From assembly GCA_030841085.1 (NCBI GenBank), contig JAVEDP010000032.1:1-64000 (forward strand): 64,000 nucleotides of DNA, given 5' to 3'. Shown here in pieces: positions 1 to 64,000 of the stretch. The stretch is from Pyrinomonadaceae bacterium. GTDB taxonomy: Bacteria; Acidobacteriota; Blastocatellia; Pyrinomonadales; Pyrinomonadaceae. Both the position numbers and the translations under genes were made by a program. How positions within the stretch are numbered: the stretch's first letter is position 1; each line of letters begins with the position of its first letter. The notes below the pieces were generated by a model. That model was not told the DNA's origin, ran no database searches, and was given only the letters and a program-made list of their open reading frames with translations.

Positions 1-831
1 CACCTCGAACGACACGCCGTCTACCGGCTTGGCGCCGTCGGGCCTCACCACGGACAGATTCCGCGCGCTCAGCACCACCGCGCCCGGCGCCGCGTCCGTC
101 TTGTCGACGCGCAGCAGCACGTCGCGCCCCACCATCAGCCGCGCCAGTTCGGCGGCGGTCGTCTGGCTGGTCTTCACGCGGCCCACCACGCGGCCGTCGC
201 GCATCACCGTCACGGCGTCGGAAATCGCCAGCACTTCCGGAAGCTTGTGCGTGATGATCACCACGGTCTTGCCCTGGCCGCGCATGCGGCGCAGGATGCC
301 GAAGAACTCGTCCACTTCCTGCGGCGTCAGCACGGCCGTGGGCTCGTCCAGAATGAGCAGGCGCGCCTGGCGGTACAGCGCCTTGAGCAGCTCCACCCGC
401 TGCTGCTGGCCCACGGAGAGATCTTCAATCGCCGCGTCGGGATTGACGGACAGCCCGAACTCCGCGGAGAGCGAGCGGATGCGCGCCGCCGCGTCGCTCA
501 GGTTCAGCGACAGCGGAGTGCCAGGCTCGGCGCCCAGAACGATGTTCTCCGTCACCGTCATCCTGTCCACCAGCATGAAGTGCTGATGGACCATGCCGAT
601 GCCGAGCGCGATGGCATCATGAGGACTGTTAATCTCGCGCGCTTGTCCATCGACGATGACCTCACCGCTATCGGCTTTGTAAAAGCCGTAAGCAATGCGC
701 ATCGCGGTGGACTTGCCGGCGCCGTTCTCGCCGACAATGGCGTGGATAGTTCCAGTCTTAACAACAATATTTACATTGTCGTTGGCCAGCACTTCACCAA
801 ATCTCTTGGTTATGTTTCTTAGTTCGAGCAT
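1..831 (-). CDS. ABC transporter ATP-binding protein, nucleoside/BMP type (3' end beyond window)
   Basis: ATPase subunit of an ABC importer of the type that pairs with BMP-family lipoproteins (nucleoside or simple-sugar uptake at the inner membrane). The reading frame runs from ATG at 831 to the left edge without a stop, giving 277 codons of an expected roughly 500 (these ATPases usually carry two ABC domains). Seen: Walker [10 protein letters not shown] (residues 34-42), signature [10 protein letters not shown] (138-147), Walker B LLILDE (158-163) and the H-loop ITHKLPE. The second ABC domain begins near the edge ([15 protein letters not shown]). It follows the BMP lipoprotein and nucleoside phosphorylase genes on the same strand, with only a palindromic repeat between. 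Odd: third codon positions change abruptly near position 606, from mixed to almost all G/C (13 of the first 30 codons against 29 of 30 near the edge). Confidence 0.93.
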
Positions 832-860
832 CTTACTCGGTGAGCGGGCGTACCGTCTTT

Positions 861-979
861 ACTGGGACCGCGGGCGTCCCGCCCGCAATGAGCGCATAGC
901 GCGAAAAGGTTTTGTCCTAAACTAGAAAGCATGACTCGCCTGCCGGCGCTTATTGCGGGCGAGACGCCCGCGATCCCAG
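861..979. repeat. Family A inverted repeat (GGGACCGCGGGCGTCCCGCC type)
   Basis: Imperfect palindrome whose left arm reads actgggaccgcgggcgtc and whose right arm reads gacgcccgcgatcccag. It fills the gap between the BMP lipoprotein gene, whose stop codon touches it, and the ABC ATPase gene. The same arms recur at 7689-7815, 26131-26250 and inside a gene at 33305-33482. It looks like a REP or MITE-type non-autonomous element; the mover is not visible in the window. Confidence 0.85.
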
Positions 980-980
980 G

Positions 981-2051
981 CTATTGCATCATCCTATCGA
1001 TAACCTTAATCTGGCCGTTGATGATCTTCTTCTTCGCGTCTTCGACTTGCTGAATCATTTCCGGCGTTACCAGGTTTTGGTTATTCTGGTCCATCGCATA
1101 GCCGACGCCGTCCTTGTCCAATCCATAAACGTGGAAGCTGGCCTTAAACTGTCCTTTGACTAAGTCCTCGACGATCGAATAGACAGCGTTTTCGACGTGC
1201 TTGACCATGCTGGTGAGCACAAAACCCGGCTTGACCATATTCTGATTTGAGTCAACACCGATTACGAAATGCGTGGCGGCGCCATTTTGCGTGCCGGCTT
1301 GCTCAACCGCATCAAATGCTCCCAGGCCGGAATTTCCGGCCGCAGTAAAAATCACATCAGCGCCTTTGCCGATTTGCGCCAGCGCCAGTTCCTTTCCCTT
1401 GCCGGGATTGTTCCAGGCAGAGTCAGTCACGCCCACGTAATTTTGGATAACCTTAATGTTCGGATTAACAGCGCGCGCGCCTTCTTCGTAACCGCCTTCG
1501 AACCTGTGTATGAGACCAATGTCCATTCCGCCCAAAAATCCTATCGTGCCGGTTTTGGATTTTTTCGCCGCCAGCATGCCGACGAGGTATGAACCTTCGT
1601 GTTCCTTAAACACCAGCGACGCGACATTGGGAAGTTCGCTAACACCGTCAACGATCGCGAAATGAATGTTCGGATATTCTTTAGCGACGCGTTCCATGAT
1701 CGGCGCCTGGGCAAAACCGACGCCAATGATCAAGTCGTAGCCGCGCTCGGCGAACGCGCGCATCGCAGGCTCAATTGAAGTTGGATTGCCGGGTTCGATG
1801 TCGCGCAACACGATGTTGAGCGAAGGCTTGCCGCAAGGCGTTCCGTCGGGCCAGTTACCTGTCTCGGCGCATTTCACACCGGCAAAAGCAGCGGCGTTGA
1901 AAGAGCGATCGTCTTTGCCGCCAATGTCGAACACAATGCCTACATGAATTTTGGATTTATCGTCGGCACTATAACTCGTGCGGTTGCAGGCTGAGCCGAA
2001 CAGCGCAAGCGCTAACACGATTGAAACAATGAACCAGAGCGCCAACTTCAT
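981..2051 (-). CDS. BMP/PnrA-family nucleoside-binding lipoprotein
   Basis: Substrate-binding lipoprotein of a BMP-type ABC importer, 356 aa, expected to sit on the outer face of the inner membrane and deliver nucleosides. Seen: a lipoprotein signal MKLALWFIVSIVLALALFGSAC with the cysteine at about residue 22, then the family landmarks VGIVFDIGGKDDRSFN, IGVGFAQAP, IGFLGGMDIGLIHRFEGGYEEG and VIFTAAGNSGLG. Its ATG overlaps the stop of the upstream phosphorylase gene by four bases (ATGA), so the two are almost surely translationally coupled. The ABC ATPase gene follows. The pairing with a pyrimidine/thymidine phosphorylase points to nucleosides rather than sugars as ligand; that is inference. 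Confidence 0.93.
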   Translation of the reverse strand: MKLALWFIVSIVLALALFGSACNRTSYSADDKSKIHVGIVFDIGGKDDRSFNAAAFAGVKCAETGNWPDGTPCGKPSLNIVLRDIEPGNPTSIEPAMRAFAERGYDLIIGVGFAQAPIMERVAKEYPNIHFAIVDGVSELPNVASLVFKEHEGSYLVGMLAAKKSKTGTIGFLGGMDIGLIHRFEGGYEEGARAVNPNIKVIQNYVGVTDSAWNNPGKGKELALAQIGKGADVIFTAAGNSGLGAFDAVEQAGTQNGAATHFVIGVDSNQNMVKPGFVLTSMVKHVENAVYSIVEDLVKGQFKASFHVYGLDKDGVGYAMDQNNQNLVTPEMIQQVEDAKKKIINGQIKVIDRMMQ

Positions 2052-3367
2052 TCGTTAATTACTTCCTTCACCAGCAATAGTTCTTCAAGCGGCTCGTCGC
2101 CGATTTCGTAAGCCGATTGCAGTGTTTGCACAGCTTCTCTTGCCTTGGCTTCATCATCACAATAAACGGTACCGAGACTGTCGCCGGCGTTAATGCGATT
2201 TCCAATCTTTACGTCTGTTATAAATCCGACGGACGGATCAATCGCATCGTCGATACGCACGCGTCCCCCGCCGATCGCTGCAATGGCATGACCAATCTCG
2301 GCCGTCTGAACCGCGTTAACAAAACCTGAACGCGGCGATTCTACCTTAAACGATTCAGTCGCCAAAGGAAGAAACTTAGCAGGCTCATCGCAGACGCGTG
2401 GGTCGCCACCTTGCGCCGCGACGTTCGCACGAAAACTCTCGAGCGCTTTGCCTGACGACAGGATATTTTGCAGACGCGCCCGAGCTGCAGCCAACGAATC
2501 ATCGACGTGGGCCAGCATCAGCATGTGCGCGGACAGCTCGATGGAGAGATCCAATACCGGACGCGCTCCGTCATCGACCTCACCCCGCAAAAGTTCGATG
2601 CATTCCTTCACTTCAACTGAATTTCCCACCGCGCGACCGAGCGGCTGATTCATATCGGTAAGCAAAGCGCGCGTGCGAATGCCGCAGGAATTGCCTGTTT
2701 TAACCAGCGCATGGGCCAGCGCTTGTGCTCGCGCTGGTTCTCGCATGAAAGCGCCGGAGCCAACTTTGACGTCGATGACCATCGCATCCAGGCCGGCCGC
2801 GCCTTTTTTCGAAATTATGGAAGCGACGATCAGCGGAATGGCTTCGACCGTTGCGGTGGCGTCGCGCAGCGCGTACATCTTTTTATCCGCGGGGGCAAGT
2901 TCGGCAGTTTGACCGGACATTGCGTATCCAACGGTTTGCAGAACGTTTTCGAATTCAGAAGCGCTCAGGTTTACACGATAGCCGGGAATCGATTCCAACT
3001 TATCGAGCGTTCCCCCGGTATGGCCCAATCCGCGCCCCGAAATCATTGGCACGCAAACTCCGCAGGCCGCCACCATCGGCGCGATCAGCAACGACGTCTT
3101 ATCGCCAACTCCTCCGGTTGAATGCTTATCAGCTTTTGGTTTGGCGATTAACGAGAAATCAAGAACGTTGCCCGAATGCAACATGGCGTCAGTGAGGATT
3201 TCCTGTTCGGCGTCGTCCATGCCGTTAAGGTAGATCGCCATTAGCCACGCGCTGATCTGATAGTCGGCGATGGAGCCGTTCGTGACGCCATCAATGAAGA
3301 AGACGATCTCTTCGCGTGAAAGCTGGGCGCCGTCGCGCTTTTTTCTGATGACGTCTTGTGGTCTCAA
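2048..3367 (-). CDS. deoA: Thymidine / pyrimidine-nucleoside phosphorylase
   Basis: Cytosolic nucleoside salvage enzyme that splits thymidine (or uridine and deoxyuridine) with phosphate to free base and (deoxy)ribose-1-phosphate. Length 439 aa, typical of the family. Seen: N-terminal helical domain with EIVFFIDGVTNGSIADYQ, the family signature KHSTGGVGDKTS (residues 81-92), SGRGLGHTGGTLDKLE, and the phosphate-site region KKMYALRDATATVE. The C-terminal domain carries IGGGRVRIDDAIDPSVGF. First gene of an apparent operon with the BMP lipoprotein (4-bp overlap) and ABC ATPase, so uptake and breakdown are linked. DeoA and Pdp types cannot be told apart with certainty by eye, so the symbol is approximate. 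Confidence 0.92.
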   Translation of the reverse strand: MRPQDVIRKKRDGAQLSREEIVFFIDGVTNGSIADYQISAWLMAIYLNGMDDAEQEILTDAMLHSGNVLDFSLIAKPKADKHSTGGVGDKTSLLIAPMVAACGVCVPMISGRGLGHTGGTLDKLESIPGYRVNLSASEFENVLQTVGYAMSGQTAELAPADKKMYALRDATATVEAIPLIVASIISKKGAAGLDAMVIDVKVGSGAFMREPARAQALAHALVKTGNSCGIRTRALLTDMNQPLGRAVGNSVEVKECIELLRGEVDDGARPVLDLSIELSAHMLMLAHVDDSLAAARARLQNILSSGKALESFRANVAAQGGDPRVCDEPAKFLPLATESFKVESPRSGFVNAVQTAEIGHAIAAIGGGRVRIDDAIDPSVGFITDVKIGNRINAGDSLGTVYCDDEAKAREAVQTLQSAYEIGDEPLEELLLVKEVINE

Positions 3368-3385
3368 TCGTTTCCTCTTCGCTTC

Positions 3386-3742
3386 GCGTAAAGCAAACTG
3401 TTAGTTTGCGTCGGCCCGTTGGCTTAAGCTTGAGTGTTCAGCCACCAACGCGGCTTTGCACAAAAAGTAATCCAGCCCAGTCCGCGTTAGCGGACGACCG
3501 ATAATAGCCCAGCGATTTATCGCTGGGAACCGCGCGAACAAGAGTCTAAGTCCGTGAAACGGACGGTTGAAAAGACTAGGTGTCTGGCACTTATCGTTCA
3601 GCCGTCAGCTTCACGGACTACGTCTTTTCGCTTTTATCCCCAGCAGTGAACTGCTGGGCTACTGTCATTCGTCTGCTATCGCGGACTGAGAAAATTACTC
3701 TTGTGCACAGCCCACCAACGCAAACTAACAGTTTGCTTTACG
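3386..3742. repeat. Four-level nested palindromic cassette
   Basis: Fills the gap of about 370 bases between deoA and ispF. It is built of short hairpin modules laid out in mirror order: gcaaactgttagtttgc, gtccgcgttagcggac, cccagcgatttatcgctggg, gtccgtgaaacggac on the left, then cttcacggac, cccagcagtgaactgctggg, tctgctatcgcggact, gcaaactaacagtttgc on the right. Each left module is matched by its reverse complement on the right, and most modules are hairpins in themselves. The right outer module supplies the TAA stop codon of ispF. No gene is seen inside. Related modules recur at 54065-54175. Confidence 0.85.
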
Positions 3743-4211
3743 ACTCAATCAGAACCACTGCCTGCGCTGAAACGGCAAGTCCCTGTCCGATGGCATCAAG
3801 GCCTTCACCTGTCTTTGCCTTAACACTAACGCAGCCAATATCCACAGCTAACGCTTCTGCAATGCGTTCGCGCATCGACAGAATGTACGGCCGCAGGTGC
3901 GGTGCTTCGAGCATGATGGTCGCGTCCACATTTACAATGTGAATGTTTCGTTCGTGTGCCAGCCATACCACGCGCGACAGAAGTTGGAAACTGTCAGCGT
4001 CTTTCCATTGCGGATCAGTGTCCGGGAAATGCATTCCCAAATCGCCTTCACACAACGCACCGAGAATGGCATCGCTAATAGCATGCAGCAAAGCGTCGGC
4101 ATCTGAATGCCCTTCACCGCCGCGTTCGCAAGCGATGTGCACGCCGCCCAATTTGAGGGGCCGGCCGGGGACCAGGCGGTGCGTATCATTGCCGATGCCG
4201 ATGCGGAACAT
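3738..4211 (-). CDS. ispF: 2-C-methyl-D-erythritol 2,4-cyclodiphosphate synthase
   Basis: Fifth step of the MEP isoprenoid pathway: cyclises the CDP-methylerythritol phosphate intermediate with release of CMP, in the cytosol. 157 aa, the normal length. Seen: metal ligands Asp9 and His11 in GIGNDTHRL, and GHSDADALLHAI with His43, then DPQWKDADS and the C-terminal KAKTGEGLDAIGQG. It lies 18 bases downstream of ispD on the same strand. No Shine-Dalgarno is visible: a cagaagt tandem array stands close in front of the ATG. Its stop codon lies in a palindromic repeat. Confidence 0.96.
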   Translation of the reverse strand: MFRIGIGNDTHRLVPGRPLKLGGVHIACERGGEGHSDADALLHAISDAILGALCEGDLGMHFPDTDPQWKDADSFQLLSRVVWLAHERNIHIVNVDATIMLEAPHLRPYILSMRERIAEALAVDIGCVSVKAKTGEGLDAIGQGLAVSAQAVVLIES

Positions 4212-4223
4212 AAAGGCAGAAAA

Positions 4224-4251
4224 CAGAAGTCAGAAGTCAGAAGTCAGAAGT
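4224..4251. repeat. Tandem array, four cagaagt units
   Basis: Four perfect 7-bp units between ispD and ispF. The TGA stop and the last residues of ispD are written in this repeat, and the array sits a few bases in front of the ispF start. One of several 7-8-bp arrays in the gaps of this window. Confidence 0.9.
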
Positions 4252-4913
4252 CGTTCGGCGAGAACTATATCTTCGGGCCGAGTAATCTTGATGTTGCGCG
4301 CGCTGCCCTCGACGATCGCTACTCGCTCACCCAGACGTTCGACCAAAGAACTTTCATCCGTTAATAGCGGGTCCGAAACATCAACCTGTTCGTAAGCACG
4401 GCGCAGCAATTTGTACTTAAAGCACTGGGGCGTTAGCGCGTTTCTTAGATCGTCGCGCCTTAATGTTTTTACGACTGCACCATCGCGAATTTCCTTAACT
4501 GTGTCGACGGGGCGACTAACCAGGATCGCCGCGCCTTCAATCTGCGCGGCTGCGACGGTGCGCGCTATTTCGTCCGGCGTCACAAACGGGCGAACTGCGT
4601 CATGGACGGCAACGATTTCTACCGTTGTTTCGCGCACCGCTTGGAGCCCATGCAGCACCGACTCAGCTCGGGTCGCGCCGCCCGGCACAATTTTCGTCAG
4701 CTTTGGGAGGTCGCGTTTGCCTGCTAAAGATAAGAAGCCAGCCGACTCGGCGGCTGAGATAACGACGATGATTTCTTGAATGGAATCACACTGCTCGAAT
4801 GCTTGCAGCGTGTGAAAAATGATGGGCGTGCCCGCCAGCTCGAGAAATTGTTTTGGCCGCTTGCCCGCCATCCGGAGGCCTTGTCCGGCGGCGGCTATGA
4901 TTGCGACGTTCAT
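4230..4913 (-). CDS. ispD: 2-C-methyl-D-erythritol 4-phosphate cytidylyltransferase
   Basis: Third step of the MEP pathway: transfers CMP from CTP to methylerythritol 4-phosphate. 227 aa, usual size. Seen: nucleotide-binding loop AAAGQGLRMAGKRPKQFLEL (residues 7-26) with the conserved lysines, PGGATRAESVLHGL, VHDAVRPFV, and the C-terminal TDESSLVERLGERVAIVEGS. Same order as Bacillus yacL-ispD-ispF: a PIN/TRAM gene precedes it and ispF follows. The start ATG has no visible Shine-Dalgarno, because a palindromic repeat array of about 100 bases ends right before it. The C-terminal LLTSDF and the stop are encoded by the cagaagt array, so the tail was probably set by the repeat. Confidence 0.95.
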   Translation of the reverse strand: MNVAIIAAAGQGLRMAGKRPKQFLELAGTPIIFHTLQAFEQCDSIQEIIVVISAAESAGFLSLAGKRDLPKLTKIVPGGATRAESVLHGLQAVRETTVEIVAVHDAVRPFVTPDEIARTVAAAQIEGAAILVSRPVDTVKEIRDGAVVKTLRRDDLRNALTPQCFKYKLLRRAYEQVDVSDPLLTDESSLVERLGERVAIVEGSARNIKITRPEDIVLAERLLTSDF

Positions 4914-5016
4914 AAGTAAGTGACAAGCGGAAAGTAATAAGTGAAGAGTGAAAAGAACAATCGAAGTAATGCCGTCACTTGTCGCTTTTCAGTTTTCACT
5001 TGTCACTTGTCACTGT
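4914..5016. repeat. Inverted pair of short tandem arrays (cacttgt type)
   Basis: Spacer between the PIN/TRAM gene and ispD. The left part has units such as aagtgacaagcgg and aagtgaagagtg; the right part has the reverse complement series cacttgtcgc, cacttgtcacttgtcactg. Transcribed, it would fold into an imperfect long hairpin directly in front of the ispD start. Confidence 0.75.
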
Positions 5017-6150
5017 TCAGGATTCCGTTATTGGCTCGCCGTCGGTGATGCGCACCGGCTCCGAATTGCGAGCGTCTCGCGACGGCCGGCGCGTTGTGCC
5101 GTTGGCGCGGTGTTCGCCGCTGAAGCCGTTTTCCGGTTCTTCCCAAAGACGCCCAAAAATCATTTTGCCGGCGGTTGTTTGCAGCACACTCGTGACCGCG
5201 ATGTCCGCGTTCTTGCCGATCAAACGCCGCGCGTTATCGACGACAACCATGGTGCCGTCGTCAAGATAAGCGACGCCCTGGTTGTATTCTTTCCCTTCCT
5301 TGAGGATGAACACACGCATCGCTTCGCCGGGAAGAACCACGGGCTTTAGAGCATTAGCGAGTTCGTTAATGTTCAGCACGCTCACGCCGCGCAACTGCGA
5401 AACTTTATTCAAGTTGAAGTCGTTGGTGACAATGACCGCGTCGAGTTGCTGTCCTAACTCGATCAACTTCAAATCAACTTCGCGCACCGCCGGAAAGTCA
5501 GTTTCGACAATTTGGATATCGAGCGAGCTGTTATTCTGCAAACGGTTCAGCATGTCCAGGCCGCGCCGGCCGCGCTGGCGTTTTGAAGAATCGGGCGAGT
5601 CGGCGACTTGCTGCAACTCACGCAGAATGAATTGTGGAATGATCAGCGTGCCTGTCAGAAATCCCGTCTCGGCCACATCGGCGATACGGCCATCGATGAT
5701 CACGGAGGTGTCGAGAATTTTCAGGTCGCGTCGTGAAGCTTTGTCGCTCAGTATGCCGCCGAGCGCCGACAATTCGAGGTAGTCTCCCTTCGCCGCTCCC
5801 ACCATCAACCCGACATAGCCCATAAAGAAGACCAGCCCCAGCGTCAGAAACGTGCGCACTTCATGAGCGATCGATTCCTGTCTCATGATTAACGAACCAA
5901 TCAGGTAGGCGCCGACGATCCCCAGGATCGAACCTACGGCCGCCCCAATCAATGTCTTCAAGGATGCGCGTCGGATTCTTAATTCGAAAAGAATGATGCA
6001 GATTGCAACCAGGGCGCCCACACCTGCGGACATCCACGGATCGCCGCCGACAGGTTTCAGAATGTATCCAGCAGCGATAAGAAAAGCAGTAAAAATTAAG
6101 CGGATGATAATTACATCGCCATGCATAATGGCGAATCTTAACACGGCCAC
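5017..6150 (-). CDS. YacL-like membrane PIN/TRAM-domain protein
   Basis: Membrane-anchored putative ribonuclease of the YacL type. Four N-terminal membrane segments (roughly residues 13-32, 40-57, 66-88, 100-120), then a PIN domain starting KILDTSVIIDGRIADV (catalytic Asp147), and a C-terminal TRAM-like RNA-binding part, LPGEAMRVFILKEG to IFGRLW. 377 aa from GTG at 6150, where an AGG-rich stretch lies too close to the start. ATG at 6126 (MHGDVIIIRLIF) is equally possible and would give 369 aa. Operon with ispD and ispF downstream. The natural RNA target of this family is not known to me. Confidence 0.88.
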   Translation of the reverse strand: MAVLRFAIMHGDVIIIRLIFTAFLIAAGYILKPVGGDPWMSAGVGALVAICIILFELRIRRASLKTLIGAAVGSILGIVGAYLIGSLIMRQESIAHEVRTFLTLGLVFFMGYVGLMVGAAKGDYLELSALGGILSDKASRRDLKILDTSVIIDGRIADVAETGFLTGTLIIPQFILRELQQVADSPDSSKRQRGRRGLDMLNRLQNNSSLDIQIVETDFPAVREVDLKLIELGQQLDAVIVTNDFNLNKVSQLRGVSVLNINELANALKPVVLPGEAMRVFILKEGKEYNQGVAYLDDGTMVVVDNARRLIGKNADIAVTSVLQTTAGKMIFGRLWEEPENGFSGEHRANGTTRRPSRDARNSEPVRITDGEPITES

Positions 6151-6194
6151 CCTACCCCGTCACCAAAAACCTCGGGTAGACGGCGGTCTCTTGA

Positions 6195-6251
6195 GTGGCA
6201 TAGGCTTTAGCCTGTGTCAGGCGGCGAGCCACAGACTGAAGTCTATGCCAC
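6195..6251. repeat. Short inverted repeat (gtggcataggct)
   Basis: Left arm gtggcataggctttagcctg and right arm cagactgaagtctatgccac around a 15-bp centre. It lies between the terminator at 6262-6294 and the PIN/TRAM gene start. Probably another small palindromic element. Confidence 0.7.
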
Positions 6252-6261
6252 AGACCTGCAA

Positions 6262-6294
6262 CAAAAAAAGGACGGACATGCAGGTCCGTCCTTC
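6262..6294 (-). terminator. Rho-independent terminator after the LecA-like gene
   Basis: On the minus strand an 8-9-bp stem aggacggac/gtccgtcct with a 6-base loop is followed by a run of seven T. It lies about 30 bases after the stop of the gene at 6327-7547. Confidence 0.88.
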
Positions 6295-6326
6295 TTTGTT
6301 GTCGAACGTTAGTAACCTTCAGCTCG

Positions 6327-7547
6327 CTAACGATTGTCGGGATACTGAATCCGCACACTAAAGCTGCCGCTGTTGTCGCCGTAGTTGTCGTCATTGACCA
6401 GCAGGAACAAGCGACCGTCGCTTGGCACCGTTAAGGTCATCTGATCGCCAACCAGAAATGGCTGCGTCGACTGGCCGGTGGACAGCAGAATGTAACCGAT
6501 GAGCGCCCCAACACCGGCAGTTGGAACTGGTCGAGTACCGAACAGGGACGCGGCGCCCGGAGTTGCGCCATTTGGCGAAACCACTCCAACGCGCCGGCCC
6601 GCGGTAATGTTTCCGGTCGCCGTAATGATCACCTGATCGCCGGCGCGCAAATCGATACCACTATCAGCGCCGCGCGATTCAGTTGCCTGCACCGCAATGA
6701 TCCGTTCCAACATGCGGTTGTTCCGGCGGTCGCCTCTGCGGTCATCTCTTCCTGCGCCACCGCCACCGCCAGTCTGTCTGGACCGGACGGGCGCTGGATT
6801 GTTATCGCCTTCGCCGGGGAACGCAAACGGATCGTAAATGTCGTTACGATTGTTGTCGTCGCCGGTTCTGGCCATTGCCGCGAGATCGATCTCCTTGCGA
6901 ATGCGAACGTTGAAAGCGCCGCGAGCGTCGGTGTAGGAACTGCGATTGGCTGTTAGATACAGACGCCCGTCGCGGTCCGCTACAAATTCACGGCCCGCGC
7001 CTAATTCGATAATGGGCGAATCATATTCGTTTCCGATTACGCCGATCAGCGCGCCCTCGCCAACACGCGGAAGCGGAGCATATTGATCGGTGGTGCTTAA
7101 GCCGGCTGGAGTAATCCTTGTACGACCGGCGTAAATCGTGCCGGTTGCGTCAACCCTCACTCGCTCGCCGCGCCGAACATCGACGCCGCTGTCAATCCAG
7201 TTTGAACCGAGCGTTACGTCGACAGTTTCTGTTTGATAACGCGCTTCATCCAAAGACCGCCCGTCAATTTCGATACGATCGATTTCGCGGGGCCGCAAAA
7301 AGATTACTTCTCCCTGGCGCACTGTTCGCGTGGTCTGCGAATAGGTTGGCTGCGTGGACGTGGATGTTCGGTTGTCAGTTCGCACCGGCAGCGTCGCCGG
7401 CGCAGTCAACTGAATAGCAAATCGGCCGTTGATATAGCCGAGCACGTTGCCGCGTATGGTGGTGCCACCGCGCAAATAGATGGTGTCAGCGGCAGCAATC
7501 GAAACGGATGCGAGAATAAGCAACAAAGCAAAGACGATCTTTTTCAT
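6327..7547 (-). CDS. Secreted protein with two PA-IL/LecA-like domains
   Basis: Exported protein, 406 aa, function unknown. A signal peptide MKKIVFALLLILASVSIAAA is followed by a small beta-rich N-terminal part (DTIYLRGGTTIRGNVLGYINGRF ... IFLRPREIDRIEI). Two repeats of a lectin-like sandwich fold follow, each running from a line such as GVDVRRGERVRVDATGTI or GIDLRAGDQVIITATGNI to GALIG and GRLYL/GRLFL with a closing F.VRI (about 110-225 and 290-405). They resemble the LecA (PA-IL) galactose-lectin family, but the calcium-site residues were not checked. A Gly/Arg/Asn-rich linker (RQTGGGGGAGRDDRR) separates them. Start chosen at 7547 because AAGGAGGAG lies seven bases upstream; an in-frame ATG at 7574 has no such site. 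Confidence 0.85.
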   Translation of the reverse strand: MKKIVFALLLILASVSIAAADTIYLRGGTTIRGNVLGYINGRFAIQLTAPATLPVRTDNRTSTSTQPTYSQTTRTVRQGEVIFLRPREIDRIEIDGRSLDEARYQTETVDVTLGSNWIDSGVDVRRGERVRVDATGTIYAGRTRITPAGLSTTDQYAPLPRVGEGALIGVIGNEYDSPIIELGAGREFVADRDGRLYLTANRSSYTDARGAFNVRIRKEIDLAAMARTGDDNNRNDIYDPFAFPGEGDNNPAPVRSRQTGGGGGAGRDDRRGDRRNNRMLERIIAVQATESRGADSGIDLRAGDQVIITATGNITAGRRVGVVSPNGATPGAASLFGTRPVPTAGVGALIGYILLSTGQSTQPFLVGDQMTLTVPSDGRLFLLVNDDNYGDNSGSFSVRIQYPDNR

Positions 7548-7688
7548 AGTGGTCTCCTCCTTGGTCCAGGCCAAAGAATTTTTGATTATGGGAGAGATTT
7601 ACGAGATAAGAGGCTATTTATCTGCTCAAGGGGTTCACATAAAGATACATCGAACTCGAATTGAGAGCAAACACGCCATTATTGCTGA

Positions 7689-7815
7689 GGACCGCGAATA
7701 CTGGGACCGCGATACTGGGACCGCGATACTGGGACCGCGATACTGAGACCGCGAACACTGGGACCGCGATACTGGGACCGCGGGCGTCCCGCCCGCAATG
7801 AGCGCGCAGCGCGAA
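7689..7815. repeat. Family A repeat with amplified terminal unit
   Basis: Six successive copies of a 14-15-bp unit, tactgggaccgcga, lead into one gggaccgcgggcgtcccg palindrome and the aatgagcgcg continuation seen in other family A copies. It lies upstream of the LecA-like gene, in the 600-base gap before the sortilin-like gene. No gene is visible in the gap. Confidence 0.85.
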
Positions 7816-7909
7816 AAATTGATTCAGCAGCCAGCCTCTATGCAAGGCTGCGTTGGAAACGAATACATGCAGCACACTCCAGGCGGATCGGATTGGCATC
7901 GCCGCGGTC

Positions 7910-8060
7910 GCGGCTTCGCCGCCTCCCGTGCGGAAAGGCTCTGCCTTTCCGAAACGTGTTTTTTTCCGTGAGGCTACGCCTCCGTGGGAGGCATAGCCTC
8001 AATCAGTAAAGGGCACAACGGAAAGGCACAGCCTTTCCGCACGGGAGGCGGCAAAGCCGC
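7910..8060. repeat. Family B nested palindromic cassette, copy 1
   Basis: Mirror-ordered hairpin modules: cggcttcgccg, cctcccgtgcggaaaggc, tctgcctttccg, gaggctacgcctcc on the left; ggaggcatagcctc, ggaaaggcacagcctttcc, gcacgggagg, cggcaaagccgc on the right. Same plan as 29273-29452 and 59764-59922. It lies downstream of the sortilin-like gene, on its 3' side. The remaining bases to 8174 hold nothing recognisable. Confidence 0.85.
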
Positions 8061-8174
8061 GCGTTTCGATAGCGGGTAGGTTCTTTACACATTTGTCATT
8101 TGCCATCCGGACACCCAATCGCTACAGCAGGCGGTACTGACTTTATGACACGCCGCTGAGTGCTGCCCTCACTG

Positions 8175-11100
8175 TTAAGGTCTCGCTTCCGCCGCCGGCG
8201 GCTTAACCGTTACCGCCGGAATATTCTGATCGCGCACTAGTTGATTAAACGCCGGCACGTCGGTCTTCATGATCTGGGCAAACCTCGCCAACTGCGCATC
8301 AATCTGCACGACTATCTCATCGTAGACGGCGTACGTCTGTTCGGTTGGCGCCGTATCCGCGCTGGATAACACTCCAGTTAACGAAGCCAGTTTGTCGTTC
8401 AACCGAATTGGAAAGTTCAACGGATCCTGGCTGCTTTGATTTTTCGTTTGATACAAGCTCTCTTCAACGGCAGTCAAATTCTTCTTCAACGCTGAAGCCG
8501 AATCGTTGATGGTTTTGAAGCCCGGCTGGGCTGCGACTCGCTTCAGCAGATCGTCGATCTGCTTTCGCACATCCCGAATCTGGATGATCGCGTTGTGTGT
8601 TTCAGTTACCTTGTCGCGAATTCTCAAACCAAATTCCAACTGCTTCGCATAATCGGCCGAAGTCGTCGTCAGGCGCGGATCGGGTTTAACTTCAAAATTT
8701 TCCGTAAACGTTTTGCCGTCGACGGTCAACCGCACCTGATAGTTGCCCGGTACAACGCGCGGGCCGCGCAAGTCGCCGCCCCACAAAATCATTCCTGGAA
8801 ACCGGACGGCGTCCGCATAACGCAAGTTCCAAACAAAACGATTCAAGCCAACGTCGGTTGTCGGTCGCGCTGGGCGCGCACCCGGTCCAAACGATTCCGA
8901 TTCTTCTCCGGACGGCGCTGCCGGCTCTTCCGGTGGCGTCGTCACTTGCGCGGTGCCCGGCGCCGGAGACGCGGACGGTAACGCAGATGCAGATGACGAT
9001 TGTTGGCCACCCGGCGAAGCGCTGGCAACCGGCGATGGCTGCGCGCTCGACGCTTTGGCGGTGAACTTCTGAATTGATTTGCCCGACGAGTCCAGGAATT
9101 CCAAAACGACATCACTCGCCGGCTTGGATTTGAGCGAATAATAAATCACCGCGCCGTTCGGTGGATTCCTGCCAATCGTTGCGGTGGGCGGAAGTTGATT
9201 GCCGCCGCCGCCCTGCATCCGATAGGCGTCCTCGGGGTGAAACAGTCGCGTATCCTTAACCGCATTCATGCCACCTGCGCCCATCATTTGGTGCAGCAGC
9301 GGCAGGTCATCAAAAATCCAAAACGATCGTCCCTGCGTTGCGGCGACCAAATCGCTTTCGCGTTTATGAATCGCAAGGTCGGTGATTGGCACGACAGGTA
9401 GATTGAATTGCATTGATTGCCAATTCGCACCATCGTCGAAAGAAATGTACAGACCGGTTTCGGTTCCCGCGTACAGCAGGCCGCGCTTGTTCGGATCCTC
9501 GCGAATCACGCGTGTGAAAGTCGTATTGGGAATGCCGTTAATGATTTTCTTCCACGACTTGCCATAGTCCGTAGTCTTATACAGATAGGGTTTGTAGTCG
9601 TCCCACTTGTACATAGTGGCCGCGACATAAGCCGTGGCCGGATCGTTCGGCGAAGCTTCTATTGAATTGATCTGAATCCATTCCGGCATGATCGATTTCG
9701 GGGGCGTCACGTTTTCCCAGTTTTTGCCGCCGTCACGCGTCAGTTGGACCAGGCCGTCATCCGAGCCAGTCCAAATGACGCCTTTCGCAACCGGCGACTC
9801 CATGACTGTGAAAATCGTGTCGTAGTATTCAATGCTGGTGTTGTCTTTGGTAATTGGACCACCCGACGAGCCTTGCTTTGATTTGTCGTTGCGCGTCAGG
9901 TCTGGACTGATCACTTCCCAGCTTTGTCCTTCGTTCAACGAACGAAACAGCACATTGCCGCCCGTGTACAAAGTATTCGGATCGTGCGGCGAAAACAGAA
10001 TCGGGAAGTTCCATTGAAAGCGATACTTCAAAACATCCGCGCCGGCGCCCATCGGATTGTTGGGATAAGGTGAGACGTCGCGCAATTGGCCGGTGTGATG
10101 ATCGTAGCGCGTTATCAAACCGCCGTACGATCCGGCGTAAACAATTTGCGAATCTTTCGGCGAAGGCGCAATCCAGCCCGACTCGCCACCACCCACGTCG
10201 TACCAGTCCTCGCGAGTAATTCCGGAATCGACTGTGCGGCTGGCGATGCGTACGGTTGAGTTGTCCTGCTGTGCGCCATAGATGTTGTAGGGAAAGTCAT
10301 TATCAAGCGCGACTCGATAAAACTGCGCGGTCGCCTGGTCCTGTTCGGTCCAACTCTTTCCCCCATTGAACGAAACATTCGCGCCGCCGTCGTTACTCTC
10401 GATCATGCGATTCGGATCTTCGGGTGCGATCCAGAGATCGTGATTGTCGCCGTGCGGTACCGGCAGCGATGTGAACGTTTTTCCCGCGTCGTTTGATTTA
10501 TAGAAACCGGTGTTCAGCACATAAACCGTGTCGGCGTTTTTCGGATCAGCATAGATGCGCGAGTAGTACCAGGCGCGTTGGCGCAGCCTTCTCTCCTCGT
10601 TAACCTTCGTCCAGTTTTTGCCGCCGTTCTCTGAACGGAAAACACCACCGTCTTCAGCTTCGACAATCGCCCACAGCCGGTCGGGCGCTGCGGGTGAAGC
10701 GGTGATGCCGACGATTCCAATCGTGCCTTTCGGCAATCCCGGGTTGCGCGTGATTTCAGTCCAGGTGTCGCCGCCGTCAGTCGATTTGAAAATGCCGCTG
10801 CCCGCGCCGCCGCTCTCCAAGGTCCACGGCTTGCGATTAACTTCCCAGAAGGCAGCGTAAAGAATGTTTGCGTTGGTCGGATCGAGAATTAAATCGCACG
10901 CGCCGGCTTTGTCGCTCTTGTACAAAACCTTTTGCCAGGTCTTGCCGCCATCTTTTGAGCGAAATACGCCGCGCTGTTCATTCGGCGCCCAGACATGCCC
11001 CTGCGCCGCAACGTAAACGATGTCCGGATTTTTTGGATTCACGCGAATGCGCGAGATTTGTCGCGTGTCTTCGAGGCCGATTCGTTTCCAGGTTTTGCCC

Positions 11101-11555
11101 GCGTCAATCGATTTGTAAACGCCGTCGCCATGCGACACGTTGCCGCGAATCGGCGACTCGCCCATGCCCACGTAAATCGTATTCGGATCAGAATCCGACA
11201 AACCAATCGCTCCGACTGAACCGGTGCCAAACACCGAGCCATCCGTGATGGGTTCCCAATTGATGCCGCCGTCGGTTGTCTTCCAAACCCCGCCACCCGT
11301 GCCGCCAAAGTAGTAGACCAATGGTTGCGATGCTACGCCGCTGACCGCAGTCACGCGCCCGCCACGAAATGGACCAATCAAACGCCATTGCAAAGCCTTG
11401 AGCGGATTATTATCCGGCGTCGGCGCGGGTGAAGCTTGCTGCGCATTGACGTTGATTGAAAGGGAAATTGAAAACAAGACGATGAAAAAGATGGCGAGCA
11501 AACAACTCGAGCTTCGGCTCAAGCTTCGTTTCGTCGCAAGCGAAATCGGCAACAT
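8175..11555 (-). CDS. Sortilin/BNR beta-propeller exoprotein (VPS10-like), copy 1
   Basis: Large exported beta-propeller protein, 1126 aa. Signal peptide (MLPISLATKRSLSRSSSCLL ... NVNAQ), then WRLIGPFRGGRVTAVSGV and many BNR/Asp-box repeats of the form SxDxGxTW (KSIDAGKTWKRI, RSKDGGKTWQKV, KSTDGGDTWTEI, RSENGGKNWTKV). The C-terminal part has a Ser/Pro/Ala-rich linker (about residues 830-900) and a domain LNRFVWNLRYADAVRFPGM with PGNYQVRLTVDGK. Such proteins are often annotated as glycosyl hydrolases, but catalytic activity is unproven; binding or peptidase-accessory roles are possible. Start at 11555 is set by AAGGAG seven bases upstream; the frame is open further up to 11711. A paralogue lies at 20219-23356. 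Confidence 0.9.
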   Translation of the reverse strand: MLPISLATKRSLSRSSSCLLAIFFIVLFSISLSINVNAQQASPAPTPDNNPLKALQWRLIGPFRGGRVTAVSGVASQPLVYYFGGTGGGVWKTTDGGINWEPITDGSVFGTGSVGAIGLSDSDPNTIYVGMGESPIRGNVSHGDGVYKSIDAGKTWKRIGLEDTRQISRIRVNPKNPDIVYVAAQGHVWAPNEQRGVFRSKDGGKTWQKVLYKSDKAGACDLILDPTNANILYAAFWEVNRKPWTLESGGAGSGIFKSTDGGDTWTEITRNPGLPKGTIGIVGITASPAAPDRLWAIVEAEDGGVFRSENGGKNWTKVNEERRLRQRAWYYSRIYADPKNADTVYVLNTGFYKSNDAGKTFTSLPVPHGDNHDLWIAPEDPNRMIESNDGGANVSFNGGKSWTEQDQATAQFYRVALDNDFPYNIYGAQQDNSTVRIASRTVDSGITREDWYDVGGGESGWIAPSPKDSQIVYAGSYGGLITRYDHHTGQLRDVSPYPNNPMGAGADVLKYRFQWNFPILFSPHDPNTLYTGGNVLFRSLNEGQSWEVISPDLTRNDKSKQGSSGGPITKDNTSIEYYDTIFTVMESPVAKGVIWTGSDDGLVQLTRDGGKNWENVTPPKSIMPEWIQINSIEASPNDPATAYVAATMYKWDDYKPYLYKTTDYGKSWKKIINGIPNTTFTRVIREDPNKRGLLYAGTETGLYISFDDGANWQSMQFNLPVVPITDLAIHKRESDLVAATQGRSFWIFDDLPLLHQMMGAGGMNAVKDTRLFHPEDAYRMQGGGGNQLPPTATIGRNPPNGAVIYYSLKSKPASDVVLEFLDSSGKSIQKFTAKASSAQPSPVASASPGGQQSSSASALPSASPAPGTAQVTTPPEEPAAPSGEESESFGPGARPARPTTDVGLNRFVWNLRYADAVRFPGMILWGGDLRGPRVVPGNYQVRLTVDGKTFTENFEVKPDPRLTTTSADYAKQLEFGLRIRDKVTETHNAIIQIRDVRKQIDDLLKRVAAQPGFKTINDSASALKKNLTAVEESLYQTKNQSSQDPLNFPIRLNDKLASLTGVLSSADTAPTEQTYAVYDEIVVQIDAQLARFAQIMKTDVPAFNQLVRDQNIPAVTVKPPAAEARP

Positions 11556-11688
11556 CTGTTGACTCCTTGATATTGGCACTTGATGAATTAGAGCGGAGCG
11601 GGATAATACCACCAAACCCGTACCTGCGCGGCAGATGCGCGGTATAATACGTGGTTTAGATTCCTTCTTGACCTCGAAACGAAACCAG

Positions 11689-12474
11689 ATGAGCAGAGGT
11701 AAACTTGACAAAGAAACAGCTGCGAGCGTGGAAAAAGAATTACCTAAGGTCGTTGATGTACGAACTGCGTCACTTTATCTTCAGCCTGATCCAATTTCTA
11801 TGGGATTTCCTCCCGGCAGTACCATCCCAATAGCTTCAGTTTGTTTACAAGATGCTACTTCTGCACTTATGGAAGCGCGATACGCTTTATTTGAATCTAG
11901 CGCGCACATTGTATGGTATCGCAAGAAATCTGAGCCACCACATGAACAATTCGCCGTATTCTTCGGTAAATTTTATGCTGATGATGCCGCCTTGCGAATG
12001 TATGCCGCAGGAGAACATCTAGGAAACGCAATAGGAAACATGCTGGAGGTCGAGAAAGAGGTAAGTGATTTCAAGAGATCAAACCTCGCTAAGCGCAGGA
12101 ACGTTGTAAGCAGACAAGCGCTCGTCGGGACTTATTTAATTGAGAATTATCCCGATCATGAGATCACGAAAGCTGTCCGTAGATTAAAGGAATCAATAGA
12201 CTGGAAAAAGACCAGAAAGTATAGAGATGACTGGGTTCATGGCAAGCCACCAATTATAAGCGGAATGGGGATTGAATATGAGCGGAGGAATAGGCTGATA
12301 GTTTCAGCAGGCTCAATAGGTGTAAGTCTGGGTGGGGGCGATGAGGCGCGTTATTCTGTCGAAGACCTTGTAGGTTTTATGAAGCCAGCGTTGTTCTTAT
12401 TGACAGAAACAGCAACGGACATTGTCAACTACTATGTAGATTTTTTGAATAAGAATCAAAAGACATCCTGGTAA
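11689..12474 (+). CDS. HEPN-like hypothetical protein
   Basis: 261-aa soluble, mostly helical protein that I do not recognise by family. It carries RDDWVH (Arg179-His184), which fits the R-x4-6-H motif of HEPN ribonucleases, and its helical make-up and length recall HEPN proteins with an N-terminal extension. Start taken at ATG 11689 (MSRGKLDKET). The frame is open to 11635, but a TATAAT at 11643-11648 suggests the promoter lies there, so the longer form is less likely. The Shine-Dalgarno is weak. Codons are AT-richer than in the neighbouring core genes. It begins the run of plus-strand accessory genes and might itself be a cassette, though no attC-like site is visible after it. Confidence 0.7.
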   Translation: MSRGKLDKETAASVEKELPKVVDVRTASLYLQPDPISMGFPPGSTIPIASVCLQDATSALMEARYALFESSAHIVWYRKKSEPPHEQFAVFFGKFYADDAALRMYAAGEHLGNAIGNMLEVEKEVSDFKRSNLAKRRNVVSRQALVGTYLIENYPDHEITKAVRRLKESIDWKKTRKYRDDWVHGKPPIISGMGIEYERRNRLIVSAGSIGVSLGGGDEARYSVEDLVGFMKPALFLLTETATDIVNYYVDFLNKNQKTSW

Positions 12475-12543
12475 CCCCGCACGTTTCAATGAATCAGGCG
12501 TAGGCAACGAGCGCGTGGCGCCACACCAGCGAAAGGAGTTGAA

Positions 12544-12987
12544 ATGAATGTCATCCGCAAGTCCATAATTACATCAGTTCTCCTGACATCGTTGGTGTTC
12601 CCGATATTCGCGCAGGACAATAATCTGCCTGAATACGGAGATATCGCTGATGTCAAAAATCTCCAGAAAGTCTATCTGAGTGCGGATTCAACAAATGCTC
12701 GGAAGTTAATCTTAAGCGAGTTAAAAAAGTATCCCGCTCTCAGTGTTGTGAGTTCTCCTGAGGAAGCGGAATACTTTATTGAGTACAAGATACTCAGACA
12801 GGAAACTGGACAAACGTCATTGAACATTACGGTCGACACATCCGAAATGGTAGTTTACATGCTCAGAGACAAGCGGCGGAGAGTGGTGTGGTCGAAAACT
12901 CAGATTTCAGGCATAACGCGACCAAATGAAGTGAATCTTACTCGTAACTTCCTTAAAGCTCTCAAGAAAGCACGGTCTGAAAAGTAG
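12544..12987 (+). CDS. Small secreted hypothetical protein
   Basis: 147 aa with a signal peptide MNVIRKSIITSVLLTSLVFPIFAQ, preceded by AAAGGAG at good spacing. The mature part (NLQKVYLSADSTNARKLILSELKKYPALSVVSSPEEAEYFIEY) resembles the general plan of small periplasmic stress or resistance proteins that read 'x is x-of-columns', with no catalytic motif. Family not recognised. It is followed closely by the first attC-like repeat, which fits a single-gene cassette. Confidence 0.75.
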   Translation: MNVIRKSIITSVLLTSLVFPIFAQDNNLPEYGDIADVKNLQKVYLSADSTNARKLILSELKKYPALSVVSSPEEAEYFIEYKILRQETGQTSLNITVDTSEMVVYMLRDKRRRVVWSKTQISGITRPNEVNLTRNFLKALKKARSEK

Positions 12988-13013
12988 TTATAAAGGGACT
13001 TTAAATCAGTCAC

Positions 13014-13122
13014 GAAATCTACGAATACATGCAGCGAACGCGCAATTAGCATGTCTCTCATTCATGGCTCGTCGCTGGCGGCGGTTCGCGCCACGCCGCT
13101 GATGCTGGGGCGAAACATGACT
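13014..13122 (+). other. attC-like site A (degenerate)
   Basis: Follows the secreted-protein gene. Arm catgcagcg (13028-13036) pairs with cgctgatg (13097-13104), leaving one extra-helical G, the hallmark of attC sites; GCGC at 13040-13043 pairs with GCGC at 13088-13091. The centre (aattagcatgtctctcatt) is nearly identical to that of site B. The outer boxes (aatctacg, gctgggg) are degenerate. Confidence 0.5.
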
Positions 13123-13185
13123 GAGTCGCACCGCAAGCGTGAGTTGTCAAAAGCTATCACCTCATAATTTACCTGTTGGAGGCTT

Positions 13186-13401
13186 ATGCGAAACAGAATC
13201 CCTCTATCTCTCTTGCTGATTGTAGTTTTCTTTGTTGGCGGATGGACTCTTCAGTCAGCCAAACAACAATTGGAGTACAAAATTGAAAATGGCGTTGATG
13301 GAAAGAAATTCAATGAGCTCGGCATGCAGGGATGGGAGCTTACGTCGTGCGGATCATTCAACGGCGGAATGCCTTACTGCGTTTTTAAACGTGCAAAGTA
13401 G
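13186..13401 (+). CDS. Small membrane-anchored or secreted protein, DUF4177-like
   Basis: 71 aa with an N-terminal hydrophobic segment (MRNRIPLSLLLIVVFFVGGWT) and a short C-terminal domain KFNELGMQGWELTSCGSFNGG that looks like the DUF4177-type 'GWEL' fold. A good Shine-Dalgarno (TTGGAGG) precedes the ATG. Function unknown. It sits between two near-identical attC-like repeats (A and B), exactly as one cassette would. Confidence 0.7.
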   Translation: MRNRIPLSLLLIVVFFVGGWTLQSAKQQLEYKIENGVDGKKFNELGMQGWELTSCGSFNGGMPYCVFKRAK

Positions 13402-13413
13402 CGCCAGACCGCC

Positions 13414-13513
13414 GTCTAACAAAGGCATGCAGCGGATGCGCAATTAGCATGTCTCTCATTCAAGGCTTGTCGCTGGCGGCGGTTCGGACGCGCGCTAATG
13501 CCAAGCGTTGGGG
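13414..13513 (+). other. attC-like site B (best-formed boxes)
   Basis: 100 bp. Outer box gtctaac (13414-13420) fits RYYYAAC; the closing box gttgggg (13507-13513) fits GTTRRR with a last-base mismatch. Inner arms ggcatgcagcg (13424-13434) and cgctaatgcc (13493-13502) pair with a bulged base, and the end reads ctaatgccaagcgttggg, the usual look of an attC 3' end. The central 50 bases match site A closely. Confidence 0.6.
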
Positions 13514-13533
13514 TCCTTCTGGATTGCGTAAAT

Positions 13534-14067
13534 ATGAAACCACCTGAGCACATCGAAACTGAACGACTTGTGCTGAGGATTCCCTCCCTGGCCGATGCTG
13601 AAGCGATCTTTAATTCGTATGCTCAAGATTCAGAGGTCACACGCTATTTGATATGGCGACCTCACAGGAATATCGAGGAAACCAAAAGCTCTCTGGCTGA
13701 CTGCGCTGTCGCTTGGGAGGGTGAGGTCCGGTTTCCTTATGTTATTACCTTCAAAGAGAATGGTGCAGTCATAGGTATGATCGAAATTCGTATCGACGAT
13801 TTCAAAGCCGATGTTGGCTATGTCCTATCCCGTCCGAATTGGGGCAAAGGCCTGGCTACGGAGGCGTTGCGCAGCCTGGTTGCGTGGGCTTTAGGTCAGG
13901 AATCAATTTATCGTGTGTGGGCGTTGTGTGATGTGGAGAATCTGGCATCTGGGCGGGTGCTGGAAAAGGCTGGAATGCAGCGTGAAGGAGTGTTGCGCCG
14001 ACAGTCAGTTCATCCGAATATTAGTGATGAACCGAGAGATTGTTATTGCTATGCCGCTGCAAGATAG
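13534..14067 (+). CDS. GNAT-family N-acetyltransferase (RimJ/RimL type)
   Basis: 177-aa acetyl-CoA-dependent acetyltransferase of the RimJ/RimL-like group. Seen: TERLVLRIPSLADAEAIF at the N-terminus, AVIGMIEIRI, the acetyl-CoA loop GYVLSRPNWGKGLATEAL, and NLASGRVLEKAGMQREGVLRR near the C-terminus. The target (protein N-terminus, antibiotic or small molecule) cannot be told. An upstream ATG at 13498 lies inside the attC-like repeat, so I take ATG 13534 (MKPPEHIETERLVLR). Flanked by attC-like sites B and C; GNAT genes are common integron cargo. Confidence 0.88.
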   Translation: MKPPEHIETERLVLRIPSLADAEAIFNSYAQDSEVTRYLIWRPHRNIEETKSSLADCAVAWEGEVRFPYVITFKENGAVIGMIEIRIDDFKADVGYVLSRPNWGKGLATEALRSLVAWALGQESIYRVWALCDVENLASGRVLEKAGMQREGVLRRQSVHPNISDEPRDCYCYAAAR

Positions 14068-14096
14068 TCTTGGTTAAATGTTTCTTTGAATGTCGA

Positions 14097-14202
14097 GCCC
14101 AACAAGTCATTCAACCGGAGCGCGGGACGCCTGTCTCGCACTTGATTGATTTAATCGAAGGTTGGCTGTGACCGCCGCGCCGGGGTAACGCCGGCGTTCT
14201 GT
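14097..14202 (+). other. attC-like site C
   Basis: Outer box gcccaac (14097-14103) fits RYYYAAC. The arm ccggagcgcgg (14115-14125) pairs with ccgcgccgg (14174-14182) except for one extra A, the extra-helical base expected of attC. The closing box gttctgt is degenerate. Its sequence differs from A and B, but the folded plan is the same. Confidence 0.6.
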
Positions 14203-14267
14203 TGCTTCCTCTTCACTTGGCTTATTTCTTAATTGACACGCCGTCAGAATCGATTTACATACTTCGC

Positions 14268-14501
14268 ATGGAATACGACAAAGACAAAGTTGACGACCTG
14301 GTTCTTGCTCTCCTGCATCTAACGTCCTTTCGTGAACATGGAGTTGTTCGCGCCTGGAAGGGTCACGACTGGGATGCTTTGGATCGCTTGTGCGACAAGG
14401 GCTTTATCAGTGATCCAAAAAGCAAGAGCAAATCAGTCGTCCTTAGTGAAGACGGCGCGCGGAAAGCGCAGGAACTCTTCGAAACATTTTGCGGTTCTTA
14501 A
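14268..14501 (+). CDS. DUF6429-like protein
   Basis: 77 aa from ATG 14268 (MEYDKDKVDDLVLALLHLT). The words RAWKGHDWDALDRL, KGFISDPKSKSKSVVLSEDG and ARKAQELF are, from memory, those of the DUF6429 family, a small protein with a winged-helix feel and no known role. The frame is open to a TTG at 14202 inside the attC-like site, which is an unlikely start. No clear Shine-Dalgarno. It directly follows attC-like site C. Confidence 0.75.
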   Translation: MEYDKDKVDDLVLALLHLTSFREHGVVRAWKGHDWDALDRLCDKGFISDPKSKSKSVVLSEDGARKAQELFETFCGS

Positions 14502-14621
14502 TCCGACCGTTGTGTCCTTAGTTTGGCCTACGCCGGTTGTATGTTAATCGCCGCCAGCAAACTCTGACATTAAGCATCTCTCGTTGTCTCACGGGTAAGC
14601 GCCGAATGTTATACTGCGCTG

Positions 14622-14892
14622 GTGGATCTAGAGTGGGATGAAGCCAAAGCTGCCGCCAATTTTGAGAAGCACGGGTTTCGTTTGCGGATGCGGGCGCTGT
14701 CTTCGGCGACCCACTCTATGTCGATTTCTATGACCCCGATCATTCCTTTGATGAAAGACGCTATCTCATAATTGGGGCTTCGAAGGAGGGTCGATATTAA
14801 TCGTATCTTACACTGAAAGGAACGATGTCGTTCGCTTGATTAGCGCGAGAGAAGTGACAGCGACTGAACGTAAAGCCTATCAAGAAGGTTGA
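14622..14892 (+). pseudogene. BrnT-like toxin gene broken by two frameshifts
   Basis: Remnant of a BrnT-family (RelE-fold ribonuclease) toxin of about 90 aa. From GTG 14622 the frame reads DLEWDEAKAAANFEKHGF. A shift near 14681 leads to FADAGAVFGDPLYVDFYDP and then ERRYLIIGASKEGR. A second shift near 14794 restores LIVSYTERNDVVRLISARE and ERKAYQEG before a TGA at 14890-14892. All three blocks line up in order with a normal BrnT, so the gene is recently broken, or the assembly has two indels here. Its antitoxin-like partner overlaps the 3' end. Confidence 0.75.
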
Positions 14893-15112
14893 ATCAGAAT
14901 TAGAAGACGATCTTCGGCCTGAGTATGATCTGCGAAGTCTGCGGGTTCGGAAGCTCGGTCCTGGACGCAGGGCTTTTGGCGATGTTATCAGGCTGGAGCC
15001 TGACGTCGCAGATGTTTTCCCAGACGCCGACGCGGTGAATCAAGCGTTGCGCTTCCTCATCAGAGTTACGAAGGACAATCAAGAACTCCGACCCACCAAG
15101 GGCGATGCCTAA
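14864..15112 (+). CDS. Antitoxin-like partner of the broken BrnT toxin
   Basis: Short acidic protein of about 83 aa overlapping the end of the toxin remnant in another frame: KKVESELEDDLRPEYDLRSLRVRKLGPGRR, then VIRLEPDVADVFPDADAVNQALRFLI and a TAA at 15110. The EPDVAxxFPxxxAVNxAL block is typical of small antitoxin-like partners of RelE-fold toxins. No ATG, GTG or TTG lies in a sensible place; the frame opens at a CTG (14864), so the start is uncertain and may be lost. The stop lies in the outer box of attC-like site D. Confidence 0.6.
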   Translation: MNVKPIKKVESELEDDLRPEYDLRSLRVRKLGPGRRAFGDVIRLEPDVADVFPDADAVNQALRFLIRVTKDNQELRPTKGDA

Positions 15113-15227
15113 CAGAGCCTTGCGGCTGTTTCGCGCTAGCATGTCTTTCAAGTACTCCGGCTTCTCCCATGTTGGATGCTGATCGCAAGCCGTAGCTGAA
15201 GCCCAGCGATAGCGAGCTATGTTAGTT
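15107..15227 (+). other. attC-like site D
   Basis: Outer box gcctaac (15107-15113) fits RYYYAAC and also carries the stop of the preceding gene. The closing box gttagtt (15221-15227) shares GTTAG with its complement. It contains tagcatgtctttca, related to the centre of sites A and B. Inner arms are less clear than in A-C. The next gene starts at the closing box. Confidence 0.45.
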
Positions 15228-15737
15228 CTACGTTGCACCCAAAAATTACTGAAGCGGAGTCCAGGGCCCACACATCCGCGACAAGATGCCCTGGTGCCAG
15301 TGCTTGGCGACTGGCACGCGAATCTTATTCGCCTCGCCAAGTCACCGATTGTTTTGTGTGTAAATGACACTTCCCGCTTAGCGATTCTGGTTCCAGGAAG
15401 AGACTTTCCAAATTTTGTGACTGCATTTCAAGATCGGTTGGCAGGACGACTTGCGCGAATGGCTCTCTCGAGTGACACAATTTCAGAAGAGCGCGCTGCG
15501 ATGGAAGTTGTGCAAATACAACCGACCAACAGCAGAAGTGTCCTGGGTTCAATGAATGACTTTGTTCATCATCTTAAATGGAGGACGAGGATTCATTTCG
15601 ATTTTTCGGAGGTGGACGCTTTGGAGGACATGTTGTCCGAGACTCCGATGGGAGCTTTGAAGTATCAATATTCGATTGAAGTCGCAGCGGCGGCTTTTAG
15701 TCACAGCCGTAACGCTTTCCGCGCCGATGCCGGCTAA
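15219..15737 (+). CDS. DUF6933-like protein
   Basis: 172 aa. MLVLRCTQKLLKR at the N-terminus, LGDWHANLIRLAKSPIVLCVNDTSRLAILVPGRD in the middle and NSRSVLGSMNDFVHHL near residue 105-118 match, as I recall, the DUF6933 family. Role unknown; members are widely scattered and often sit among mobile genes. The ATG overlaps the closing box of attC-like site D, as expected if the gene is carried on a cassette. No Shine-Dalgarno is visible. Confidence 0.75.
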   Translation: MLVLRCTQKLLKRSPGPTHPRQDALVPVLGDWHANLIRLAKSPIVLCVNDTSRLAILVPGRDFPNFVTAFQDRLAGRLARMALSSDTISEERAAMEVVQIQPTNSRSVLGSMNDFVHHLKWRTRIHFDFSEVDALEDMLSETPMGALKYQYSIEVAAAAFSHSRNAFRADAG

Positions 15738-15822
15738 CGCCGCGCTTGCCAGCACCGGAATTAAGTACCGGGCAGTTTGGGTTGTTATATCGACTTCTTA
15801 TTGAAACTGTGAGCGCGCCGAA

Positions 15823-16008
15823 CGCGAAGCGATGTCATTAGCACCGTGGCTTCAGCCCGCTGGTTAAGTTTACAAAATGATTCTCCGAACCGTTTCCAAC
15901 GGTTTCTCTTGATCGTCTTGCGAACAAAAACCGTTAGAAACGGTTCCCTATCATTCCAGCTTTGCTGTCACCGGGGTGAAGCCGCGGTGCTAATGAGATC
16001 GCTTCGCG
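15823..16008. repeat. Nested palindromic cassette (cgcgaagcgat type)
   Basis: Fills most of the gap before the SMP-30 gene. Outer arms cgcgaagcgat and atcgcttcgcg; next tcattagcacc and ggtgctaatga; then tggcttcagcccg and gggtgaagccgcg; inner aaccgtttccaacggttt and aaccgttagaaacggtt. Same nested plan as the other cassettes but different modules. The stretch 15738-15822 shows nothing else definite. Confidence 0.8.
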
Positions 16009-16065
16009 CGACCGGAGTCGACTCAACCGTCAGCCGGAAATGAAAAATTGTCGGAAAGGGCTTGA

Positions 16066-17013
16066 ATGAACAAAAGTAGAATCATCGGTTTCGCCACCAG
16101 CATTATGTTGGTACTGGTAACAGCGAGTGGCAATTGGTTATCCGGCCAAACGGCCTACAGGGAAGTTACTATCGTCAGCAATGTTCTGGGGCCGGAGGGG
16201 CCGCTGTTTGTTGATGGGAATCTTTATTATGTTGCGTGGACCACTAGCACGCTGTCGAAGTGGGATGGCAAAACGACGACGGTGCTGAATCACACTCCCG
16301 GTTGCGGACACAACGGCCTCGCGCTCACGAAACAGAAGACTTTTCTATTGGCGTGCGACGACGAACACGGCGCAATCCTTGAACTTGACCTGGCGGGGAA
16401 AGAACTGCGCCGCTGGGAGGTGGACAGCAAAGGCCGGAAGCTGGACGGAGGCATCAACGATATTGTCGTAACAGCGAACGGCGGAGCGTATGCCACGCTC
16501 TCTGGTCCCTTTGTCGATCCACCCGTCCTAGTGATGGGAAAGATTCTCTATCTCGCGCCCGGCAGTCAGAAATGGGTCGAGGTGGCGGACGATCTCAACT
16601 ACGCCAACGGCATCGGTGTTTCTCCCGACCAGAAAACTCTCTACGTCGGCGAAACTGTCGGCAACTGCATCCTGAAGTTTACGATTAACAGCGACGGCTC
16701 GTTGGGCCACAGATCGAATTTTGCTCTGCTAAACCTGCTCACACCGAACAAGGTCAATTCCTGGTGGATTGGACCTGACAGTATGAAGATCGACAGCAAG
16801 GGCAATATTTATGTGGCCCAATTGTATGGCGGGAAGATATTGAAGCTGTCGCCCGCCGGCAAGCTGCTGCACATATTTGAAATCGCTGCAGGTAGCGGCA
16901 CGACAAACGTCGCCTTCGGTGATGGTGAGAGAGACTTATATGTGAGCGTCGTAAAGGATCTAAACGATCCGCAGGCCCCAGGCAGTATCGTTAAGATCCC
17001 AAATATTAAGTAA
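16066..17013 (+). CDS. Secreted SMP-30/gluconolactonase-like beta-propeller protein
   Basis: 315 aa with a signal peptide (MNKSRIIGFATSIMLVLVTASGNWLSGQ). The mature part is a six-bladed propeller of the SMP-30/gluconolactonase/strictosidine-synthase-like group: LGPEGPLFVDGNLYYV, HNGLALTKQKTFLLACDDEHGAILELD, INDIVVTANGGAYAT, DLNYANGIGVSPDQKTLYVGETVGNCI and DSMKIDSKGNIYVAQLYGGKILK. The conserved Glu in GPEGP and the Asn/Asp metal ligands (NDI, NGIGVSPD) are present, so a metal-dependent lactonase or hydrolase is likely; the substrate is unknown. GGAAAGGG precedes the ATG. It stands alone, downstream of a palindromic repeat. Confidence 0.87.
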   Translation: MNKSRIIGFATSIMLVLVTASGNWLSGQTAYREVTIVSNVLGPEGPLFVDGNLYYVAWTTSTLSKWDGKTTTVLNHTPGCGHNGLALTKQKTFLLACDDEHGAILELDLAGKELRRWEVDSKGRKLDGGINDIVVTANGGAYATLSGPFVDPPVLVMGKILYLAPGSQKWVEVADDLNYANGIGVSPDQKTLYVGETVGNCILKFTINSDGSLGHRSNFALLNLLTPNKVNSWWIGPDSMKIDSKGNIYVAQLYGGKILKLSPAGKLLHIFEIAAGSGTTNVAFGDGERDLYVSVVKDLNDPQAPGSIVKIPNIK

Positions 17014-17035
17014 TCTAGTGATACCACGTCGCGAA

Positions 17036-17112
17036 GCAGTTTAGAGTGCAGCCTTTAGGTTGTTTTTTTCCAGGCGCCCGCAAACTAAAGTTTGTACTCT
17101 GAACTTCTTAAA
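17036..17112. repeat. Short palindromic repeat (gtttagagtgcagcctttagg / tttgtactctgaac)
   Basis: Contains gcctttaggttg followed by caaactaaagtttgtactctgaac. The same phrases occur at 28100-28170 (gttcagagtacaacctttagg ... aactaaagtttgtactctgaac), so this is a dispersed family. Confidence 0.65.
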
Positions 17113-17214
17113 CAGCGTTCAGGCTGTTAGCTCACAGCCAATTGGGTAATCGCCGCGCCGTAGAGTTCTCCGGGCCCACGGCGGATGAAAGAGCCTCGAC
17201 GAAAGGACGATCCG

Positions 17215-17622
17215 ATGAAACTTGATGTGTATCTCAACTATGCCGGCAATTGCGAGCAGGCGTTCCGCTTTTATGAGCAGCATCTCGGCGGCAGGATCAC
17301 AATGATGATGACGTACGGCCAACAGCCGAATCAGGCTAACGTGCCGGCCAACTGGACCAACGCGATACTGCACGCGCGCATAGAGATCGGCGGAACAGTT
17401 CTGATGGGGGCTGATATTCCGACGGCCGAGCCAATGCGCAGCGCTTATCTGACTCTTACCGTCGACAGCGCTAAGGAAGCGGAACGCGTCTACACTTTGC
17501 TTTCAGACGGCGGTGAGATTTTCATGAAGATGGAAGAGACCTTTTTCGCATCTCGCTTTGCCATGCTCCGCGACAGGTTCGGCACGTCGTGGATGATTCT
17601 GCATGAGCATCCGACAACGTAG
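17215..17622 (+). CDS. VOC-superfamily protein (PhnB/YjdN-like)
   Basis: 135 aa glyoxalase-fold protein of the PhnB/YjdN group: MKLDVYLNYAGNCEQAFRFYEQHLGGRI, GGTVLMGADIPTAEP, LTVDSAKEAERVYTLLSDGGEI and FGTSWMILHEHP. These are single-domain, probably dimeric proteins of mostly unknown substrate; some act in resistance. ATG 17215 is chosen for GAAAGGA upstream; the frame is open to 17185. No evident functional partner among its neighbours. Confidence 0.88.
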   Translation: MKLDVYLNYAGNCEQAFRFYEQHLGGRITMMMTYGQQPNQANVPANWTNAILHARIEIGGTVLMGADIPTAEPMRSAYLTLTVDSAKEAERVYTLLSDGGEIFMKMEETFFASRFAMLRDRFGTSWMILHEHPTT

Positions 17623-17879
17623 CGCTCGAACGAGAATCATGACTCGGATTAGGATTCAACTTACGTAATGAAGTCAGTACCGTCCGCGCTTGATATTGCC
17701 GATTGCCAACTGCCGATTTCCGATTAATGTCTGGCGATAAAATCAATTGGCATTCGGAAGGCAACCCACCCGCTACCGCGTGGTGGTACTAACTTCATCT
17801 TCACTGAAAAACATTCGCCGCAAAGACAAGACAACGGCGAGACAAACGGCTGTTACCTTCAAGTGAAGGAGTTCAAATA

Positions 17880-18290
17880 ATGGACATCAAGCGAAGCGGC
17901 TCGCAGCCCTCCGGCAAGGGCCCCGCCGAATATTTCACTGGCACCGTACGCATTGACCCTTTGAACCAGACGACCGCTCCGGCGCGCGTGCTCGCCGTCA
18001 GCGTCACGTTCGAGCCCGGCGCTCGGACGGCGTGGCACACACATCCGCTGGGCCAGACGCTGATCGTCACGTCCGGGTTTTGTTGGGTGCAAAGCGAGGG
18101 TGGTCCAAAGGAAGAGATTCGCCCGGGCGACGTAGTCTGGTGCCCACCGGGCGAGAAGCATTGGCACGGCGCGACGCCAACCACTGCGATGACGCACATC
18201 GCCATTGTGGAACAGCTCGACGGCAAGACTGTCGAATGGATGGAACAAGTCAGCGACGAACAATACCAGGCGCCATTGGAAAAAAAATAA
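17880..18290 (+). CDS. Cupin-domain protein
   Basis: 136-aa single cupin barrel. The two cupin motifs are clear: [20 protein letters not shown] (metal ligands His, His, Gln) and [17 protein letters not shown] (His). It belongs to the group often annotated as (R)-mandelonitrile lyase-like or quercetin-type cupins; activity cannot be deduced. AAGGAG lies upstream. It is 20 bases before a zinc alcohol dehydrogenase gene on the same strand, so the two probably form a transcription unit and may act on one compound. Confidence 0.88.
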
Positions 18291-18310
18291 GCGGAGAACG
18301 GAAAATAATT

Positions 18311-19345
18311 ATGCGTGCAACTGTCATGTTCGGAGCCGGCGACGTTCGTATTGAAAACGTTCCGGACGCCCGCCTGATTAACCAAACCGACGCACTCGTC
18401 GTCGTCACTCGCGCCTGCATCTGCGGCAGCGATCTTTGGCCGTACAAGACAATGGAAGCGAGCGATACCGTTCGCATCATGGGACACGAAGCCATCGGCG
18501 TCGTCGAAGCGGTCGGCGCCGACGTTCGCTCCATCAAAGCCGGGGATCTCGTCATCATGCCTTTCGCGTTTTCTGATGGCACCTGTGAGTTCTGCCACGA
18601 AGGGCTGCAAACGTCATGCGTCCACGGCGGGTTCTTCGGCACGGTCGAGATCGCCGGAGCACAGGCCGAAGCCGTGCGCGTCCCACCGGCAGATGGAACA
18701 CTTTTTGTTCTGCCGGTTGGCAAAGACGACGCGCTGATGCCTTCGCTGCTGACGCTTTCAGATGTGATGGGCACGGGTCATCACGCGGCTATCTCAGCCC
18801 GGGTCGGTCCTGGTAAGACAGTCGCTGTGGTTGGAGATGGCGCGGTTGGCCTGTGTGGTGTGATTGCCGCGCGGCGGCTCGGAGCAGAGCGGATCATCAT
18901 CCTTGGCCGCCATGCCGATCGGATCGCACTTGCCCGAGAGTTCGGCGCGACAGATGTCGTGAGCGAGCGCGGCGACGAGGCCGTTGAGCGCGTGCGCGAA
19001 CTGACCGGCGGCTTCGGCGTCCACTCTGCGCTCGAGTGCGTCGGCCTGAAACAGTCGCTTGTCACTGCGATCAGTATCGCGCGTCCGGGCGGCGCCGTCG
19101 GCCGCGTCGGCGTTCCACAAGACGAGTCCCTGCCGGCGTCACAGCCTGCGTTTTATAATAACGTCAGCGTGAGTGGCGGACCGGCGCCAGTCCGCGCGTA
19201 CATCGAGGAGCTTCTGCCCGACATACTGGAAGGACGCATCGAGCCTGGCAAGGTTTTCGATCGTGTCGTGCGCCTCGATGAAGTGCCTGATGGCTACCGG
19301 GCGATGAACGAACGCGAGGCGCTCAAAGTTATGGTTGAGCCATAA
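18311..19345 (+). CDS. Zinc-dependent alcohol dehydrogenase family protein
   Basis: 344-aa medium-chain dehydrogenase/reductase. Seen: catalytic zinc region CICGSDLWPYK and GHEAIGVVEAVGADV, a partial structural zinc loop CEFCHEGLQTSC, and the Rossmann motif VAVVGDGAVGLCGVIAARRLGA followed by IILGRHADRI, which suggests NADP(H) or NAD(H) binding. Start at ATG 18311; the frame is open much further upstream but there overlaps the cupin gene. Paired with the cupin gene. Codon use is GC-richer here than in the cassette region just upstream, suggesting a separate origin. Confidence 0.9.
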   Translation: MRATVMFGAGDVRIENVPDARLINQTDALVVVTRACICGSDLWPYKTMEASDTVRIMGHEAIGVVEAVGADVRSIKAGDLVIMPFAFSDGTCEFCHEGLQTSCVHGGFFGTVEIAGAQAEAVRVPPADGTLFVLPVGKDDALMPSLLTLSDVMGTGHHAAISARVGPGKTVAVVGDGAVGLCGVIAARRLGAERIIILGRHADRIALAREFGATDVVSERGDEAVERVRELTGGFGVHSALECVGLKQSLVTAISIARPGGAVGRVGVPQDESLPASQPAFYNNVSVSGGPAPVRAYIEELLPDILEGRIEPGKVFDRVVRLDEVPDGYRAMNEREALKVMVEP

Positions 19346-19532
19346 AGGCCCGCTGTGACAGGGAATCAGATCCAACGTGCCTCGATGAGACATGAGGCCC
19401 GAAGGGCAAGCTTGTAAAAAGCAAACTGGAAGTGGCGGCCACGCGGCCACGCTGCCATGTGGAATGAGCTTTTCTTATGGTCCGCTCAGAGACAAGCAGG
19501 AGATGATCCAGATGAGATGAAGGGAGTTTACA

Positions 19533-20126
19533 ATGGAAAGGTTTACGAATAATCCGGTGATGGTGACTTGTTTGCTTCTCTGTCTTTGTGGCGCGGCGCT
19601 GGTCGCTCTCGTAACAGCGCATGCTGAGCCGCCGGTGAATCCGATTCAGGCTTGCTATAACAACACGAACGGTGGCCTTCGTCGGGTGAACTCTCCTGCC
19701 GATTGCAAGAACCATGAGACTTCGATCAGTTGGAACACAGCGGGCCCTGCAGGACCTCAAGGACCCACCGGGGCTCAAGGACCGGCCGGACCAGTTGGAC
19801 CAGCGGGACCGGCGGGACCAGCTGGATTAGGCGCCAATTCAGTAACCTTCAGGCATACGCGCACCGTCGCTAACACTTGTGGTCCATTCAACAACTTCAG
19901 TTTCATGGATCAGCCATCGATAAATGGCAACGCTAATGCCTTGATTTTTGTTACGGGCATCGTCGGGATTAACGGCGCTCGATCAAATACCAACCCCAAT
20001 TCAAATTTGAATTTGACCTACACCGGCACTTTGAGTTTCGGTACTTGTCCGGCGGGACGGTGGATAGTCGCCGGAGGTGACATTGCGACCGGCGCACAGT
20101 TCAACGTTTTGGTGGTTTCTCCGTAA
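19533..20126 (+). CDS. Secreted protein with collagen-like Gly-X-Y stretch
   Basis: 197 aa. Hydrophobic signal (VTCLLLCLCGAALVALVTAHA), a short head with cysteines (CYNNTNGGLRRVNSPADC), ten Gly-X-Y triplets at residues 71-100 (GPAGPQGPTGAQ...), and a C-terminal globular domain of about 97 aa without a recognised family. The head QACYNNTNGGLRRV resembles bacterial collagen-like surface proteins. AAGGGAG precedes the ATG. A bacterial collagen-type triple helix is plausible but short. Confidence 0.82.
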   Translation: MERFTNNPVMVTCLLLCLCGAALVALVTAHAEPPVNPIQACYNNTNGGLRRVNSPADCKNHETSISWNTAGPAGPQGPTGAQGPAGPVGPAGPAGPAGLGANSVTFRHTRTVANTCGPFNNFSFMDQPSINGNANALIFVTGIVGINGARSNTNPNSNLNLTYTGTLSFGTCPAGRWIVAGGDIATGAQFNVLVVSP

Positions 20127-20218
20127 CTACTTGTTGGGTGTCTCTTGTCCAGGCTACTTTCTCTGTGTAACAAACAATTTCGGGCTAAGACATTACTTGT
20201 GAACCGAATTCATCTTCC

Positions 20219-23200
20219 ATGAATCGTCTTATGAAAACCTTCTTCATCCTTTTCGCGATTGCGATCATCGCGTCTGCAGTTTTCGCACAACAACTCATAC
20301 CCGACAATTACTTCTCGGCCATGCAGTGGCGCTGCATAGGGCCACATCGAGGCGGCCGCGTACTCGCAGTTTCAGGAGTTCGTGGCCAACCAGATACATT
20401 TTATTTTGGAGCTGTAGGCGGCGGCGTTTGGAAAACTACCGACGCCGGTGGTACCTGGACACCGATTTTCGACACTCAACCAGTTGCCTCGATTGGCGCG
20501 CTCGCTGTTTCAACTTCAAATCCGGAAGTCATTTACGTCGGCAGCGGTGAAGCCGACATGCGTTCGGACATCTCGGTCGGCAATGGGGTTTATAAATCAA
20601 CCGATGCGGGCCAAACGTGGAGCTATCTCGGGCTTCACGACACGCGCCAGATCGGCCGCATTCTAATTGATCCAAAAAATCCGAACATTGTTCTGGTAGC
20701 GGCGCTGGGCCATGGGTTTGGTCCTAACACTGAGCGCGGTGTTTTTCGTTCTACTGACGGCGGGAAAAGTTGGACCAGGGTCCTATACAAAGATGAAAAC
20801 ACCGGCGCCATCGATCTCGCTTTCGATCCCGACAATTCGCGCACGGTCTATGCCAGTCTTTGGAATGTTCATCGCGTAGCCTGGAGTGCGTATGCGCCGG
20901 TTACCGGCCCCGGCGGCGGGCTCTACAAATCAACCGACGGCGGCGAGAACTGGAAACAAATTACCGGGGCTGGTTTTCCCACCGGGAAACTAGGTCGCAT
21001 CGGTATCGATGTGCCCGCCGGACAACACGGTAAACGCGTCTACGCACTCGTCGATGCTGGCGACGAAAGTGGCCTGTATGTTTCGGAAGATGCGGGACAG
21101 AGTTGGACGCGCGCCAGCGTTGAGCCGCGCATTCTCAGCCGCGGTTGGTATTTCGGCGAAGTACGCAGCGATCCGAAAAACCCGGATGTTGTTTACGTAT
21201 CTAATGTTTCAATCTATAAGTCACTAGATGGCGGCAAGACATTCAGGGCGGTGCGCGGCGCGCCTGGCGGCGACGATTACCACTCGCTTTGGATCGATCC
21301 CGAAAACCCGCAGCGCATGATCTCAGGTGTGGACCAGGGAACGATTATTACCCTGAACGGCGGCCAGACCTGGAGCAGTTGGTACAACCAACCAACCGCG
21401 CAGTTTTATCACGTCGCCGTTGACAATCAATTTCCCTACTGGGTATACGGCGCACAACAGGACAGCGGCACCGCAGCCGTGGTCAGCCGCAGCGACTTTG
21501 GACTAATAACTTTTCGCGACTGGCATCCCATCGGCGCAGGCGAAAGCGGTTACATTCTTCCCGACCCGGTGAACCCACAAATTGTCTATGGCGGCAGCAC
21601 GGGTGGCGACCTTTTTCGTTTTGATTCAAAGACGGGACAAGTCCAGGATATCTCACCCACGCCGGCGGAGATTGGCAGCAAGATCACGCATCGATATCCC
21701 TGGACAACGCCGCTGGCATTTTCGTTTCAAGCGCCCCACGCGCTTTATCAATCGTCGCAGTTTCTGTTTCGTACCGCTGATGGCGGACACACATGGAAAA
21801 CAATCAGCCCGGACCTGACGCTGCGGCCCGGCGAAAAAGAGGCGGATGCAAAGGGCGTCATCTATTCAATCGCTCCGTCGCCGCTGACCGCAGGAACGAT
21901 TTGGATCGGAACTGACAACGGCCTGGTCCAATTAACTCGCGACGAAGGCAAGACGTGGAACGAAGTAACGCCCAAAGGACTGCCGCCATGGAGCATGATC
22001 AGTTTGATTGATGCTTCGCCGCATGATCCCGCTACTGCTTATGCCGCAATCGATCGGCATCAGATGGACGACATCAAGCCATACGTCTATCGCACGCGAG
22101 ATTTCGGTAGGACCTGGACAAAAATTACGAACGGACTTCCCGACAACGCTTATGTTCACGCGGTGCGCGAAGATCCGCTGCGCAAGGGTTTGCTGTTTGC
22201 AGGCACGGAAACCGGAGTCTTTGTCTCATTTGATGACGGCGATAACTGGCAACCGTTGCAAATCAATCTGCCGGTAGTTCCGGTGCGTGATCTGGTAATT
22301 AAAGATAACGATCTGGTCATCGCAACGCATGGCCGTTCATTCTGGATTCTCGACCAGATTTCGCCGCTACGAGAACTCAACGTCGCCGTAGCTACCGAGA
22401 GCGCACATCTTTTTCGACCGGCTACCGCAATTCGCGTCAGGAAAAATGAAGGGCGTGACACGCCGTTGCAGCCGGAAGTACCTGCCGGAAAGAATCCGCC
22501 CGCCGGCGCAATCATCGATTACAGTTTGCAGTCCATGCCGCAAGGCGAAGTCACACTCGAAATCCTCGATGCGCGCGGCGCGTCAGTTAGAAAATATTCA
22601 ACGAATGATCAGCAGCGAGCGCTTGACGAGTCGCAGGCGTTTCCAACTTACTGGCTTCGACCGCCGTTCCCGCTTTCGAAAAAGATTGGCTTGAATCGTT
22701 TTGTTTGGGACCTGCGTTACGAGCGGCCGCAAGCCTTGCGTTACGGCTACACGATTGGCGCAGCGTACGGTGAAGACGCGATCCTGGTCCCGGAAGGACC
22801 GCTGGTTTCGCCTGGAATTTATCAAGTCAAACTAACCGTCGCCGGGCAGAGTTATACGGCGCCAATCGAAGTGAAAATGGATCCGCGCGTGAAGATTGCG
22901 CCGCTCGCGTTGCCTCAACAAGTTGTGCTTAACAAACAAATCGTCGAGGCAATGAATCAAAGCTTTGCGACCGTCTGCGCGATCGGCGCGTTGCGCGATC
23001 AATTGAAAGCGCTGCTGAGTCAGACAAAAGCGGGAACGGCGGATGTCGCAATCGCTGAAGCTGCCGGCACGCTCGACAAGAAAGCGGCCGAGTTAGTCGC
23101 GGTCGAGAGACAGTATCCGCCGGTGGGTATTGTTTCCCTGGCGGCGCTTAACGGCTCGCTGGGCTCGCTGTTGCAATTGGTTGAAGGCGCCGATGCCGCG

Positions 23201-23356
23201 CCGACCGCTCAGGCGCATGAAACATTTATCACCTACAAGCGCTTGCTTGATCAGCAAATGGCGAAGTGGAACGAGTTGAAAGCGAAAGATCTTCCGGCCC
23301 TGAATGAGTTGCTGCGGCAACGACAGATGTCGCCGGTAACAACTCCAGGGGGATAA
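20219..23356 (+). CDS. Sortilin/BNR beta-propeller exoprotein (VPS10-like), copy 2
   Basis: 1045-aa exported paralogue of the gene at 8175-11555, in opposite orientation. Signal peptide MKTFFILFAIAIIASAVFAQ (from the ATG at 20231; 20219 is the other candidate, neither with a clear Shine-Dalgarno). Then MQWRCIGPHRGGRVLAVSGV and Asp-box repeats (KTTDAGGTWTPI, KSTDAGQTWSYL, RSTDGGKSWTRV, RTRDFGRTWTKI), VYGAQQDSGTAAVVSR and AGESGYILPDPVNPQIVYGGS. The C-terminal LNRFVWDLRYERPQALRYG and PGIYQVKLTVAGQ match copy 1, but the Ser/Pro-rich linker of copy 1 is missing. Enzymatic role unproven. Confidence 0.9.
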   Translation: MNRLMKTFFILFAIAIIASAVFAQQLIPDNYFSAMQWRCIGPHRGGRVLAVSGVRGQPDTFYFGAVGGGVWKTTDAGGTWTPIFDTQPVASIGALAVSTSNPEVIYVGSGEADMRSDISVGNGVYKSTDAGQTWSYLGLHDTRQIGRILIDPKNPNIVLVAALGHGFGPNTERGVFRSTDGGKSWTRVLYKDENTGAIDLAFDPDNSRTVYASLWNVHRVAWSAYAPVTGPGGGLYKSTDGGENWKQITGAGFPTGKLGRIGIDVPAGQHGKRVYALVDAGDESGLYVSEDAGQSWTRASVEPRILSRGWYFGEVRSDPKNPDVVYVSNVSIYKSLDGGKTFRAVRGAPGGDDYHSLWIDPENPQRMISGVDQGTIITLNGGQTWSSWYNQPTAQFYHVAVDNQFPYWVYGAQQDSGTAAVVSRSDFGLITFRDWHPIGAGESGYILPDPVNPQIVYGGSTGGDLFRFDSKTGQVQDISPTPAEIGSKITHRYPWTTPLAFSFQAPHALYQSSQFLFRTADGGHTWKTISPDLTLRPGEKEADAKGVIYSIAPSPLTAGTIWIGTDNGLVQLTRDEGKTWNEVTPKGLPPWSMISLIDASPHDPATAYAAIDRHQMDDIKPYVYRTRDFGRTWTKITNGLPDNAYVHAVREDPLRKGLLFAGTETGVFVSFDDGDNWQPLQINLPVVPVRDLVIKDNDLVIATHGRSFWILDQISPLRELNVAVATESAHLFRPATAIRVRKNEGRDTPLQPEVPAGKNPPAGAIIDYSLQSMPQGEVTLEILDARGASVRKYSTNDQQRALDESQAFPTYWLRPPFPLSKKIGLNRFVWDLRYERPQALRYGYTIGAAYGEDAILVPEGPLVSPGIYQVKLTVAGQSYTAPIEVKMDPRVKIAPLALPQQVVLNKQIVEAMNQSFATVCAIGALRDQLKALLSQTKAGTADVAIAEAAGTLDKKAAELVAVERQYPPVGIVSLAALNGSLGSLLQLVEGADAAPTAQAHETFITYKRLLDQQMAKWNELKAKDLPALNELLRQRQMSPVTTPGG

Positions 23357-23357
23357 C

Positions 23358-23497
23358 TTTTGGACTGCGGTGGCCTTACACCGCTGTAAATGTCCGCAAC
23401 CAATCGACTGCTTTCTTTTAGGAAAATTTCAAGGCTAACCAATAGCGGCGTCAAGCCGCCGCGCTAAAAAGCGGCGTCGAACCGCCGCAGTCCAAAA
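23358..23497. repeat. Inverted repeat element (ttttggactgcgg ends)
   Basis: Bounded by ttttggactgcggtgg and its near reverse complement ccgccgcagtccaaaa, with internal hairpins gcggcgtcaagccgccgc and gcggcgtcgaaccgccgc. It fills the gap between copy 2 of the sortilin-like gene and the MOSC gene. A related gcggcgtcgagccgccgc hairpin recurs near 24720. Confidence 0.8.
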
Positions 23498-23504
23498 TGA
23501 AACA

Positions 23505-24431
23505 ATGCTCATAGGAACTGTAGAACAAATCTGGCGCTATCCGGTGAAGTCGATGGCCGGCGAACAACTGAACGACTGCACAGTCGGCCCACTTGGTCTG
23601 CCCGGCGATCGCGGTTGGGCTGTTAAAGACGAAGAAAAGAGCGAGATCAAAACCGCAACTCGGATCCCGCTGTTGATGCAGTGCGCATCGCAGTATCGGG
23701 AACAGCCAACCGACGATTACATTCCGCACGTGAATATCATTTTTCCGGACGGCTCGAGCGTTACCAGTGACGATCCCGAAATTGATGCCCGCGTCTCGTC
23801 CGTGCTCGGGAAAAAAGTGAGGTTGTGGCCACGCCAACCGGCAAGCAATAAGGAACACTATCGCCGTCCCGGCGTAGCCGCGCGAGTAATTGCGCCGCTT
23901 GCAAACGTTCCCGGCTTTCGCGCGTTGCTGCCGGCGATAACAAAAATTCCCAGCGTCGACGCGACCTTGCGAGCTGCTTTCAGTCGCACCGAAGACGAGC
24001 CCACGCCGGATCTATCGCAGTTGCCGAAAGAGCTGTTCGAATTCACCTCGCCGCTCGGCACTTACTTCGACGCGTTTCCGATCCATGTGTTGACCAGTGC
24101 TTCGCTTGCCGTGATGTCTCAGCTAAACCCGGCGGCGGCCTGGGAAGTGCGCCGCTTTCGCCCAAACTTCTTCGTGAAAACAGCGGACGGCATCGAGGGC
24201 TTAGTCGAATCAGAATGGGTGGGCCGAACGTTGCGAATTGGAACGGTAGAGGTGAAGTGCGAAATGCCGGCCGTACGCTGCGGCATGGCCAGTAACGCGC
24301 AGAAAGAGTTGGCAAAAGATCCTTCCGTGCTGCGCACAATCGTTAAAGAGGCGAACCAGAATCTTGGGGTTTACGCGAGTGTGGCGAAGCATGGAGCGGT
24401 GCGTGAAGGCGATCGCGTTGATTTAGTTTAA
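23505..24431 (+). CDS. MOSC-domain protein (molybdenum-cofactor sulfur carrier type)
   Basis: 308 aa. An N-terminal MOSC beta-barrel (MLIGTVEQIWRYPVKSMAGEQL, GLPGDRGWAV) is joined to the MOSC domain proper (FRPNFFVKT, ESEWVGRTLRIGTVEVKC, MPAVRCGM with the conserved cysteine, then AKHGAVREGDRVDLV). Members bind molybdenum cofactor or pyridoxal-derived sulfur and resemble the mARC/YcbX group, which reduces N-hydroxylated compounds; a longer middle insert is present here. No molybdenum genes are nearby. No Shine-Dalgarno is visible, because a palindromic element ends eight bases before the ATG. Confidence 0.88.
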   Translation: MLIGTVEQIWRYPVKSMAGEQLNDCTVGPLGLPGDRGWAVKDEEKSEIKTATRIPLLMQCASQYREQPTDDYIPHVNIIFPDGSSVTSDDPEIDARVSSVLGKKVRLWPRQPASNKEHYRRPGVAARVIAPLANVPGFRALLPAITKIPSVDATLRAAFSRTEDEPTPDLSQLPKELFEFTSPLGTYFDAFPIHVLTSASLAVMSQLNPAAAWEVRRFRPNFFVKTADGIEGLVESEWVGRTLRIGTVEVKCEMPAVRCGMASNAQKELAKDPSVLRTIVKEANQNLGVYASVAKHGAVREGDRVDLV

Positions 24432-24489
24432 CTGAAGACCATCATCGATGATGCGATTCAAATCCCGTCAAGCACCATTCGCTGAGCGC

Positions 24490-24735
24490 CGAAGCTTCCT
24501 GGCTCCGTTAGGAGCCAAATGTTTATAGAACCCAGCCACCACAAAGAATTTGGTTTCGCGATAATGAGTGGCACGGCAACTCGTTATCGCGAAACCAACG
24601 CAGCAGCATCGTATTTCCAGTCTATAAACATTTGCCTCCTAACGGAGGAAGGAACGGAATGCTACCCCATTTTTCGTGGGCTATTGATTGAAATACTTTT
24701 CCAACCAAAAGCGGCGTCGAGCCGCCGCAATCCAA
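24490..24735. repeat. Nested palindromic cassette plus gcggcgtcgagcc hairpin
   Basis: Occupies the 300-base gap between the convergent MOSC and radA genes. Outer arms ggctccgttaggagcc and cctcctaacggagg, next aaatgtttataga and tctataaacattt, inner ggtttcgcgataatgagt and actcgttatcgcgaaacc. A separate gcggcgtcgagccgccgc hairpin follows at about 24711-24728. No gene seen. Confidence 0.82.
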
Positions 24736-24736
24736 A

Positions 24737-26101
24737 TCAAAACAACTCTTCCAGCGCTTCTTCAACCGAACGCACGCCGACGGTTCTTATTCCCAACATG
24801 CGTTCTAATCCGGCGGTGTTGGAAGACGGCATGACGATCGTCTTAAATCCGAGCGCCTGCGCCTCGCGCGCGCGCACCACTGCTTGGGTGGTACCGCGCA
24901 CTTCGCCGGTTAGACCAACCTCGCCAAAGACCGCGGTGTGCTGATCGATTGGCGCGTTGCGAAAGCTCGAGGTGATTGCCGCAACGACGCCGAGATCGAC
25001 CGCCGGCTCGTCAACTTCCAACCCGCCGGCGATGTTTACGAACACATCATCGCCGAGCATCTGCAAGCCAACGCGTTTTTCCAGCATTGCCATTAATAAC
25101 GACACTCGATTTTGATCGACACCCTGCGTCATGCGCCGGCCAGTGCCGTACTTGGTTTCCGAAACAAGCGCCTGAATTTCCACCAACAGCGGTCGCGTTC
25201 CTTCCATGCAGGCGGTGACGACGGAGCCGGCAACATTCTGCGGCCGCTCCTGCAAAAACATCTGCGACGGATTCGCCACCGGAATCAGGCCCGCGCCGGT
25301 CATTTCAAAAACACCAATCTCATTCGCGGCGCCGAAACGGTTTTTCACTGCGCGCACGATGCGATGGTTGTGATGTCGTTCGCCTTCGAAATAAAGAACG
25401 GTGTCAACGACGTGTTCCAGCGCTTTCGGGCCGGCAATCGATCCGTCTTTCGTGATGTGGCCGATCAGGAAAACCGGAATAGTGCGTTTTTTTGCGAGCA
25501 ATAAGAACTGGTGCGCCGCTTCCCTCACCTGCGATACCGAACCGGGCGCTGATTCGATCATCGCCGAAAAAACTGTCTGAATAGAATCGACTACGATCGC
25601 GGTGGGCTTTAGTCGTTCAACTTCATGAAAAATATTTTCGAGATTAGTTTCCGGCAACAGGTAAAGGTTCCGGGCTTTGATTCCCAAACGCTCACCGCGC
25701 ATTTTGATTTGCCGTTCCGACTCTTCGCCGGAAACGTAAAGCACCGCGCTGCCGTTTGCGCTGAGTTGATCGGCAACCTGAAGCAGCAATGTGCTTTTGC
25801 CGATGCCCGGGTCGCCGCCGATCAAAACCAGCGTGCCGGGAACGATGCCGCCGCCCAAGACCCGATCAAATTCCGTCACGCCTGACGCCATGCGCACTTC
25901 GTCCTGCGATTCAATTTCACTGTAAGCAATGGCCTCGACTTCGCGAGTCTGAAAAGTATTTCGAGCGCGGCCTTTTTGCGAGGCGCGCGCGCGTTCTTCG
26001 ACCAGCGAGTTCCACTCGCCACACTCGGGGCATTTTCCCAGCCACTTGCGCGACTGGTTTCCGCAGTTCTGGCAAACAAAGATTGTTTCGGAGTTTTTCA
26101 A
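24737..26101 (-). CDS. radA: DNA repair protein RadA/Sms
   Basis: Branch-migration ATPase/helicase used in homologous recombination and repair. 454 aa. Seen: N-terminal C4 zinc finger with Cys10, Cys13, Cys24 and Cys27 (CQNCG...CPECGEW), Walker A GGDPGIGKSTLLL, Walker B-like VVDSIQTV, the RadA-specific VKNRFGAANEIGVFEM, and the C-terminal Lon-like domain (VFVNIAGGLEVDEPAVDLG to MPSSNTAGLERM). Start taken as TTG at 26101 with GACGAGG upstream. The frame is open to 26158, but that extension is family A repeat sequence and not RadA-like. Confidence 0.94.
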   Translation of the reverse strand: MKNSETIFVCQNCGNQSRKWLGKCPECGEWNSLVEERARASQKGRARNTFQTREVEAIAYSEIESQDEVRMASGVTEFDRVLGGGIVPGTLVLIGGDPGIGKSTLLLQVADQLSANGSAVLYVSGEESERQIKMRGERLGIKARNLYLLPETNLENIFHEVERLKPTAIVVDSIQTVFSAMIESAPGSVSQVREAAHQFLLLAKKRTIPVFLIGHITKDGSIAGPKALEHVVDTVLYFEGERHHNHRIVRAVKNRFGAANEIGVFEMTGAGLIPVANPSQMFLQERPQNVAGSVVTACMEGTRPLLVEIQALVSETKYGTGRRMTQGVDQNRVSLLMAMLEKRVGLQMLGDDVFVNIAGGLEVDEPAVDLGVVAAITSSFRNAPIDQHTAVFGEVGLTGEVRGTTQAVVRAREAQALGFKTIVMPSSNTAGLERMLGIRTVGVRSVEEALEELF

Positions 26102-26130
26102 AAGGACCTCGTCGTAATGGGTGGCGCTTT

Positions 26131-26250
26131 CACTGGGACCGCGGCGTCTCGCCCGCAACGTACGCCAGATGCTACTTTTTTAGGAAAATGGCCGCCCTGA
26201 TCTTTTCGCGCTTCGCGCTCATTGCGGGCGGGACGCCCGCGGTCCCAGTG
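26131..26250. repeat. Family A inverted repeat, between radA and the ArsC-like gene
   Basis: Arms cactgggaccgcggcgtc and gggacgcccgcggtcccagtg, with the gcgcttcgcgctcattgcg continuation of the other copies. It overlaps the apparent 5' extension of the radA reading frame. Confidence 0.85.
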
Positions 26251-26260
26251 CGCAGCAGCC

Positions 26261-26614
26261 TTATAATAGCGCTTTTACATTTTCGACGGGCCGCCCGAGC
26301 ACCGCGCGATTTCCGCGTTCGACTATCGGCCGTTGAATCAAGTCCGGATGTTCTACCATCAGCGAAATGATTTCGTTGTCGGCGAACTCATCTTTTCCCA
26401 AACCAAGCTCGCGATAGATTGATTCGCTGGTGCGCAACAGTTCGCGCGGTTTGATCTTCATCTTGCGAATCAACTCCGTGAGCTTCTTCTTCGTCAGTGG
26501 CTGGTTGTAGTAATTAACTTTTTCAAAGTCTACGCCACTCTCCCGGAGCAGCTTGTCCATCTCGCGACACTTTGTTCAAGTGGGTTTTTCGTAAATTGTT
26601 ATCTTGTCCGACAT
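26261..26614 (-). CDS. ArsC/Spx-family reductase, candidate selenoprotein (in-frame TGA)
   Basis: Small thioredoxin-fold protein of the ArsC/YfgD/Spx family, 117 aa if the TGA at 26576-26578 is read through. The frame starts MSDKITIYEKPT, then TGA, then TKCREMDKLLRESGVDFEKV, so the TGA replaces the catalytic cysteine of the usual KPTCxxC motif and gives UxxC (U13, C16). The rest is intact: NYYNQPLTKKKLTELI, KPRELLRTSESIY, and the family ending LMVEHPDLIQRPIVERGNRAVLGRP. A hairpin fitting a bacterial SECIS follows (separate entry). GCAGAG lies before the ATG. The alternatives are a nonsense mutation or a sequencing error. Without read-through only an inactive 99-aa product from ATG 26560 would remain. 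The substrate (arsenate or a disulfide) is unknown. Confidence 0.75.
26534..26552 (-). promoter_or_regulatory. SECIS-like hairpin after the in-frame TGA
   Basis: In the mRNA, gcugcuc-cggga-gaguggc forms a 7-bp stem (two G-U pairs) with a 5-base loop whose second base is G. The loop begins 30 bases after the UGA, within the usual 16-37-base range for bacterial SECIS elements. It lies wholly inside the coding sequence, as bacterial SECIS elements do. Confidence 0.55.
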
Positions 26615-26641
26615 TTGATCTCTGCTCTTCAGTGTTTCGCT

Positions 26642-26747
26642 TTTTGGTCTTGGGTCTTTGGACTTAGGTCTTTGCAGATGCGTGTAGGTAAGGGGTCTCG
26701 TTCACTCCCAGAAGAAATCAAAGACCAAAGTCCGAAGTCCCAAAACC
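26642..26747. repeat. Inverted repeat (ggtctttggactt type)
   Basis: Left: ggtcttgggtctttggactta. Right: agaccaaagtccgaagtccc. It lies between the dehydrogenase gene and the ArsC-like gene, on the 3' side of the former. Similar ggtcttt phrases occur at 32030-32110 and caaagtcc at 28060-28080. Confidence 0.7.
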
Positions 26748-26750
26748 ATC

Positions 26751-28019
26751 TTAAGGAAATATTCCCCGCACCCTGGTCGCTTCCGCCACCCGATCGACGG
26801 CCAAAATGTACGCGCCGGTGCGCATGTCGGTGTCATAGCGCTGGGACGTTTCATAAACGGATTTGAAGGCGGTGCGCATCGTCTGTTCCAGCGTTTCGTT
26901 AATCTGGTGTTCCGACCAGAAGAACGAATACTGATCCTGCACCCATTCGTAGTAACTAACAGTCACACCGCCGGCGTTCGCTAGAATGTCGGGAATCAGA
27001 AACACGCCCTCGTCTGCCAACACGCGATCCGATCCCGGCGTGGTTGGTCCATTCGCCAACTCCGCAATAATCTTTGCCTTCACTTGTCCAACGTTTGCCA
27101 GCGTGATTGCGTTCTCGAGGGCGGAGGGCAAAAGAATGTCGCAATCGACGCCGATGATGTCTTCGGGCGATATTGATTTTACTCCCGGTAGACCGGCAAG
27201 AGATTTTGTTTCCGCCTTGTGTCGTAACGCGGCCTGAATGTCGATGCCGGAATCGCTGAAAATTCCGGCTTTGGAATCGCAAGCAGCAACAACGCGTGCG
27301 CCATCTCCGGCCACCAGCCGCGCGATGTTCGCGCCGGCGTTGCCAAAGCCATGGACCGCGACGCGCGCGCCGTTAAGATTGATTCCTTTCACGCGACAGG
27401 CTTCGCGCAATGCATACAAACAACCGCGCGCAGTCGCTTCTGCTCGTCCCTGCGACCCACCGAGCGAAATCGGTTTCCCGGTTACCACGCCCAATTCGGT
27501 GTGTCCGCGGACCATCGAGATGGTGTCCATGATCCAGGCCATGGTTTGTTCGTCGGTGTAAACATCGGGCGCGGGAATATCGCGATCCGGGCCAATGATT
27601 GGCGCGATTTCAAAAGCGTAGCGACGCGTTAATCTTTCCAGTTCATTCTTCGAAAGGCTTTTCGGATCGCAAATGACTCCGCCTTTTCCGCCGCCGTAAG
27701 GAATGCCAACCGTCGCACATTTCCACGTCATCCACGACGCCAGCGCTTTCACTTCATCGAGCGTCACGTTCGGGTGATAACGTATCCCGCCTTTCGCTGG
27801 GCCACGCGCGATGTTGTGCTGAACGCGATAGCCTTCGAAGACCTGGACGTCGCCGCCATCCATCTTCACCGGAATGGAAACGATCAACTGGCGCTTGGCT
27901 GCGCTTAGAACGTTGCGCGTTGACTGGTCAAGATCCAGATAGTCGGCAGCGCGATTGAATTGTTGTTTGGCAATTTGGAATGGATTGAGTTCTTCCTGAA
28001 GGGCTTCCATGGTCGCCAT
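26751..28019 (-). CDS. Glu/Leu/Phe/Val dehydrogenase (glutamate dehydrogenase type)
   Basis: NAD(P)-dependent amino-acid dehydrogenase, most like glutamate dehydrogenase: oxidative deamination of glutamate or reductive amination of 2-oxoglutarate. 422 aa. Seen: VFEGYRVQHNIARGPAKGGIRYHP, the catalytic-lysine region PYGGGKGGVICDP, GRAEATARGCLYALREA, the Rossmann stretch VAVHGFGNAGANIARL, and ILANAGGVTVSYYEWVQD. ATG 28019 is chosen for CCAGGAG eight bases upstream; the frame is open to 28070. It is apparently transcribed alone, with repeats on both sides. The exact substrate (Glu or branched-chain) is not settled by eye. Confidence 0.94.
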   Translation of the reverse strand: MATMEALQEELNPFQIAKQQFNRAADYLDLDQSTRNVLSAAKRQLIVSIPVKMDGGDVQVFEGYRVQHNIARGPAKGGIRYHPNVTLDEVKALASWMTWKCATVGIPYGGGKGGVICDPKSLSKNELERLTRRYAFEIAPIIGPDRDIPAPDVYTDEQTMAWIMDTISMVRGHTELGVVTGKPISLGGSQGRAEATARGCLYALREACRVKGINLNGARVAVHGFGNAGANIARLVAGDGARVVAACDSKAGIFSDSGIDIQAALRHKAETKSLAGLPGVKSISPEDIIGVDCDILLPSALENAITLANVGQVKAKIIAELANGPTTPGSDRVLADEGVFLIPDILANAGGVTVSYYEWVQDQYSFFWSEHQINETLEQTMRTAFKSVYETSQRYDTDMRTGAYILAVDRVAEATRVRGIFP

Positions 28020-28059
28020 GCGTGTTCTCCTGGAAAGAGTGCGAGAGCGCGGCAATCGT

Positions 28060-28240
28060 AAAGTGTCCAAAGTCCAAAGTCCAACGTTGAGTATCTCTCA
28101 AGAAGTTCAGAGTACAACCTTTAGGTTGCTGTCGTTCGGGAAGAAGCAAACTAAAGTTTGTACTCTGAACTGCTTGAGCCTGGCAACAGCACCGCAACTC
28201 AGCACTCAGTACTCAGCACTCAGCACTCGGAACTTTCCTT
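28060..28240. repeat. Repeat-rich spacer before the TonB-like gene
   Basis: Divergent gap of about 290 bases. It contains tandem gtccaaagtccaaagtcc, then gttcagagtacaacctttagg ... aactaaagtttgtactctgaac (an inverted element shared with 17036-17112), then a 7-bp array actcagcactcagtactc. The last motif recurs next to prs at 51393-51478. No clear promoter was picked out. Confidence 0.75.
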
Positions 28241-28309
28241 AGTCACTGGAGTCTAACCGACCGAGCACCAGCTCCCGCGACCCGCAGGCACCGGCAAGGG
28301 GAGATTCAG

Positions 28310-29107
28310 ATGTTTACCAATTTGATTGAGTCGAGTTCGCATGCGCAAGACTTCAAGCGGCGCGGGTCGTTTGTTCTATTTACCACCGTCACCTATTTTC
28401 TGCTGTTCGCCATCGCCGGCGTCGCAAGCATCTACGCTTATGACGCCCGCCTTGAAGATCAAAACCTGGAAGAGATCGTAATGCTGAGCGTGGTTGATTT
28501 GCCGGCGCCTCAGATTGCAGTCGCGCATAATGCGCCGCCGAGGCCGAACGATAACAATCGAGCCGTCGCAGTGCGCGAAAATCCGACGGCAAGCGTAAAC
28601 CATCCGGAACTCGTTCCCGCAGCAACTTCGGCAAAGCCAAACACAAATCCGCCCGTTCCGGATGGTCGCCCATGGGTTGTTGGTCCCGGTAATTCAGATC
28701 CTGCGACCATTAGTGGTCCAAGTAGCGTTGGGAATGGCGTGGCACAAGGAACCGGCGGACAAGTGGCCGGCATTGAAGTCGGCACGCCGCCGCCTCTGCC
28801 TCCAATTGAGAAACCAAAGCCGCAGATCATTCACAAAAGTAGCCTACTGAACGGTGAAGCTCTTTCGCTTCCTAAACCGCCGTATCCTGCGATTGCCAGG
28901 CAGTTGGGAATCCAGGGAGCTGTGAATGTGCAAGTTGTGATTAGTGAAACTGGAAAAGTGATCTCGGCGAAGGCGGTTTCCGGCAACCCAGCACTAACGG
29001 CAGCGGCGCAACAAGCAGCGTTGCAAGCGCGCTTTTCACCAACGATCCTCGGTGACCAGCCGGTGAAGGTGTCAGGGATAATCACCTACAACTTCGTGAT
29101 GCAATAG
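28310..29107 (+). CDS. TonB-family energy-transducing protein
   Basis: 265 aa. One N-terminal membrane segment (FVLFTTVTYFLLFAIAGVASIYAY, about residues 22-45), a long Pro/Asn/Gly-rich periplasmic spacer (about 60-175) and a C-terminal TonB domain (PKPPYPAIARQLGIQGAVNV ... GNPALTAAAQQAALQARFSP ... GIITYNFVMQ). It would couple the proton motive force to outer-membrane receptors, or act as an envelope TonB-like structural protein; no ExbB/ExbD is next to it. AGGGGAG precedes the ATG. It supports a diderm cell plan. Confidence 0.9.
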   Translation: MFTNLIESSSHAQDFKRRGSFVLFTTVTYFLLFAIAGVASIYAYDARLEDQNLEEIVMLSVVDLPAPQIAVAHNAPPRPNDNNRAVAVRENPTASVNHPELVPAATSAKPNTNPPVPDGRPWVVGPGNSDPATISGPSSVGNGVAQGTGGQVAGIEVGTPPPLPPIEKPKPQIIHKSSLLNGEALSLPKPPYPAIARQLGIQGAVNVQVVISETGKVISAKAVSGNPALTAAAQQAALQARFSPTILGDQPVKVSGIITYNFVMQ

Positions 29108-29173
29108 GGGCGCCGGCTTGAGTGACTTTCAGCGTCTGATGAAGGTTCTTCAAATCATCTCGCATTCCCTGCC

Positions 29174-29214
29174 GAAAAAAAGAAGTACGCGGACTCTGTA
29201 GTACGCGTACTTCT
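29174..29214 (-). terminator. Minus-strand hairpin terminator
   Basis: Minus-strand stem agaagtacgcg/cgcgtacttct (10-11 bp) followed by seven T. It lies 300 bases after the M64 peptidase gene stop, behind a palindromic cassette, and at the 3' end of the convergent TonB-like gene. Confidence 0.75.
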
Positions 29215-29272
29215 CCCGCCGCAAATTGCGCCTCAAATGATTCGCCGTAAATATGGTGACTTAAGTTCCGGT

Positions 29273-29452
29273 TGCGGCTTTGCCGCGTTCCGTGCGGTAA
29301 GCCTATGGCTTACCGACCAAGCCACTTCTATCTTGAGGCTACGCCTCCGCCGTTATATTTAATCCCGAAGTGCAGAGCGGAGGCACAGCCTCAAACAAAA
29401 AGGTCGTTTGCGGTAAGCCATAGGCTTACCGCAAGGGACGCGGCAGAGCCGC
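29273..29452. repeat. Family B nested palindromic cassette, copy 2
   Basis: Modules in mirror order: tgcggctttgccgcg, tgcggtaagcctatggcttaccg, gaggctacgcctccg; then cggaggcacagcctc, gcggtaagccataggcttaccgc, gcggcagagccgc. It lies in the 413-base convergent gap between the TonB-like and M64 genes. Besides this and the terminator the gap holds nothing visible. Confidence 0.87.
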
Positions 29453-29520
29453 ATGGCGCGGCCTATTGAGCCTGCTCAAAGCTCTTTCTTTTTGGACCTC
29501 GTCCCATTCGGAATTATTTC

Positions 29521-30396
29521 CTAGCTCGGCGGTAAGAACGGCGCCAGTTTCTTTTCAATCACCTGTTGGCACACTCCACAGAATGGCTGATTGAGATTGC
29601 GCATTCTGCAGTTAAACTCCGGCCGGTAAACGCGGCAATGAAAATAGTCCGCGCCCTCAAACAATCCGACTGTTCCCACCGGCACCGGCGAGACTTGCGG
29701 ATCACAACCAGCGCAGTTTGCATTCTGCGTTGTCGGCACGGCTGTGGCGGGTTGAATTAGACTACGCCATTTGACGGTCGCGCGGTTTTTATTCGTGGTG
29801 ACATTTGGTTGGCTCGGTTCACTACCGGAATGGTTATCGTGACCGTGGTCGGCGACGCAGCCCTGGAAATACTCATATTCGTCGGCCAGGCCAAAGGCCG
29901 AATGGCCCATCTCATGCAGCGCGATCTCGACGGCATTCGGAGCCTTGGAAAAGGTGGGGACCTCTCCCCCAGAGCCGCCATGAATTGGACTGTTTACTTG
30001 CAGCACCGAAACGTGAAATTGCGGCAGCAAGTTCTTAACAACTTTTATTACTCGCCCGCTGTTTCCTACCAGGAGGCGACGGATGCGGTTGTTGCAAAAC
30101 GACGCCTCGAAAAATGTTTTTGGTTTTGCTCCTGTGCCCCCGTCGCAGCTCGTCGGATCTCTTGCCCCGCTGTCGGTTGAGGTTACGTCCACACGATAGA
30201 CGTTAATGGCTGCGTGTAGACGATCGTAAGGAGCAGTCGTCAACAGTGTATTCGCAAACTGATCGGCGTCGGTTTTGAATTGCGCCATCTCAGCGCTGCG
30301 ATATCCTTCAGAGACGATGACTACATTCCAACGTAGTTTTGGATCTCCGGCGTCGACAATTTTGGCTATTCCGAGTACCTGACCATTGCTGCCCAT
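29521..30396 (-). CDS. M64-family zinc metallopeptidase
   Basis: 291 aa, with the IgA-peptidase M64 signature HEMGHSAFGLADEY: zinc ligands His161 and His165, catalytic Glu162, then Asp172-Glu173. Ahead of it is WNVVIVSEGYRSAEMAQFKTDADQFANTLLTTAPY, the usual M64 N-terminal region. Many cysteines near the C-terminus (NCAGCDPQ, CRVYRPEFNCRMRNL, FCGVCQQVIEKK) may bind metal or form disulfides. No signal peptide is visible, which is odd for this mostly secreted family. ATG 30396 is chosen for AAAGGAAAA upstream. 71 bases upstream on the same strand lies the histone-tailed gene; both probably share a transcript. Confidence 0.87.
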   Translation of the reverse strand: MGSNGQVLGIAKIVDAGDPKLRWNVVIVSEGYRSAEMAQFKTDADQFANTLLTTAPYDRLHAAINVYRVDVTSTDSGARDPTSCDGGTGAKPKTFFEASFCNNRIRRLLVGNSGRVIKVVKNLLPQFHVSVLQVNSPIHGGSGGEVPTFSKAPNAVEIALHEMGHSAFGLADEYEYFQGCVADHGHDNHSGSEPSQPNVTTNKNRATVKWRSLIQPATAVPTTQNANCAGCDPQVSPVPVGTVGLFEGADYFHCRVYRPEFNCRMRNLNQPFCGVCQQVIEKKLAPFLPPS

Positions 30397-30467
30397 GAGG
30401 TTTTCCTTTCTTGAATGAATGAGCCGCCACCCCACGCGGGCTGTGGCGCTCCCCCGCTTGAGGCGCC

Positions 30468-31208
30468 TTATTTCTTCAGCCTGAAGCGCGCAATTTCTGT
30501 TGCTGGTCCACTTGCCAGGGAACGAATTGCGGCCATTCCTCTCGGTGCGCCCGCGGCTTCAATGTCTGGATTGCCGGCGCTTCTGGATAGCGTCACCTCG
30601 CGGCCTTTTTCGGTGTGGGGAACGACAACCGTAAACACTCCTTTACGTTCGGGCGCAGGCGCGCGCGAAATGCTTTGCTCGGGGTCGTCAGAAAAAACCT
30701 CAGCATCGTTTCTGGTCGGGTTGTGCAAGACACGACGAAAGAGGGTCTTGTCTTGATCGCCCTTGAGCTCAGCCCAAAAGCCCTTTTGCTCCTGATAATC
30801 CTTCACCGGATCAGAAGGCGGAACTGTCATTTCAACGGGTTGCTGCGAAACCAGTTTCACTTGATCGCCTTGATACGAGAAAGTCAAACGCATGGCCGTT
30901 GGCGATTCAGCCGGCGGCGCTACAGATCTCTTTGCCGACTTGCGCGCCGTTGTTTTCTTTGCGGCTTTGGGCGACTTTGTTTTCTTTGCGGCTTTGCGCG
31001 AGGTTGATCTTTTCGCCGGCTTGCGCGCTTGTGGCTTGGCCGCGCGCTTAACTGATTTTGCTTTGGTTGCGGCAGATTTGCGCGATCTCGACTTTGCCAC
31101 CGCGCGCTTAGGGGCTTTCGACTTTGTGGCGACGCGCTTGCGCGGTTTTGCCTTAGTTAAGGACTTGCGAGCCTTTGCCTTTGCTGGACTTTTTTTGGAT
31201 TTCGCCAT
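30468..31208 (-). CDS. Histone-H1-like basic tail fused to an unrecognised domain
   Basis: 246 aa. Residues 1-95 are an alanine/lysine/arginine-rich tail of repeated KxxAKK, RKSA and KRAV words, just like bacterial histone-H1-like (HctB/AlgP-type) tails. Residues about 100-246 form a globular beta-rich domain (MRLTFSYQGDQVKLVSQQPVEM ... FWAELKGDQDKTLFRRVLHNP ... VFTVVVPHTEKG) with no family I can name. DNA or polyanion binding by the tail is likely; the second domain may bind a partner. Good Shine-Dalgarno GGAAGGAG. It precedes the M64 peptidase gene, a possible functional pair. The tail repeats make the DNA low in complexity. The gap upstream (31209-31504) holds only one repeat. Confidence 0.8.
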   Translation of the reverse strand: MAKSKKSPAKAKARKSLTKAKPRKRVATKSKAPKRAVAKSRSRKSAATKAKSVKRAAKPQARKPAKRSTSRKAAKKTKSPKAAKKTTARKSAKRSVAPPAESPTAMRLTFSYQGDQVKLVSQQPVEMTVPPSDPVKDYQEQKGFWAELKGDQDKTLFRRVLHNPTRNDAEVFSDDPEQSISRAPAPERKGVFTVVVPHTEKGREVTLSRSAGNPDIEAAGAPRGMAAIRSLASGPATEIARFRLKK

Positions 31209-31434
31209 CGCTCGACTCCTTCCGCATCTAGTTGTTGGACGTGAGAGTTGACATGAGTTAATAGGTTGCGTTGCGACGCGCCTGCTCTAGGACTGACCGG
31301 GATAATGTTTGATCAATGAATACGCAACAACTGGACTGCGAGGCGCCGGCGATTGTTGGCTAGACAATCTTGAGCGAGGCGCTTTTATCTCAGTTCGAAT
31401 CACAAGTCAATGGTCTGGCGGAGTTGATGCTTAT

Positions 31435-31489
31435 GTCCGATAAACTTTCAGTTTGTGGCGGCGTTACGACAAGCTAAAGCTTATCGGAC
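31435..31489. repeat. Family C inverted repeat (gtccgataaact / agcttatcggac)
   Basis: gtccgataaactttcagttt ... acgacaagctaaagcttatcggac. Full copy at 57417-57475, half copies at 36604-36636 and 52628-52661. A dispersed palindromic family. Confidence 0.8.
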
Positions 31490-31504
31490 TATTACCCTGA
31501 CCCG

Positions 31505-31876
31505 CTACATCCTGATCACGCCACGCGCTTCCCCGCTCATTACTTCTTTCCCGTGCTGGTTACGGCAAACCCATTTCGACACGAGCCGCGTGAATTGCTC
31601 GTCGGGAACAAGCTCGACCAGCGTCACGTCGCAAGTAATCGTGTCGCCGGCAAAGACGGGACGCTGAAAGTGGAAAGTCAGTTCGCGCGCAATGAAGTTC
31701 AAATCGCCCCCAATCTTGGTTGGCAGCGTCGCCGTCAACAGGCCATGGGCCATCAAACGCCCTTGCTCGTCCGGGCGAAGGTGATGCGTTCCGGCATCTC
31801 CGGAAAGTCGCGCAAAATCTCGTATGTCGGCTTCAGTAAAGGTCCTGGTCCAAGAAAGCGTTTCGCCTGGTTTCAT
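31505..31876 (-). CDS. MaoC-like hot-dog dehydratase
   Basis: 123-aa single hot-dog domain of the MaoC/(R)-enoyl-CoA hydratase type. Seen: FTEADIRDFARLSGDAGTHH with the catalytic Asp/His pair region, HGLLTATLPTKIGGDLNFIARELTFHFQRPVFAGDTIT, and VELVPDEQFTRLVSKWVCRNQHGKEVMSGEA. It would hydrate enoyl-CoA to (R)-3-hydroxyacyl-CoA, or serve as a fatty-acid or secondary-metabolite dehydratase. No PHA or fatty-acid genes are adjacent, so the pathway is open. Confidence 0.85.
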   Translation of the reverse strand: MKPGETLSWTRTFTEADIRDFARLSGDAGTHHLRPDEQGRLMAHGLLTATLPTKIGGDLNFIARELTFHFQRPVFAGDTITCDVTLVELVPDEQFTRLVSKWVCRNQHGKEVMSGEARGVIRM

Positions 31877-31909
31877 GGTTTGATCCTGAAAGAATTAGAA
31901 CAAGCGGTT

Positions 31910-32150
31910 TAGAGTTCAGGCTTTAGCTTGCCTTTACCAGCGTAAGAACAACCTGAAGGTTGGACTCTTAACACAATCCTGTGCCGGTAGCAGTCGATCA
32001 TTTTTGCTCATCGAGTCAGGCTTTGGTTTTTGGTCTAGTTTTGGTCTTTGGTCTTTGATTTTGAATCTTGAATCTGGACTTCAGTTTTTGACTTCAGTCT
32101 CTGGTCTTTCTGTTTGCTGTTCACTGTTTGCTGTTCACTTTTCACTTCCG
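31910..32150. repeat. Repeat-rich spacer (ggtcttt and tgctgttcact units)
   Basis: Gap between the MaoC and DinB-type genes. Holds a short inverted phrase (caggctttagcttgcc ... caacctgaaggttgg), several ggtctttggtctttg copies and tttgctgttcactgtttgc arrays. No gene seen. Confidence 0.6.
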
Positions 32151-32153
32151 CCT

Positions 32154-32675
32154 TTACCACCCCATCCGCTCGCGCAACGCCGTTATGTGTGCCACATGAT
32201 GGCGGCCATGCCAGGCATACAGCGCCACATTTTTCTTGAGGCTAACCACGCCCAGCTCAGGATGCTGAAACGTGCGATCGAAATCCTCGTCCTTGAGCGA
32301 GCGTAGAAAGGAAACCCAGCGGCGGTGCAACGCTTCAAGCAGATCGAGAGACAGCTCAACCGGCGAATCCAGCGAGTCTTGCAATTGTGCCCAACGGTCT
32401 TCGAAATATGGTTTTATCGTCGGCTGGTCTTCGGTCACTGCGAGTTTGAAACGAATGTAGCTATTCATATGACTTTCCGGGACGTGATGGACCAGTTGCC
32501 GCACGGTCCAACCGCCAGGTCGATATGGCGTGTCCAGTTGTTCGGGAGTGAGGCCATGGACCGCCGCGCGCAGCCATTTAGGCATGTCTGCTATCTCAGC
32601 GATCAGCACGGCTCTTTCGTCATGCGATTGCGCTCCTGAAAAACTAAACTCTCCGATGGGATAACGCAGATCCAT
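32154..32675 (-). CDS. YfiT-type DinB-fold protein
   Basis: 173-aa four-helix protein of the DinB/YfiT group, which includes bacillithiol or other thiol S-transferases and putative metal-dependent hydrolases. Seen: [39 protein letters not shown] with the first histidines, [12 protein letters not shown], and [19 protein letters not shown] with the closing His triad. The three metal ligands (HxxxxHxxxH-like pattern across helices) appear kept. ATG 32675 has GGAGGT upstream. Divergent from the oxidoreductase gene. Confidence 0.87.
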
Positions 32676-32773
32676 GGTCACCTCCGGGTTGTGTCGTGTT
32701 GGGCGTCGGGCTTATGCTCGCGCGGATCATATTTTATGCGCGAAATGTGCGAAGCGACAATCAGCGACAATCA

Positions 32774-34096
32774 ATGACTGAAACCGCGGACGTAGTAATC
32801 ATCGGCAGTGGGATTGTGGGCTCGAGCGTGGCCTATCATCTGGCCGAGCAGGGCTGCACAAACGTGCTGGTCATCGAACGCGAAGCGCATCAAGGCAAAG
32901 GTTCAACGGGCAAGAGCATGGGCGGCGTGCGCGCGCAGTTTGCGACGGATGTCAACATTCAGATGTCGCGCTACTCGATAGATTTCTTTTCGAACTTCGA
33001 CGAGATCGTGGGCCACCCGGCCGATTATCGCGCCCATGGTTATCTGTTTTGCGCAACTGATGATCGGCAGCTCGATTACTTGAAATCAAATCGCGCACGC
33101 CAGCTTGCTTTGGGAGTAAAGAACGTCGAGCTGGTTTCGCGAGATGACATTCTGAAGTTTGTGCCGCAACTGCGCGCGGATGACATCGTTGGCGGCGCCT
33201 TTTGCCCGACCGACGGGTTCGTCGATCCGCACAGCGTCATGATGGGCTTTATGCTGAAGGCGCGCGAACGCGGCGTGCGCTTGTGGCTGGACACTCCAGT
33301 TACCGGGATTGAAACTGAGCCTCTCAGTACTGGGACTGCAAATAATGGGACCGTAAATCCTGGGACCGCGGGCGTCTCGCCCGCCAACCGTGGCCCAGAG
33401 GCCTCATTCACTGGTCCAAATACTGTATCTAAACGAAGAGCGGGCGGGACGCCCGCGGTCCCAGTAATTGCAGTCCCAGTAGGACGCCGCATCACGGCTG
33501 TCATGACTGCGCGCGGACGCGTCTCCACGCCCATAGTCGTCAACGCGGCTGGTCCATGGGCCGCGCAAGTCGCACGCCTGGCGGGCGCTGAACTGCCAGT
33601 TGAACCACTGCGCCGTCAACTCGTTCCCACGGAGTCTTTCAATCAACTGCCGCAACGGTTCCCCATGGTCATCGACATGTCCACGGGCTTTCATTTTCGC
33701 CGCGAAGGAAAAGGAATCCTGCTCGCATGGAACGACCCCGAAGAAACAGTCGGCTTTAAGACAGAGTTTGATCCAAAGTTTGTTGAAAAGATTCTAACGC
33801 GCGCGGCCAACCGCGTGCCCTGCCTGGTGGATGCCGAAGTAAACCCGCGCCGCGCCTGGGCGGGCCTTTACGAGATGACGCCGGACCACCACGCCATCAT
33901 TGGTCCCGCCGCTAACGTGGCCGGTTTGTATTTCGTCAACGGCTTCAGCGGACACGGCGTGATGCATTCGCCCGCGTCTGGCCGCATCACCGCGGACCTA
34001 ATTCTTAACGGCCATTCCGATCTCATCGACACACGCACGCTCAGCATTGAGCGTTTTTCCGAAGGACGATTACTGGAAGAGACCGCGGTGCTGTAA
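32774..34096 (+). CDS. FAD-dependent (DAO-type) oxidoreductase with repeat-derived insert
   Basis: 440-aa flavoprotein of the D-amino-acid/sarcosine/glycine oxidase group. Seen: N-terminal FAD loop [75 protein letters not shown], and [26 protein letters not shown]. Between [10 protein letters not shown] and [12 protein letters not shown] there is an insert of about 55 residues, which is family A repeat DNA read in frame (words TAGVSPA and AGGTPAVPV). It falls in a beta-hairpin of the substrate domain where relatives have only a short loop. ATG 32774 ([10 protein letters not shown]) is preferred over the open frame to 32696. Substrate unknown. Confidence 0.88.
33305..33482. repeat. Family A element inside the oxidoreductase gene
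   Basis: Repeated cctgggaccgcgggcgtctc on the left with shortened tgggac units before it, and gggacgcccgcggtcccagt on the right followed by a tgcagtcccagt unit. The length keeps the host frame open on both sides, and no stop arises within. Confidence 0.88.
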
Positions 34097-34131
34097 TGCT
34101 TTAGTTCTTCCCTTCAGAGTGTCGCGCAGTT

Positions 34132-34830
34132 CTATAATTGAATTCCCAGTACTTTCGCGGTTTGGGGACCCACTTCACCGTCCATGACGAGGCCGTTGAC
34201 TCGTTGAAAGGCGGCAACCGCAGCAGTAGTTTTTGGTCCATACTTACCATCCACTGGACCAGGATCGATTCTTGCGGCAACAAGTGCCCTCTGGATCTCC
34301 CGAACCAGATTTGGATCATTAACGGCCCCCATGTGGACCACTTTGGTTGGCGGCCTCACCGATAATGGGGTGACACTTTCGTCATATGCAACACCGGGAA
34401 TAAGTATTCCGGTATCCCAACGCCTATCGTGAACGACGTCTTTTACAACGTCTTCTTTGTGGCTCTTTGCCTCCACCGTACCGCCGTCTCCATCACAGAT
34501 TGCGATGTGTCCCATCTTGCCAGGTCCCGGAGGAAAACGGAGCACGAATGCACCGACGATCGCCGCGGCTTTGTTGACTTCAATCCGCTTCCCGCGATTG
34601 GCAGAATCGCGGCGCCATGCGCCCGTGTAGGCGTCAGCCTCTGCGGGTTTGGCGTTATCATCCAAACAACCGTAAAGAATGCCAGCACCCTGGAAAACCA
34701 GCCAGGACATGAACTCGGCGCAGTCCCAGGGACCGTGCCAATTTGCGTTGTTCTTTGGTACGAGAACATTCTCATACTGTTCGCCAACGTGTTTGAGGGC
34801 CAGCGTAACCATTTCTTCGCCTGTTGCCAT
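34132..34830 (-). CDS. NlpC/P60-like hydrolase with C-terminal peptidoglycan-binding domain
   Basis: 232 aa. The N-terminal part looks like a CHAP/NlpC-P60 cysteine peptidase: Cys37 in WDCAEFMSW, and His108 in KMGHIAICDGDGG followed by VEAKSHKEDV. The C-terminal part (about residues 170-232) is a PG_binding_1 repeat: DPNLVREIQRALVAARIDPGPVDGKYGPKTTAAVAAFQRVNGL. It would cut peptide stems in cell wall. No signal peptide is visible, so export would need lysis or a specialised secretion route. AAAAAGGAG precedes the ATG. Next to a chitosanase-like gene on the same strand. Confidence 0.85.
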   Translation of the reverse strand: MATGEEMVTLALKHVGEQYENVLVPKNNANWHGPWDCAEFMSWLVFQGAGILYGCLDDNAKPAEADAYTGAWRRDSANRGKRIEVNKAAAIVGAFVLRFPPGPGKMGHIAICDGDGGTVEAKSHKEDVVKDVVHDRRWDTGILIPGVAYDESVTPLSVRPPTKVVHMGAVNDPNLVREIQRALVAARIDPGPVDGKYGPKTTAAVAAFQRVNGLVMDGEVGPQTAKVLGIQL

Positions 34831-35044
34831 GATGGTTCTCCTTTTTTTTTGACTCGACTAACCATTCCAGATGGAGTGTGAGCACTCAGGTAGTTCGCCC
34901 GCAAACTATTGGAAGGGTTTATCAGGGTGTTCGACAAAACATTTTGAAACTCCGCTTCGAACGGACTAAATGAGGCCAGACTCCCGGAAGAGGCCACTGT
35001 AATGTAAGGCCAGCGAGAATAATCTGGCCGGCTTTAAGAAAAAG

Positions 35045-35632
35045 TCACGGCAATGTTCCACCCAATGCGGTGAACAAATTCGCGCCGATCTCCCGGATCT
35101 CATCTGGGGTTTTCGGCGTACCATCGCCCGAGTTAGGAAACACAACGGTGAGGACATCGGCGTCGATAGCTTCGTCATGTAATTTTCCGCCACGTATAGT
35201 TTCGTGGCCCAGCGAGCGATGCAGCGCGATAGACCCTTCGCCAAGTTTTTTGCGGGGACCGTGGTCGGCGAAGACCGCAAATTCAACTCTGTCCTTGAAT
35301 ATGACAGCAGCGACATCTCCGAGACGGATTCCAAACTGGGGCGCGAAGCCACCGGGCAAAACAAAGAATGGAACAGAATCAGAATCAACCGGTTTACCAT
35401 CAGGCTGATGCAGAGAAGTATCGGATTGACCGGTTGCGTCTTGCGAAGCAAAGCGCGACCCGTCCGTGTCCAGATCCAGAAGCGAATCGTAGAACAGCTC
35501 CCCACTTTCCAGCTTGAAAATCGCTTTTCCTCCCTTACTAAAATGGTGCTCAATTTTCGTCGCCCGCTTTATCGCCGCTGCAATTCGGCCTAGACGCGAC
35601 AGCGAACTGGAAGGCGGGTGGTATTCGGGCAT
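35045..35632 (-). CDS. GH75-like chitosanase
   Basis: 195 aa. The central block FYDSLLDLDTDGSRFAS ... GQSDTSLH ... DSDSVPFFVLPGGF ... GIRLGDVAAVIFKDRVEFAVFADHGP ... KLGEGSIALHRSLG has the pattern of glycoside hydrolase family 75, best known from fungal chitosanases, with candidate acidic residues in DLDTDG and GEGS. It would cut chitosan or a related glucosaminyl polymer. ATG 35632 is chosen for AAGGAG seven bases upstream; the frame is open to 35665. No signal peptide is visible. Same strand as the NlpC/P60 gene 200 bases downstream, hinting at a lytic pair. The family call is by eye and needs a profile search. Confidence 0.75.
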   Translation of the reverse strand: MPEYHPPSSSLSRLGRIAAAIKRATKIEHHFSKGGKAIFKLESGELFYDSLLDLDTDGSRFASQDATGQSDTSLHQPDGKPVDSDSVPFFVLPGGFAPQFGIRLGDVAAVIFKDRVEFAVFADHGPRKKLGEGSIALHRSLGHETIRGGKLHDEAIDADVLTVVFPNSGDGTPKTPDEIREIGANLFTALGGTLP

Positions 35633-35874
35633 TGCGCGCTCCTTCGAATTTAAGATTGGTGTCACTGGTTCCCGGGTCTAAGAAGGTCTTTATATGAGGC
35701 GGAAAATCACCCGCCGCGGTTAGTAAATTGTGGCTCGAGTCTGTATGCCGGCTGCAGACCCGGAGGACGAGCCATTTTGCGTCTTCAATCATTTATGAGA
35801 GTTAGACCCAAAACGTTTCGAGAACTGGGACTGGTGGTTCATGGGATTCCCGAATGAGCGCGTGGACGGAGCGC

Positions 35875-36561
35875 TCAATCAGCGAGGTTAAGTACCCAGG
35901 AGCCGATGGCGTCAAGTGCCGAGGCATAAACCTCAGCTTGTGTGACGCCTGAGCTCTTGGGCACCTTCAATGAATGATCGCCGCCTTCGACGATGTGGAG
36001 AGTTGCAGGAAGGAGATGCTTTTTAATCGTGGCACGAAGTTCGTCGGGGGAGCCGAAGGCGTCGCGCGAGCCTTGGACGAAAAGCATCGGCGCTTTAATC
36101 TGCGGCAGGTGGGCGTCGCGAAGTTTGTCGGGGCGGCCCGGTGGGTGAAGCGGGTAGCCAAGAAAGACAAGAGCAGCGATTTTCTGCGCACCCTCGGCAG
36201 CAACTTGGGACGCGATGCGCCCGCCCATTGACTTGCCGCCAATTACCAGCCGATTCCCTTTCAAGTTTTTATTGTTACGCGCGGCTTCGATGACGGCGCG
36301 GTAGCAGCTTTCGAGTTTCGCTTTCGGATCAGGCACGCGGCGGCCTTGTTCCATGTATTGAAAGTTGAAAGTCAAGACATCAAAGCCGCGTTCAGCAAGT
36401 CCGCTCGCAAACAATCGCATGAATGGGTGCAGTTGATTGGCGCCCGCGCCGTGTCCAAGAATTACAGTCCCAGCGGCGCGATTCTTTTTCCCGGCGAGGT
36501 ATAACAGCGCGCTGACGCTGTCGCCGTCGCTCGTTGCTATTTGAAGTGAATGCGGTTCCAT
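35875..36561 (-). CDS. Alpha/beta hydrolase (KANL3/Tex30-like, dienelactone hydrolase type)
   Basis: 228-aa alpha/beta hydrolase: GHGAGANQLHPFM near the oxyanion region, GGKSMGGRIASQVA as the nucleophile elbow (Ser in GKSMGG), then FLGYPLHPPGRPDKLRDAHLPQIKAPMLFVQGSRDAFG with the acid, and VEGGDHSLKVPK with the catalytic His. This is the short bacterial family related to Tex30/KANL3 hydrolases. Substrate unknown. No Shine-Dalgarno is visible. It stands alone. Confidence 0.88.
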   Translation of the reverse strand: MEPHSLQIATSDGDSVSALLYLAGKKNRAAGTVILGHGAGANQLHPFMRLFASGLAERGFDVLTFNFQYMEQGRRVPDPKAKLESCYRAVIEAARNNKNLKGNRLVIGGKSMGGRIASQVAAEGAQKIAALVFLGYPLHPPGRPDKLRDAHLPQIKAPMLFVQGSRDAFGSPDELRATIKKHLLPATLHIVEGGDHSLKVPKSSGVTQAEVYASALDAIGSWVLNLAD

Positions 36562-36603
36562 TCGTAGCTATGGTTTGTGTTTATCTGACTGACTTCATCT
36601 TGT

Positions 36604-36636
36604 CGCGGTACGACAAGCTAAAGCTTATCGGACTTC
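36604..36636. repeat. Family C half element
   Basis: cggtacgacaagctaaagcttatcggact, the right half of the family C repeat; the left half is missing. The stop of the DUF1569-like gene lies at its edge. Confidence 0.7.
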
Positions 36637-37093
36637 AGACTCCGAATTGGCGCAGATGATGATCGACGTGCAGATAGCCCCAACGAAACCAATCGCGATC
36701 CGCCATCAAGCCAAATAGCGGATGCGGATGCCAAGCGAAATCTCTCTCCGCGCGCGAAAACCGTTCGATAAGTTCAAGCAACTCCGCGCGGTCCTTTTGA
36801 AATTCTACCGGCTTGGTGCCGCCGAGCTCCTGGTTCATCTCGGGACGCGTAGGCACACCGTGAGGCCACGGCACCGGCAAGTAAAGAGCAAGCCATTTCA
36901 CAACGCTTCGGTGAAACACGTTTCCGGTTGCACTAACTGATTTGTCACCGGTGCCGGCCTTGAAAGAATCGGTGAGATGACAAACCATCTGATGAGACGA
37001 CATTTTCCCCCAGTGCCGCGGGCTCTCGGCGGTGAGCTGAAGCAAACGGTTCCGGAGTTGTTCTCTGTCGAGTTGGCGCTTAAGAGTTTTCAT
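36635..37093 (-). CDS. DUF1569-type DinB-like protein
   Basis: 152 aa. Seen: MKTLKRQLDREQLRNRLLQLTAESPRHWGKMSSHQMVCHLTDSF, LPVPWPHGVPTRPEMN, and the ending HPLFGLMADRDWFRWGYLHVDHHLRQFGV with HxxHHLRQF metal-ligand-like histidines. This fits the DUF1569/DinB superfamily, of unknown activity. Its neighbours do not suggest a role. Confidence 0.83.
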   Translation of the reverse strand: MKTLKRQLDREQLRNRLLQLTAESPRHWGKMSSHQMVCHLTDSFKAGTGDKSVSATGNVFHRSVVKWLALYLPVPWPHGVPTRPEMNQELGGTKPVEFQKDRAELLELIERFSRAERDFAWHPHPLFGLMADRDWFRWGYLHVDHHLRQFGV

Positions 37094-37113
37094 TCATTCG
37101 AAAGTATGGTCTT

Positions 37114-38280
37114 TCATCCTTCAACAAAGAGACGCGGCACCCGGCTGCCGAGGCCGCAAGTAACTTCATAAGAAAGCGTCCCCGCGGTCTTCGCAAGATA
37201 CTCAGCCGTAACGGACTGTCCCGCGCTTTCACCCAGTAGTACGACCTCATCGTTCAACTTCACGCCCGGGACATTCGTTACATCAACCAACGTCAGGTCC
37301 ATCGAGATACGGCCGATTACGGTAGCAAACATGCCGCGAATGATCACATGGCTCCGGTTTGACAGCCCGCGCAGATAACCATCGTCGTAGCCAATCGGAA
37401 TCGTCGCCACCAGCGTCTTTCGCGAAGCTTCGAAAGTACAACCGTACCCGACCGTCTCACCCTCGGGTACCCATTTCAATAACATGATGCGCGAATGAAG
37501 CGACATCACGGGGCGTAAGTTTTCATTGCGATGAGCAGGATCCAGAATGTCGCGCCACAAACCGTAAAGAACTCCGCCGGGCCGCACCATGTTTCCCCAG
37601 CTCTCGCGCTCGGCAAAGATGCCGGCAGAATTTGCCAGGTGTACAAATTTCGGATCGAAACCCATTTCGCGAAAGACAGCGACAGCATCATGAAATCGCC
37701 GAATCTGTTCGTGCGTCAAGGTTTCGCAAGACGGGTCGTCGGCGGCAGCGAAGTGCGTCATCAAGCCGTCAATTCGAACGTTCTTAAATTCTTTTAGCTG
37801 CGGCGCAAACTCTGCGACTTCGTCGAAGCGCACACCCAGCCGGCCCATCCCGGTATCAATCTTTAAGTGAACCTCGGCAACTATGCCGCGGTCGCGCGCC
37901 GCACGATCAATTGCCTCTAACATATCGAGCCGGTAGACGACGGGAACCAGCGCGTGTTGCAGACACAACTCAGCCTGTCCCTCCCAAAAGCCACCAAGAC
38001 AAAGAATCGGGCGCGTAATGCCCGCGGTCCTTAGTTCAATTCCCTCTTCGGGTAAAGCAACGCCAAACCAATTCGCGCCTTCACGTTCGAGTCGCCGCGC
38101 GCACGCGACCGCGCCATGACCATAGGCATTGGCCTTAACCACAGTCATCACGTTGACGTCTGGGCCAACACGATTTTTTACGAGCTGGAAATTTGCGGCG
38201 AGTGCGTCGAGATCGATCTCCGCCCAAGTCGGACGGTGGCCGGAGCTGTCAACAGGTTTGTGATAAGAAGAATCAGGCAT
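37114..38280 (-). CDS. alr: Alanine racemase
   Basis: PLP enzyme that converts L- to D-alanine for cell-wall synthesis, cytosolic. 388 aa. Seen: PLP lysine Lys49 in VMTVVKANAYGHGAVACAR, the strand LKIDTGMGRLGVR, the region FVHLANSAGIFAERESW, WVPEGETVGYGCTFEASRK with the catalytic tyrosine region (GYGCTF), IPIGYDDGYLRGLSN, and GRISMDLTLVDVTNVPGV. Complete. It stands alone on the minus strand, 20 bases downstream of no partner but close to the DUF1569-like gene. Confidence 0.95.
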   Translation of the reverse strand: MPDSSYHKPVDSSGHRPTWAEIDLDALAANFQLVKNRVGPDVNVMTVVKANAYGHGAVACARRLEREGANWFGVALPEEGIELRTAGITRPILCLGGFWEGQAELCLQHALVPVVYRLDMLEAIDRAARDRGIVAEVHLKIDTGMGRLGVRFDEVAEFAPQLKEFKNVRIDGLMTHFAAADDPSCETLTHEQIRRFHDAVAVFREMGFDPKFVHLANSAGIFAERESWGNMVRPGGVLYGLWRDILDPAHRNENLRPVMSLHSRIMLLKWVPEGETVGYGCTFEASRKTLVATIPIGYDDGYLRGLSNRSHVIIRGMFATVIGRISMDLTLVDVTNVPGVKLNDEVVLLGESAGQSVTAEYLAKTAGTLSYEVTCGLGSRVPRLFVEG

Positions 38281-38458
38281 GCGCGGATCAGCGCCGAGGT
38301 CCTAGACAACGTCGTGCTGTGCCCAAAAAGTTGAATGCTAAAGAGGATAGCATCTACGGATAGATAAGGGTAAACCTTGAGCTTAATTGTGAAGTCTGAG
38401 AATACGTGGATTTGCGGAGACTCTCAGCAATCAAAAAGTTAGACTAAAGCTGCAGCGA

Positions 38459-39031
38459 TCATTTTTCCTTGAAGAAATTCAGAATGTCTTTATGATCACA
38501 CTCCGGACAGTTATTAAAAAATCTTGCGTGTTGCCTATCCTTTCGCAAGATCCAGATCACTTGGTACAGGCCTTTCCCCTGGCCGCCCGCCATGAAAATT
38601 AGCAAGCTGTTCCCATCGTCACTTAGTTTGGTTCCCCAGTAGTCCTTCTGAAAGTTGGGGTTGTAGCAGTCAGAATAGAACCTCGCAGGCACTTCGATCC
38701 TTAGGCCGTCAAAGGTAACAAACATGGACCGAATCTCTGTGCTGGGGATGCCACCATTTGCGCCCAGAGGAGGCCGACCGTCAATAAGCGTCGTGGAGCT
38801 AACTGGAACGTTGGTTGCACCCCTACCTTTTATCGGCAAATTACGATGCGTTATTCGATGGCGGGCCGCGCTAAAATCCGCGGTGGTGACAACGAGCTTC
38901 GCCTGATGTTCCTCGTCAGTGCCTCTCAACCGAACTGTCTCGGAGACTCGAAACGTATCGATAGGGGCAGTTTGAGCCGAAGAGCCGACAACGACGATTA
39001 CCAAGAAGAACATAGCAAATGGGAGCTTCAT
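38459..39031 (-). CDS. Secreted hypothetical protein
   Basis: 190 aa with a signal peptide (MKLPFAMFFLVIVVVGSSAQT). The mature part has no family I recognise: DTFRVSETVRLRGTDEEHQAKLVVTTADFSAARHR, FDGLRIEVPARFYSDCYNPNFQKDYWGTKLS, and FMAGGQGKGLYQVIWILRKDRQHARFFNNCPECDH. A CPEC pair near the C-terminus could bind metal. ATG 39031 is chosen for GAAGGAG upstream. It follows the TPR gene by about 100 bases on the same strand; transcription may be shared. Confidence 0.75.
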   Translation of the reverse strand: MKLPFAMFFLVIVVVGSSAQTAPIDTFRVSETVRLRGTDEEHQAKLVVTTADFSAARHRITHRNLPIKGRGATNVPVSSTTLIDGRPPLGANGGIPSTEIRSMFVTFDGLRIEVPARFYSDCYNPNFQKDYWGTKLSDDGNSLLIFMAGGQGKGLYQVIWILRKDRQHARFFNNCPECDHKDILNFFKEK

Positions 39032-39128
39032 GATTTCTCCTTCAGTAATTGTATTTACGTACCGTGCGTTACGCTTCAGATTAAGAGTGAGTTTGAACGT
39101 ATCGGTGATCGATTGCAATCGATCCCAC

Positions 39129-41123
39129 TTAGGTTCCTGGGTTTGCCTTTAGTCGCTCAATTTCAGCTAAAGCCAAATGATATTCGTCAAAGTCGCTAGT
39201 TCCATGGTCCCGGACCCACTGAAAGTCTTCCAATGCTTGCTTGCGTTGGCCCAAAAACAGCAGGTCCAGTCCAATGTAGGTAAAAGCCTCTGTTGATTTG
39301 TCCTTGTCTGCCCCAGCCTCCGCTTGCAGCTGCTGCGCACTGATGTCGTGATGCAGAAAACGAAGAAGAGAGTATTGCCATTTAGACGGTCCACATTCAG
39401 AAATCGCTTTATCCAGAAGCGTTCCGGCGGGTCCAGGTTGCGAGGCTTTTCGAAGGCTTATATATCCAAGAATCGCCACGTACATGAAATCCTTGTTGTT
39501 CTTACACGGCTGTTGCAAATCAAGAAACTTCTGAGCATCGGCGGCCGCCTCATTATAATGACCCAGGAACAGATGCGACCAGGCCCGGTTTCGATACGCG
39601 CGAAAGTTGTTGGGACCTAGTTGTATAGCGCGGTCGTAATCGGAAATGGCAGCGTTGTAGTCGTGTTTGTCAAAATAAACAAACGCTCGGCTGAGATAGC
39701 TCAGGGAACTTTTGGGCCGATACTCGATGACCTTGCCATAGTCGTTGAGGGCCTCCTTGAATTTCCCTAAATCGCTGTATGCCGCTCCACGATTATTAAA
39801 GGGACTGGCATCATGAGGCGACAAATTAATAGCTCGATTGAAGTCTTCCAAAGCGCGATTGGTATTACCCTGCTTATAGAACACAAACCCACGATTATTG
39901 AACGCGCGAGCATAGGCGCGAGCATCGGAGGGCTGCGATTGAATTACCTGATTATAGTCTTCAAGCGCCTTCTCCAGGTTGCCTCGATTACTGTAAGCAG
40001 AACCGCGGTCGTTATAAGCATCGGTATTTTTAGGGTTGCTAGCGATCAGTGCACCGTAAAGCTCAATAGCTCGATCAAATTCTTTGTTAGCTGAGTCATC
40101 GTCACCAAAGAAATGGTAAATATAACCGAGGTGTAAATGTGCGGCTCCATGGTTAGGATTGTGCTTTAAGGCTTCGATGAAGTTTGCTTTGGCTTGATCG
40201 TAGTTTCCCTGATCGGCAAAAGCCCGCGCGAGATAAAAGTAGCCTATGGCAATCTTGTCCTGGCGATCGTTGCCCGCTTCGGGACTCTGCGTGACGTGAG
40301 ACAGCGCATCCCTGAGCGATCTTGTGGCGCCGTCGTAATCTTGCGATTCGTAGCGAGCGAGTCCCACTACCAGCAAGGTCAAATAAGTCATATCCTCCGA
40401 CAAGTTCATTTGCAGTTGGAAGGTCTCATGACCGGCCACAATTAAGTCCATTGGCTGATTCGTCCCCAAGTCTGACAGGTAGTTGCCTCTACTCATCAAA
40501 ACTTCGAAATAGGCCCGAATCACGTCTTTGTTGGTCCAGCCCCAGATTACAATTGTCGCCTTCCGATCACGTCCAATACTTTGCGCTGCATCGCTGCCTC
40601 CTTCCTGTTCAGTGATTGCTTTTTGAAGCGGATCAATTTTGATATCCGACTCGTAGTGTTTCGTCGCTTCTCTGAGTTGGGCAAGGAGTCTCTCGGTTGT
40701 GGCCGAAATGGACGAGTCCAAGCTCTGAAAATTAGCCACGGTGACGACGATCTTATCGGAAGGCTTATATGCGTAGTAGAGTTGTATTAATCCACCGAGT
40801 AGCGCGAGTCCGGGCACAACCAACATGCCCCACCATGCAATCCTCCGAACGCGCGGCGGAAAAGCGTTTACCTTTGCGGGAACTCTGCTGGTAACGCCTG
40901 GCTTCATTCTGTCTTTCTTTTTGAGAAAGTACATGTAGAAGCAACTGCCCCAGAGAACCAGCCCAGCTATAGCCAGCAAGATGTAAATGACTAGCCGGGC
41001 GTCGCCGGATAACAGTTTTATGAAACTGACGAGGGCGGTGATAAACCCGCCGACCGCCGTAATCCAGCCGAACGCCGTCTTAGTAAATCCGAAAAAGTTT
41101 TTGTCGTTCGTGACTTCGGACAT
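39129..41123 (-). CDS. Membrane-anchored TPR-repeat protein
   Basis: 664 aa. N-terminal membrane segments (about residues 20-38, 46-70 and 95-117) around a short basic loop (KKKDRMKPGV), an extracytoplasmic domain of about 150 residues (ADVVTVANFQSLDSS-like start, DAAQSIGRDRKATIVIWGW), then about nine tetratricopeptide repeats (GYFYLARAFADQGNYDQAKANF, AAHLHLGYIYHFFGDDDSANKEF, AYNDRGSAYSNRGNLEKALEDYN, PFNNRGAAYSDLGKFKEALNDYG). It probably scaffolds protein contacts in the envelope. No partner is evident. The secreted protein gene lies just downstream. Confidence 0.85.
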   Translation of the reverse strand: MSEVTNDKNFFGFTKTAFGWITAVGGFITALVSFIKLLSGDARLVIYILLAIAGLVLWGSCFYMYFLKKKDRMKPGVTSRVPAKVNAFPPRVRRIAWWGMLVVPGLALLGGLIQLYYAYKPSDKIVVTVANFQSLDSSISATTERLLAQLREATKHYESDIKIDPLQKAITEQEGGSDAAQSIGRDRKATIVIWGWTNKDVIRAYFEVLMSRGNYLSDLGTNQPMDLIVAGHETFQLQMNLSEDMTYLTLLVVGLARYESQDYDGATRSLRDALSHVTQSPEAGNDRQDKIAIGYFYLARAFADQGNYDQAKANFIEALKHNPNHGAAHLHLGYIYHFFGDDDSANKEFDRAIELYGALIASNPKNTDAYNDRGSAYSNRGNLEKALEDYNQVIQSQPSDARAYARAFNNRGFVFYKQGNTNRALEDFNRAINLSPHDASPFNNRGAAYSDLGKFKEALNDYGKVIEYRPKSSLSYLSRAFVYFDKHDYNAAISDYDRAIQLGPNNFRAYRNRAWSHLFLGHYNEAAADAQKFLDLQQPCKNNKDFMYVAILGYISLRKASQPGPAGTLLDKAISECGPSKWQYSLLRFLHHDISAQQLQAEAGADKDKSTEAFTYIGLDLLFLGQRKQALEDFQWVRDHGTSDFDEYHLALAEIERLKANPGT

Positions 41124-41229
41124 GGGCCTGTTTCAATTTAGAAACGTGTCTTGTGGGTTAATAATCTTCCAGCAGGGTTGAGTCTCGCGAAGTAAAGGTG
41201 AGAAGCAACAATCGATAGTTGCCTGCGTC

Positions 41230-42378
41230 TTAAGTTACTTTTTCGACTTTACCGTCTCGCCAGTTAAGCACCCAGGTGGGGCCTAATTCCTGCACTGTAT
41301 AGCTGCTGGCTTCGCCTGTGGCGTTACGCAGTAGTACCTGTTTCTTTCCTATCTTCACACTGACAACAGATTGCGGCAATGGGCCAGCGGGTGTCTGTTC
41401 CGCGCCGAGTCTAATTGCTGGCAGTGGACTGTTCCACTCTCCGCCGCCGATATTTCGGGCTTCGATCAGAGCCAGGCCACAATACTCGTCCCAATAATCG
41501 GCAGGCCATGACTCATCCGACCAATAAACAATTGGCGCTCGCAGTAGTTCGCAGAGAGTGACCGTCCAGATGGGCCACTTTCGAGCGCTCAATTCGAGCG
41601 CCGCTTTTCCAAGAGCGACGGTCTCCGGGCAGTCGAGCTTGCATGGATAATGCGCAATGGCACTCAATGGCGCCGCATTATGCAATTCCGATTCGACTAA
41701 AAATTGGTTGCAACGAAAATCAGCCGCGCTTGAGACACTCACGGCGATTGCGTTGAGGTTGGCCTGACGCGCTACTCGCCCTTTTTCATTAACTGAATTC
41801 TGATCGTGGTTAACTGCGGCGTCAACACAGCAAGAAGGATATCCAAGCGCGAGACCAAGCGCGCGATAATCCGCCCTTTCATTTTCCAATTTCTCCAGCC
41901 GCTTTGCATCTCGTAGTGACTTAGCCACATACACTCTTAGCCTGGGCATTGCTTTGAGCAGTTGCCGTCGCGGTAAACTGGTTTGGGCGTATGACTGACT
42001 GGGGGGGACCTGTGCAATTACAATGGCGCAGTTAAGGCCCTTCAGATATTCTATGGCGCCTTGCAGTTCTTGCACCCATAGCGACAAACGGCATCCGGGC
42101 TTGTTGCCCACGAGAACGCTTTGGATCTGAAGCATTGATGAGCGCAACGGCAGCGGAACGTCAGCGAAGACTTTGGCGCCCAACTCAGCCGGGCGGGCCG
42201 CAAGCATACTCACTATTTCCATCACGGCGTGGGACGGTCCAGTGGCAGCAGCTTCCGCCAAGAGCCATTGCGTCGCTTGTAGTTTACCGGGCCAGACGGC
42301 CGCCAGGGAGGCTCCAGCCACAACCTTTGAAGAGTTTGAGAGGAATGTGCGTCGCGGTGGGTTAAATTTGTCTGGCAT
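41230..42378 (-). CDS. Exported cysteine-motif protein D of the HDR locus
   Basis: 382 aa. The N-terminus PPRRTFLSNSSKVVAGASLAAVWPG looks like a Tat-type signal (RRxFL). Central core: YRALGLALGYPSCCVDAAVNH, then AAPLSAIAHYPCKLDCPETVALGKAALEL. The GYPxCCV...YPCxxxC pattern is shared with the gene just upstream (42498-43376) and, from memory, resembles the DUF483 cysteine arrangement; the family was not confirmed. The C-terminus reads KIGKKQVLLRNATGEASSYTVQELGPTWVLNW. GAGGAG lies before the ATG. Last gene of a four-gene minus-strand run; role unknown, perhaps metal or cofactor binding, or handling the modified peptide outside the cytoplasm. Confidence 0.75.
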   Translation of the reverse strand: MPDKFNPPRRTFLSNSSKVVAGASLAAVWPGKLQATQWLLAEAAATGPSHAVMEIVSMLAARPAELGAKVFADVPLPLRSSMLQIQSVLVGNKPGCRLSLWVQELQGAIEYLKGLNCAIVIAQVPPSQSYAQTSLPRRQLLKAMPRLRVYVAKSLRDAKRLEKLENERADYRALGLALGYPSCCVDAAVNHDQNSVNEKGRVARQANLNAIAVSVSSAADFRCNQFLVESELHNAAPLSAIAHYPCKLDCPETVALGKAALELSARKWPIWTVTLCELLRAPIVYWSDESWPADYWDEYCGLALIEARNIGGGEWNSPLPAIRLGAEQTPAGPLPQSVVSVKIGKKQVLLRNATGEASSYTVQELGPTWVLNWRDGKVEKVT

Positions 42379-42497
42379 GATTAACTCCTCGCCTGTAAGA
42401 AATTCTGAGTATCAATCTGGCGCCATTGCGCAAAGCCGTTTTGGAAAATAGTTCGCTGCCTCAATCTTCAACGTATCGGATCCTGACAGTCGGGCAA

Positions 42498-43376
42498 TCA
42501 ATTGAACTCGAAGAGCCTGACTTGCCCCCCGGTAAGGAAACAGCCATCCACAATCACTCCGGTATCCTGGCGGCCAATAAAGCTCCCTATCGACAGCAGC
42601 TGACCCAAGATCGACTCACTATCAACAGCCGAAATTGTTTCAATCTCGAGCGCGCCGTTCCGAGAAATGGCCTTAAAAGCGCCTATGCCAAGTAAGTCTG
42701 TGTGTAACACCCAACCCGAAAGAACTTGTCTTAGCTCAGCCGCCCCTTTCGGTTCAGTTGTTTGTACAAAGTCGTAATATCGCTCGGCTAGAGCGTGCGA
42801 TGGCCTACACCCCGGCGAACAAGGAACGTGGCTCAGCAAGGAATGGCCGAAACAAAGTAACGAAACATTCATTGGCCAGGCTATAGGTACATTGTCATCG
42901 TACATAACGATCACCGGGTCGCTCCGTCCGGTACTACAACGTTCACCAAATGCCTTTACGCAACACTCCGGATATCCTAGCAAGGATCCGACAGCCACAT
43001 CGTCACCCGCCTCATCACATCGTCTCAACCGCTGCCCGTAAACATGATCCGTGCAAATATAAACATAACAGTCACCGAGGGACGAAGGGCTTAACGCTGC
43101 GCGACGGCTCCATTCACTGAAACCAGCGCGGCCAGTCACCTCTTGGGCCACAATTGCCTGCTGGCCAACCACCATTTTTATAGAGAGCCGATCCGTCGTC
43201 TGAGCGATTAAGGCTAACTCTTGGCGATTGATTCGTAGACGGCAAGCCGGCCGCAGACCCGCGGCCACCAACAGTTGCTGCCGCGCTTGTACAGTACCCC
43301 ACGCCGCTCTCATGTCTGCCAATTCAGTTTGAGCAACCATGATAAGAAGCCAATCGTTCCAGTAGTTGTGGCTCAC
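42498..43376 (-). CDS. Cysteine-motif protein C of the HDR locus
   Basis: 292 aa from GTG 43376; ATG 43340 (MVAQTELADM) would give 280 aa. It overlaps the end of the radical SAM gene by 53 or 17 bases, so coupling is likely. Core: DDVAVGSLLGYPECCVKAFGERC, then FGHSLLSHVPCSPGCRPSHALAERYYDFV, the same GYPxCCV...PCxxxC arrangement as gene D. No signal peptide. The N-terminal 120 residues are beta/alpha mixed with no motif. It may supply a metal site or bind the substrate peptide for the radical SAM enzyme; that is inference. Confidence 0.75.
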   Translation of the reverse strand: MSHNYWNDWLLIMVAQTELADMRAAWGTVQARQQLLVAAGLRPACRLRINRQELALIAQTTDRLSIKMVVGQQAIVAQEVTGRAGFSEWSRRAALSPSSLGDCYVYICTDHVYGQRLRRCDEAGDDVAVGSLLGYPECCVKAFGERCSTGRSDPVIVMYDDNVPIAWPMNVSLLCFGHSLLSHVPCSPGCRPSHALAERYYDFVQTTEPKGAAELRQVLSGWVLHTDLLGIGAFKAISRNGALEIETISAVDSESILGQLLSIGSFIGRQDTGVIVDGCFLTGGQVRLFEFN

Positions 43377-44754
43377 ACTGGAGCCATGAGAAAAGTTTGT
43401 CGTAAATATACTTAGTCTGTGCGCACTTGTCCGTTCCCGCGTGTACGCTTTGCAACTCGCCCGTCACCGCGCGATCGTAAACTGGGCAGGTAGTGCAAAC
43501 CGGACGGTAAGCGCAGGTTAGACATTCTCTATCGTTGGGTAATGAAAGGCTCTTTAATTGGCGCGCCCTTTGGCCAAAAATCACCGTATCGTAGTCGTCG
43601 CTCATCACGTTGCCGAGCTTGAATTCGGGAAAGTCGCGTCCTTCATCGCAGGTGTAGATGTCACCATTGGTGTGATAAACGATTTGACTGTGAATCATCC
43701 CACATGGGTTACCAAAATCGGCGTAATCGACGTCTCTGGCGGTAACTAGCTTTTTCAAAGCCAGTCGAAAGCGACGCTCAAGCGGATAATAATCAGGCTG
43801 CCAAAGACTACGCAGGTACTCCACTACGTCGTCATAGAGTTCAAGAAATGCCTTCGCATCGAAACCCACTTCGGACCAATTGGCTGCAGCCGAGTTAATG
43901 GGATACACATTCTGAAAGGCGACCGTCTTACTTCCGGCTGCCAGTTGCATGTCTACAATTTCACTCCACGCGGAAATCGAATTCTTAGTAATCGTGGGCA
44001 GCACGGGCAGCTGATATTTGGCTACTTTCCTGGCCACCGCCTTATGAGTACCCTTGCCCCGCACTGATACTCGCTGCGCGTCATGCACGTGGGCGGGGCC
44101 ATCGACTGAGGTACCCAGGCTAACCTCATGTTCGTTAAAGAATTTGATCCAAGCATCATTCAGAAGGATGGCGTTCGTCTGAATAGAAATGTATACCTCT
44201 TTGCCGATTGCAGTGTAAGCCTTACGAATATGCGGAATGATATGAAGGAGGAGTTTCTTATTGAGCAGACTCTCGCCTCCCTGGAACTCGAAGGATTGAA
44301 CTTTGGCCTGGCTGTTTAAGGCAAAATCAACAATGGCGTCGGCCACTGGCAGAAGCAAATCAAAATCACTGCCCGAGTCAGGTGGCACGACGGCGGCATG
44401 ACAGTAAGTGCAGGAGAGATTACATCTTAAGGTCGCGACGATGATGTGGTGCGTCGGGTGCCGAAAGTGAGGAATAGTCCACCGCTGATAGGCCGTAAAG
44501 AATGAGTCCGAGTTGGCCTCTGTCAAGATCATATGGTGACGTTCGCATTTCCGAAACAGCGCCAGCGGCAGGGCAACTGATAACAGATCGCTATGTTCCT
44601 GATCACTGACAGTAAGCCATCCTCCAGCAGGATTGCTTAAAAACCACGCCGGCCCAACTTTACGTCCCTGGAAATTCGGTATCCATGCGTTGCGGAATAT
44701 TACGTCTTCCCTTAATGCTTGATCGAAATGAACTTCGACTCTTTCCATCACCAT
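43324..44754 (-). CDS. Radical SAM/SPASM peptide maturase (HxsB-like), gene B of the HDR locus
   Basis: 476-aa radical S-adenosylmethionine enzyme. The 4Fe-4S motif CxxxCxxC is Cys111, Cys115 and Cys118 in ATLRCNLSCTYCHA. Core strands follow (SFEFQGGESLLNKKLLLHI, VYISIQTNAILLNDAW, SLGTSVDGPAHVHDAQR), then a C-terminal SPASM-type cysteine set (CGMIHSQIVYHTNGDIYTCDEGR, ECLTCAYRPVCTTCPVYD, DKCAQ). The overall plan is that of HxsB-like maturases acting on repeat peptides. A start at 44754 or 44748 is possible. It lies directly between the HDR-repeat gene and the cysteine-motif genes. The likely substrate is the HDR tail; the modification is unknown. Confidence 0.88.
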   Translation of the reverse strand: MVMERVEVHFDQALREDVIFRNAWIPNFQGRKVGPAWFLSNPAGGWLTVSDQEHSDLLSVALPLALFRKCERHHMILTEANSDSFFTAYQRWTIPHFRHPTHHIIVATLRCNLSCTYCHAAVVPPDSGSDFDLLLPVADAIVDFALNSQAKVQSFEFQGGESLLNKKLLLHIIPHIRKAYTAIGKEVYISIQTNAILLNDAWIKFFNEHEVSLGTSVDGPAHVHDAQRVSVRGKGTHKAVARKVAKYQLPVLPTITKNSISAWSEIVDMQLAAGSKTVAFQNVYPINSAAANWSEVGFDAKAFLELYDDVVEYLRSLWQPDYYPLERRFRLALKKLVTARDVDYADFGNPCGMIHSQIVYHTNGDIYTCDEGRDFPEFKLGNVMSDDYDTVIFGQRARQLKSLSLPNDRECLTCAYRPVCTTCPVYDRAVTGELQSVHAGTDKCAQTKYIYDKLFSWLQCEPQLLERLASYHGCSN

Positions 44755-44820
44755 ATTCTCAGAGTGGCCATTTAATCGCTTTTCCTGGCGCCGCCCAGAT
44801 TTATTCCAGACCTGATTGAC

Positions 44821-45618
44821 TTAAAGATCGCGGTCATGGCCCGACTCGCGGTCATGAGCTGCCTCGCGGTCATGGCCCGCAGGCTCGCGATTTACATCAC
44901 GATCATGCACGTCGCGGTCATGCGAATCACGATCGTGATTCGCTTCGCGGTCGTGTCCTCCCTTTTCCTGCATAGAGTATCCTGTCGACTCCAGACCCTC
45001 ATTGAATAACTTGAGCCGGTCGGGGCGCGATACCAGAATAGCCTCTAGATGCCAACCCTCGGACATCCCTGAGGGCGGATCTGGTTCATAATAACCTTCG
45101 TCAATTGCTGTCACAGTAGCGAGAGGTTTGTGAGTCTTCTCTATTCGGCAGAACGTGGGCGGTAATTCTGTGATGGTCAACAAGGCAATAGCTTCCAACA
45201 AAAGGCCCATATCTTTGTTTGAGAGTCGAAGACTTCCACAGGTCGGTCTAAGATTTCCCGCGGCGTCAGGAGAGCCCCCGTGGATCATGAATCCAGTCCT
45301 TCCTGACTGTTCTGCAACGGCTGCCTCTCCCTCAATGGGCTTCAGGCGGATTGCCCCGTGGCTGCCATAACTGTCCGTGGCCAGGTTGCTATCGGACCCG
45401 GTTTTCACCATATCAACAATCGCAAATATTCCGTAGGGAGTATCTCCGTAAGGTTTTAATCGACTGGCGCCGGCATTGCCTCTCTGCTTTGCGGTTTCTC
45501 TATCGGCGCGACCGAAGGCCAGAAAAGGTCCCGCTACATCAATACCCTGACCATTGACTAACCGGATGGAACCCGCTCCGGTGCGATCTTCGGGTAGCTC
45601 AACGATGATCTCAGCCAT
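44821..45618 (-). CDS. L,D-transpeptidase-like protein with C-terminal HDR repeats, gene A of the HDR locus
   Basis: 265 aa. Residues about 1-200 resemble the YkuD L,D-transpeptidase fold: SLRLVNGQG-like start, DTPYGIFAIVD, GSHGAIRLKP, GFMIHGGSPDAAG and PTCGSLRLSNKDM. In normal enzymes the last block reads PTHGCIRLSNKD, so here His-Gly-Cys has become Cys-Gly-Ser and the usual nucleophile is missing. Residues 222-265 are seven HDR units and one decayed unit spaced five to six residues apart, ending HDRDL. No signal peptide is seen. ATG 45618 (MAEIIVELPE) is chosen for GGAGG upstream. Likely the substrate protein of the radical SAM enzyme encoded next. Confidence 0.8.
   Translation of the reverse strand: MAEIIVELPEDRTGAGSIRLVNGQGIDVAGPFLAFGRADRETAKQRGNAGASRLKPYGDTPYGIFAIVDMVKTGSDSNLATDSYGSHGAIRLKPIEGEAAVAEQSGRTGFMIHGGSPDAAGNLRPTCGSLRLSNKDMGLLLEAIALLTITELPPTFCRIEKTHKPLATVTAIDEGYYEPDPPSGMSEGWHLEAILVSRPDRLKLFNEGLESTGYSMQEKGGHDREANHDRDSHDRDVHDRDVNREPAGHDREAAHDRESGHDRDL
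44824..44955 (-). repeat. HDR-encoding repeat tract
   Basis: 44 codons holding seven His-Asp-Arg units followed by Asp or Glu, with two to three variable residues between (AN, S, V, AA, SG), plus one degenerate unit (VNREPAG). At the DNA level it is a loose catgaccgcga repeat with varied third positions, so selection on the protein, not just recent DNA duplication, is suggested. Confidence 0.85.
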
Positions 45619-45906
45619 CTCGTTAGCCTCCACATTTGAGTTGGAATTTAGAGGTGAAAGTTTTCCTGTTTATCGAGGGCAGCCTCTCAACTCTTGTATC
45701 GCAGCTTTGATCGTTAATGAGTAAGCAGAAATAACGCAATGAACGTCGGAGGAAATTTACGCGCATCAATAAACTGCAACAAAATCAAAGAAACTCCGCC
45801 GAATGAGCGTAGCGTAGTATTTGTAACTACCGATGTCAATAGATCGGATGTTTGAATGTTAGATAGAAAACCCCAAACGAATTGTGAAAAAGCTCGTAGG
45901 TATGGA

Positions 45907-47286
45907 TTATTCTCGATACAGATTATCGAACCGCATGCTGGATGGAGTAAAGCGAAGGCGGAGGGTGTCGGTGGGGCCGTTGCGTTGCTTGGCAACGATA
46001 ATTTCGGCAACGTTCTTCTCGTCGTCAGGCATGCTGTCGCGTTCCTCCTGAGACTTGTACTGCTCAGGCCGGTAGATGAAGGCTACAACGTCAGCATCCT
46101 GCTCGAGTGCACCCGACTCGCGTAAGTCCGAGAGCTGCGGCTTATGATCAGAACGCGATTCTGGAGCGCGTGAAAGCTGCGACAGCGCAATTAACGGCAC
46201 GTTTAATTCCTTCGCCAATCCCTTTAGCTCCCGCGAAATCTGTGAGACTTCCTGTTGGCGCGACTCGAAACGTTTTGACGAGCCCGACATTAACTGCAGA
46301 TAGTCAACCACGATCAGATCCAATCGTTTCTGTTCGACCATGAGCCGGCGGGCCTTGGCGCGCATTTCCAAAACAGAGATGCCGGGCGTGTCGTCGAGAA
46401 AGATTTTGGCGTCGGCCAGGATGCCGAGCGATTTTGCAATCTGCGCCCATTCAGGCCGCGAAAGAAATCCATTGCGAAAGCGCTGCGCATCGATGTTGCC
46501 CTGCGAACAGAGCATGCGCATGACCAGCGCCTCTTTCGACATTTCCAACGAGAAGACACCAACGACAGCACCGGGCACGTGAATCGCCGCGTTCTCCGCC
46601 AGCATCAGGGCGAAACTGGTCTTTCCCATCGATGGCCGGGCAGCAACGATGATCAAATCCTGGCGCTGCAATCCGGAGGTCAATTTGTCGAGATCGGCAA
46701 AGCCGGTGGTGAGTCCGGTTAAGACAGCGGCGCGGCCTTCCATTTCCTGAATTTTTTCCAGCAGTTGTTCGGCGATCGGCTTGACGTGCACAAAGCCCTG
46801 GCGAATGCGTTCATCCGCCAACTCGAAAATCGCATGCTCGGCGTGGTCCAGAATAAGCTCCGGTTCATCTTCCTGCTCCAGTGCTTCCTGGGTGATCTTG
46901 TTCGCCGCCCGAATCAGTTGCCGCAACATCGATTTGCCGCGCACGATCTTGGCGTAGTGAACGATGTTGGTGGAGTGAGGCAGTCCGTAAGTCAGGTTCG
47001 TGATGAAACTGATCCCGCCGACCGACTCCAGACCATTTTCTTTCTTGAGTTCTTCACCAATGAGAATGGGATTGATTTCGCCGCCGCGTTCGAACAGCGC
47101 GGTCATCGCCACGAAGATCCGGCGGTGCGAAGGAACGTAAAAATCTTCCGGGCGCAGCAATTCGATTGCCTGACTAATCAGGGCATTGTCGAGCAGAATG
47201 CCGCCGAGAATGGCGCGTTCAGCTTCAGCGCTGTTGGGCAGCGAACGCTCGAGCGATTGCTCGCGAATTGGATCAGGGGTGGCCAT
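45907..47286 (-). CDS. dnaB: Replicative DNA helicase DnaB
   Basis: Hexameric 5'-3' helicase at the replication fork, 459 aa. Seen: N-terminal domain [30 protein letters not shown], Walker [20 protein letters not shown] (about residue 205), Walker [13 protein letters not shown], and the C-terminal SREREL-like [29 protein letters not shown] ... [10 protein letters not shown]. Last gene of the canonical rpsF-rpsR-rplI-dnaB block, though a strong terminator stands before it at 47342-47379. A 7-8-bp array abuts the start, and no Shine-Dalgarno is visible. The gap downstream (45619-45906) shows no gene. Confidence 0.96.
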
Positions 47287-47341
47287 TTAAATTTCGGATT
47301 GCGAATTTCGGATTTCGGATTTGCAGAGTCTCGGACTATGC

Positions 47342-47379
47342 AAAAAACTACGCTACAAGTTGTTCCCAACTTGTAGCGT
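47342..47379 (-). terminator. Terminator after bL9
   Basis: Minus-strand perfect 12-bp stem cgctacaagttg/caacttgtagcg, 4-base loop, then TTTTTT a few bases later. Placed after rplI and before dnaB, so it probably ends the ribosomal-protein transcript or limits dnaB expression. Confidence 0.9.
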
Positions 47380-47438
47380 CGAATATAACTACGGCGATCT
47401 CAGCGCACAAGAAAACTGGAGATTGGGCCCTGTTTTAT

Positions 47439-47987
47439 TTACTCGCCGGCTTCGGCTGCTTCTTCATTAGCCGATTCGCCTTGTTTCGCGAGTTCTGCTT
47501 CTTGTTCCGCGGTCATATGTCCCGCGATCATTTCGCCTTCCGGCGCCACCTTCACGTTGAGATCAACCGTGACCTCCCGATGCAAGCGTAAAGGGACGGT
47601 GAAGTCGCCAAGGCGTTTCAGCGGCTCGCGCAAATGAATACGATGCCGGTCGATTTCGTAACCACGCTGCTTCAGCTCTTCGGCAATATCCATGCTAGTT
47701 ACCGAGCCGTATAGCGCACCCTGCTCGCCCGCTTTGCGTTTGAACTCGAGCACTAGCGCTCCTAATTGATCCGCCTGACCTTGCGCGGTCGCGCGTTCAG
47801 TCGCTTCTTTCTTCAGCAGCGCCGCGCGCTCGCGTTCGATCCCCTTAACGTTGTTTGTGGTTGCTTCTACCGCCAGCTTGCGCGGCAGTAAGTAATTGCG
47901 CGCATAACCGGCCCGGACGCGAACAATCTCGCCGCGCGCGCCCAGATCGTCTACGTCTTCTCGTAACAATATTTTCGTGTGCGCCAT
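47439..47987 (-). CDS. rplI: 50S ribosomal protein bL9
   Basis: 182-aa large-subunit protein that binds 23S rRNA. Seen: MAHTKILLREDVDDLGARGEIVRVRAGYARNYLLPRKLAVEAT, the central helix with LLKKEATERA, EFKRKAGEQGALYGSVTSMDIAEEL, and an acidic C-terminal extension (EGEMIAGHMTAEQEAELAKQ ... EEAAEAGE) longer than in E. coli. ATG 47987 starts 14 bases after the bS18 stop, with AGGAG upstream; a longer open frame is only read-through of bS18. Confidence 0.95.
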   Translation of the reverse strand: MAHTKILLREDVDDLGARGEIVRVRAGYARNYLLPRKLAVEATTNNVKGIERERAALLKKEATERATAQGQADQLGALVLEFKRKAGEQGALYGSVTSMDIAEELKQRGYEIDRHRIHLREPLKRLGDFTVPLRLHREVTVDLNVKVAPEGEMIAGHMTAEQEAELAKQGESANEEAAEAGE

Positions 47988-48001
47988 TTCCTCAACTCCT
48001 C

Positions 48002-48307
48002 TTAGTCCGTTGTATAAGGCAGCAGCGCGATGTTGCGCGCGCGTTTGATCGCCTCGGCCAGCATGCGCTGGTGAATGGCGCAGTTGCCTGAAATGCGGCG
48101 GGGCAAAATCTTGCCGCGCTCGGGAATGTAATTCTGCAGGAACCGCGCATCTTTGAAATCGATTATGTCGACTTTCTCGATGCAAAAACGGCAAATGCGA
48201 CGGCGCCGCATGCGGCGACCACCGCGACCTTGCGAGCGACCTCGATCAAAATCTTCGTCTCCGTTAAACCGGCGACCACGGTCGCGATCTTCATAGTTTG
48301 TTGTCAT
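48002..48307 (-). CDS. rpsR: 30S ribosomal protein bS18
   Basis: 101 aa small-subunit protein, partner of bS6 on the platform. Seen: [69 protein letters not shown]. The cysteine set CRFC and C in GNCAIH suggests the zinc-binding form. A basic/acidic N-terminal extension ([14 protein letters not shown] ... RGRSQGRGG) of about 30 residues is extra. ATG 48307 has GAGGAAG upstream. Lies between rpsF and rplI. Confidence 0.95.
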
Positions 48308-48391
48308 AGCTTCCTCAACTGGTAAATCGTAAATGGTGAATCGTAAATGGTACGGCTGACCCACTCGGTCCGAATTTGGAACTTCTCCGAA

Positions 48392-48826
48392 TTACGCAGC
48401 GTCTTCGGCTTCCTCTGCGGCGGGAAACTCAGCCGGCGCAGCCGCTCGGTTTGCAGCGCTTTGGCTACCCGGTTTCTTTTCGGCTTTGCGCGCGCGCTTT
48501 GCCCTGAACTTCTCGGCGCGCCGGCGATCTTCGTCAACGCGAACCGTGATGTAGCGAATGATGCGATCGTTCACGCGCATGCGACGCTCGAGCTCAGCGA
48601 TCTCGCGGCCAGATCCTTCGATCTCCAACAGCACGAAATTGCCTTCCGTCTTGTGCAGGATTTCGTAAGCCAATGGGCGACGGCCCAGACTCTCAGTTTT
48701 GGTAACTGTGCCACCCTGATCGACGGCGATTTGCTTCAGCGTATCTGTTAGCCGTGTGACCTCGTCATCTTCCATCGCCGGGTCAACGATGAACACCACT
48801 TCGTATTGTCTATTCGTTTCCATCAA
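48392..48826 (-). CDS. rpsF: 30S ribosomal protein bS6
   Basis: 144 aa. METNRQYEVVFIVDPAMEDDEVTRLTDTLKQIA, GGTVTKTESLGRRPLAYEI, VLLEIEGSGREIAELERRMRVNDRIIRYITVRVDEDRRRAEKF and an Ala/Glu-rich tail. Partner of bS18 in the small-subunit platform. First gene of the bS6-bS18-bL9 run. A palindromic array lies before it, but its GAGGAG Shine-Dalgarno is kept. No ssb gene lies between rpsF and rpsR, unlike in many bacteria. Confidence 0.95.
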   Translation of the reverse strand: MMETNRQYEVVFIVDPAMEDDEVTRLTDTLKQIAVDQGGTVTKTESLGRRPLAYEILHKTEGNFVLLEIEGSGREIAELERRMRVNDRIIRYITVRVDEDRRRAEKFRAKRARKAEKKPGSQSAANRAAAPAEFPAAEEAEDAA

Positions 48827-48829
48827 ATC

Positions 48830-48899
48830 TCCTCGGTAAATGGTAAATGGTGAATAGTAAATGGACGAACCATTTACCGTTTACCATTTACCATTTACT
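48830..48899. repeat. Inverted array of taaatgg units
   Basis: Left taaatggtaaatggtgaata, right ccatttaccgtttaccattt, separated by a few bases: 30-base arms that would form a hairpin between pth and rpsF. Confidence 0.85.
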
Positions 48900-49454
48900 A
48901 GTTGTATTCCGTCATTGCTTTCAAAACGCCATCTCGCAAAATGGCACGCAGCGCTTCCGCGCTTCTATCTAAAATCTTTTCCACTTTCGCTCTAGCAGCT
49001 CGTGGATAAGTATCGAGCACGAATCTCTTTGCATCGTTGATCGGATGCTGAGGCTGGATGCCGATTCGCAGCCGCGTAAATTCGTTCGTGCCTAATGAAC
49101 CAATGATCGACTTCAGACCGTTGTGTCCGCCAGCAGAACCGCGTGCGCGAATGCGAATCTTTCCAAACGGCAACGCCAGGTCATCTGAAATGACAACCAG
49201 GTTCTCGCCTGGCTCGGTCAGCTTATGTTTGTGTACTAAACAAGCAACCGCTTCGCCGCTCAGATTCATGTAGGTCTGCGGCTTAACCAACTTTACCGCG
49301 CGGCCTTCAATCTCCCCGCGGCCCACGAGCGACTGACACTCGCGGCGAAATCTATCAAACCCGCTTGCCGCGCTTAGCTTGTCAATCAACATGAAGCCGA
49401 GGTTGTGGCGCGACCACTCATACTCCGCGCCCGGATTCCCCAACCCAACGATCA

Positions 49455-49479
<25 letters not shown>
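48898..49479 (-). CDS. pth: Peptidyl-tRNA hydrolase
   Basis: Releases peptides from stalled peptidyl-tRNA; cytosolic, 193 aa. Seen: [26 protein letters not shown] with the catalytic His region, VKLVKPQTYMNLSGEAV, VVISDDLALPFGKIRIRARGSAGGHNGLKSII. Complete at the C-terminus. Start is odd: the expected start would be at YLIVGLG, and the codons ahead (AIGNRQ) are written in a tandem array of ggcaatt/ggcaatc units whose TTG at 49479 serves as the only start codon near. No Shine-Dalgarno is visible. Same strand as bL25 and prs. Confidence 0.92.
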
Positions 49480-49567
<88 letters not shown>

Positions 49568-49569
49568 GC

Positions 49570-50253
49570 CTACTCCTTCTTGCCCTTCTCGGGCTCGCCG
49601 CCTTCTTCGTCTTCCTTCTTGCCCTTGCCGATTACTTCCGGCTCAGCGGCGCCTTCAACCTCGACCACAGGCGCGGCCACCTCTTCCTTCACGATACCTA
49701 CGGTCGCAATCACCGTGTCGGCGGGCGTCAGTATTTCGATGCGCTCATCAATCTGAATATCGGAAATGTGAATCACATCATGAACGCCAAGATGTGAAAC
49801 ATCGACATTTATGACGTCGGGAATTTCACGAGGTTCGCAGCGTATTTCAAGTTCGCGGATAATTTGCTCCAGCACACCCTGCTCTTCGCGAACGCCTGCA
49901 GGCTCGCCAGTAAGATGCAACGGCACGGTGACTTCAATCTTCTGGCCTTTGACCAGTCGAGTGAAATCCGCGTGAATCAGCCGGCCGCGAATGGGGTCGA
50001 CCTGGCGCTCATGAAACATCACTTCGCTCGAGCCGACACCTTCAATGTCTAGCGTGAAAATCGTGTTACGGCCGGATTCGGAACGAAGGATTGCGGCCAA
50101 ATCGCGAAGCGGCGCAAGCGCGGCAACTGTGCCGCCTTCACCGCCATAAACCGTTACTGGAACCATGCCCGCAACGCGCGCGCGGCGTGCATCATTCTTG
50201 CCGCGGCCTTCCCTGGTCTTTGCGCGAACTGTTATGTCTTTCTGTTCTGCCAT
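49570..50253 (-). CDS. rplY: 50S ribosomal protein bL25 (Ctc form)
   Basis: 227 aa, the longer bL25/Ctc type with C-terminal beta domain. Seen: AEQKDITVRAKTREGRGKNDARRARVAGMVPVTVYGG, NTIFTLDIEGVGSSEVMFHERQVDPIRGRLIHADFTRL, KIEVTVPLHLTGEPAGVREEQGVLEQIIRELEIRCEPREIPD, and a charged tail (GKGKKEDEEGGEPEKGKKE). Binds 5S rRNA. Lies between prs and pth, a common order. The 3' end touches a tandem array. Confidence 0.93.
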   Translation of the reverse strand: MAEQKDITVRAKTREGRGKNDARRARVAGMVPVTVYGGEGGTVAALAPLRDLAAILRSESGRNTIFTLDIEGVGSSEVMFHERQVDPIRGRLIHADFTRLVKGQKIEVTVPLHLTGEPAGVREEQGVLEQIIRELEIRCEPREIPDVINVDVSHLGVHDVIHISDIQIDERIEILTPADTVIATVGIVKEEVAAPVVEVEGAAEPEVIGKGKKEDEEGGEPEKGKKE

Positions 50254-50287
50254 GACTGCTCCTCTTTACAAACGTTCAGCGACCGAA

Positions 50288-50396
50288 ATCATTTCCGATT
50301 TCCGATTGCCAATTTCCGATTGAAACCCGGCCGAAGATAGCGGCCTCTTAGAACTTGATTTCAAATCGGCAATTGGCAATCGGCAATCGGCAATGT
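50288..50396. repeat. Inverted array of tttccga/aatcggc units
   Basis: Left tttccgatttccgattgcc, right aatcggcaattggcaatcgg. It lies between prs and bL25. Same words as the array at 49455-49567, about 800 bases away. Confidence 0.85.
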
Positions 50397-50444
50397 TGCC
50401 GGTCGCTGATGGACTTCTATTTAGCCATCAGTGTTTGCCCTTCG

Positions 50445-51392
50445 CTATACGAAGAGCGAGGAAACGCTGGTTTCCTCGTGGATCGACTTGATCGCTTTCG
50501 CCAGAAGCGGCGCGATACTAAGGACCTTTATTTTTTTCAACTCGCACGCGTGATCGCGTAGCGGAATAGTGTTCGTAATAATGATCTGCTCGATTTCCGA
50601 TTCATCGAGCTGTTTCACGGCCTGCCCCGACAAAACCGCGTGCGTAAAGCAGGCATGAATTCTTTCGGCACCTGCATTCTTCAACGCCGCGGCCACCTTA
50701 GTCAAGGAGCCACCCGTGTCGCACATGTCGTCGACTATCAAACAACTGCGCCCGCGGACGTCGCCAACCACGTTCATTACTTCGGCAACATTGGCCTTTT
50801 CGCGGCGTTTATCGCAGAGCGCGAGTTCGGCATCCAGTCGTTTCGCGTAAGCGCGAGCACGTTCCGCGCCGCCTGTGTCGGGCGCCACAACCGTCAGATT
50901 GGGCAGCGGATTATCCTGATAGTATCCAATCATAACCGGCGCCGAATAAAGATGGTCCACGGGGATATCAAAAAATCCCTGGATCTGCGCGGCGTGCAAA
51001 TCGATTGTCAACAAACGATCCGCGCCGGCCACGGTGATCAGGTTTGCCACCAGCCGCGCCGAAATCGGAACGCGGGGGCGGTCCTTTTTATCGGACCTGC
51101 CGTAGCCGTAATACGGAATCACTGCGGTGATGCGTTCAGCCGAGGAACGGCGAAACGCATCGAGCATGATCAGCAGCTCCATCAAGTGCTCGTCGGTTGG
51201 GGGACAAGTGGGCTGCACAATAAAAACGTCGCCGCCGCGCACGTTCTCATCGATTTGAAAATTAAACTCGCCGTCGGAGAAGCGCTCGGTAAAAGCGTGC
51301 CCCATGTCGCAACCCAGATGGCGTGCAATCTCCTCCGCCAGTTTCGGGTTTGCGTTTCCCGAAAAAACCTTGATGCCGCCGGTTGTGCTCAT
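50445..51392 (-). CDS. prs: Ribose-phosphate pyrophosphokinase
   Basis: Makes PRPP from ribose 5-phosphate and ATP for nucleotide, His and Trp synthesis. 315 aa. Seen: KVFSGNANPKLAEEIARHLG, DENVRGGDVFIVQPTCPPTDEHLMELLIMLDAFRRSSAERITAVIPYYGYGRSDKK, TIDLHAAQIQGFF, and the PRPP loop CLIVDDMCDTGGSLTKVA. A tandem array lies directly upstream of the ATG and no Shine-Dalgarno is visible. Downstream of tRNA-Gln and ispE on the same strand, a familiar order. Confidence 0.96.
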   Translation of the reverse strand: MSTTGGIKVFSGNANPKLAEEIARHLGCDMGHAFTERFSDGEFNFQIDENVRGGDVFIVQPTCPPTDEHLMELLIMLDAFRRSSAERITAVIPYYGYGRSDKKDRPRVPISARLVANLITVAGADRLLTIDLHAAQIQGFFDIPVDHLYSAPVMIGYYQDNPLPNLTVVAPDTGGAERARAYAKRLDAELALCDKRREKANVAEVMNVVGDVRGRSCLIVDDMCDTGGSLTKVAAALKNAGAERIHACFTHAVLSGQAVKQLDESEIEQIIITNTIPLRDHACELKKIKVLSIAPLLAKAIKSIHEETSVSSLFV

Positions 51393-51478
51393 AAGTTAGT
51401 ACTGAGTGCTGAGTGCTGAGGACTGAGTTCAAAAAATGGGCTTAACTCAGTACTCAGCACTCAGCACTCATCACTTCG
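51393..51478. repeat. Inverted array of gtgctga/cagcact units
   Basis: Left gtactgagtgctgagtgctg, right ctcagtactcagcactcagc. It lies between tRNA-Gln and prs. The same 7-bp unit recurs at 28200-28230. Confidence 0.87.
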
Positions 51479-51481
51479 AAT

Positions 51482-51556
51482 TGGCTGGGGCGGGAGGATT
51501 CGAACCTACGAATGCCGGCTTCAAAGGCCGGTGCCTTACCACTTGGCGACGCCCCA
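51482..51556 (-). tRNA. tRNA-Gln (anticodon UUG)
   Basis: 75 nt with encoded CCA. Acceptor TGGGGCG pairs with CGCCCCA, discriminator G; the anticodon arm is ccggc-ctttgaa-gccgg (anticodon TTG); the T loop is GTTCGAATC. Lies between ispE and prs. Confidence 0.97.
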
Positions 51557-51570
51557 ATTTCGAATCAGAT

Positions 51571-52500
51571 TTAAAGAGCGTACGAACGAAATAGCTCGTC
51601 GCCGATCGCGCGCCGGTATTCGTTCCGAGACAATGTAACACAAGGGAATATCCGCCAACCCGCTTCACATTGAATTTTCTCGAGAGCTTGCTGCTGAGAT
51701 TTTTTATCGGCAAAGACGCCGAAGACGCTCGACCCACTGCCCGTCATCAAAGCCGCGCTAGCCCCGGCTGCAAGTAACAGCTCTTTCGCTCTTCGAATCT
51801 CAGGGTAAATATCAAAGATCACAGACTCGAAATCATTCCCAAAATCATTGCGCAACCACGGCGGCGAATCATCCGAAACGACCGCATTTTGCGAACTGGA
51901 AAGAATAAATTCGGAGGTATCGCTTGTCAAGGGAACAGCCTGCACCGATGCATACGCTTCTCGTGTCGAAACGCTGGCAGTCGGTGCAATGATAATCAAG
52001 TGGTGCTCAGGCACATCCGGCAGCGGCGTCAGCGTAGTACCGATGCCTGTTCCCAGCATGGCACCGCCGAACAAAAAGAAGGGCACATCAGCGCCAATAA
52101 GGGCCGCAATTGCGAGCAAATCAGGTGCGTTAGCATCGATCCGCCAAAGGTGCGCCAACGCCAGTAACGCAACCGCGGCATTCGACGATCCGCCGCCGAG
52201 ACCTGCTTCTGCCGGAATGTTTTTTTCGAGTTGTATGCGCGCGCCCTTACGGATCGAATAGCGACCCCGCAAAGCGTGTGCTGCGCGAACTACGAGATTC
52301 CGATCGTCGGTCGGAATTTCCGCGTCGCTGCAAATTAGCGCAACTTCGTCACTCTCGCTCAATTGAAAACTGAGGCGGTCGTGCAGCGAGATGGTCTGTA
52401 GGGTGGTTCTTATTTCGTGAAGGTCGTCGGGACGCTTGCCGAGAATGCGCAAACTCCAATTGATCTTGGCAAAGGAAGGAAGGCTGAGAGACTGGTTCAC
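51571..52500 (-). CDS. ispE: 4-diphosphocytidyl-2-C-methyl-D-erythritol kinase
   Basis: Fourth step of the MEP pathway; phosphorylates CDP-methylerythritol with ATP. 309 aa, GHMP-kinase fold. Seen: SFAKINWSLRILGKRPDDLHEIRTTLQTIS with the substrate Lys/Asn, the ATP loop IPAEAGLGGGSSNAAVALLAL, IGADVPFFLFGGAMLGTGIG, and the C-terminal AALMTGSGSSVFGVF. Together with ispD and ispF it shows an MEP-pathway organism. Upstream of tRNA-Gln. Confidence 0.95.
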   Translation of the reverse strand: MNQSLSLPSFAKINWSLRILGKRPDDLHEIRTTLQTISLHDRLSFQLSESDEVALICSDAEIPTDDRNLVVRAAHALRGRYSIRKGARIQLEKNIPAEAGLGGGSSNAAVALLALAHLWRIDANAPDLLAIAALIGADVPFFLFGGAMLGTGIGTTLTPLPDVPEHHLIIIAPTASVSTREAYASVQAVPLTSDTSEFILSSSQNAVVSDDSPPWLRNDFGNDFESVIFDIYPEIRRAKELLLAAGASAALMTGSGSSVFGVFADKKSQQQALEKIQCEAGWRIFPCVTLSRNEYRRAIGDELFRSYAL

Positions 52501-52557
52501 GTGCGCGACAATTATCCGTCCGGCAATCTTAAGCTTGTCGCTCCATCCTACTTTAGT

Positions 52558-52678
52558 TAGTCAACAAACTGAAGTTTAACGACACGCAAGTAGTGGTCAG
52601 TCTTATTGCAAATGACTTTAGTTTGGCGCAGCGCTACCACACGCTATAGCTTATCGGACACCAACTAAACGACACGCA
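52558..52678. repeat. Family C-related palindromic spacer
   Basis: Contains gtcaacaaactgaagttta and the half element gctatagcttatcggaca, with taaacgacacgca repeated at each end. It lies between ispE and the CAP gene. Confidence 0.65.
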
Positions 52679-53332
52679 CTAACGAGTAAGGAAAACCTGC
52701 GTCAAATAGACGCTGCCATCGGCCGCAACGTAACTGCCGATCGCTGAAGCTTGAAATCCAATGTAGAGAATGTTGGCGCGATGTCCACCGGACATCATCC
52801 AGCGCTCGACTGCAAACGCACCCGGATCGGCGAAGCCTTTGTTAAAGGCGATGTTCTCGCCAAGTACTCTAAAGTGGAGTAAGCCCAGCGCGCGACCACG
52901 ATCTTTCGGCTCCAAACCTTCCGGCGTTTCATGGGCAAAGTATCCACGCTGGGCCATATCTTCGGAATGCATTCGCGCCATTTTGCAAAGCAGAGGATCC
53001 CAGGCAAGTGGCTGCAAGCCGTTTTGCACGCGCGCCTCGTTTGTCTTGTCAAAAGCGGTGCGTTCGACCGTGCTTGCGTCTTCGAACGCAGGCAGCGAAA
53101 CTGCAGTTGCGGAGTTCGCTGATGAAACCGCTGAAGGCTCTGCGACGCGCCTCGGTCTTGAAACAGTATTACCGAGAGAACTGGATATCAATCGGGCCAC
53201 TGGTTGACCTTGCGCAGTTTGGGCGAACGACGATTCAGCAGCCGCCAGAAAACTGAACGCTACGAATGCAAGTGTGATGAAGGACGAGACGAACTTGCGA
53301 CACGAGCGCCGCGGGGGATTTAAAGTTTTCAT
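52679..53332 (-). CDS. Secreted CAP-domain (SCP/PR-1-like) protein
   Basis: 217 aa. An N-terminal signal (FVSSFITLAFVAFSFLAAAESSFAQ) after a basic start, a linker rich in Ser/Ala, then a CAP domain: AFDKTNEARVQNGLQPLAWDPLLCKMARMHSEDMAQRGYFAH, VLGENIAFNKG, and ERWMMSGGHRANILYIGFQASAIGSYV. The HSEDM/GHRANI histidines of the CAP cavity are present. Function of bacterial CAP proteins is mostly unknown; adhesion or wall binding has been proposed. No partner is seen. Confidence 0.88.
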   Translation of the reverse strand: MKTLNPPRRSCRKFVSSFITLAFVAFSFLAAAESSFAQTAQGQPVARLISSSLGNTVSRPRRVAEPSAVSSANSATAVSLPAFEDASTVERTAFDKTNEARVQNGLQPLAWDPLLCKMARMHSEDMAQRGYFAHETPEGLEPKDRGRALGLLHFRVLGENIAFNKGFADPGAFAVERWMMSGGHRANILYIGFQASAIGSYVAADGSVYLTQVFLTR

Positions 53333-53498
53333 TTACTAAAAGCCGTGCCTGGCGATAAGCCAACGCGCTGGGCCTTGAGGTAGGCGGTTGAAACAGCAGG
53401 ACCGAGGCCGGGGCAGGCTGGTCAGGAGAAGTCCCTTGCAGCCTAACAAAGTATTAAACCAAGATCAACACTTATTGAGGTGTGTTTTTGAGGAAGAA

Positions 53499-54014
53499 TT
53501 AGGCAGATTTTGCTGGGGAATCGGGCAGGTTCTCGTTCGAAGCGAAACGCCGCACCGCTACCTCCCAAGCGCGGCGAACAGGATAGGCATAAAGCAGCAC
53601 GGCAATGGCAACCACGCCTCCAGCGTAGGTGTAAAAGTCGTTGCCGGTGAAAAGCGTTCCACTGAAACCGATGAGAGCGACCACCGCAGCCAGCAACGCT
53701 ACCTGGATCGTGGTCCGTTGCAGCGTCGCCAAAAGCCCGACGGGTCCCTGCAAGCTGCCAATATCCTGCAGACGCATTGCTGAGAACCTCGTACGGCGCA
53801 GCGCGATTGAGCTCAAACCGAAAATCAAAATGCTAATGCGCACTGCCATATCCAACGACGGATTGGTTCGTTGAGTAAGAAATTTCTTGCCGACGAAAGC
53901 AACAACGCAAAGCAACACAACGCCAATCAACATGGCCAGCACTGTTCGCGCCGTCGCACTATGCCGGCGGACTAACTCGCCGCCCTCCTCAGAAATTTTA
54001 GCTGAACTCTCCAT
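53499..54014 (-). CDS. Hypothetical integral membrane protein
   Basis: 171 aa with four likely membrane helices (about residues 22-43, 55-77, 103-124, 130-150): TVLAMLIGVVLLCVVAFVGKKF, MAVRISILIFGLSSIALR, IQVALLAAVVALIGFSGTLF, YTYAGGVVAIAVLLYAYPVRRAWE. No family recognised; it resembles small 4-TM proteins of unknown role. The cytoplasmic tail is rich in Arg/Asn/Asp. Confidence 0.7.
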   Translation of the reverse strand: MESSAKISEEGGELVRRHSATARTVLAMLIGVVLLCVVAFVGKKFLTQRTNPSLDMAVRISILIFGLSSIALRRTRFSAMRLQDIGSLQGPVGLLATLQRTTIQVALLAAVVALIGFSGTLFTGNDFYTYAGGVVAIAVLLYAYPVRRAWEVAVRRFASNENLPDSPAKSA

Positions 54015-54064
54015 GCGTTTATCTCCGCTAGTTATGATCCGCTAAGTCACTCAGTTCAGCAAGC

Positions 54065-54175
54065 ACTCGTAAAGCAAACTGTTAGTTTGCGGTCGTGGGC
54101 AATACAAACTCTACTTCGCCTTAGGTCTTTCGTTACGTACCACCGCAAACTAACAGTTTGCATTACCCTGCACTG
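54065..54175. repeat. Palindromic repeat (gcaaactgttagtttgc type)
   Basis: gtaaagcaaactgttagtttg at the left and cgcaaactaacagtttgca at the right, the same outer modules as the nested cassette at 3386-3742, here with a short centre. Confidence 0.8.
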
Positions 54176-54185
54176 CGTCGAACTA

Positions 54186-54220
54186 ATAAAAACGACCCGC
54201 TGTTTTGGTTACAACGGGCC
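54186..54220 (-). terminator. Terminator after the BamD-like TPR gene
   Basis: Minus-strand stem ggcccgttgt/acagcgggtc (one G-U pair), 7-base loop, then GTTTTTATT. About 25 bases after the stop of the gene at 54246-55808. Confidence 0.85.
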
Positions 54221-54245
54221 GCAGTTCGTTCTTGATTGCCATCGT

Positions 54246-55808
54246 TTACGGTTTGATACCGGGAGGCGGCGTCGCAGCGGGCGTCGACCCGGCAGGCTGG
54301 GCCGGGTTCTTAACCGGAGCCTGCGGGCGTTGATTGCTGGATGCGGGCCGCGTACTACGCTGAACGGGCGCCATCGGCGTTAGGTTGGTCGGCAACTGCC
54401 CATTGTTCTTGACGGCTTCATCAATCAGGTCGTTGGTGCCTTCCTTCTTATCTTTACTAATCAATACGCCATCGCCGTTGACTGTTATGTCGGCCCGTCC
54501 TGAAACTTGTTGCATCAGGTTGCCCATGAATCCTGACTTCTCGGCCGGCATTACATTTTTCCGCGCCGGGTTCGGTTCAGGAATTGGCGCGCCGATAATC
54601 GACAACTGCTCTTTTGCTTTTTCGCCGTAATCGCTGTTGGGAAAATTACGCAAAAGCTCCTGATAGTATTTGGCAGCCTCGTCCGGCTCTTCCTCGAGTT
54701 GATAAGTTGTTGCCAGGCGAAACAAAACTTCATCGCGCAGCGAGAAATTCGGGTACTTATCGATTATCTCTTTGAGGCGGGATTGCGATCCTTTAAGTCC
54801 GGTCCCGCGTCCCTTGTTGTAGCGGGCTTCGTAATAGAAACGCGCGACCCCCAAATTGTGCATCGCCAGGCTTTCCTGCGTCTCACGCAGGCGGTCTTCC
54901 ACGATCGGGCGCAACTTGGTTTCCGGATACTGTTGCAGCAACGCTTTCAGCCGCTGCTCCGCCTTGCGCGCGTGACTGATATCGCGATCAGACAGACCCA
55001 TCTGTCTCATTTCCGATTCTGCAACCTTGAGCATGGCATCGTCGGCCAGCGGGTCCGTCGGGAAAAAAGTCAGCCAATCCTGATAAGCCTGCGCGGCCTG
55101 GATCAACGACGAGCTCGTTCCTTCCAGATAAAAAGAATCGGCAATGGCTAGTTTCGCAAGTGGCAGAAAAGCCGAGTCAGGATAAGTGTTCACGATCGTC
55201 GAGAACAGCAGACGTCCCGTTTCGTGATTACCCTTCCTCACTTCTTTCGCAGCTTCTTCAAAAAGCACGCGATCGCGACCGGCCGCAACGGTGCCGGTTA
55301 ATTCTTCATACTTGTCGTTGCTGCCGCCGCCGCCAAATAATCCGAACAGGTGGCCGCCCTTTTTCTTCTTATTGCTTGAACTGCCGGATGAAACAGCAGC
55401 CCCTGTGCGCGCGCCCGCAGTCGATTGCAGACCGGCTTCAACTTTGGTGTTGACTTCTGTCACTGACGTTTCCAGCCGATCCAGAATCGTGTGATCGTAT
55501 TTGTCCGATCGTTCCTGCTTGGCACGGATATCGTTAACCTCGAACAGGATGGAGCTAACCTCTTTGTCGAGACTGCGCAGTCGTTGACGGGGATCGTCCA
55601 GGTTCTTCTTTTCTTTGTCATTCGCTGCGCCCAACGAGGCGATCGCGCTGCTTAGCGATCGGCGCATAGCTTCGAGTTTCGAACGCATGACGTCGATGCG
55701 CTGACCTGTGGATAGATCGCTCGACGCGCCCTGCGGCCAAGCGGAACCAGCCACCGCGAAAATCAGCGCCGCGCAAATCACCAATTGAATAGGAAAACGA
55801 TAACGCAT
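54246..55808 (-). CDS. BamD/YbgF-like TPR outer-envelope protein
   Basis: 520 aa exported protein. Signal MRYRFPIQLVICAALIFAVAGSAWPQG, a coiled-coil region (about 35-130: RIDVMRSKLEAMRRSLSSAIAS, DKEVSSILFEVNDIRAKQERS), a Lys/Gly linker (KKKKGGHLFGLFGGGG), then BamD-type tetratricopeptide repeats (FLPLAKLAIADSFYLEGTSSSLIQAAQAYQDWLTFFP, KLRPIVEDRLRETQESLAMHNLGVARFYYEARYNKG, DEVLFRLATTYQLEEEPDEAAKYYQELLRNFPNS). The C-terminus is Pro/Ala-rich. No lipobox cysteine is seen, unlike BamD. It likely scaffolds outer-membrane assembly. Downstream of rpe on the same strand. Confidence 0.85.
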   Translation of the reverse strand: MRYRFPIQLVICAALIFAVAGSAWPQGASSDLSTGQRIDVMRSKLEAMRRSLSSAIASLGAANDKEKKNLDDPRQRLRSLDKEVSSILFEVNDIRAKQERSDKYDHTILDRLETSVTEVNTKVEAGLQSTAGARTGAAVSSGSSSNKKKKGGHLFGLFGGGGSNDKYEELTGTVAAGRDRVLFEEAAKEVRKGNHETGRLLFSTIVNTYPDSAFLPLAKLAIADSFYLEGTSSSLIQAAQAYQDWLTFFPTDPLADDAMLKVAESEMRQMGLSDRDISHARKAEQRLKALLQQYPETKLRPIVEDRLRETQESLAMHNLGVARFYYEARYNKGRGTGLKGSQSRLKEIIDKYPNFSLRDEVLFRLATTYQLEEEPDEAAKYYQELLRNFPNSDYGEKAKEQLSIIGAPIPEPNPARKNVMPAEKSGFMGNLMQQVSGRADITVNGDGVLISKDKKEGTNDLIDEAVKNNGQLPTNLTPMAPVQRSTRPASSNQRPQAPVKNPAQPAGSTPAATPPPGIKP

Positions 55809-55902
55809 AAATAACCTCCGAAAAATCGAACCCTTTAACTCTTATTAATCAACAGGTCACCTGCGCGACCACAATGCATTTCCGAAGCGGCGCAATCTCT
55901 CG

Positions 55903-56574
55903 CTAAACCCACTGAATGGTCGCTTCGCGAAGTTCACGAACGGCGGCCTCGGGATCAGATTTCCCGAACACCGCGGAACCCGCCACAATGATTTCCGCGC
56001 CGGCGTCAACGACCGCGGCAATGTTCCCGGAATCTATGCCGCCGTCGATTTCGATCCGCGTCGGCAATTTTCGATCGGCGATCATGGCTCTCAATCGGCG
56101 CACCTTCTCAATAGAAGTCGGAATGAAACTCTGGCCGCCAAAACCAGGGTTGACCGACATCACCAACACGTAATCAGCAAACGCCAGCGCTTCTTCCAAA
56201 CTGCCAACCGGTGTAGCCGGGTTGATCACAATGCCCGCCTGCGCGCCTGCGGCTTTGATCGACGCGAGCGTTCGATGCACATGCGCATCCGCCTCAACGT
56301 GGATTGAAACCATTTTTGCCCCGGCAGCGACAAACTGTTCTGCGTACCTGCCAGGCTCGGAAATCATTAGATGCGCATCAATCGGCAAGTTCGTAGCCCG
56401 CGCCAACGACTTAACCACAGGCAAACCAACGGTGATGTTGGGAACAAAGTGTCCGTCCATCACATCGACATGCAGGATGGCCGCCCCGCCGCGTTCCACG
56501 GCTTCAATCTCTTCACCGAGCCGCGAAAAATCCGCGGACAAAATCGAAGGCGCAATGTCGATGGTCCTGCTCAT
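55903..56574 (-). CDS. rpe: Ribulose-phosphate 3-epimerase
   Basis: Interconverts ribulose 5-phosphate and xylulose 5-phosphate in the pentose phosphate pathway. 223-aa TIM barrel. Seen: IAPSILSADFSRLGEEIEAVE, ILHVDVMDGHFVPNITVG, PIDAHLMISEPGRYAEQF, VLVMSVNPGFGGQSFIP, and RIEIDGGIDSGNIAAVVDAGAEIIVAGSAVFG. Follows the PASTA gene by 37 bases on the same strand. Confidence 0.96.
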   Translation of the reverse strand: MSRTIDIAPSILSADFSRLGEEIEAVERGGAAILHVDVMDGHFVPNITVGLPVVKSLARATNLPIDAHLMISEPGRYAEQFVAAGAKMVSIHVEADAHVHRTLASIKAAGAQAGIVINPATPVGSLEEALAFADYVLVMSVNPGFGGQSFIPTSIEKVRRLRAMIADRKLPTRIEIDGGIDSGNIAAVVDAGAEIIVAGSAVFGKSDPEAAVRELREATIQWV

Positions 56575-56611
56575 CTATTAATCGATTTGATCAGCCCAGC
56601 AGCCTCAGACC

Positions 56612-57292
56612 TTAGGGGATTTCCGGTTTTGGCTTTGCGGGCGAGTGCTTCGCAAGTGGCGCACGCCGGTTATCGTTACCGCGATTCGCGTTGTTGTTAA
56701 TGATCAATGCCGGGCGGTTTGAGTTTAAGTTTGTTCCCGCATTCACATTGCCGGTATTGGCGTTGCGATTCAGCGGGCGATTGCTATTTGCGTTCCGATT
56801 GGTGTTTGCGTTGCGATTTCCGTTAGCGTTCGCGTTATCGTTTGCATTCTTATTTGTATTCTTGTTGCGCTTTGGTTTGTTCTCGTTCCCTGCCGCCGCT
56901 TCGTTCGCATTTGCGGGCTTGGCATTTTCATCAGCAGGTTTTTCAATCACCGCTTCGGACGCTTCGCCTTCTTTCGCTGTGCGGCTGATGTCCATCGCGA
57001 CCGTCTGTCCGGCCTTGACGACTTCACCGGCGCGCGGCAGTTGGAACAAAACTGTGTCGGCCTTCAGTTGATTGCTGGGCCGGGTGGCGCGCACGCGATA
57101 ATTGAGCCCAGCACCCGCGAGAACGTGTTCCGCCTCAAAGCGATCTTTTCCAACTACGTCGGGTACTTTAACTTCAGGACTGCGGAGAGACAGGTAAACC
57201 GTGGTGGCAAGTCCAAAGAGAAAAACAATCGCGATGGCGATTACGATGCCGAGCCGTCGAAGTGCCGAGAGTATCCCGGTGGCCGTATTCAC
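56612..57292 (-). CDS. Single-pass PASTA-domain protein with Asn-rich tail
   Basis: 226 aa. One membrane anchor (IVIAIAIVFLFGLATTVYLSL, residues 16-36), then one PASTA domain (PEVKVPDVVGKDRFEAEHVLAGAGLNYRVRATRPS ... PRAGEVVKAGQTVAMDIS), and from about residue 125 a low-complexity tail built of N-A-N and N-R-N words (NKNANDNANANGNRN). PASTA domains bind cell-wall muropeptides or beta-lactams in kinases and PBPs; here no kinase is attached. It lies between rsmB and rpe on the same strand. Confidence 0.83.
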   Translation of the reverse strand: MNTATGILSALRRLGIVIAIAIVFLFGLATTVYLSLRSPEVKVPDVVGKDRFEAEHVLAGAGLNYRVRATRPSNQLKADTVLFQLPRAGEVVKAGQTVAMDISRTAKEGEASEAVIEKPADENAKPANANEAAAGNENKPKRNKNTNKNANDNANANGNRNANTNRNANSNRPLNRNANTGNVNAGTNLNSNRPALIINNNANRGNDNRRAPLAKHSPAKPKPEIP

Positions 57293-57416
57293 TTATGCTG
57301 ATCTCCAAAAAAGGCCGGCTACTCCAGCGGGCTGACGTCAGGCTGCGAAGTCTAACATTCGGCAGTGACCCTCGCAAAGTTACGAGTCATTTGGGTAGTG
57401 GGTCAATTTCGCTGCA

Positions 57417-57475
57417 AATGTCCGATAAACTTTAGTTTGTCGCGGCGTTACGACAAGCTAAAGCTTATCGGACAT
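57417..57475. repeat. Family C inverted repeat, full copy
   Basis: tgtccgataaactttagttt ... acaagctaaagcttatcggaca. It lies between the PASTA gene and the rsmB stop. Same as 31435-31489. Confidence 0.82.
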
Positions 57476-57502
57476 CAAGCTGACCCGCTACGGTTCCGAT
57501 CG

Positions 57503-58864
57503 TCAGTTACTCCGTTGCAACGAAGCGATAAAAAAACCATCGGTGTCGTGGTGTTGCGGCCATGTTCGCAAAGTTCCAGCGCTGCTTAACAGGTTGCTCA
57601 ACGGCAACGGCAGCAGCGAAAAGTTAATGTTGTTTTCAAGGAACGTTTGCACGACTGATTCGTTCTCTTCCGGCTCGACTGAACAGGTGGAGTAAACTAA
57701 TCTACCGCCCGGTTTCACCAGGGGCGCGGCGTTCAGCAGAAGCCGATTTTGCCGCGAAGCCAAATCGTCGATGTCGTCGGCTGAGATGCGCCAGCGGATC
57801 TCAGGGTTGCGCCTAAACGTCCCGCTTCCCGAGCAAGGCGCATCAACCAGCACCCGGTCAAACGACTTTTCCCTGAATGGCAGTGGCTCCACTCCGTTCA
57901 ACGTCAAACAGTGAACGTTCGACAAATGGTGCTGTTTTGTTGTGTCCCTAACGGTCCGCAAACGATGTGCGTGCAGGTCGGAAGCGATTACGACGCCCGT
58001 GTCTCTTAGCGCGCTGGCGATTTGCGTGGTTTTACTGCCGGGTGCCGCGCATAAATCCAGGATGCGCTCGCCTGCCCGGGCGTCCAGCACTTGTGCCACC
58101 ATTTGCGAGGCTTCGTCCTGAACATAAATCTGGCCGCCGGCCACGAGTTCGGCAAACAATGGTCCATTGCCTGTGATTCGCCACGCGTGTTTGGCGATCT
58201 TTGAAGGCTCCAGTTTCGCGCCACTCGCGCGTAGTTGGGTGATGATTTCGACTTCGGACGCGCGCTGAGTGACGACCCGAAATGCGATCGGCGCCGGTTG
58301 GTTGTTAGACCGCGCAAAGGCCTCGGTTTCTTCAACTCCAAAGGCCGTGGTCCAACGTTCGATTAACCAGGCGGGATGCGAAGTGGAAACAGCGAGTCGC
58401 TCAAGCGGATCAGCCATTCCTTGAGCGGGATCAACGTCGGGCTCGCGCGCCGCCCTCCTTAAGACCGCGTTGACTAGCGCGCCGGCCGAACGAAGGCGCG
58501 CGCGATGAACAAGATTTACCGATTCGTTCACAATGGCCGAGGCCGGCACGCGCGACAGAAAGCGTAATTGATAAAGACCCAGCCGAAGGATCAGACGAAT
58601 AGCAACGTCGAGATCGGCACTGGCTCGTTCGGTGAAATGTTCGGCCAGGCGATCGAGCCAAAGTTGCCAACGCAATACGCCCATTACCAATTCATGACAG
58701 AGTGCGCGATCTCTTGGCGCTAACTCGGGTTCTTTTTGGGCCAGCAGGATTGAAGCGTAAGCGCCGTCCTCGACGCGTAGCAGTATTTCAAATGCCGCCA
58801 GCCGTGCGGGTGAGACGGTATTAGTCCTGGCCAAAGCGGTCGCCAATCTTGAGGTGTGTGCCAT
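57503..58864 (-). CDS. rsmB: 16S rRNA (cytosine-967-C5)-methyltransferase
   Basis: SAM-dependent rRNA methyltransferase with an N-terminal NusB-like domain. 453 aa. Seen: VSPARLAAFEILLRVEDGAYASILL, NAVLRRAAREPD, then the methyltransferase YVQDEASQMVAQVLDARAGERILDLCAAPGSKTTQIA (SAM loop), RVLVDAPCSGSGTFRRNPEIRW (motif IV with PCSGxG) and LVYSTCSVEPEENE (motif VI with the catalytic TCS). It overlaps the end of fmt by 44 bases, which suggests coupling. Confidence 0.95.
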   Translation of the reverse strand: MAHTSRLATALARTNTVSPARLAAFEILLRVEDGAYASILLAQKEPELAPRDRALCHELVMGVLRWQLWLDRLAEHFTERASADLDVAIRLILRLGLYQLRFLSRVPASAIVNESVNLVHRARLRSAGALVNAVLRRAAREPDVDPAQGMADPLERLAVSTSHPAWLIERWTTAFGVEETEAFARSNNQPAPIAFRVVTQRASEVEIITQLRASGAKLEPSKIAKHAWRITGNGPLFAELVAGGQIYVQDEASQMVAQVLDARAGERILDLCAAPGSKTTQIASALRDTGVVIASDLHAHRLRTVRDTTKQHHLSNVHCLTLNGVEPLPFREKSFDRVLVDAPCSGSGTFRRNPEIRWRISADDIDDLASRQNRLLLNAAPLVKPGGRLVYSTCSVEPEENESVVQTFLENNINFSLLPLPLSNLLSSAGTLRTWPQHHDTDGFFIASLQRSN

Positions 58865-59756
58865 TAAGAAAATCTCTGGCGAGCAGGCGGCGCTTCCCTT
58901 GCAATTGCAGCTCGAGTAAACGCAGTGCAGTCTTTTCGCCGCAGCTTACAATTAATTCATCGCCATGAGCCGCGAGAACTTCGCCCGGCGCCGCCAACTG
59001 CCCATCGTGATCGTGCACACAAGCTTTCCACAGAATCAATCGCTGCGAGTTCCAATGACTGTAAGCGTTGGGCCAGGGCTGGAAACCTCGAACGCGGCGT
59101 TCAAGCTCCTGCGCTGTGTTGGTCCAATCAATCAAGCCAGTCGCTTTTGTCAACAGCGGCGCAAAGGTCGCTTTGCTTTCATCCTGAGTCACCGGTTGGA
59201 GATCATCGAGGCGCCTAAGCGTTTCGCCAAGTAATTCAGCGCCTGCTTCCCCCAACCGTCGCATCAACTCGGGCGCAGTTTCTGTGGCGTCGATCTGTGT
59301 TTCACGTTGCAACAAAATCGGGCCGGAGTCGAGTTCCTCTTCGACAAACATTGTCGTCACGCCGGTTTTCTGTTCTCCATTCACGATCGCCCAATTGACT
59401 GGCGCGGCGCCGCGATAGCGCGGCAACAACGAAAAATGGACGTTGATGCAACCCCGCCGCGGCGCGGTTAGATATTCGGTGGGAAGAATGCGACCGTAAG
59501 CGACAACGACGGCGAGGTCGGCCTGGTAGCAAGCAAACAACTCTTTCGCTTCTTTAGTTCTGATCTTAGGCGGCTGCTCGATCTTAAGCGCATGCGCGAT
59601 CGCAAATTCCTTGACTGCCGGTGCATGCATATTGTCGCCACGGCCTGCCGGCTTGTCAGGTTGAGTCCAGACAGCAACAACCTCGTGGCCATCCGCGAGC
59701 AAACGCTGCAACGACGGCACGGCAGACTGAGGCGTGCCCATGAAAACAATACGCAT
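58821..59756 (-). CDS. fmt: Methionyl-tRNA formyltransferase
   Basis: Adds the formyl group from 10-formyl-THF to initiator Met-tRNA. 311 aa. Seen: MRIVFMGTPQSAVPSLQRLLADGHEVVAVWTQPDKPAGRG, YGRILPTEYLTAPRRGCINVHFSLLPRYRGAAPVNWAI with the SLLPRYRG motif and its Asn/His, TGVTTMFVEEELDSGPILLQ, and the C-terminal ELQLQGKRRLLARDFLNGTHLKIGDRF. In sequence with def, pruA and rsmB; the def/fmt link is classic for N-formyl-Met processing. Confidence 0.96.
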   Translation of the reverse strand: MRIVFMGTPQSAVPSLQRLLADGHEVVAVWTQPDKPAGRGDNMHAPAVKEFAIAHALKIEQPPKIRTKEAKELFACYQADLAVVVAYGRILPTEYLTAPRRGCINVHFSLLPRYRGAAPVNWAIVNGEQKTGVTTMFVEEELDSGPILLQRETQIDATETAPELMRRLGEAGAELLGETLRRLDDLQPVTQDESKATFAPLLTKATGLIDWTNTAQELERRVRGFQPWPNAYSHWNSQRLILWKACVHDHDGQLAAPGEVLAAHGDELIVSCGEKTALRLLELQLQGKRRLLARDFLNGTHLKIGDRFGQD

Positions 59757-59763
59757 GATCTTG

Positions 59764-59922
59764 GCGGCTGTGCCGCGCTCCGTGCGGTAAGGCTCTGCCT
59801 TACCGTCTAGCTCAAAAATGAATTGAGGCTGCGCCTCCGGAAATGAGGCGTAGCCTCGGAATACTTGGCCGCAACGGAAAGGCGAAGCCTTTCCGTAAGG
59901 AGTGCGGCAAAGCCGCTGTCAT
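59764..59922. repeat. Family B nested palindromic cassette, copy 3
   Basis: Modules: ggcggctgtgccgc, gctccgtgcggtaagg, ctctgccttaccg, gaggctgcgcctcc; then gaggcgtagcctc, ggaaaggcgaagcctttccg, ggagtgcggcaaagccgc. It lies between fmt and pruA on the 5' side of fmt. Two arms use different words (gtaagg and ggaaagg), as if rebuilt from two cassettes. Confidence 0.85.
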
Positions 59923-59933
59923 TACTCATTAAC

Positions 59934-61523
59934 TCAGATCGCGGCTCGCTTCTCGAGCGGGCTGGTGGTGGCTCCAACTTTTTCCGCGGAGACCTTCGCT
60001 TGCATGAAGAGCAACAGATAGTCGCGGCCACCAGCCTTCGAATCCGTCCCCGACATATTGAAACCACCAAACGGATGCACCCCAACCAAAGCGCCGGTGC
60101 ACTTGCGATTCAAATAGAGATTGCCAACATGAAATTCGCGCCGCGCGCGTTCCAGTTTCTCTTCATCGGCGCTGTACACCGCGCCAGTCAAACCAAATTG
60201 CGTGTCGTTCGCTATCTGCAACGCATCGTCATAGTCATTCGCCTTGATCACAGCCAGCACCGGCCCAAAAATTTCTTCCTGTTCGATAGTCGCGCCCGCT
60301 TTTACATCGGCAATAACGGTTGGCTCGATAAAAAAGCCCTGCTCGCCGTCGGAACCACCGCCGGCGATGACGCGGCCACCTTCGCTTACGCCTTTGTCGA
60401 TGTAGTCGTTGATTGTCTTGAAGGCTTTCTCATTAATGACGGCGCTCATGTTTGTGGTTGCTTCATTTGGGCCACCAACTTTGATCTTCTCGGTGCGTTC
60501 GACAATTTTTTCGAGCATTTGATCGTAAACGCTAGCATCGATGATCGCGCGCGAACATGCCGAGCACTTTTGTCCCTGGAAACCAAATGCAGACTGGACC
60601 ACTCCGGTCGCGGCCTCTTCCAAATCAGCGTCATCGGCAACAATGATCGCGTCTTTGCCGCCCATTTCGGCGACGACGCGCTTGATCCAAATCTGTCCAT
60701 CGTGCACTTTGGCCGCGCGTTCGTTGATGCGTAAACCAATTTCCCGCGAACCGGTGAAGGCGATGAAGCGCGTCTTCGGATGGTCCACAATTACGTCGCC
60801 GACTTCAGCGCCGGAACCGGTCATGAAGTTAACCACGCCGGCCGGTAGCCCTGCCTCTTCAAGTATTTCAAAAAACTTGTAAGCGATCGTCGGCGCGTCA
60901 GATGAAGGCTTCAGCACAACCGTGTTGCCGGTCACAAACGCGGCGCTGGTCATACCGGCCATGATTGCCAGCGGAAAATTCCAGGGCGGAATCACCGCGC
61001 CCACGCCGAGGGGGATGTAATTCAAATGGTTGTCCTCGCCCTCAAGTTTCACCAGTGGCTGATCGCCTGCGTAGCGCAGCAACTCGCGCGCATAGAACTC
61101 GCAAAAGTCGATCGCTTCGGCGGTGTCGCCGTCAGCCTCTGCCCACGTCTTCGCAACTTCATAAATCATCCAGGCAGACAATTCGTGTTTGCGCTCGCGA
61201 ATGACCGCGGCGACGCGAAACAGAAAATCAGCGCGCACCTTCGCATCAGTGTTTTTCCAACTCTGAAAGGCCTCGTAGGCCGACTCAACGGCTTGGTTGG
61301 CAAGTTCTTTAGTTGCCTTTTGAAAGCGACCAACAAGCTGCGTGCGATTAGCGGGATTGAAACTATCCAATTTGCCATCGGTCGTAATGCGCTCGCCGCC
61401 GATAACCAGTGGATACTCCTGGCCCAGCTCGGTTTTTACTTTCTCCAGCGCGGCGCGCATCGCCTGGGCATTCTCTTCTTTACTAAAATCGGTAAACGGT
61501 TCGTTACGAAACTCGGTAGACAT
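59934..61523 (-). CDS. pruA: L-glutamate gamma-semialdehyde (P5C) dehydrogenase
   Basis: NAD-dependent aldehyde dehydrogenase that makes glutamate from pyrroline-5-carboxylate in proline and arginine breakdown. 529 aa. Seen: NEPFTDFSKEENAQAMRAALEKV, IPLGVGAVIPPWNFPLAIMAG, FTGSREIGLRINERAAK, VVAEMGGKDAIIVADDAD with the catalytic Glu, and FGFQGQKCSACSRAIID with the catalytic Cys, then FGPVLAVIKANDYDDAL. ATG 61523 is chosen for GGAG upstream; the frame is open to 61559. No proline dehydrogenase is adjacent. Confidence 0.94.
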   Translation of the reverse strand: MSTEFRNEPFTDFSKEENAQAMRAALEKVKTELGQEYPLVIGGERITTDGKLDSFNPANRTQLVGRFQKATKELANQAVESAYEAFQSWKNTDAKVRADFLFRVAAVIRERKHELSAWMIYEVAKTWAEADGDTAEAIDFCEFYARELLRYAGDQPLVKLEGEDNHLNYIPLGVGAVIPPWNFPLAIMAGMTSAAFVTGNTVVLKPSSDAPTIAYKFFEILEEAGLPAGVVNFMTGSGAEVGDVIVDHPKTRFIAFTGSREIGLRINERAAKVHDGQIWIKRVVAEMGGKDAIIVADDADLEEAATGVVQSAFGFQGQKCSACSRAIIDASVYDQMLEKIVERTEKIKVGGPNEATTNMSAVINEKAFKTINDYIDKGVSEGGRVIAGGGSDGEQGFFIEPTVIADVKAGATIEQEEIFGPVLAVIKANDYDDALQIANDTQFGLTGAVYSADEEKLERARREFHVGNLYLNRKCTGALVGVHPFGGFNMSGTDSKAGGRDYLLLFMQAKVSAEKVGATTSPLEKRAAI

Positions 61524-61571
61524 TTTCAACTCCAATTGGGTTTTTTGAGATGTTATCACACGCTGGACAGA

Positions 61572-61672
61572 CCAAAGAGCGGGGGCAAGCCCGCCTTCCT
61601 GACCTTAGAGATTACTACAGTTGAGTTCATCTCTCAGGTTGGGAAGGTGGGCATGCCCCCGCTCTTCGATTG
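61572..61672. repeat. Inverted repeat (aagagcgggggcaagcccg)
   Basis: Arms gagcgggggcaagcccgccttcctg and gggaaggtgggcatgcccccgctct around a centre of about 45 bases that contains ctgaccttagag and atctctcagg. It separates def from pruA. Confidence 0.85.
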
Positions 61673-61700
61673 ATTGCTAGTTAGTTGTAGTCCGACCTTC

Positions 61701-62216
61701 CTAACTCCACTTCCCTGCTTTTTGCAATTTCCTAATTTTGCGTTTGACGAGCTCGCGTTTGATGGAACTCATCTTGTCGAGAAAGACGATGCCATCGCAG
61801 TGGTCGGTTTCATGCAGCATGCAGCGCGCCGTCAGTTCTTCGCCGTCGATTTCAAATTCGTTCCCGTTGATGTCATGCGCGCGAACAATCGCACGCAAGC
61901 TGCGTTCAACCGGCGTAAAGATTCCGGGAAACGACAGGCACCCTTCTTCGCCGTTTTGATTACCTTCGACATTCAAGACTTCCGGATTGATCATCACGAT
62001 GCGTTGATCGGGATCTTTGCCAGCGGAACAATCCATCACGAACAATCGCTTTGAGACGCCGACCTGCACCGCCGCCAAACCAACCCCGGGCGCCGAATAC
62101 ATCGTCTCAAACATATCGCCAACCAGGCTCTTCAACTCGTCATTAAATTCCGTAACCGGATCACCCGGCGCGTCGAGCACCGGGTGCGGCCACTTCACAA
62201 TTTCCATCAATGCCAT
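61701..62216 (-). CDS. def: Peptide deformylase
   Basis: Removes the formyl group from nascent chains; metal enzyme, cytosolic. 171 aa. All three motifs are intact: GVGLAAVQVG (motif I), EEGCLSFPG (motif II with metal Cys) and HETDHCDGIVFLDKM (motif III HEXDH). N-terminal MALMEIVKWPHPVLDAPGDPVTEF is normal. First of the minus-strand series with pruA and fmt. Confidence 0.96.
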   Translation of the reverse strand: MALMEIVKWPHPVLDAPGDPVTEFNDELKSLVGDMFETMYSAPGVGLAAVQVGVSKRLFVMDCSAGKDPDQRIVMINPEVLNVEGNQNGEEGCLSFPGIFTPVERSLRAIVRAHDINGNEFEIDGEELTARCMLHETDHCDGIVFLDKMSSIKRELVKRKIRKLQKAGKWS

Positions 62217-62301
62217 ATCTCGCTTTGGTCCTCTTAAGTCGGCTTGTTTCTGACTTGCTTTTGATTTTACGATGGACTGTGCTTACTAAACTAGTTACGG
62301 G

Positions 62302-62643
62302 CTAGAGTTGAAGTAGACGCCGCAAGCCATCGTCGACCTGAATCTGTTGCGCGGAAGAGAGCATGCCAATCTCACGACGAATCAGTGCCATCGGAACCGT
62401 GGTGACGCGGTGCAGCTTAAGTGTCGATGCTACTTTGAGTCCGGTAGCGGCGAAGTCAGGCTGAGTGGGATCCAACAAAATATCCGTAGCGGACAGGTCG
62501 GGATGAATTCGACTGGTAATAAAGGCGACTAGGATATGGCGATTGGGACCAATAGGCTCAGTCAAACAAAGCGCGGGTCGTACCTTGAAGGTAGAGAGAT
62601 CGTCGAACGGAAAAGGAACGAGAACAATTTTGCCTTTAGCCAT
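62302..62643 (-). CDS. MazF/PemK-like toxin
   Basis: 113 aa endoribonuclease-type toxin. Seen: MAKGKIVLVPFPFDDLSTFKVRPALCLTE, HILVAFITSRIHPDLSATDILLDP, FAATGLKVASTLKLHRVTTVPMALIRREIGML. This is the short MazF/PemK-like group (PFPFDDLxxxKxRPAL). It overlaps the stop of its antitoxin gene by 8 bases, the usual coupling of a toxin-antitoxin pair. Target sequence unknown. Confidence 0.85.
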   Translation of the reverse strand: MAKGKIVLVPFPFDDLSTFKVRPALCLTEPIGPNRHILVAFITSRIHPDLSATDILLDPTQPDFAATGLKVASTLKLHRVTTVPMALIRREIGMLSSAQQIQVDDGLRRLLQL

Positions 62644-62884
62644 TGAACGGCTTTCCGTCAGATAGCGTGTAGATATCCTCTTTCTGATCCTTGAGGAATT
62701 CGAAGGCGGCGCTACTGCTGGCTATTCGCAACCAGTCTTGGTCTTCTGTCGAGTCAGAATTTTCCATTAAGATTATTACGCGTGCTCGGCTTGGACCACG
62801 GACCGGTAACGCCTCATCTAGATGAAGTTCACCGTTCTTATCAATCTCCCCCGTCGCCTCTATTGCCTTAGTGTCAGTAACCAT
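62636..62884 (-). CDS. Antitoxin of the MazF-like pair
   Basis: 82 aa (MVTDTKAIEATGEIDKNGELHLDEALPVRGPSRARVIILMENS ... WLRIASSSAAFEFLKDQKEDIYTLSDGKPFNG). N-terminal AbrB-like start and a C-terminal acidic stretch ending LKDxxEDIYTLxDGKP, common in such small antitoxins. ATG 62884 is chosen for AGGTG upstream; GTG 62893 is the alternative. Directly precedes and overlaps the toxin. Confidence 0.83.
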   Translation of the reverse strand: MVTDTKAIEATGEIDKNGELHLDEALPVRGPSRARVIILMENSDSTEDQDWLRIASSSAAFEFLKDQKEDIYTLSDGKPFNG

Positions 62885-62951
62885 AAACAGCACCTGTCAT
62901 CATTTAATAACTCGAATTGGGACCCGACGCAACTACTTTCGATGCGAAGAC

Positions 62952-64000
62952 CTAATAGCCGCGCAACTGCTCGCGATAGCCTTCGAAGTTGTGCTTCATT
63001 TCGCCCAAGCTGTCGCCGCCGAATTTTTCGCGCAGCGCGCCCGCAAGCGTCAATGCAACCATCGCTTCGCCAATCACTCCCGCCGCCGGAACTGCCGTGA
63101 TGTCCGAACGCTCGAAGCCCGCCGGCTCGTCGTGTTTCGTATCAATATCAACTGAGCGCAACGGACGTCGCAAAGTCGAAAGCGGTTTCATATGGCCGCG
63201 GATTCTTATTTCTTCGCCGTTCGTTATACCGCCCTCGAGCCCACCGGCGCGGTTCGTTTCGCGTATGAACTCTTTCGTCTCGTTGTTGTAAGCGATTTCA
63301 TCGTGAACTTCCGAACCAGGCAGCGCGCTCGCTTCATGTCCCGCGCCGATGGCGACGGCTTTAACCGCCGGAATGGACATCACAGCCTGGGCCAACCGGC
63401 CATCCAGTTTCAAATCCCAGGTCGTGTGCGAACCAAGCCCGGGAACAACTCCGCGCGCGACCACTTCAAAGATGCCGCCCAACGTGTCGCCGCTTTCGCG
63501 TTTCTGATCTATTAACTCAATCATGCGTTGCTGGGCCGACGAATCAGAACAGCGCAGCGGTGCATCATTGGGAATCGCAGCAATCGCATCCCACGTCAAT
63601 TCCAATGGTCTGTCCGGAATGCCGCCGAGTTGAATAACGTGGCTAAGAATATCAATGCCGAACGCGTTTAGCAGTTGTTTCGCAAACGCGCCGCAAGCGA
63701 CGCGGGCCGCAGTCTCTCTCGCCGATGCGCGTTCGAGAACGTTTCGCAAATCTCGGGCAGCAAATTTTTGTCCCCCGGCAAGATCAGCATGACCGGGCCG
63801 TGGGCGTTTCAGCTCACGGGATTTTTCCAAAGCGACTTCGCGCGGCTCGGCAGCCATAACGTCAGTCCAGTTGGCCCAGTCTTTGTTTTCGATCAAAAGA
63901 GCAATAGGCGAACCGAGCGTTAGACCATGACGCACGCCGCTTAGGACTTCGACTTCGTCCTGCTCGATTTTCATTCGACCGCCGCGACCGTAGCCCCATT
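62952..64000 (-). CDS. aroC: Chorismate synthase (5' end beyond window)
   Basis: Last step of the shikimate pathway: converts EPSP to chorismate, FMN-dependent. The frame is open to the right edge, so the N-terminal signature part is missing. Seen from the edge: [112 protein letters not shown], and the flavin site [29 protein letters not shown]. About 350 of an expected 390 residues are here. An internal ATG at 63974 is not the start. Confidence 0.95.

Follow-up and report, generated by a model that had tools for sequence, protein, structure and literature searches.

The question raised by this locus is whether the single in-frame TGA of an ArsC-like gene in a Pyrinomonadaceae genome marks a damaged gene or encodes selenocysteine (Sec). 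The gene lies in a stretch of 64,000 nucleotides (the window), located within contig C9 of a 4.69-Mb genome that is 98.88% complete. A sequence-only reading had proposed that a reductase of the ArsC/Spx family carries UGA in place of its catalytic cysteine, followed by a SECIS-like hairpin, and had considered a chance nonsense mutation at this one codon improbable. The position of the TGA, its conservation, the covariation of the SECIS, the Sec machinery, the fold and the catalytic residues were computed. Taken together, comparative sequence data make it very highly probable that UGA codon 13 specifies Sec at the active site of a glutaredoxin-type ArsC-family selenoprotein and that its insertion is directed by a SECIS element.

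The reading frame and its homologues

On the minus strand, positions 26614 to 26261 form a single 117-codon frame, the sole internal stop of which is the TGA at 26578-26576, and the readthrough product reads MSDKITIYEKPT-TGA-TKCREMDKLL...VKALL*. The ArsC-like frame is therefore intact across the TGA to its terminal TAA, as originally described. The features of the locus are collected in Table 1.

Table 1. Predicted features of the ArsC-family locus and its neighbours in the window.
Feature	Position	Strand	Remarks
Putative ArsC-family selenoprotein gene	26261..26614	-	117 aa; TAA stop at 26261-26263
TGA codon 13, predicted to be read as Sec	26576..26578	-	Opposite Cys12, the catalytic residue of E. 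coli ArsC
Cys16 (TGT), candidate resolving cysteine of UxxC	26567..26569	-	Invariant in 44 homologues
Predicted bacterial SECIS hairpin, 7-bp stem and 5-nt CGGGA loop	26534..26552	-	Pairing and covariation across TGA homologues
Glu/Leu/Phe/Val dehydrogenase (glutamate dehydrogenase-like), upstream neighbour	26751..28070	-	Conserved neighbour
RadA-like DNA repair ATPase, downstream neighbour	24737..26158	-	Zinc-ribbon motif CQNCGNQSRKWLGKC, RecA/ChlI-like domains; often conserved

In profile searches, the readthrough protein scored 71.6 bits against PF03960 (cut-off 24) and narrowly passed the TIGR00014 arsC model (106.6 bits vs. a cut-off of 106.05), while the Spx/MgsR model TIGR01617 remained below its cut-off (70.4 vs. 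75.05) and Spx models fell far below theirs. The proposed ArsC/Spx assignment can be narrowed to ArsC (TIGR00014). An AlphaFold2 model built from 44 homologues (pLDDT 90.2, pTM 0.82) returned ArsC structures as its top Foldseek matches (TM ~0.9), with Spx ranking lower. Residues 3-112 of E. coli ArsC align without gaps to residues 4-113 of the protein, with U13, R61, R95, and R108 falling on C12, R60, R94, and R107, an alignment that bears out the earlier placement of the TGA at the catalytic Cys and the resulting UxxC motif. Positions U/C13, Arg61, Arg95, and Arg108 are invariant in the 44 homologues. The modelled fold is that of ArsC with its three catalytic arginines conserved, so that a score barely above the curated TIGR00014 cut-off is joined by the catalytic Cys/Sec and the three arginines of E. 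coli ArsC.

Homologues were sought in 59 genomes, comprising the source genome and its relatives, 35 of which contained a match, and a GTDB genome scan yielded 80 loci, some sharing an assembly. After removal of duplicates, codon 13 was TGA in 28 distinct homologues and TGC or TGT in 61, and encoded another residue in none; the alignment for which the sequence-only reading had called thus found exclusively Cys or TGA at this codon. The TGA homologues comprise 27 from Acidobacteriota (Pyrinomonadaceae and relatives) and one from Gemmatimonadota (Gemmatimonadales). An in-frame UGA opposite the conserved redox Cys of homologues is a feature by which bacterial selenoproteins are recognized. The nearest homologue, from an independently assembled congener (L022/L051, a separate MAG), likewise has TGA at codon 13. 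Downstream of the TGA, 29 of its changes relative to the query are synonymous and 6 nonsynonymous (dN/dS 0.04), so that the TGA represents neither a sequencing error nor gene decay. Where it could be estimated, dN/dS downstream of the TGA was ~0.03-0.12, and purifying selection was apparent both 5' and 3' of the codon. A search of viral contigs for relatives found none.

Selenocysteine machinery and the SECIS hairpin

The source genome contains selA (540.8 bits), a full-length selB (359.5 bits over cut-off), selD (354 bits; L017, G000:C29:109349-110278, minus strand) and two tRNA-Sec genes with a UCA anticodon (73.3 and 67.7 bits). The components on which the sequence-only reading had staked its proposal are all present, and SelA, SelB, SelD, and tRNA-Sec together constitute the set expected where a bacterial selenoprotein is made. 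The selD gene itself contains an in-frame TGA, within SCSG-U-AAKLSP, the usual Sec site of SelD. Presence of the machinery fails to distinguish Cys users from Sec users, since almost every relative in the class has it. Among complete relatives, only G035 (99% complete) lacks both a selB and a tRNA-Sec match over cut-off, and this genome carries the Cys form, as would be expected. A full selB was not found in the draft assemblies of the TGA-form relatives G004 and G015, which weighs against the Sec reading, although both have tRNA-Sec.

The two tRNA-Sec genes of the source genome are distinct (L001, G000:C10:60168-60262, minus strand; L002, G000:C4:20689-20783, plus strand). Each precedes a DprA-like gene, and both are located near contig ends of similar GC, and the pair may reflect either duplication or a mixed assembly. 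Among the relatives, G015 has four tRNA-Sec matches and G016 has two.

The predicted SECIS hairpin is composed of a 5' arm, GCTGCTC (26552-26546), the CGGGA loop (26545-26541), and a 3' arm, GAGTGGC (26540-26534), on the minus strand, with a spacing of 23 nt from the UGA to the stem and 30 nt from the UGA to the loop; the stem, the G-containing loop, and both spacings are those that had been proposed. The published bSECIS model specifies a loop of 3-9 nt, a stem of 4-16 bp, and a distance of 16-37 nt from the UGA, together with a G within the first two loop nucleotides, a G or U after it, and a minimum free energy of at most -7.5 kcal/mol (PMC13188914). The query element, with its 5-nt CGGGA loop, 7 bp, 30 nt, and -8.9 kcal/mol, lies within these limits (PMC13188914). 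Folded singly, the query gave no significant signal (54 nt, -12.8 kcal/mol, z -0.23; hairpin alone, -8.9 kcal/mol, z -1.37), and 7/7 pairs also arise in 3.7% of synonymous recodings of its peptide. The predicted hairpin is thus weak evidence in one sequence, while the comparative data put it beyond chance. Across 26 aligned TGA sequences, the seven stem pairs were formed in 94.5% of cases, as compared with a mean of 89.3% for shuffles and 33-63% for slid versions, and none of 500 shuffles attained the observed paired percentage or covariation score. Changes on both sides were seen in four pairs, e.g., from C-G to U-A at the loop-closing and third-from-loop pairs.

On average, 6.54 of the 7 pairs were formed in the TGA homologues vs. 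4.08 in the Cys homologues, and z-scores against a synonymous-recoding null were 9.2 and 4.3, respectively. For the most part, the Cys homologues are without the SECIS hairpin, and their excess of pairs over their own null means that the pairing is in part a consequence of the peptide or a trace of fossil SECIS elements. The loop reads CGUGA in 19 and CGGGA in 7 of the 28 TGA homologues (26/28), and in the 26 aligned sequences it follows the UGA at a distance of 30 nt. A covariance model scored the query hairpin at 81 bits, the query being one of the sequences on which the model was trained. The Gemmatimonadales homologue (L123:1501-1851), which has TGA at the catalytic codon, is without the Acidobacteriota-type hairpin and folds a different one 17 nt after the UGA, with an identical CGUGA loop, a pattern suggestive of separate recruitment of one SelB-recognized loop.

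Other explanations of the TGA fare poorly against these data. A lone TGA in one draft genome would fit a pseudogene or a sequencing error, in which a chance nonsense mutation fell on the Cys codon, but the recurrence of TGA at codon 13 in 28 distinct homologues, the 29 synonymous vs. only 6 nonsynonymous changes in the congener, and the covarying SECIS leave this explanation with almost no probability and uphold the argument made against it at the outset. Translation could instead begin at ATG codon 19, where a 99-aa ORF opens, producing a protein without an active site. However, Met is found at that codon in only 8 of the 28 TGA homologues, codons 4-12 (KITIYEKPT) are conserved and change mostly synonymously, and the Cys homologues have an uninterrupted frame across the site, so that an internal start is scarcely credible. 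The UGA might also be read as Cys or Trp or by near-cognate readthrough, and occasional UGA readthrough is known to occur, but the genome encodes the full Sec machinery and a Sec-type SelD, and the UGA is found solely at the nucleophile position and together with a SECIS, making a non-Sec reading very improbable.

Catalysis, substrate, and known relatives

From the residues and elements described above, we infer Sec insertion, a redox cycle, and the substrate. During translation, SelB carrying Sec-tRNA-Sec would decode UGA codon 13 as Sec under the direction of the SECIS hairpin, which lies within the coding sequence and starts 23 nt after the UGA, and Sec would stand where the family has its catalytic Cys. 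An oxidized substrate held by Arg61, Arg95, and Arg108, which would be arsenate if the protein is a true arsenate reductase, is probably attacked by the selenolate. Cys16 would resolve the intermediate via a selenenylsulfide, which thioredoxin or glutaredoxin would then re-reduce.

Assignment of the substrate is more finely balanced. The Sec protein may be real and yet function as a general thiol/selenenylsulfide reductase or an Spx-like protein rather than an arsenate reductase, a reading to which we give slightly less than an even chance. It is favored by the mere half bit by which TIGR00014 was cleared, by the presence of Cys16 and Glu9 at the Ser and His8 positions, respectively, of E. coli ArsC, and by conserved neighbours that are glutamate dehydrogenase and RadA rather than ars genes. 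Against it, the three substrate-binding arginines are invariant, and the nearest folds are those of ArsC and not Spx, the models of which scored under their cut-offs. The order glutamate dehydrogenase/ArsC gene/radA is found in most Acidobacteriota orthologues of the clade, and no arsenic genes were seen among the scanned neighbours. A search for the arsenite exporter genes acr3 and arsB found neither in the 99% complete genome. An arsenic-resistance role is not assured because of this result, which also favors the non-arsenate reading and lowers the expectation that the predicted reductase acts on arsenate; arsenic resistance and a broader thiol/selenol redox role appear about equally likely.

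A 2005 survey of the Sargasso Sea described Sec-containing arsenate reductases with a UxxS motif (PMC1088965), and arsenate reductase (ArsC 1) selenoproteins, likewise UxxS, were also found in the GOS survey (PMC2398784) and are listed under TIGR00014 (PMC13188914). These marine ArsC 1 selenoproteins share with the present protein COG1393/TIGR00014 membership, Sec at the catalytic Cys, and an in-frame SECIS, but they are UxxS proteins of marine metagenome sequences, whereas the present one is a UxxC protein of Acidobacteriota of the Pyrinomonadaceae. ArsC-like selenoproteins were described in Deltaproteobacteria in 2006 (PMC1794560), and the 2008 GOS study included the UxxC "arsenate reductase 2" (cd03032; PMC2398784), in agreement with the statement in the sequence-only reading that ArsC-like UxxC selenoproteins occur in bacteria. 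A further "arsenate reductase-like" UxxC family is NF041106, ArsC_rel_Se_1 (PMC13188914). Like the present protein, arsenate reductase 2 and NF041106 are UxxC selenoproteins of the ArsC superfamily, although the present protein scored 19.6 bits against the NF041106 cut-off of 85 and passed TIGR00014 instead. E. coli ArsC (R773; PDB 1i9d/1jzw) has the same fold (TM 0.91), a gap-free alignment, and equivalents of all four catalytic residues (Cys12/Arg60/Arg94/Arg107), from which the present protein differs in having Sec for Cys12 and Cys16 for Ser, in being without a His8 equivalent, and in its location outside any ars operon.

Sec-containing ArsC proteins being already known, the present gene is a well-supported further example from an Acidobacteriota soil bacterium. 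It adds a well-documented selenoprotein to a dominant soil phylum that is scarcely covered in open-licence selenoproteome papers. Standard gene callers will cut such a gene short or overlook it, and they will often annotate the 99-aa ORF from ATG codon 19. A second, distant ArsC/Spx-like group was observed within this class, in a different family (L135, L136, and L137, from G044, G048, and G056), with TGA in UTTC (e.g., KIHFWQKST-U-TTCRNAR) and a hairpin downstream; the two members tested fell short of every curated cut-off for ArsC, Spx, and NF041106.

Interchange of Sec and Cys

In a phylogenetic tree that rests on few columns and has many open forks, Sec and Cys rows are intermixed. The changes between them number 13 (13-15 over the bootstrap range), and well-supported branches force at least six. 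One gene, L095:1501-1851, has TGC at the Sec codon, yet retains an intact 7/7 SECIS with a CGUGA loop and is sister, with high support, to the Sec gene L100; it looks like a recent Sec-to-Cys switch. Tentatively, and with the balance tilted against it, one orthologous locus in one soil-bacterial family may swap Sec and Cys in both directions, with frozen intermediates (a Cys gene with an intact SECIS), and its protein may be a redox enzyme that depends on Sec and serves some purpose besides arsenic detoxification. With numerous Sec and Cys orthologues in one family, and the SECIS kept or lost alongside, these genes provide a natural experiment on Sec/Cys interchange. A Cys copy and a Sec copy were also observed in a single assembly, G010 (L055 and L067, on contigs C120 and C381), both adjoining the glutamate dehydrogenase end, and this assembly may be a mixed-strain MAG.
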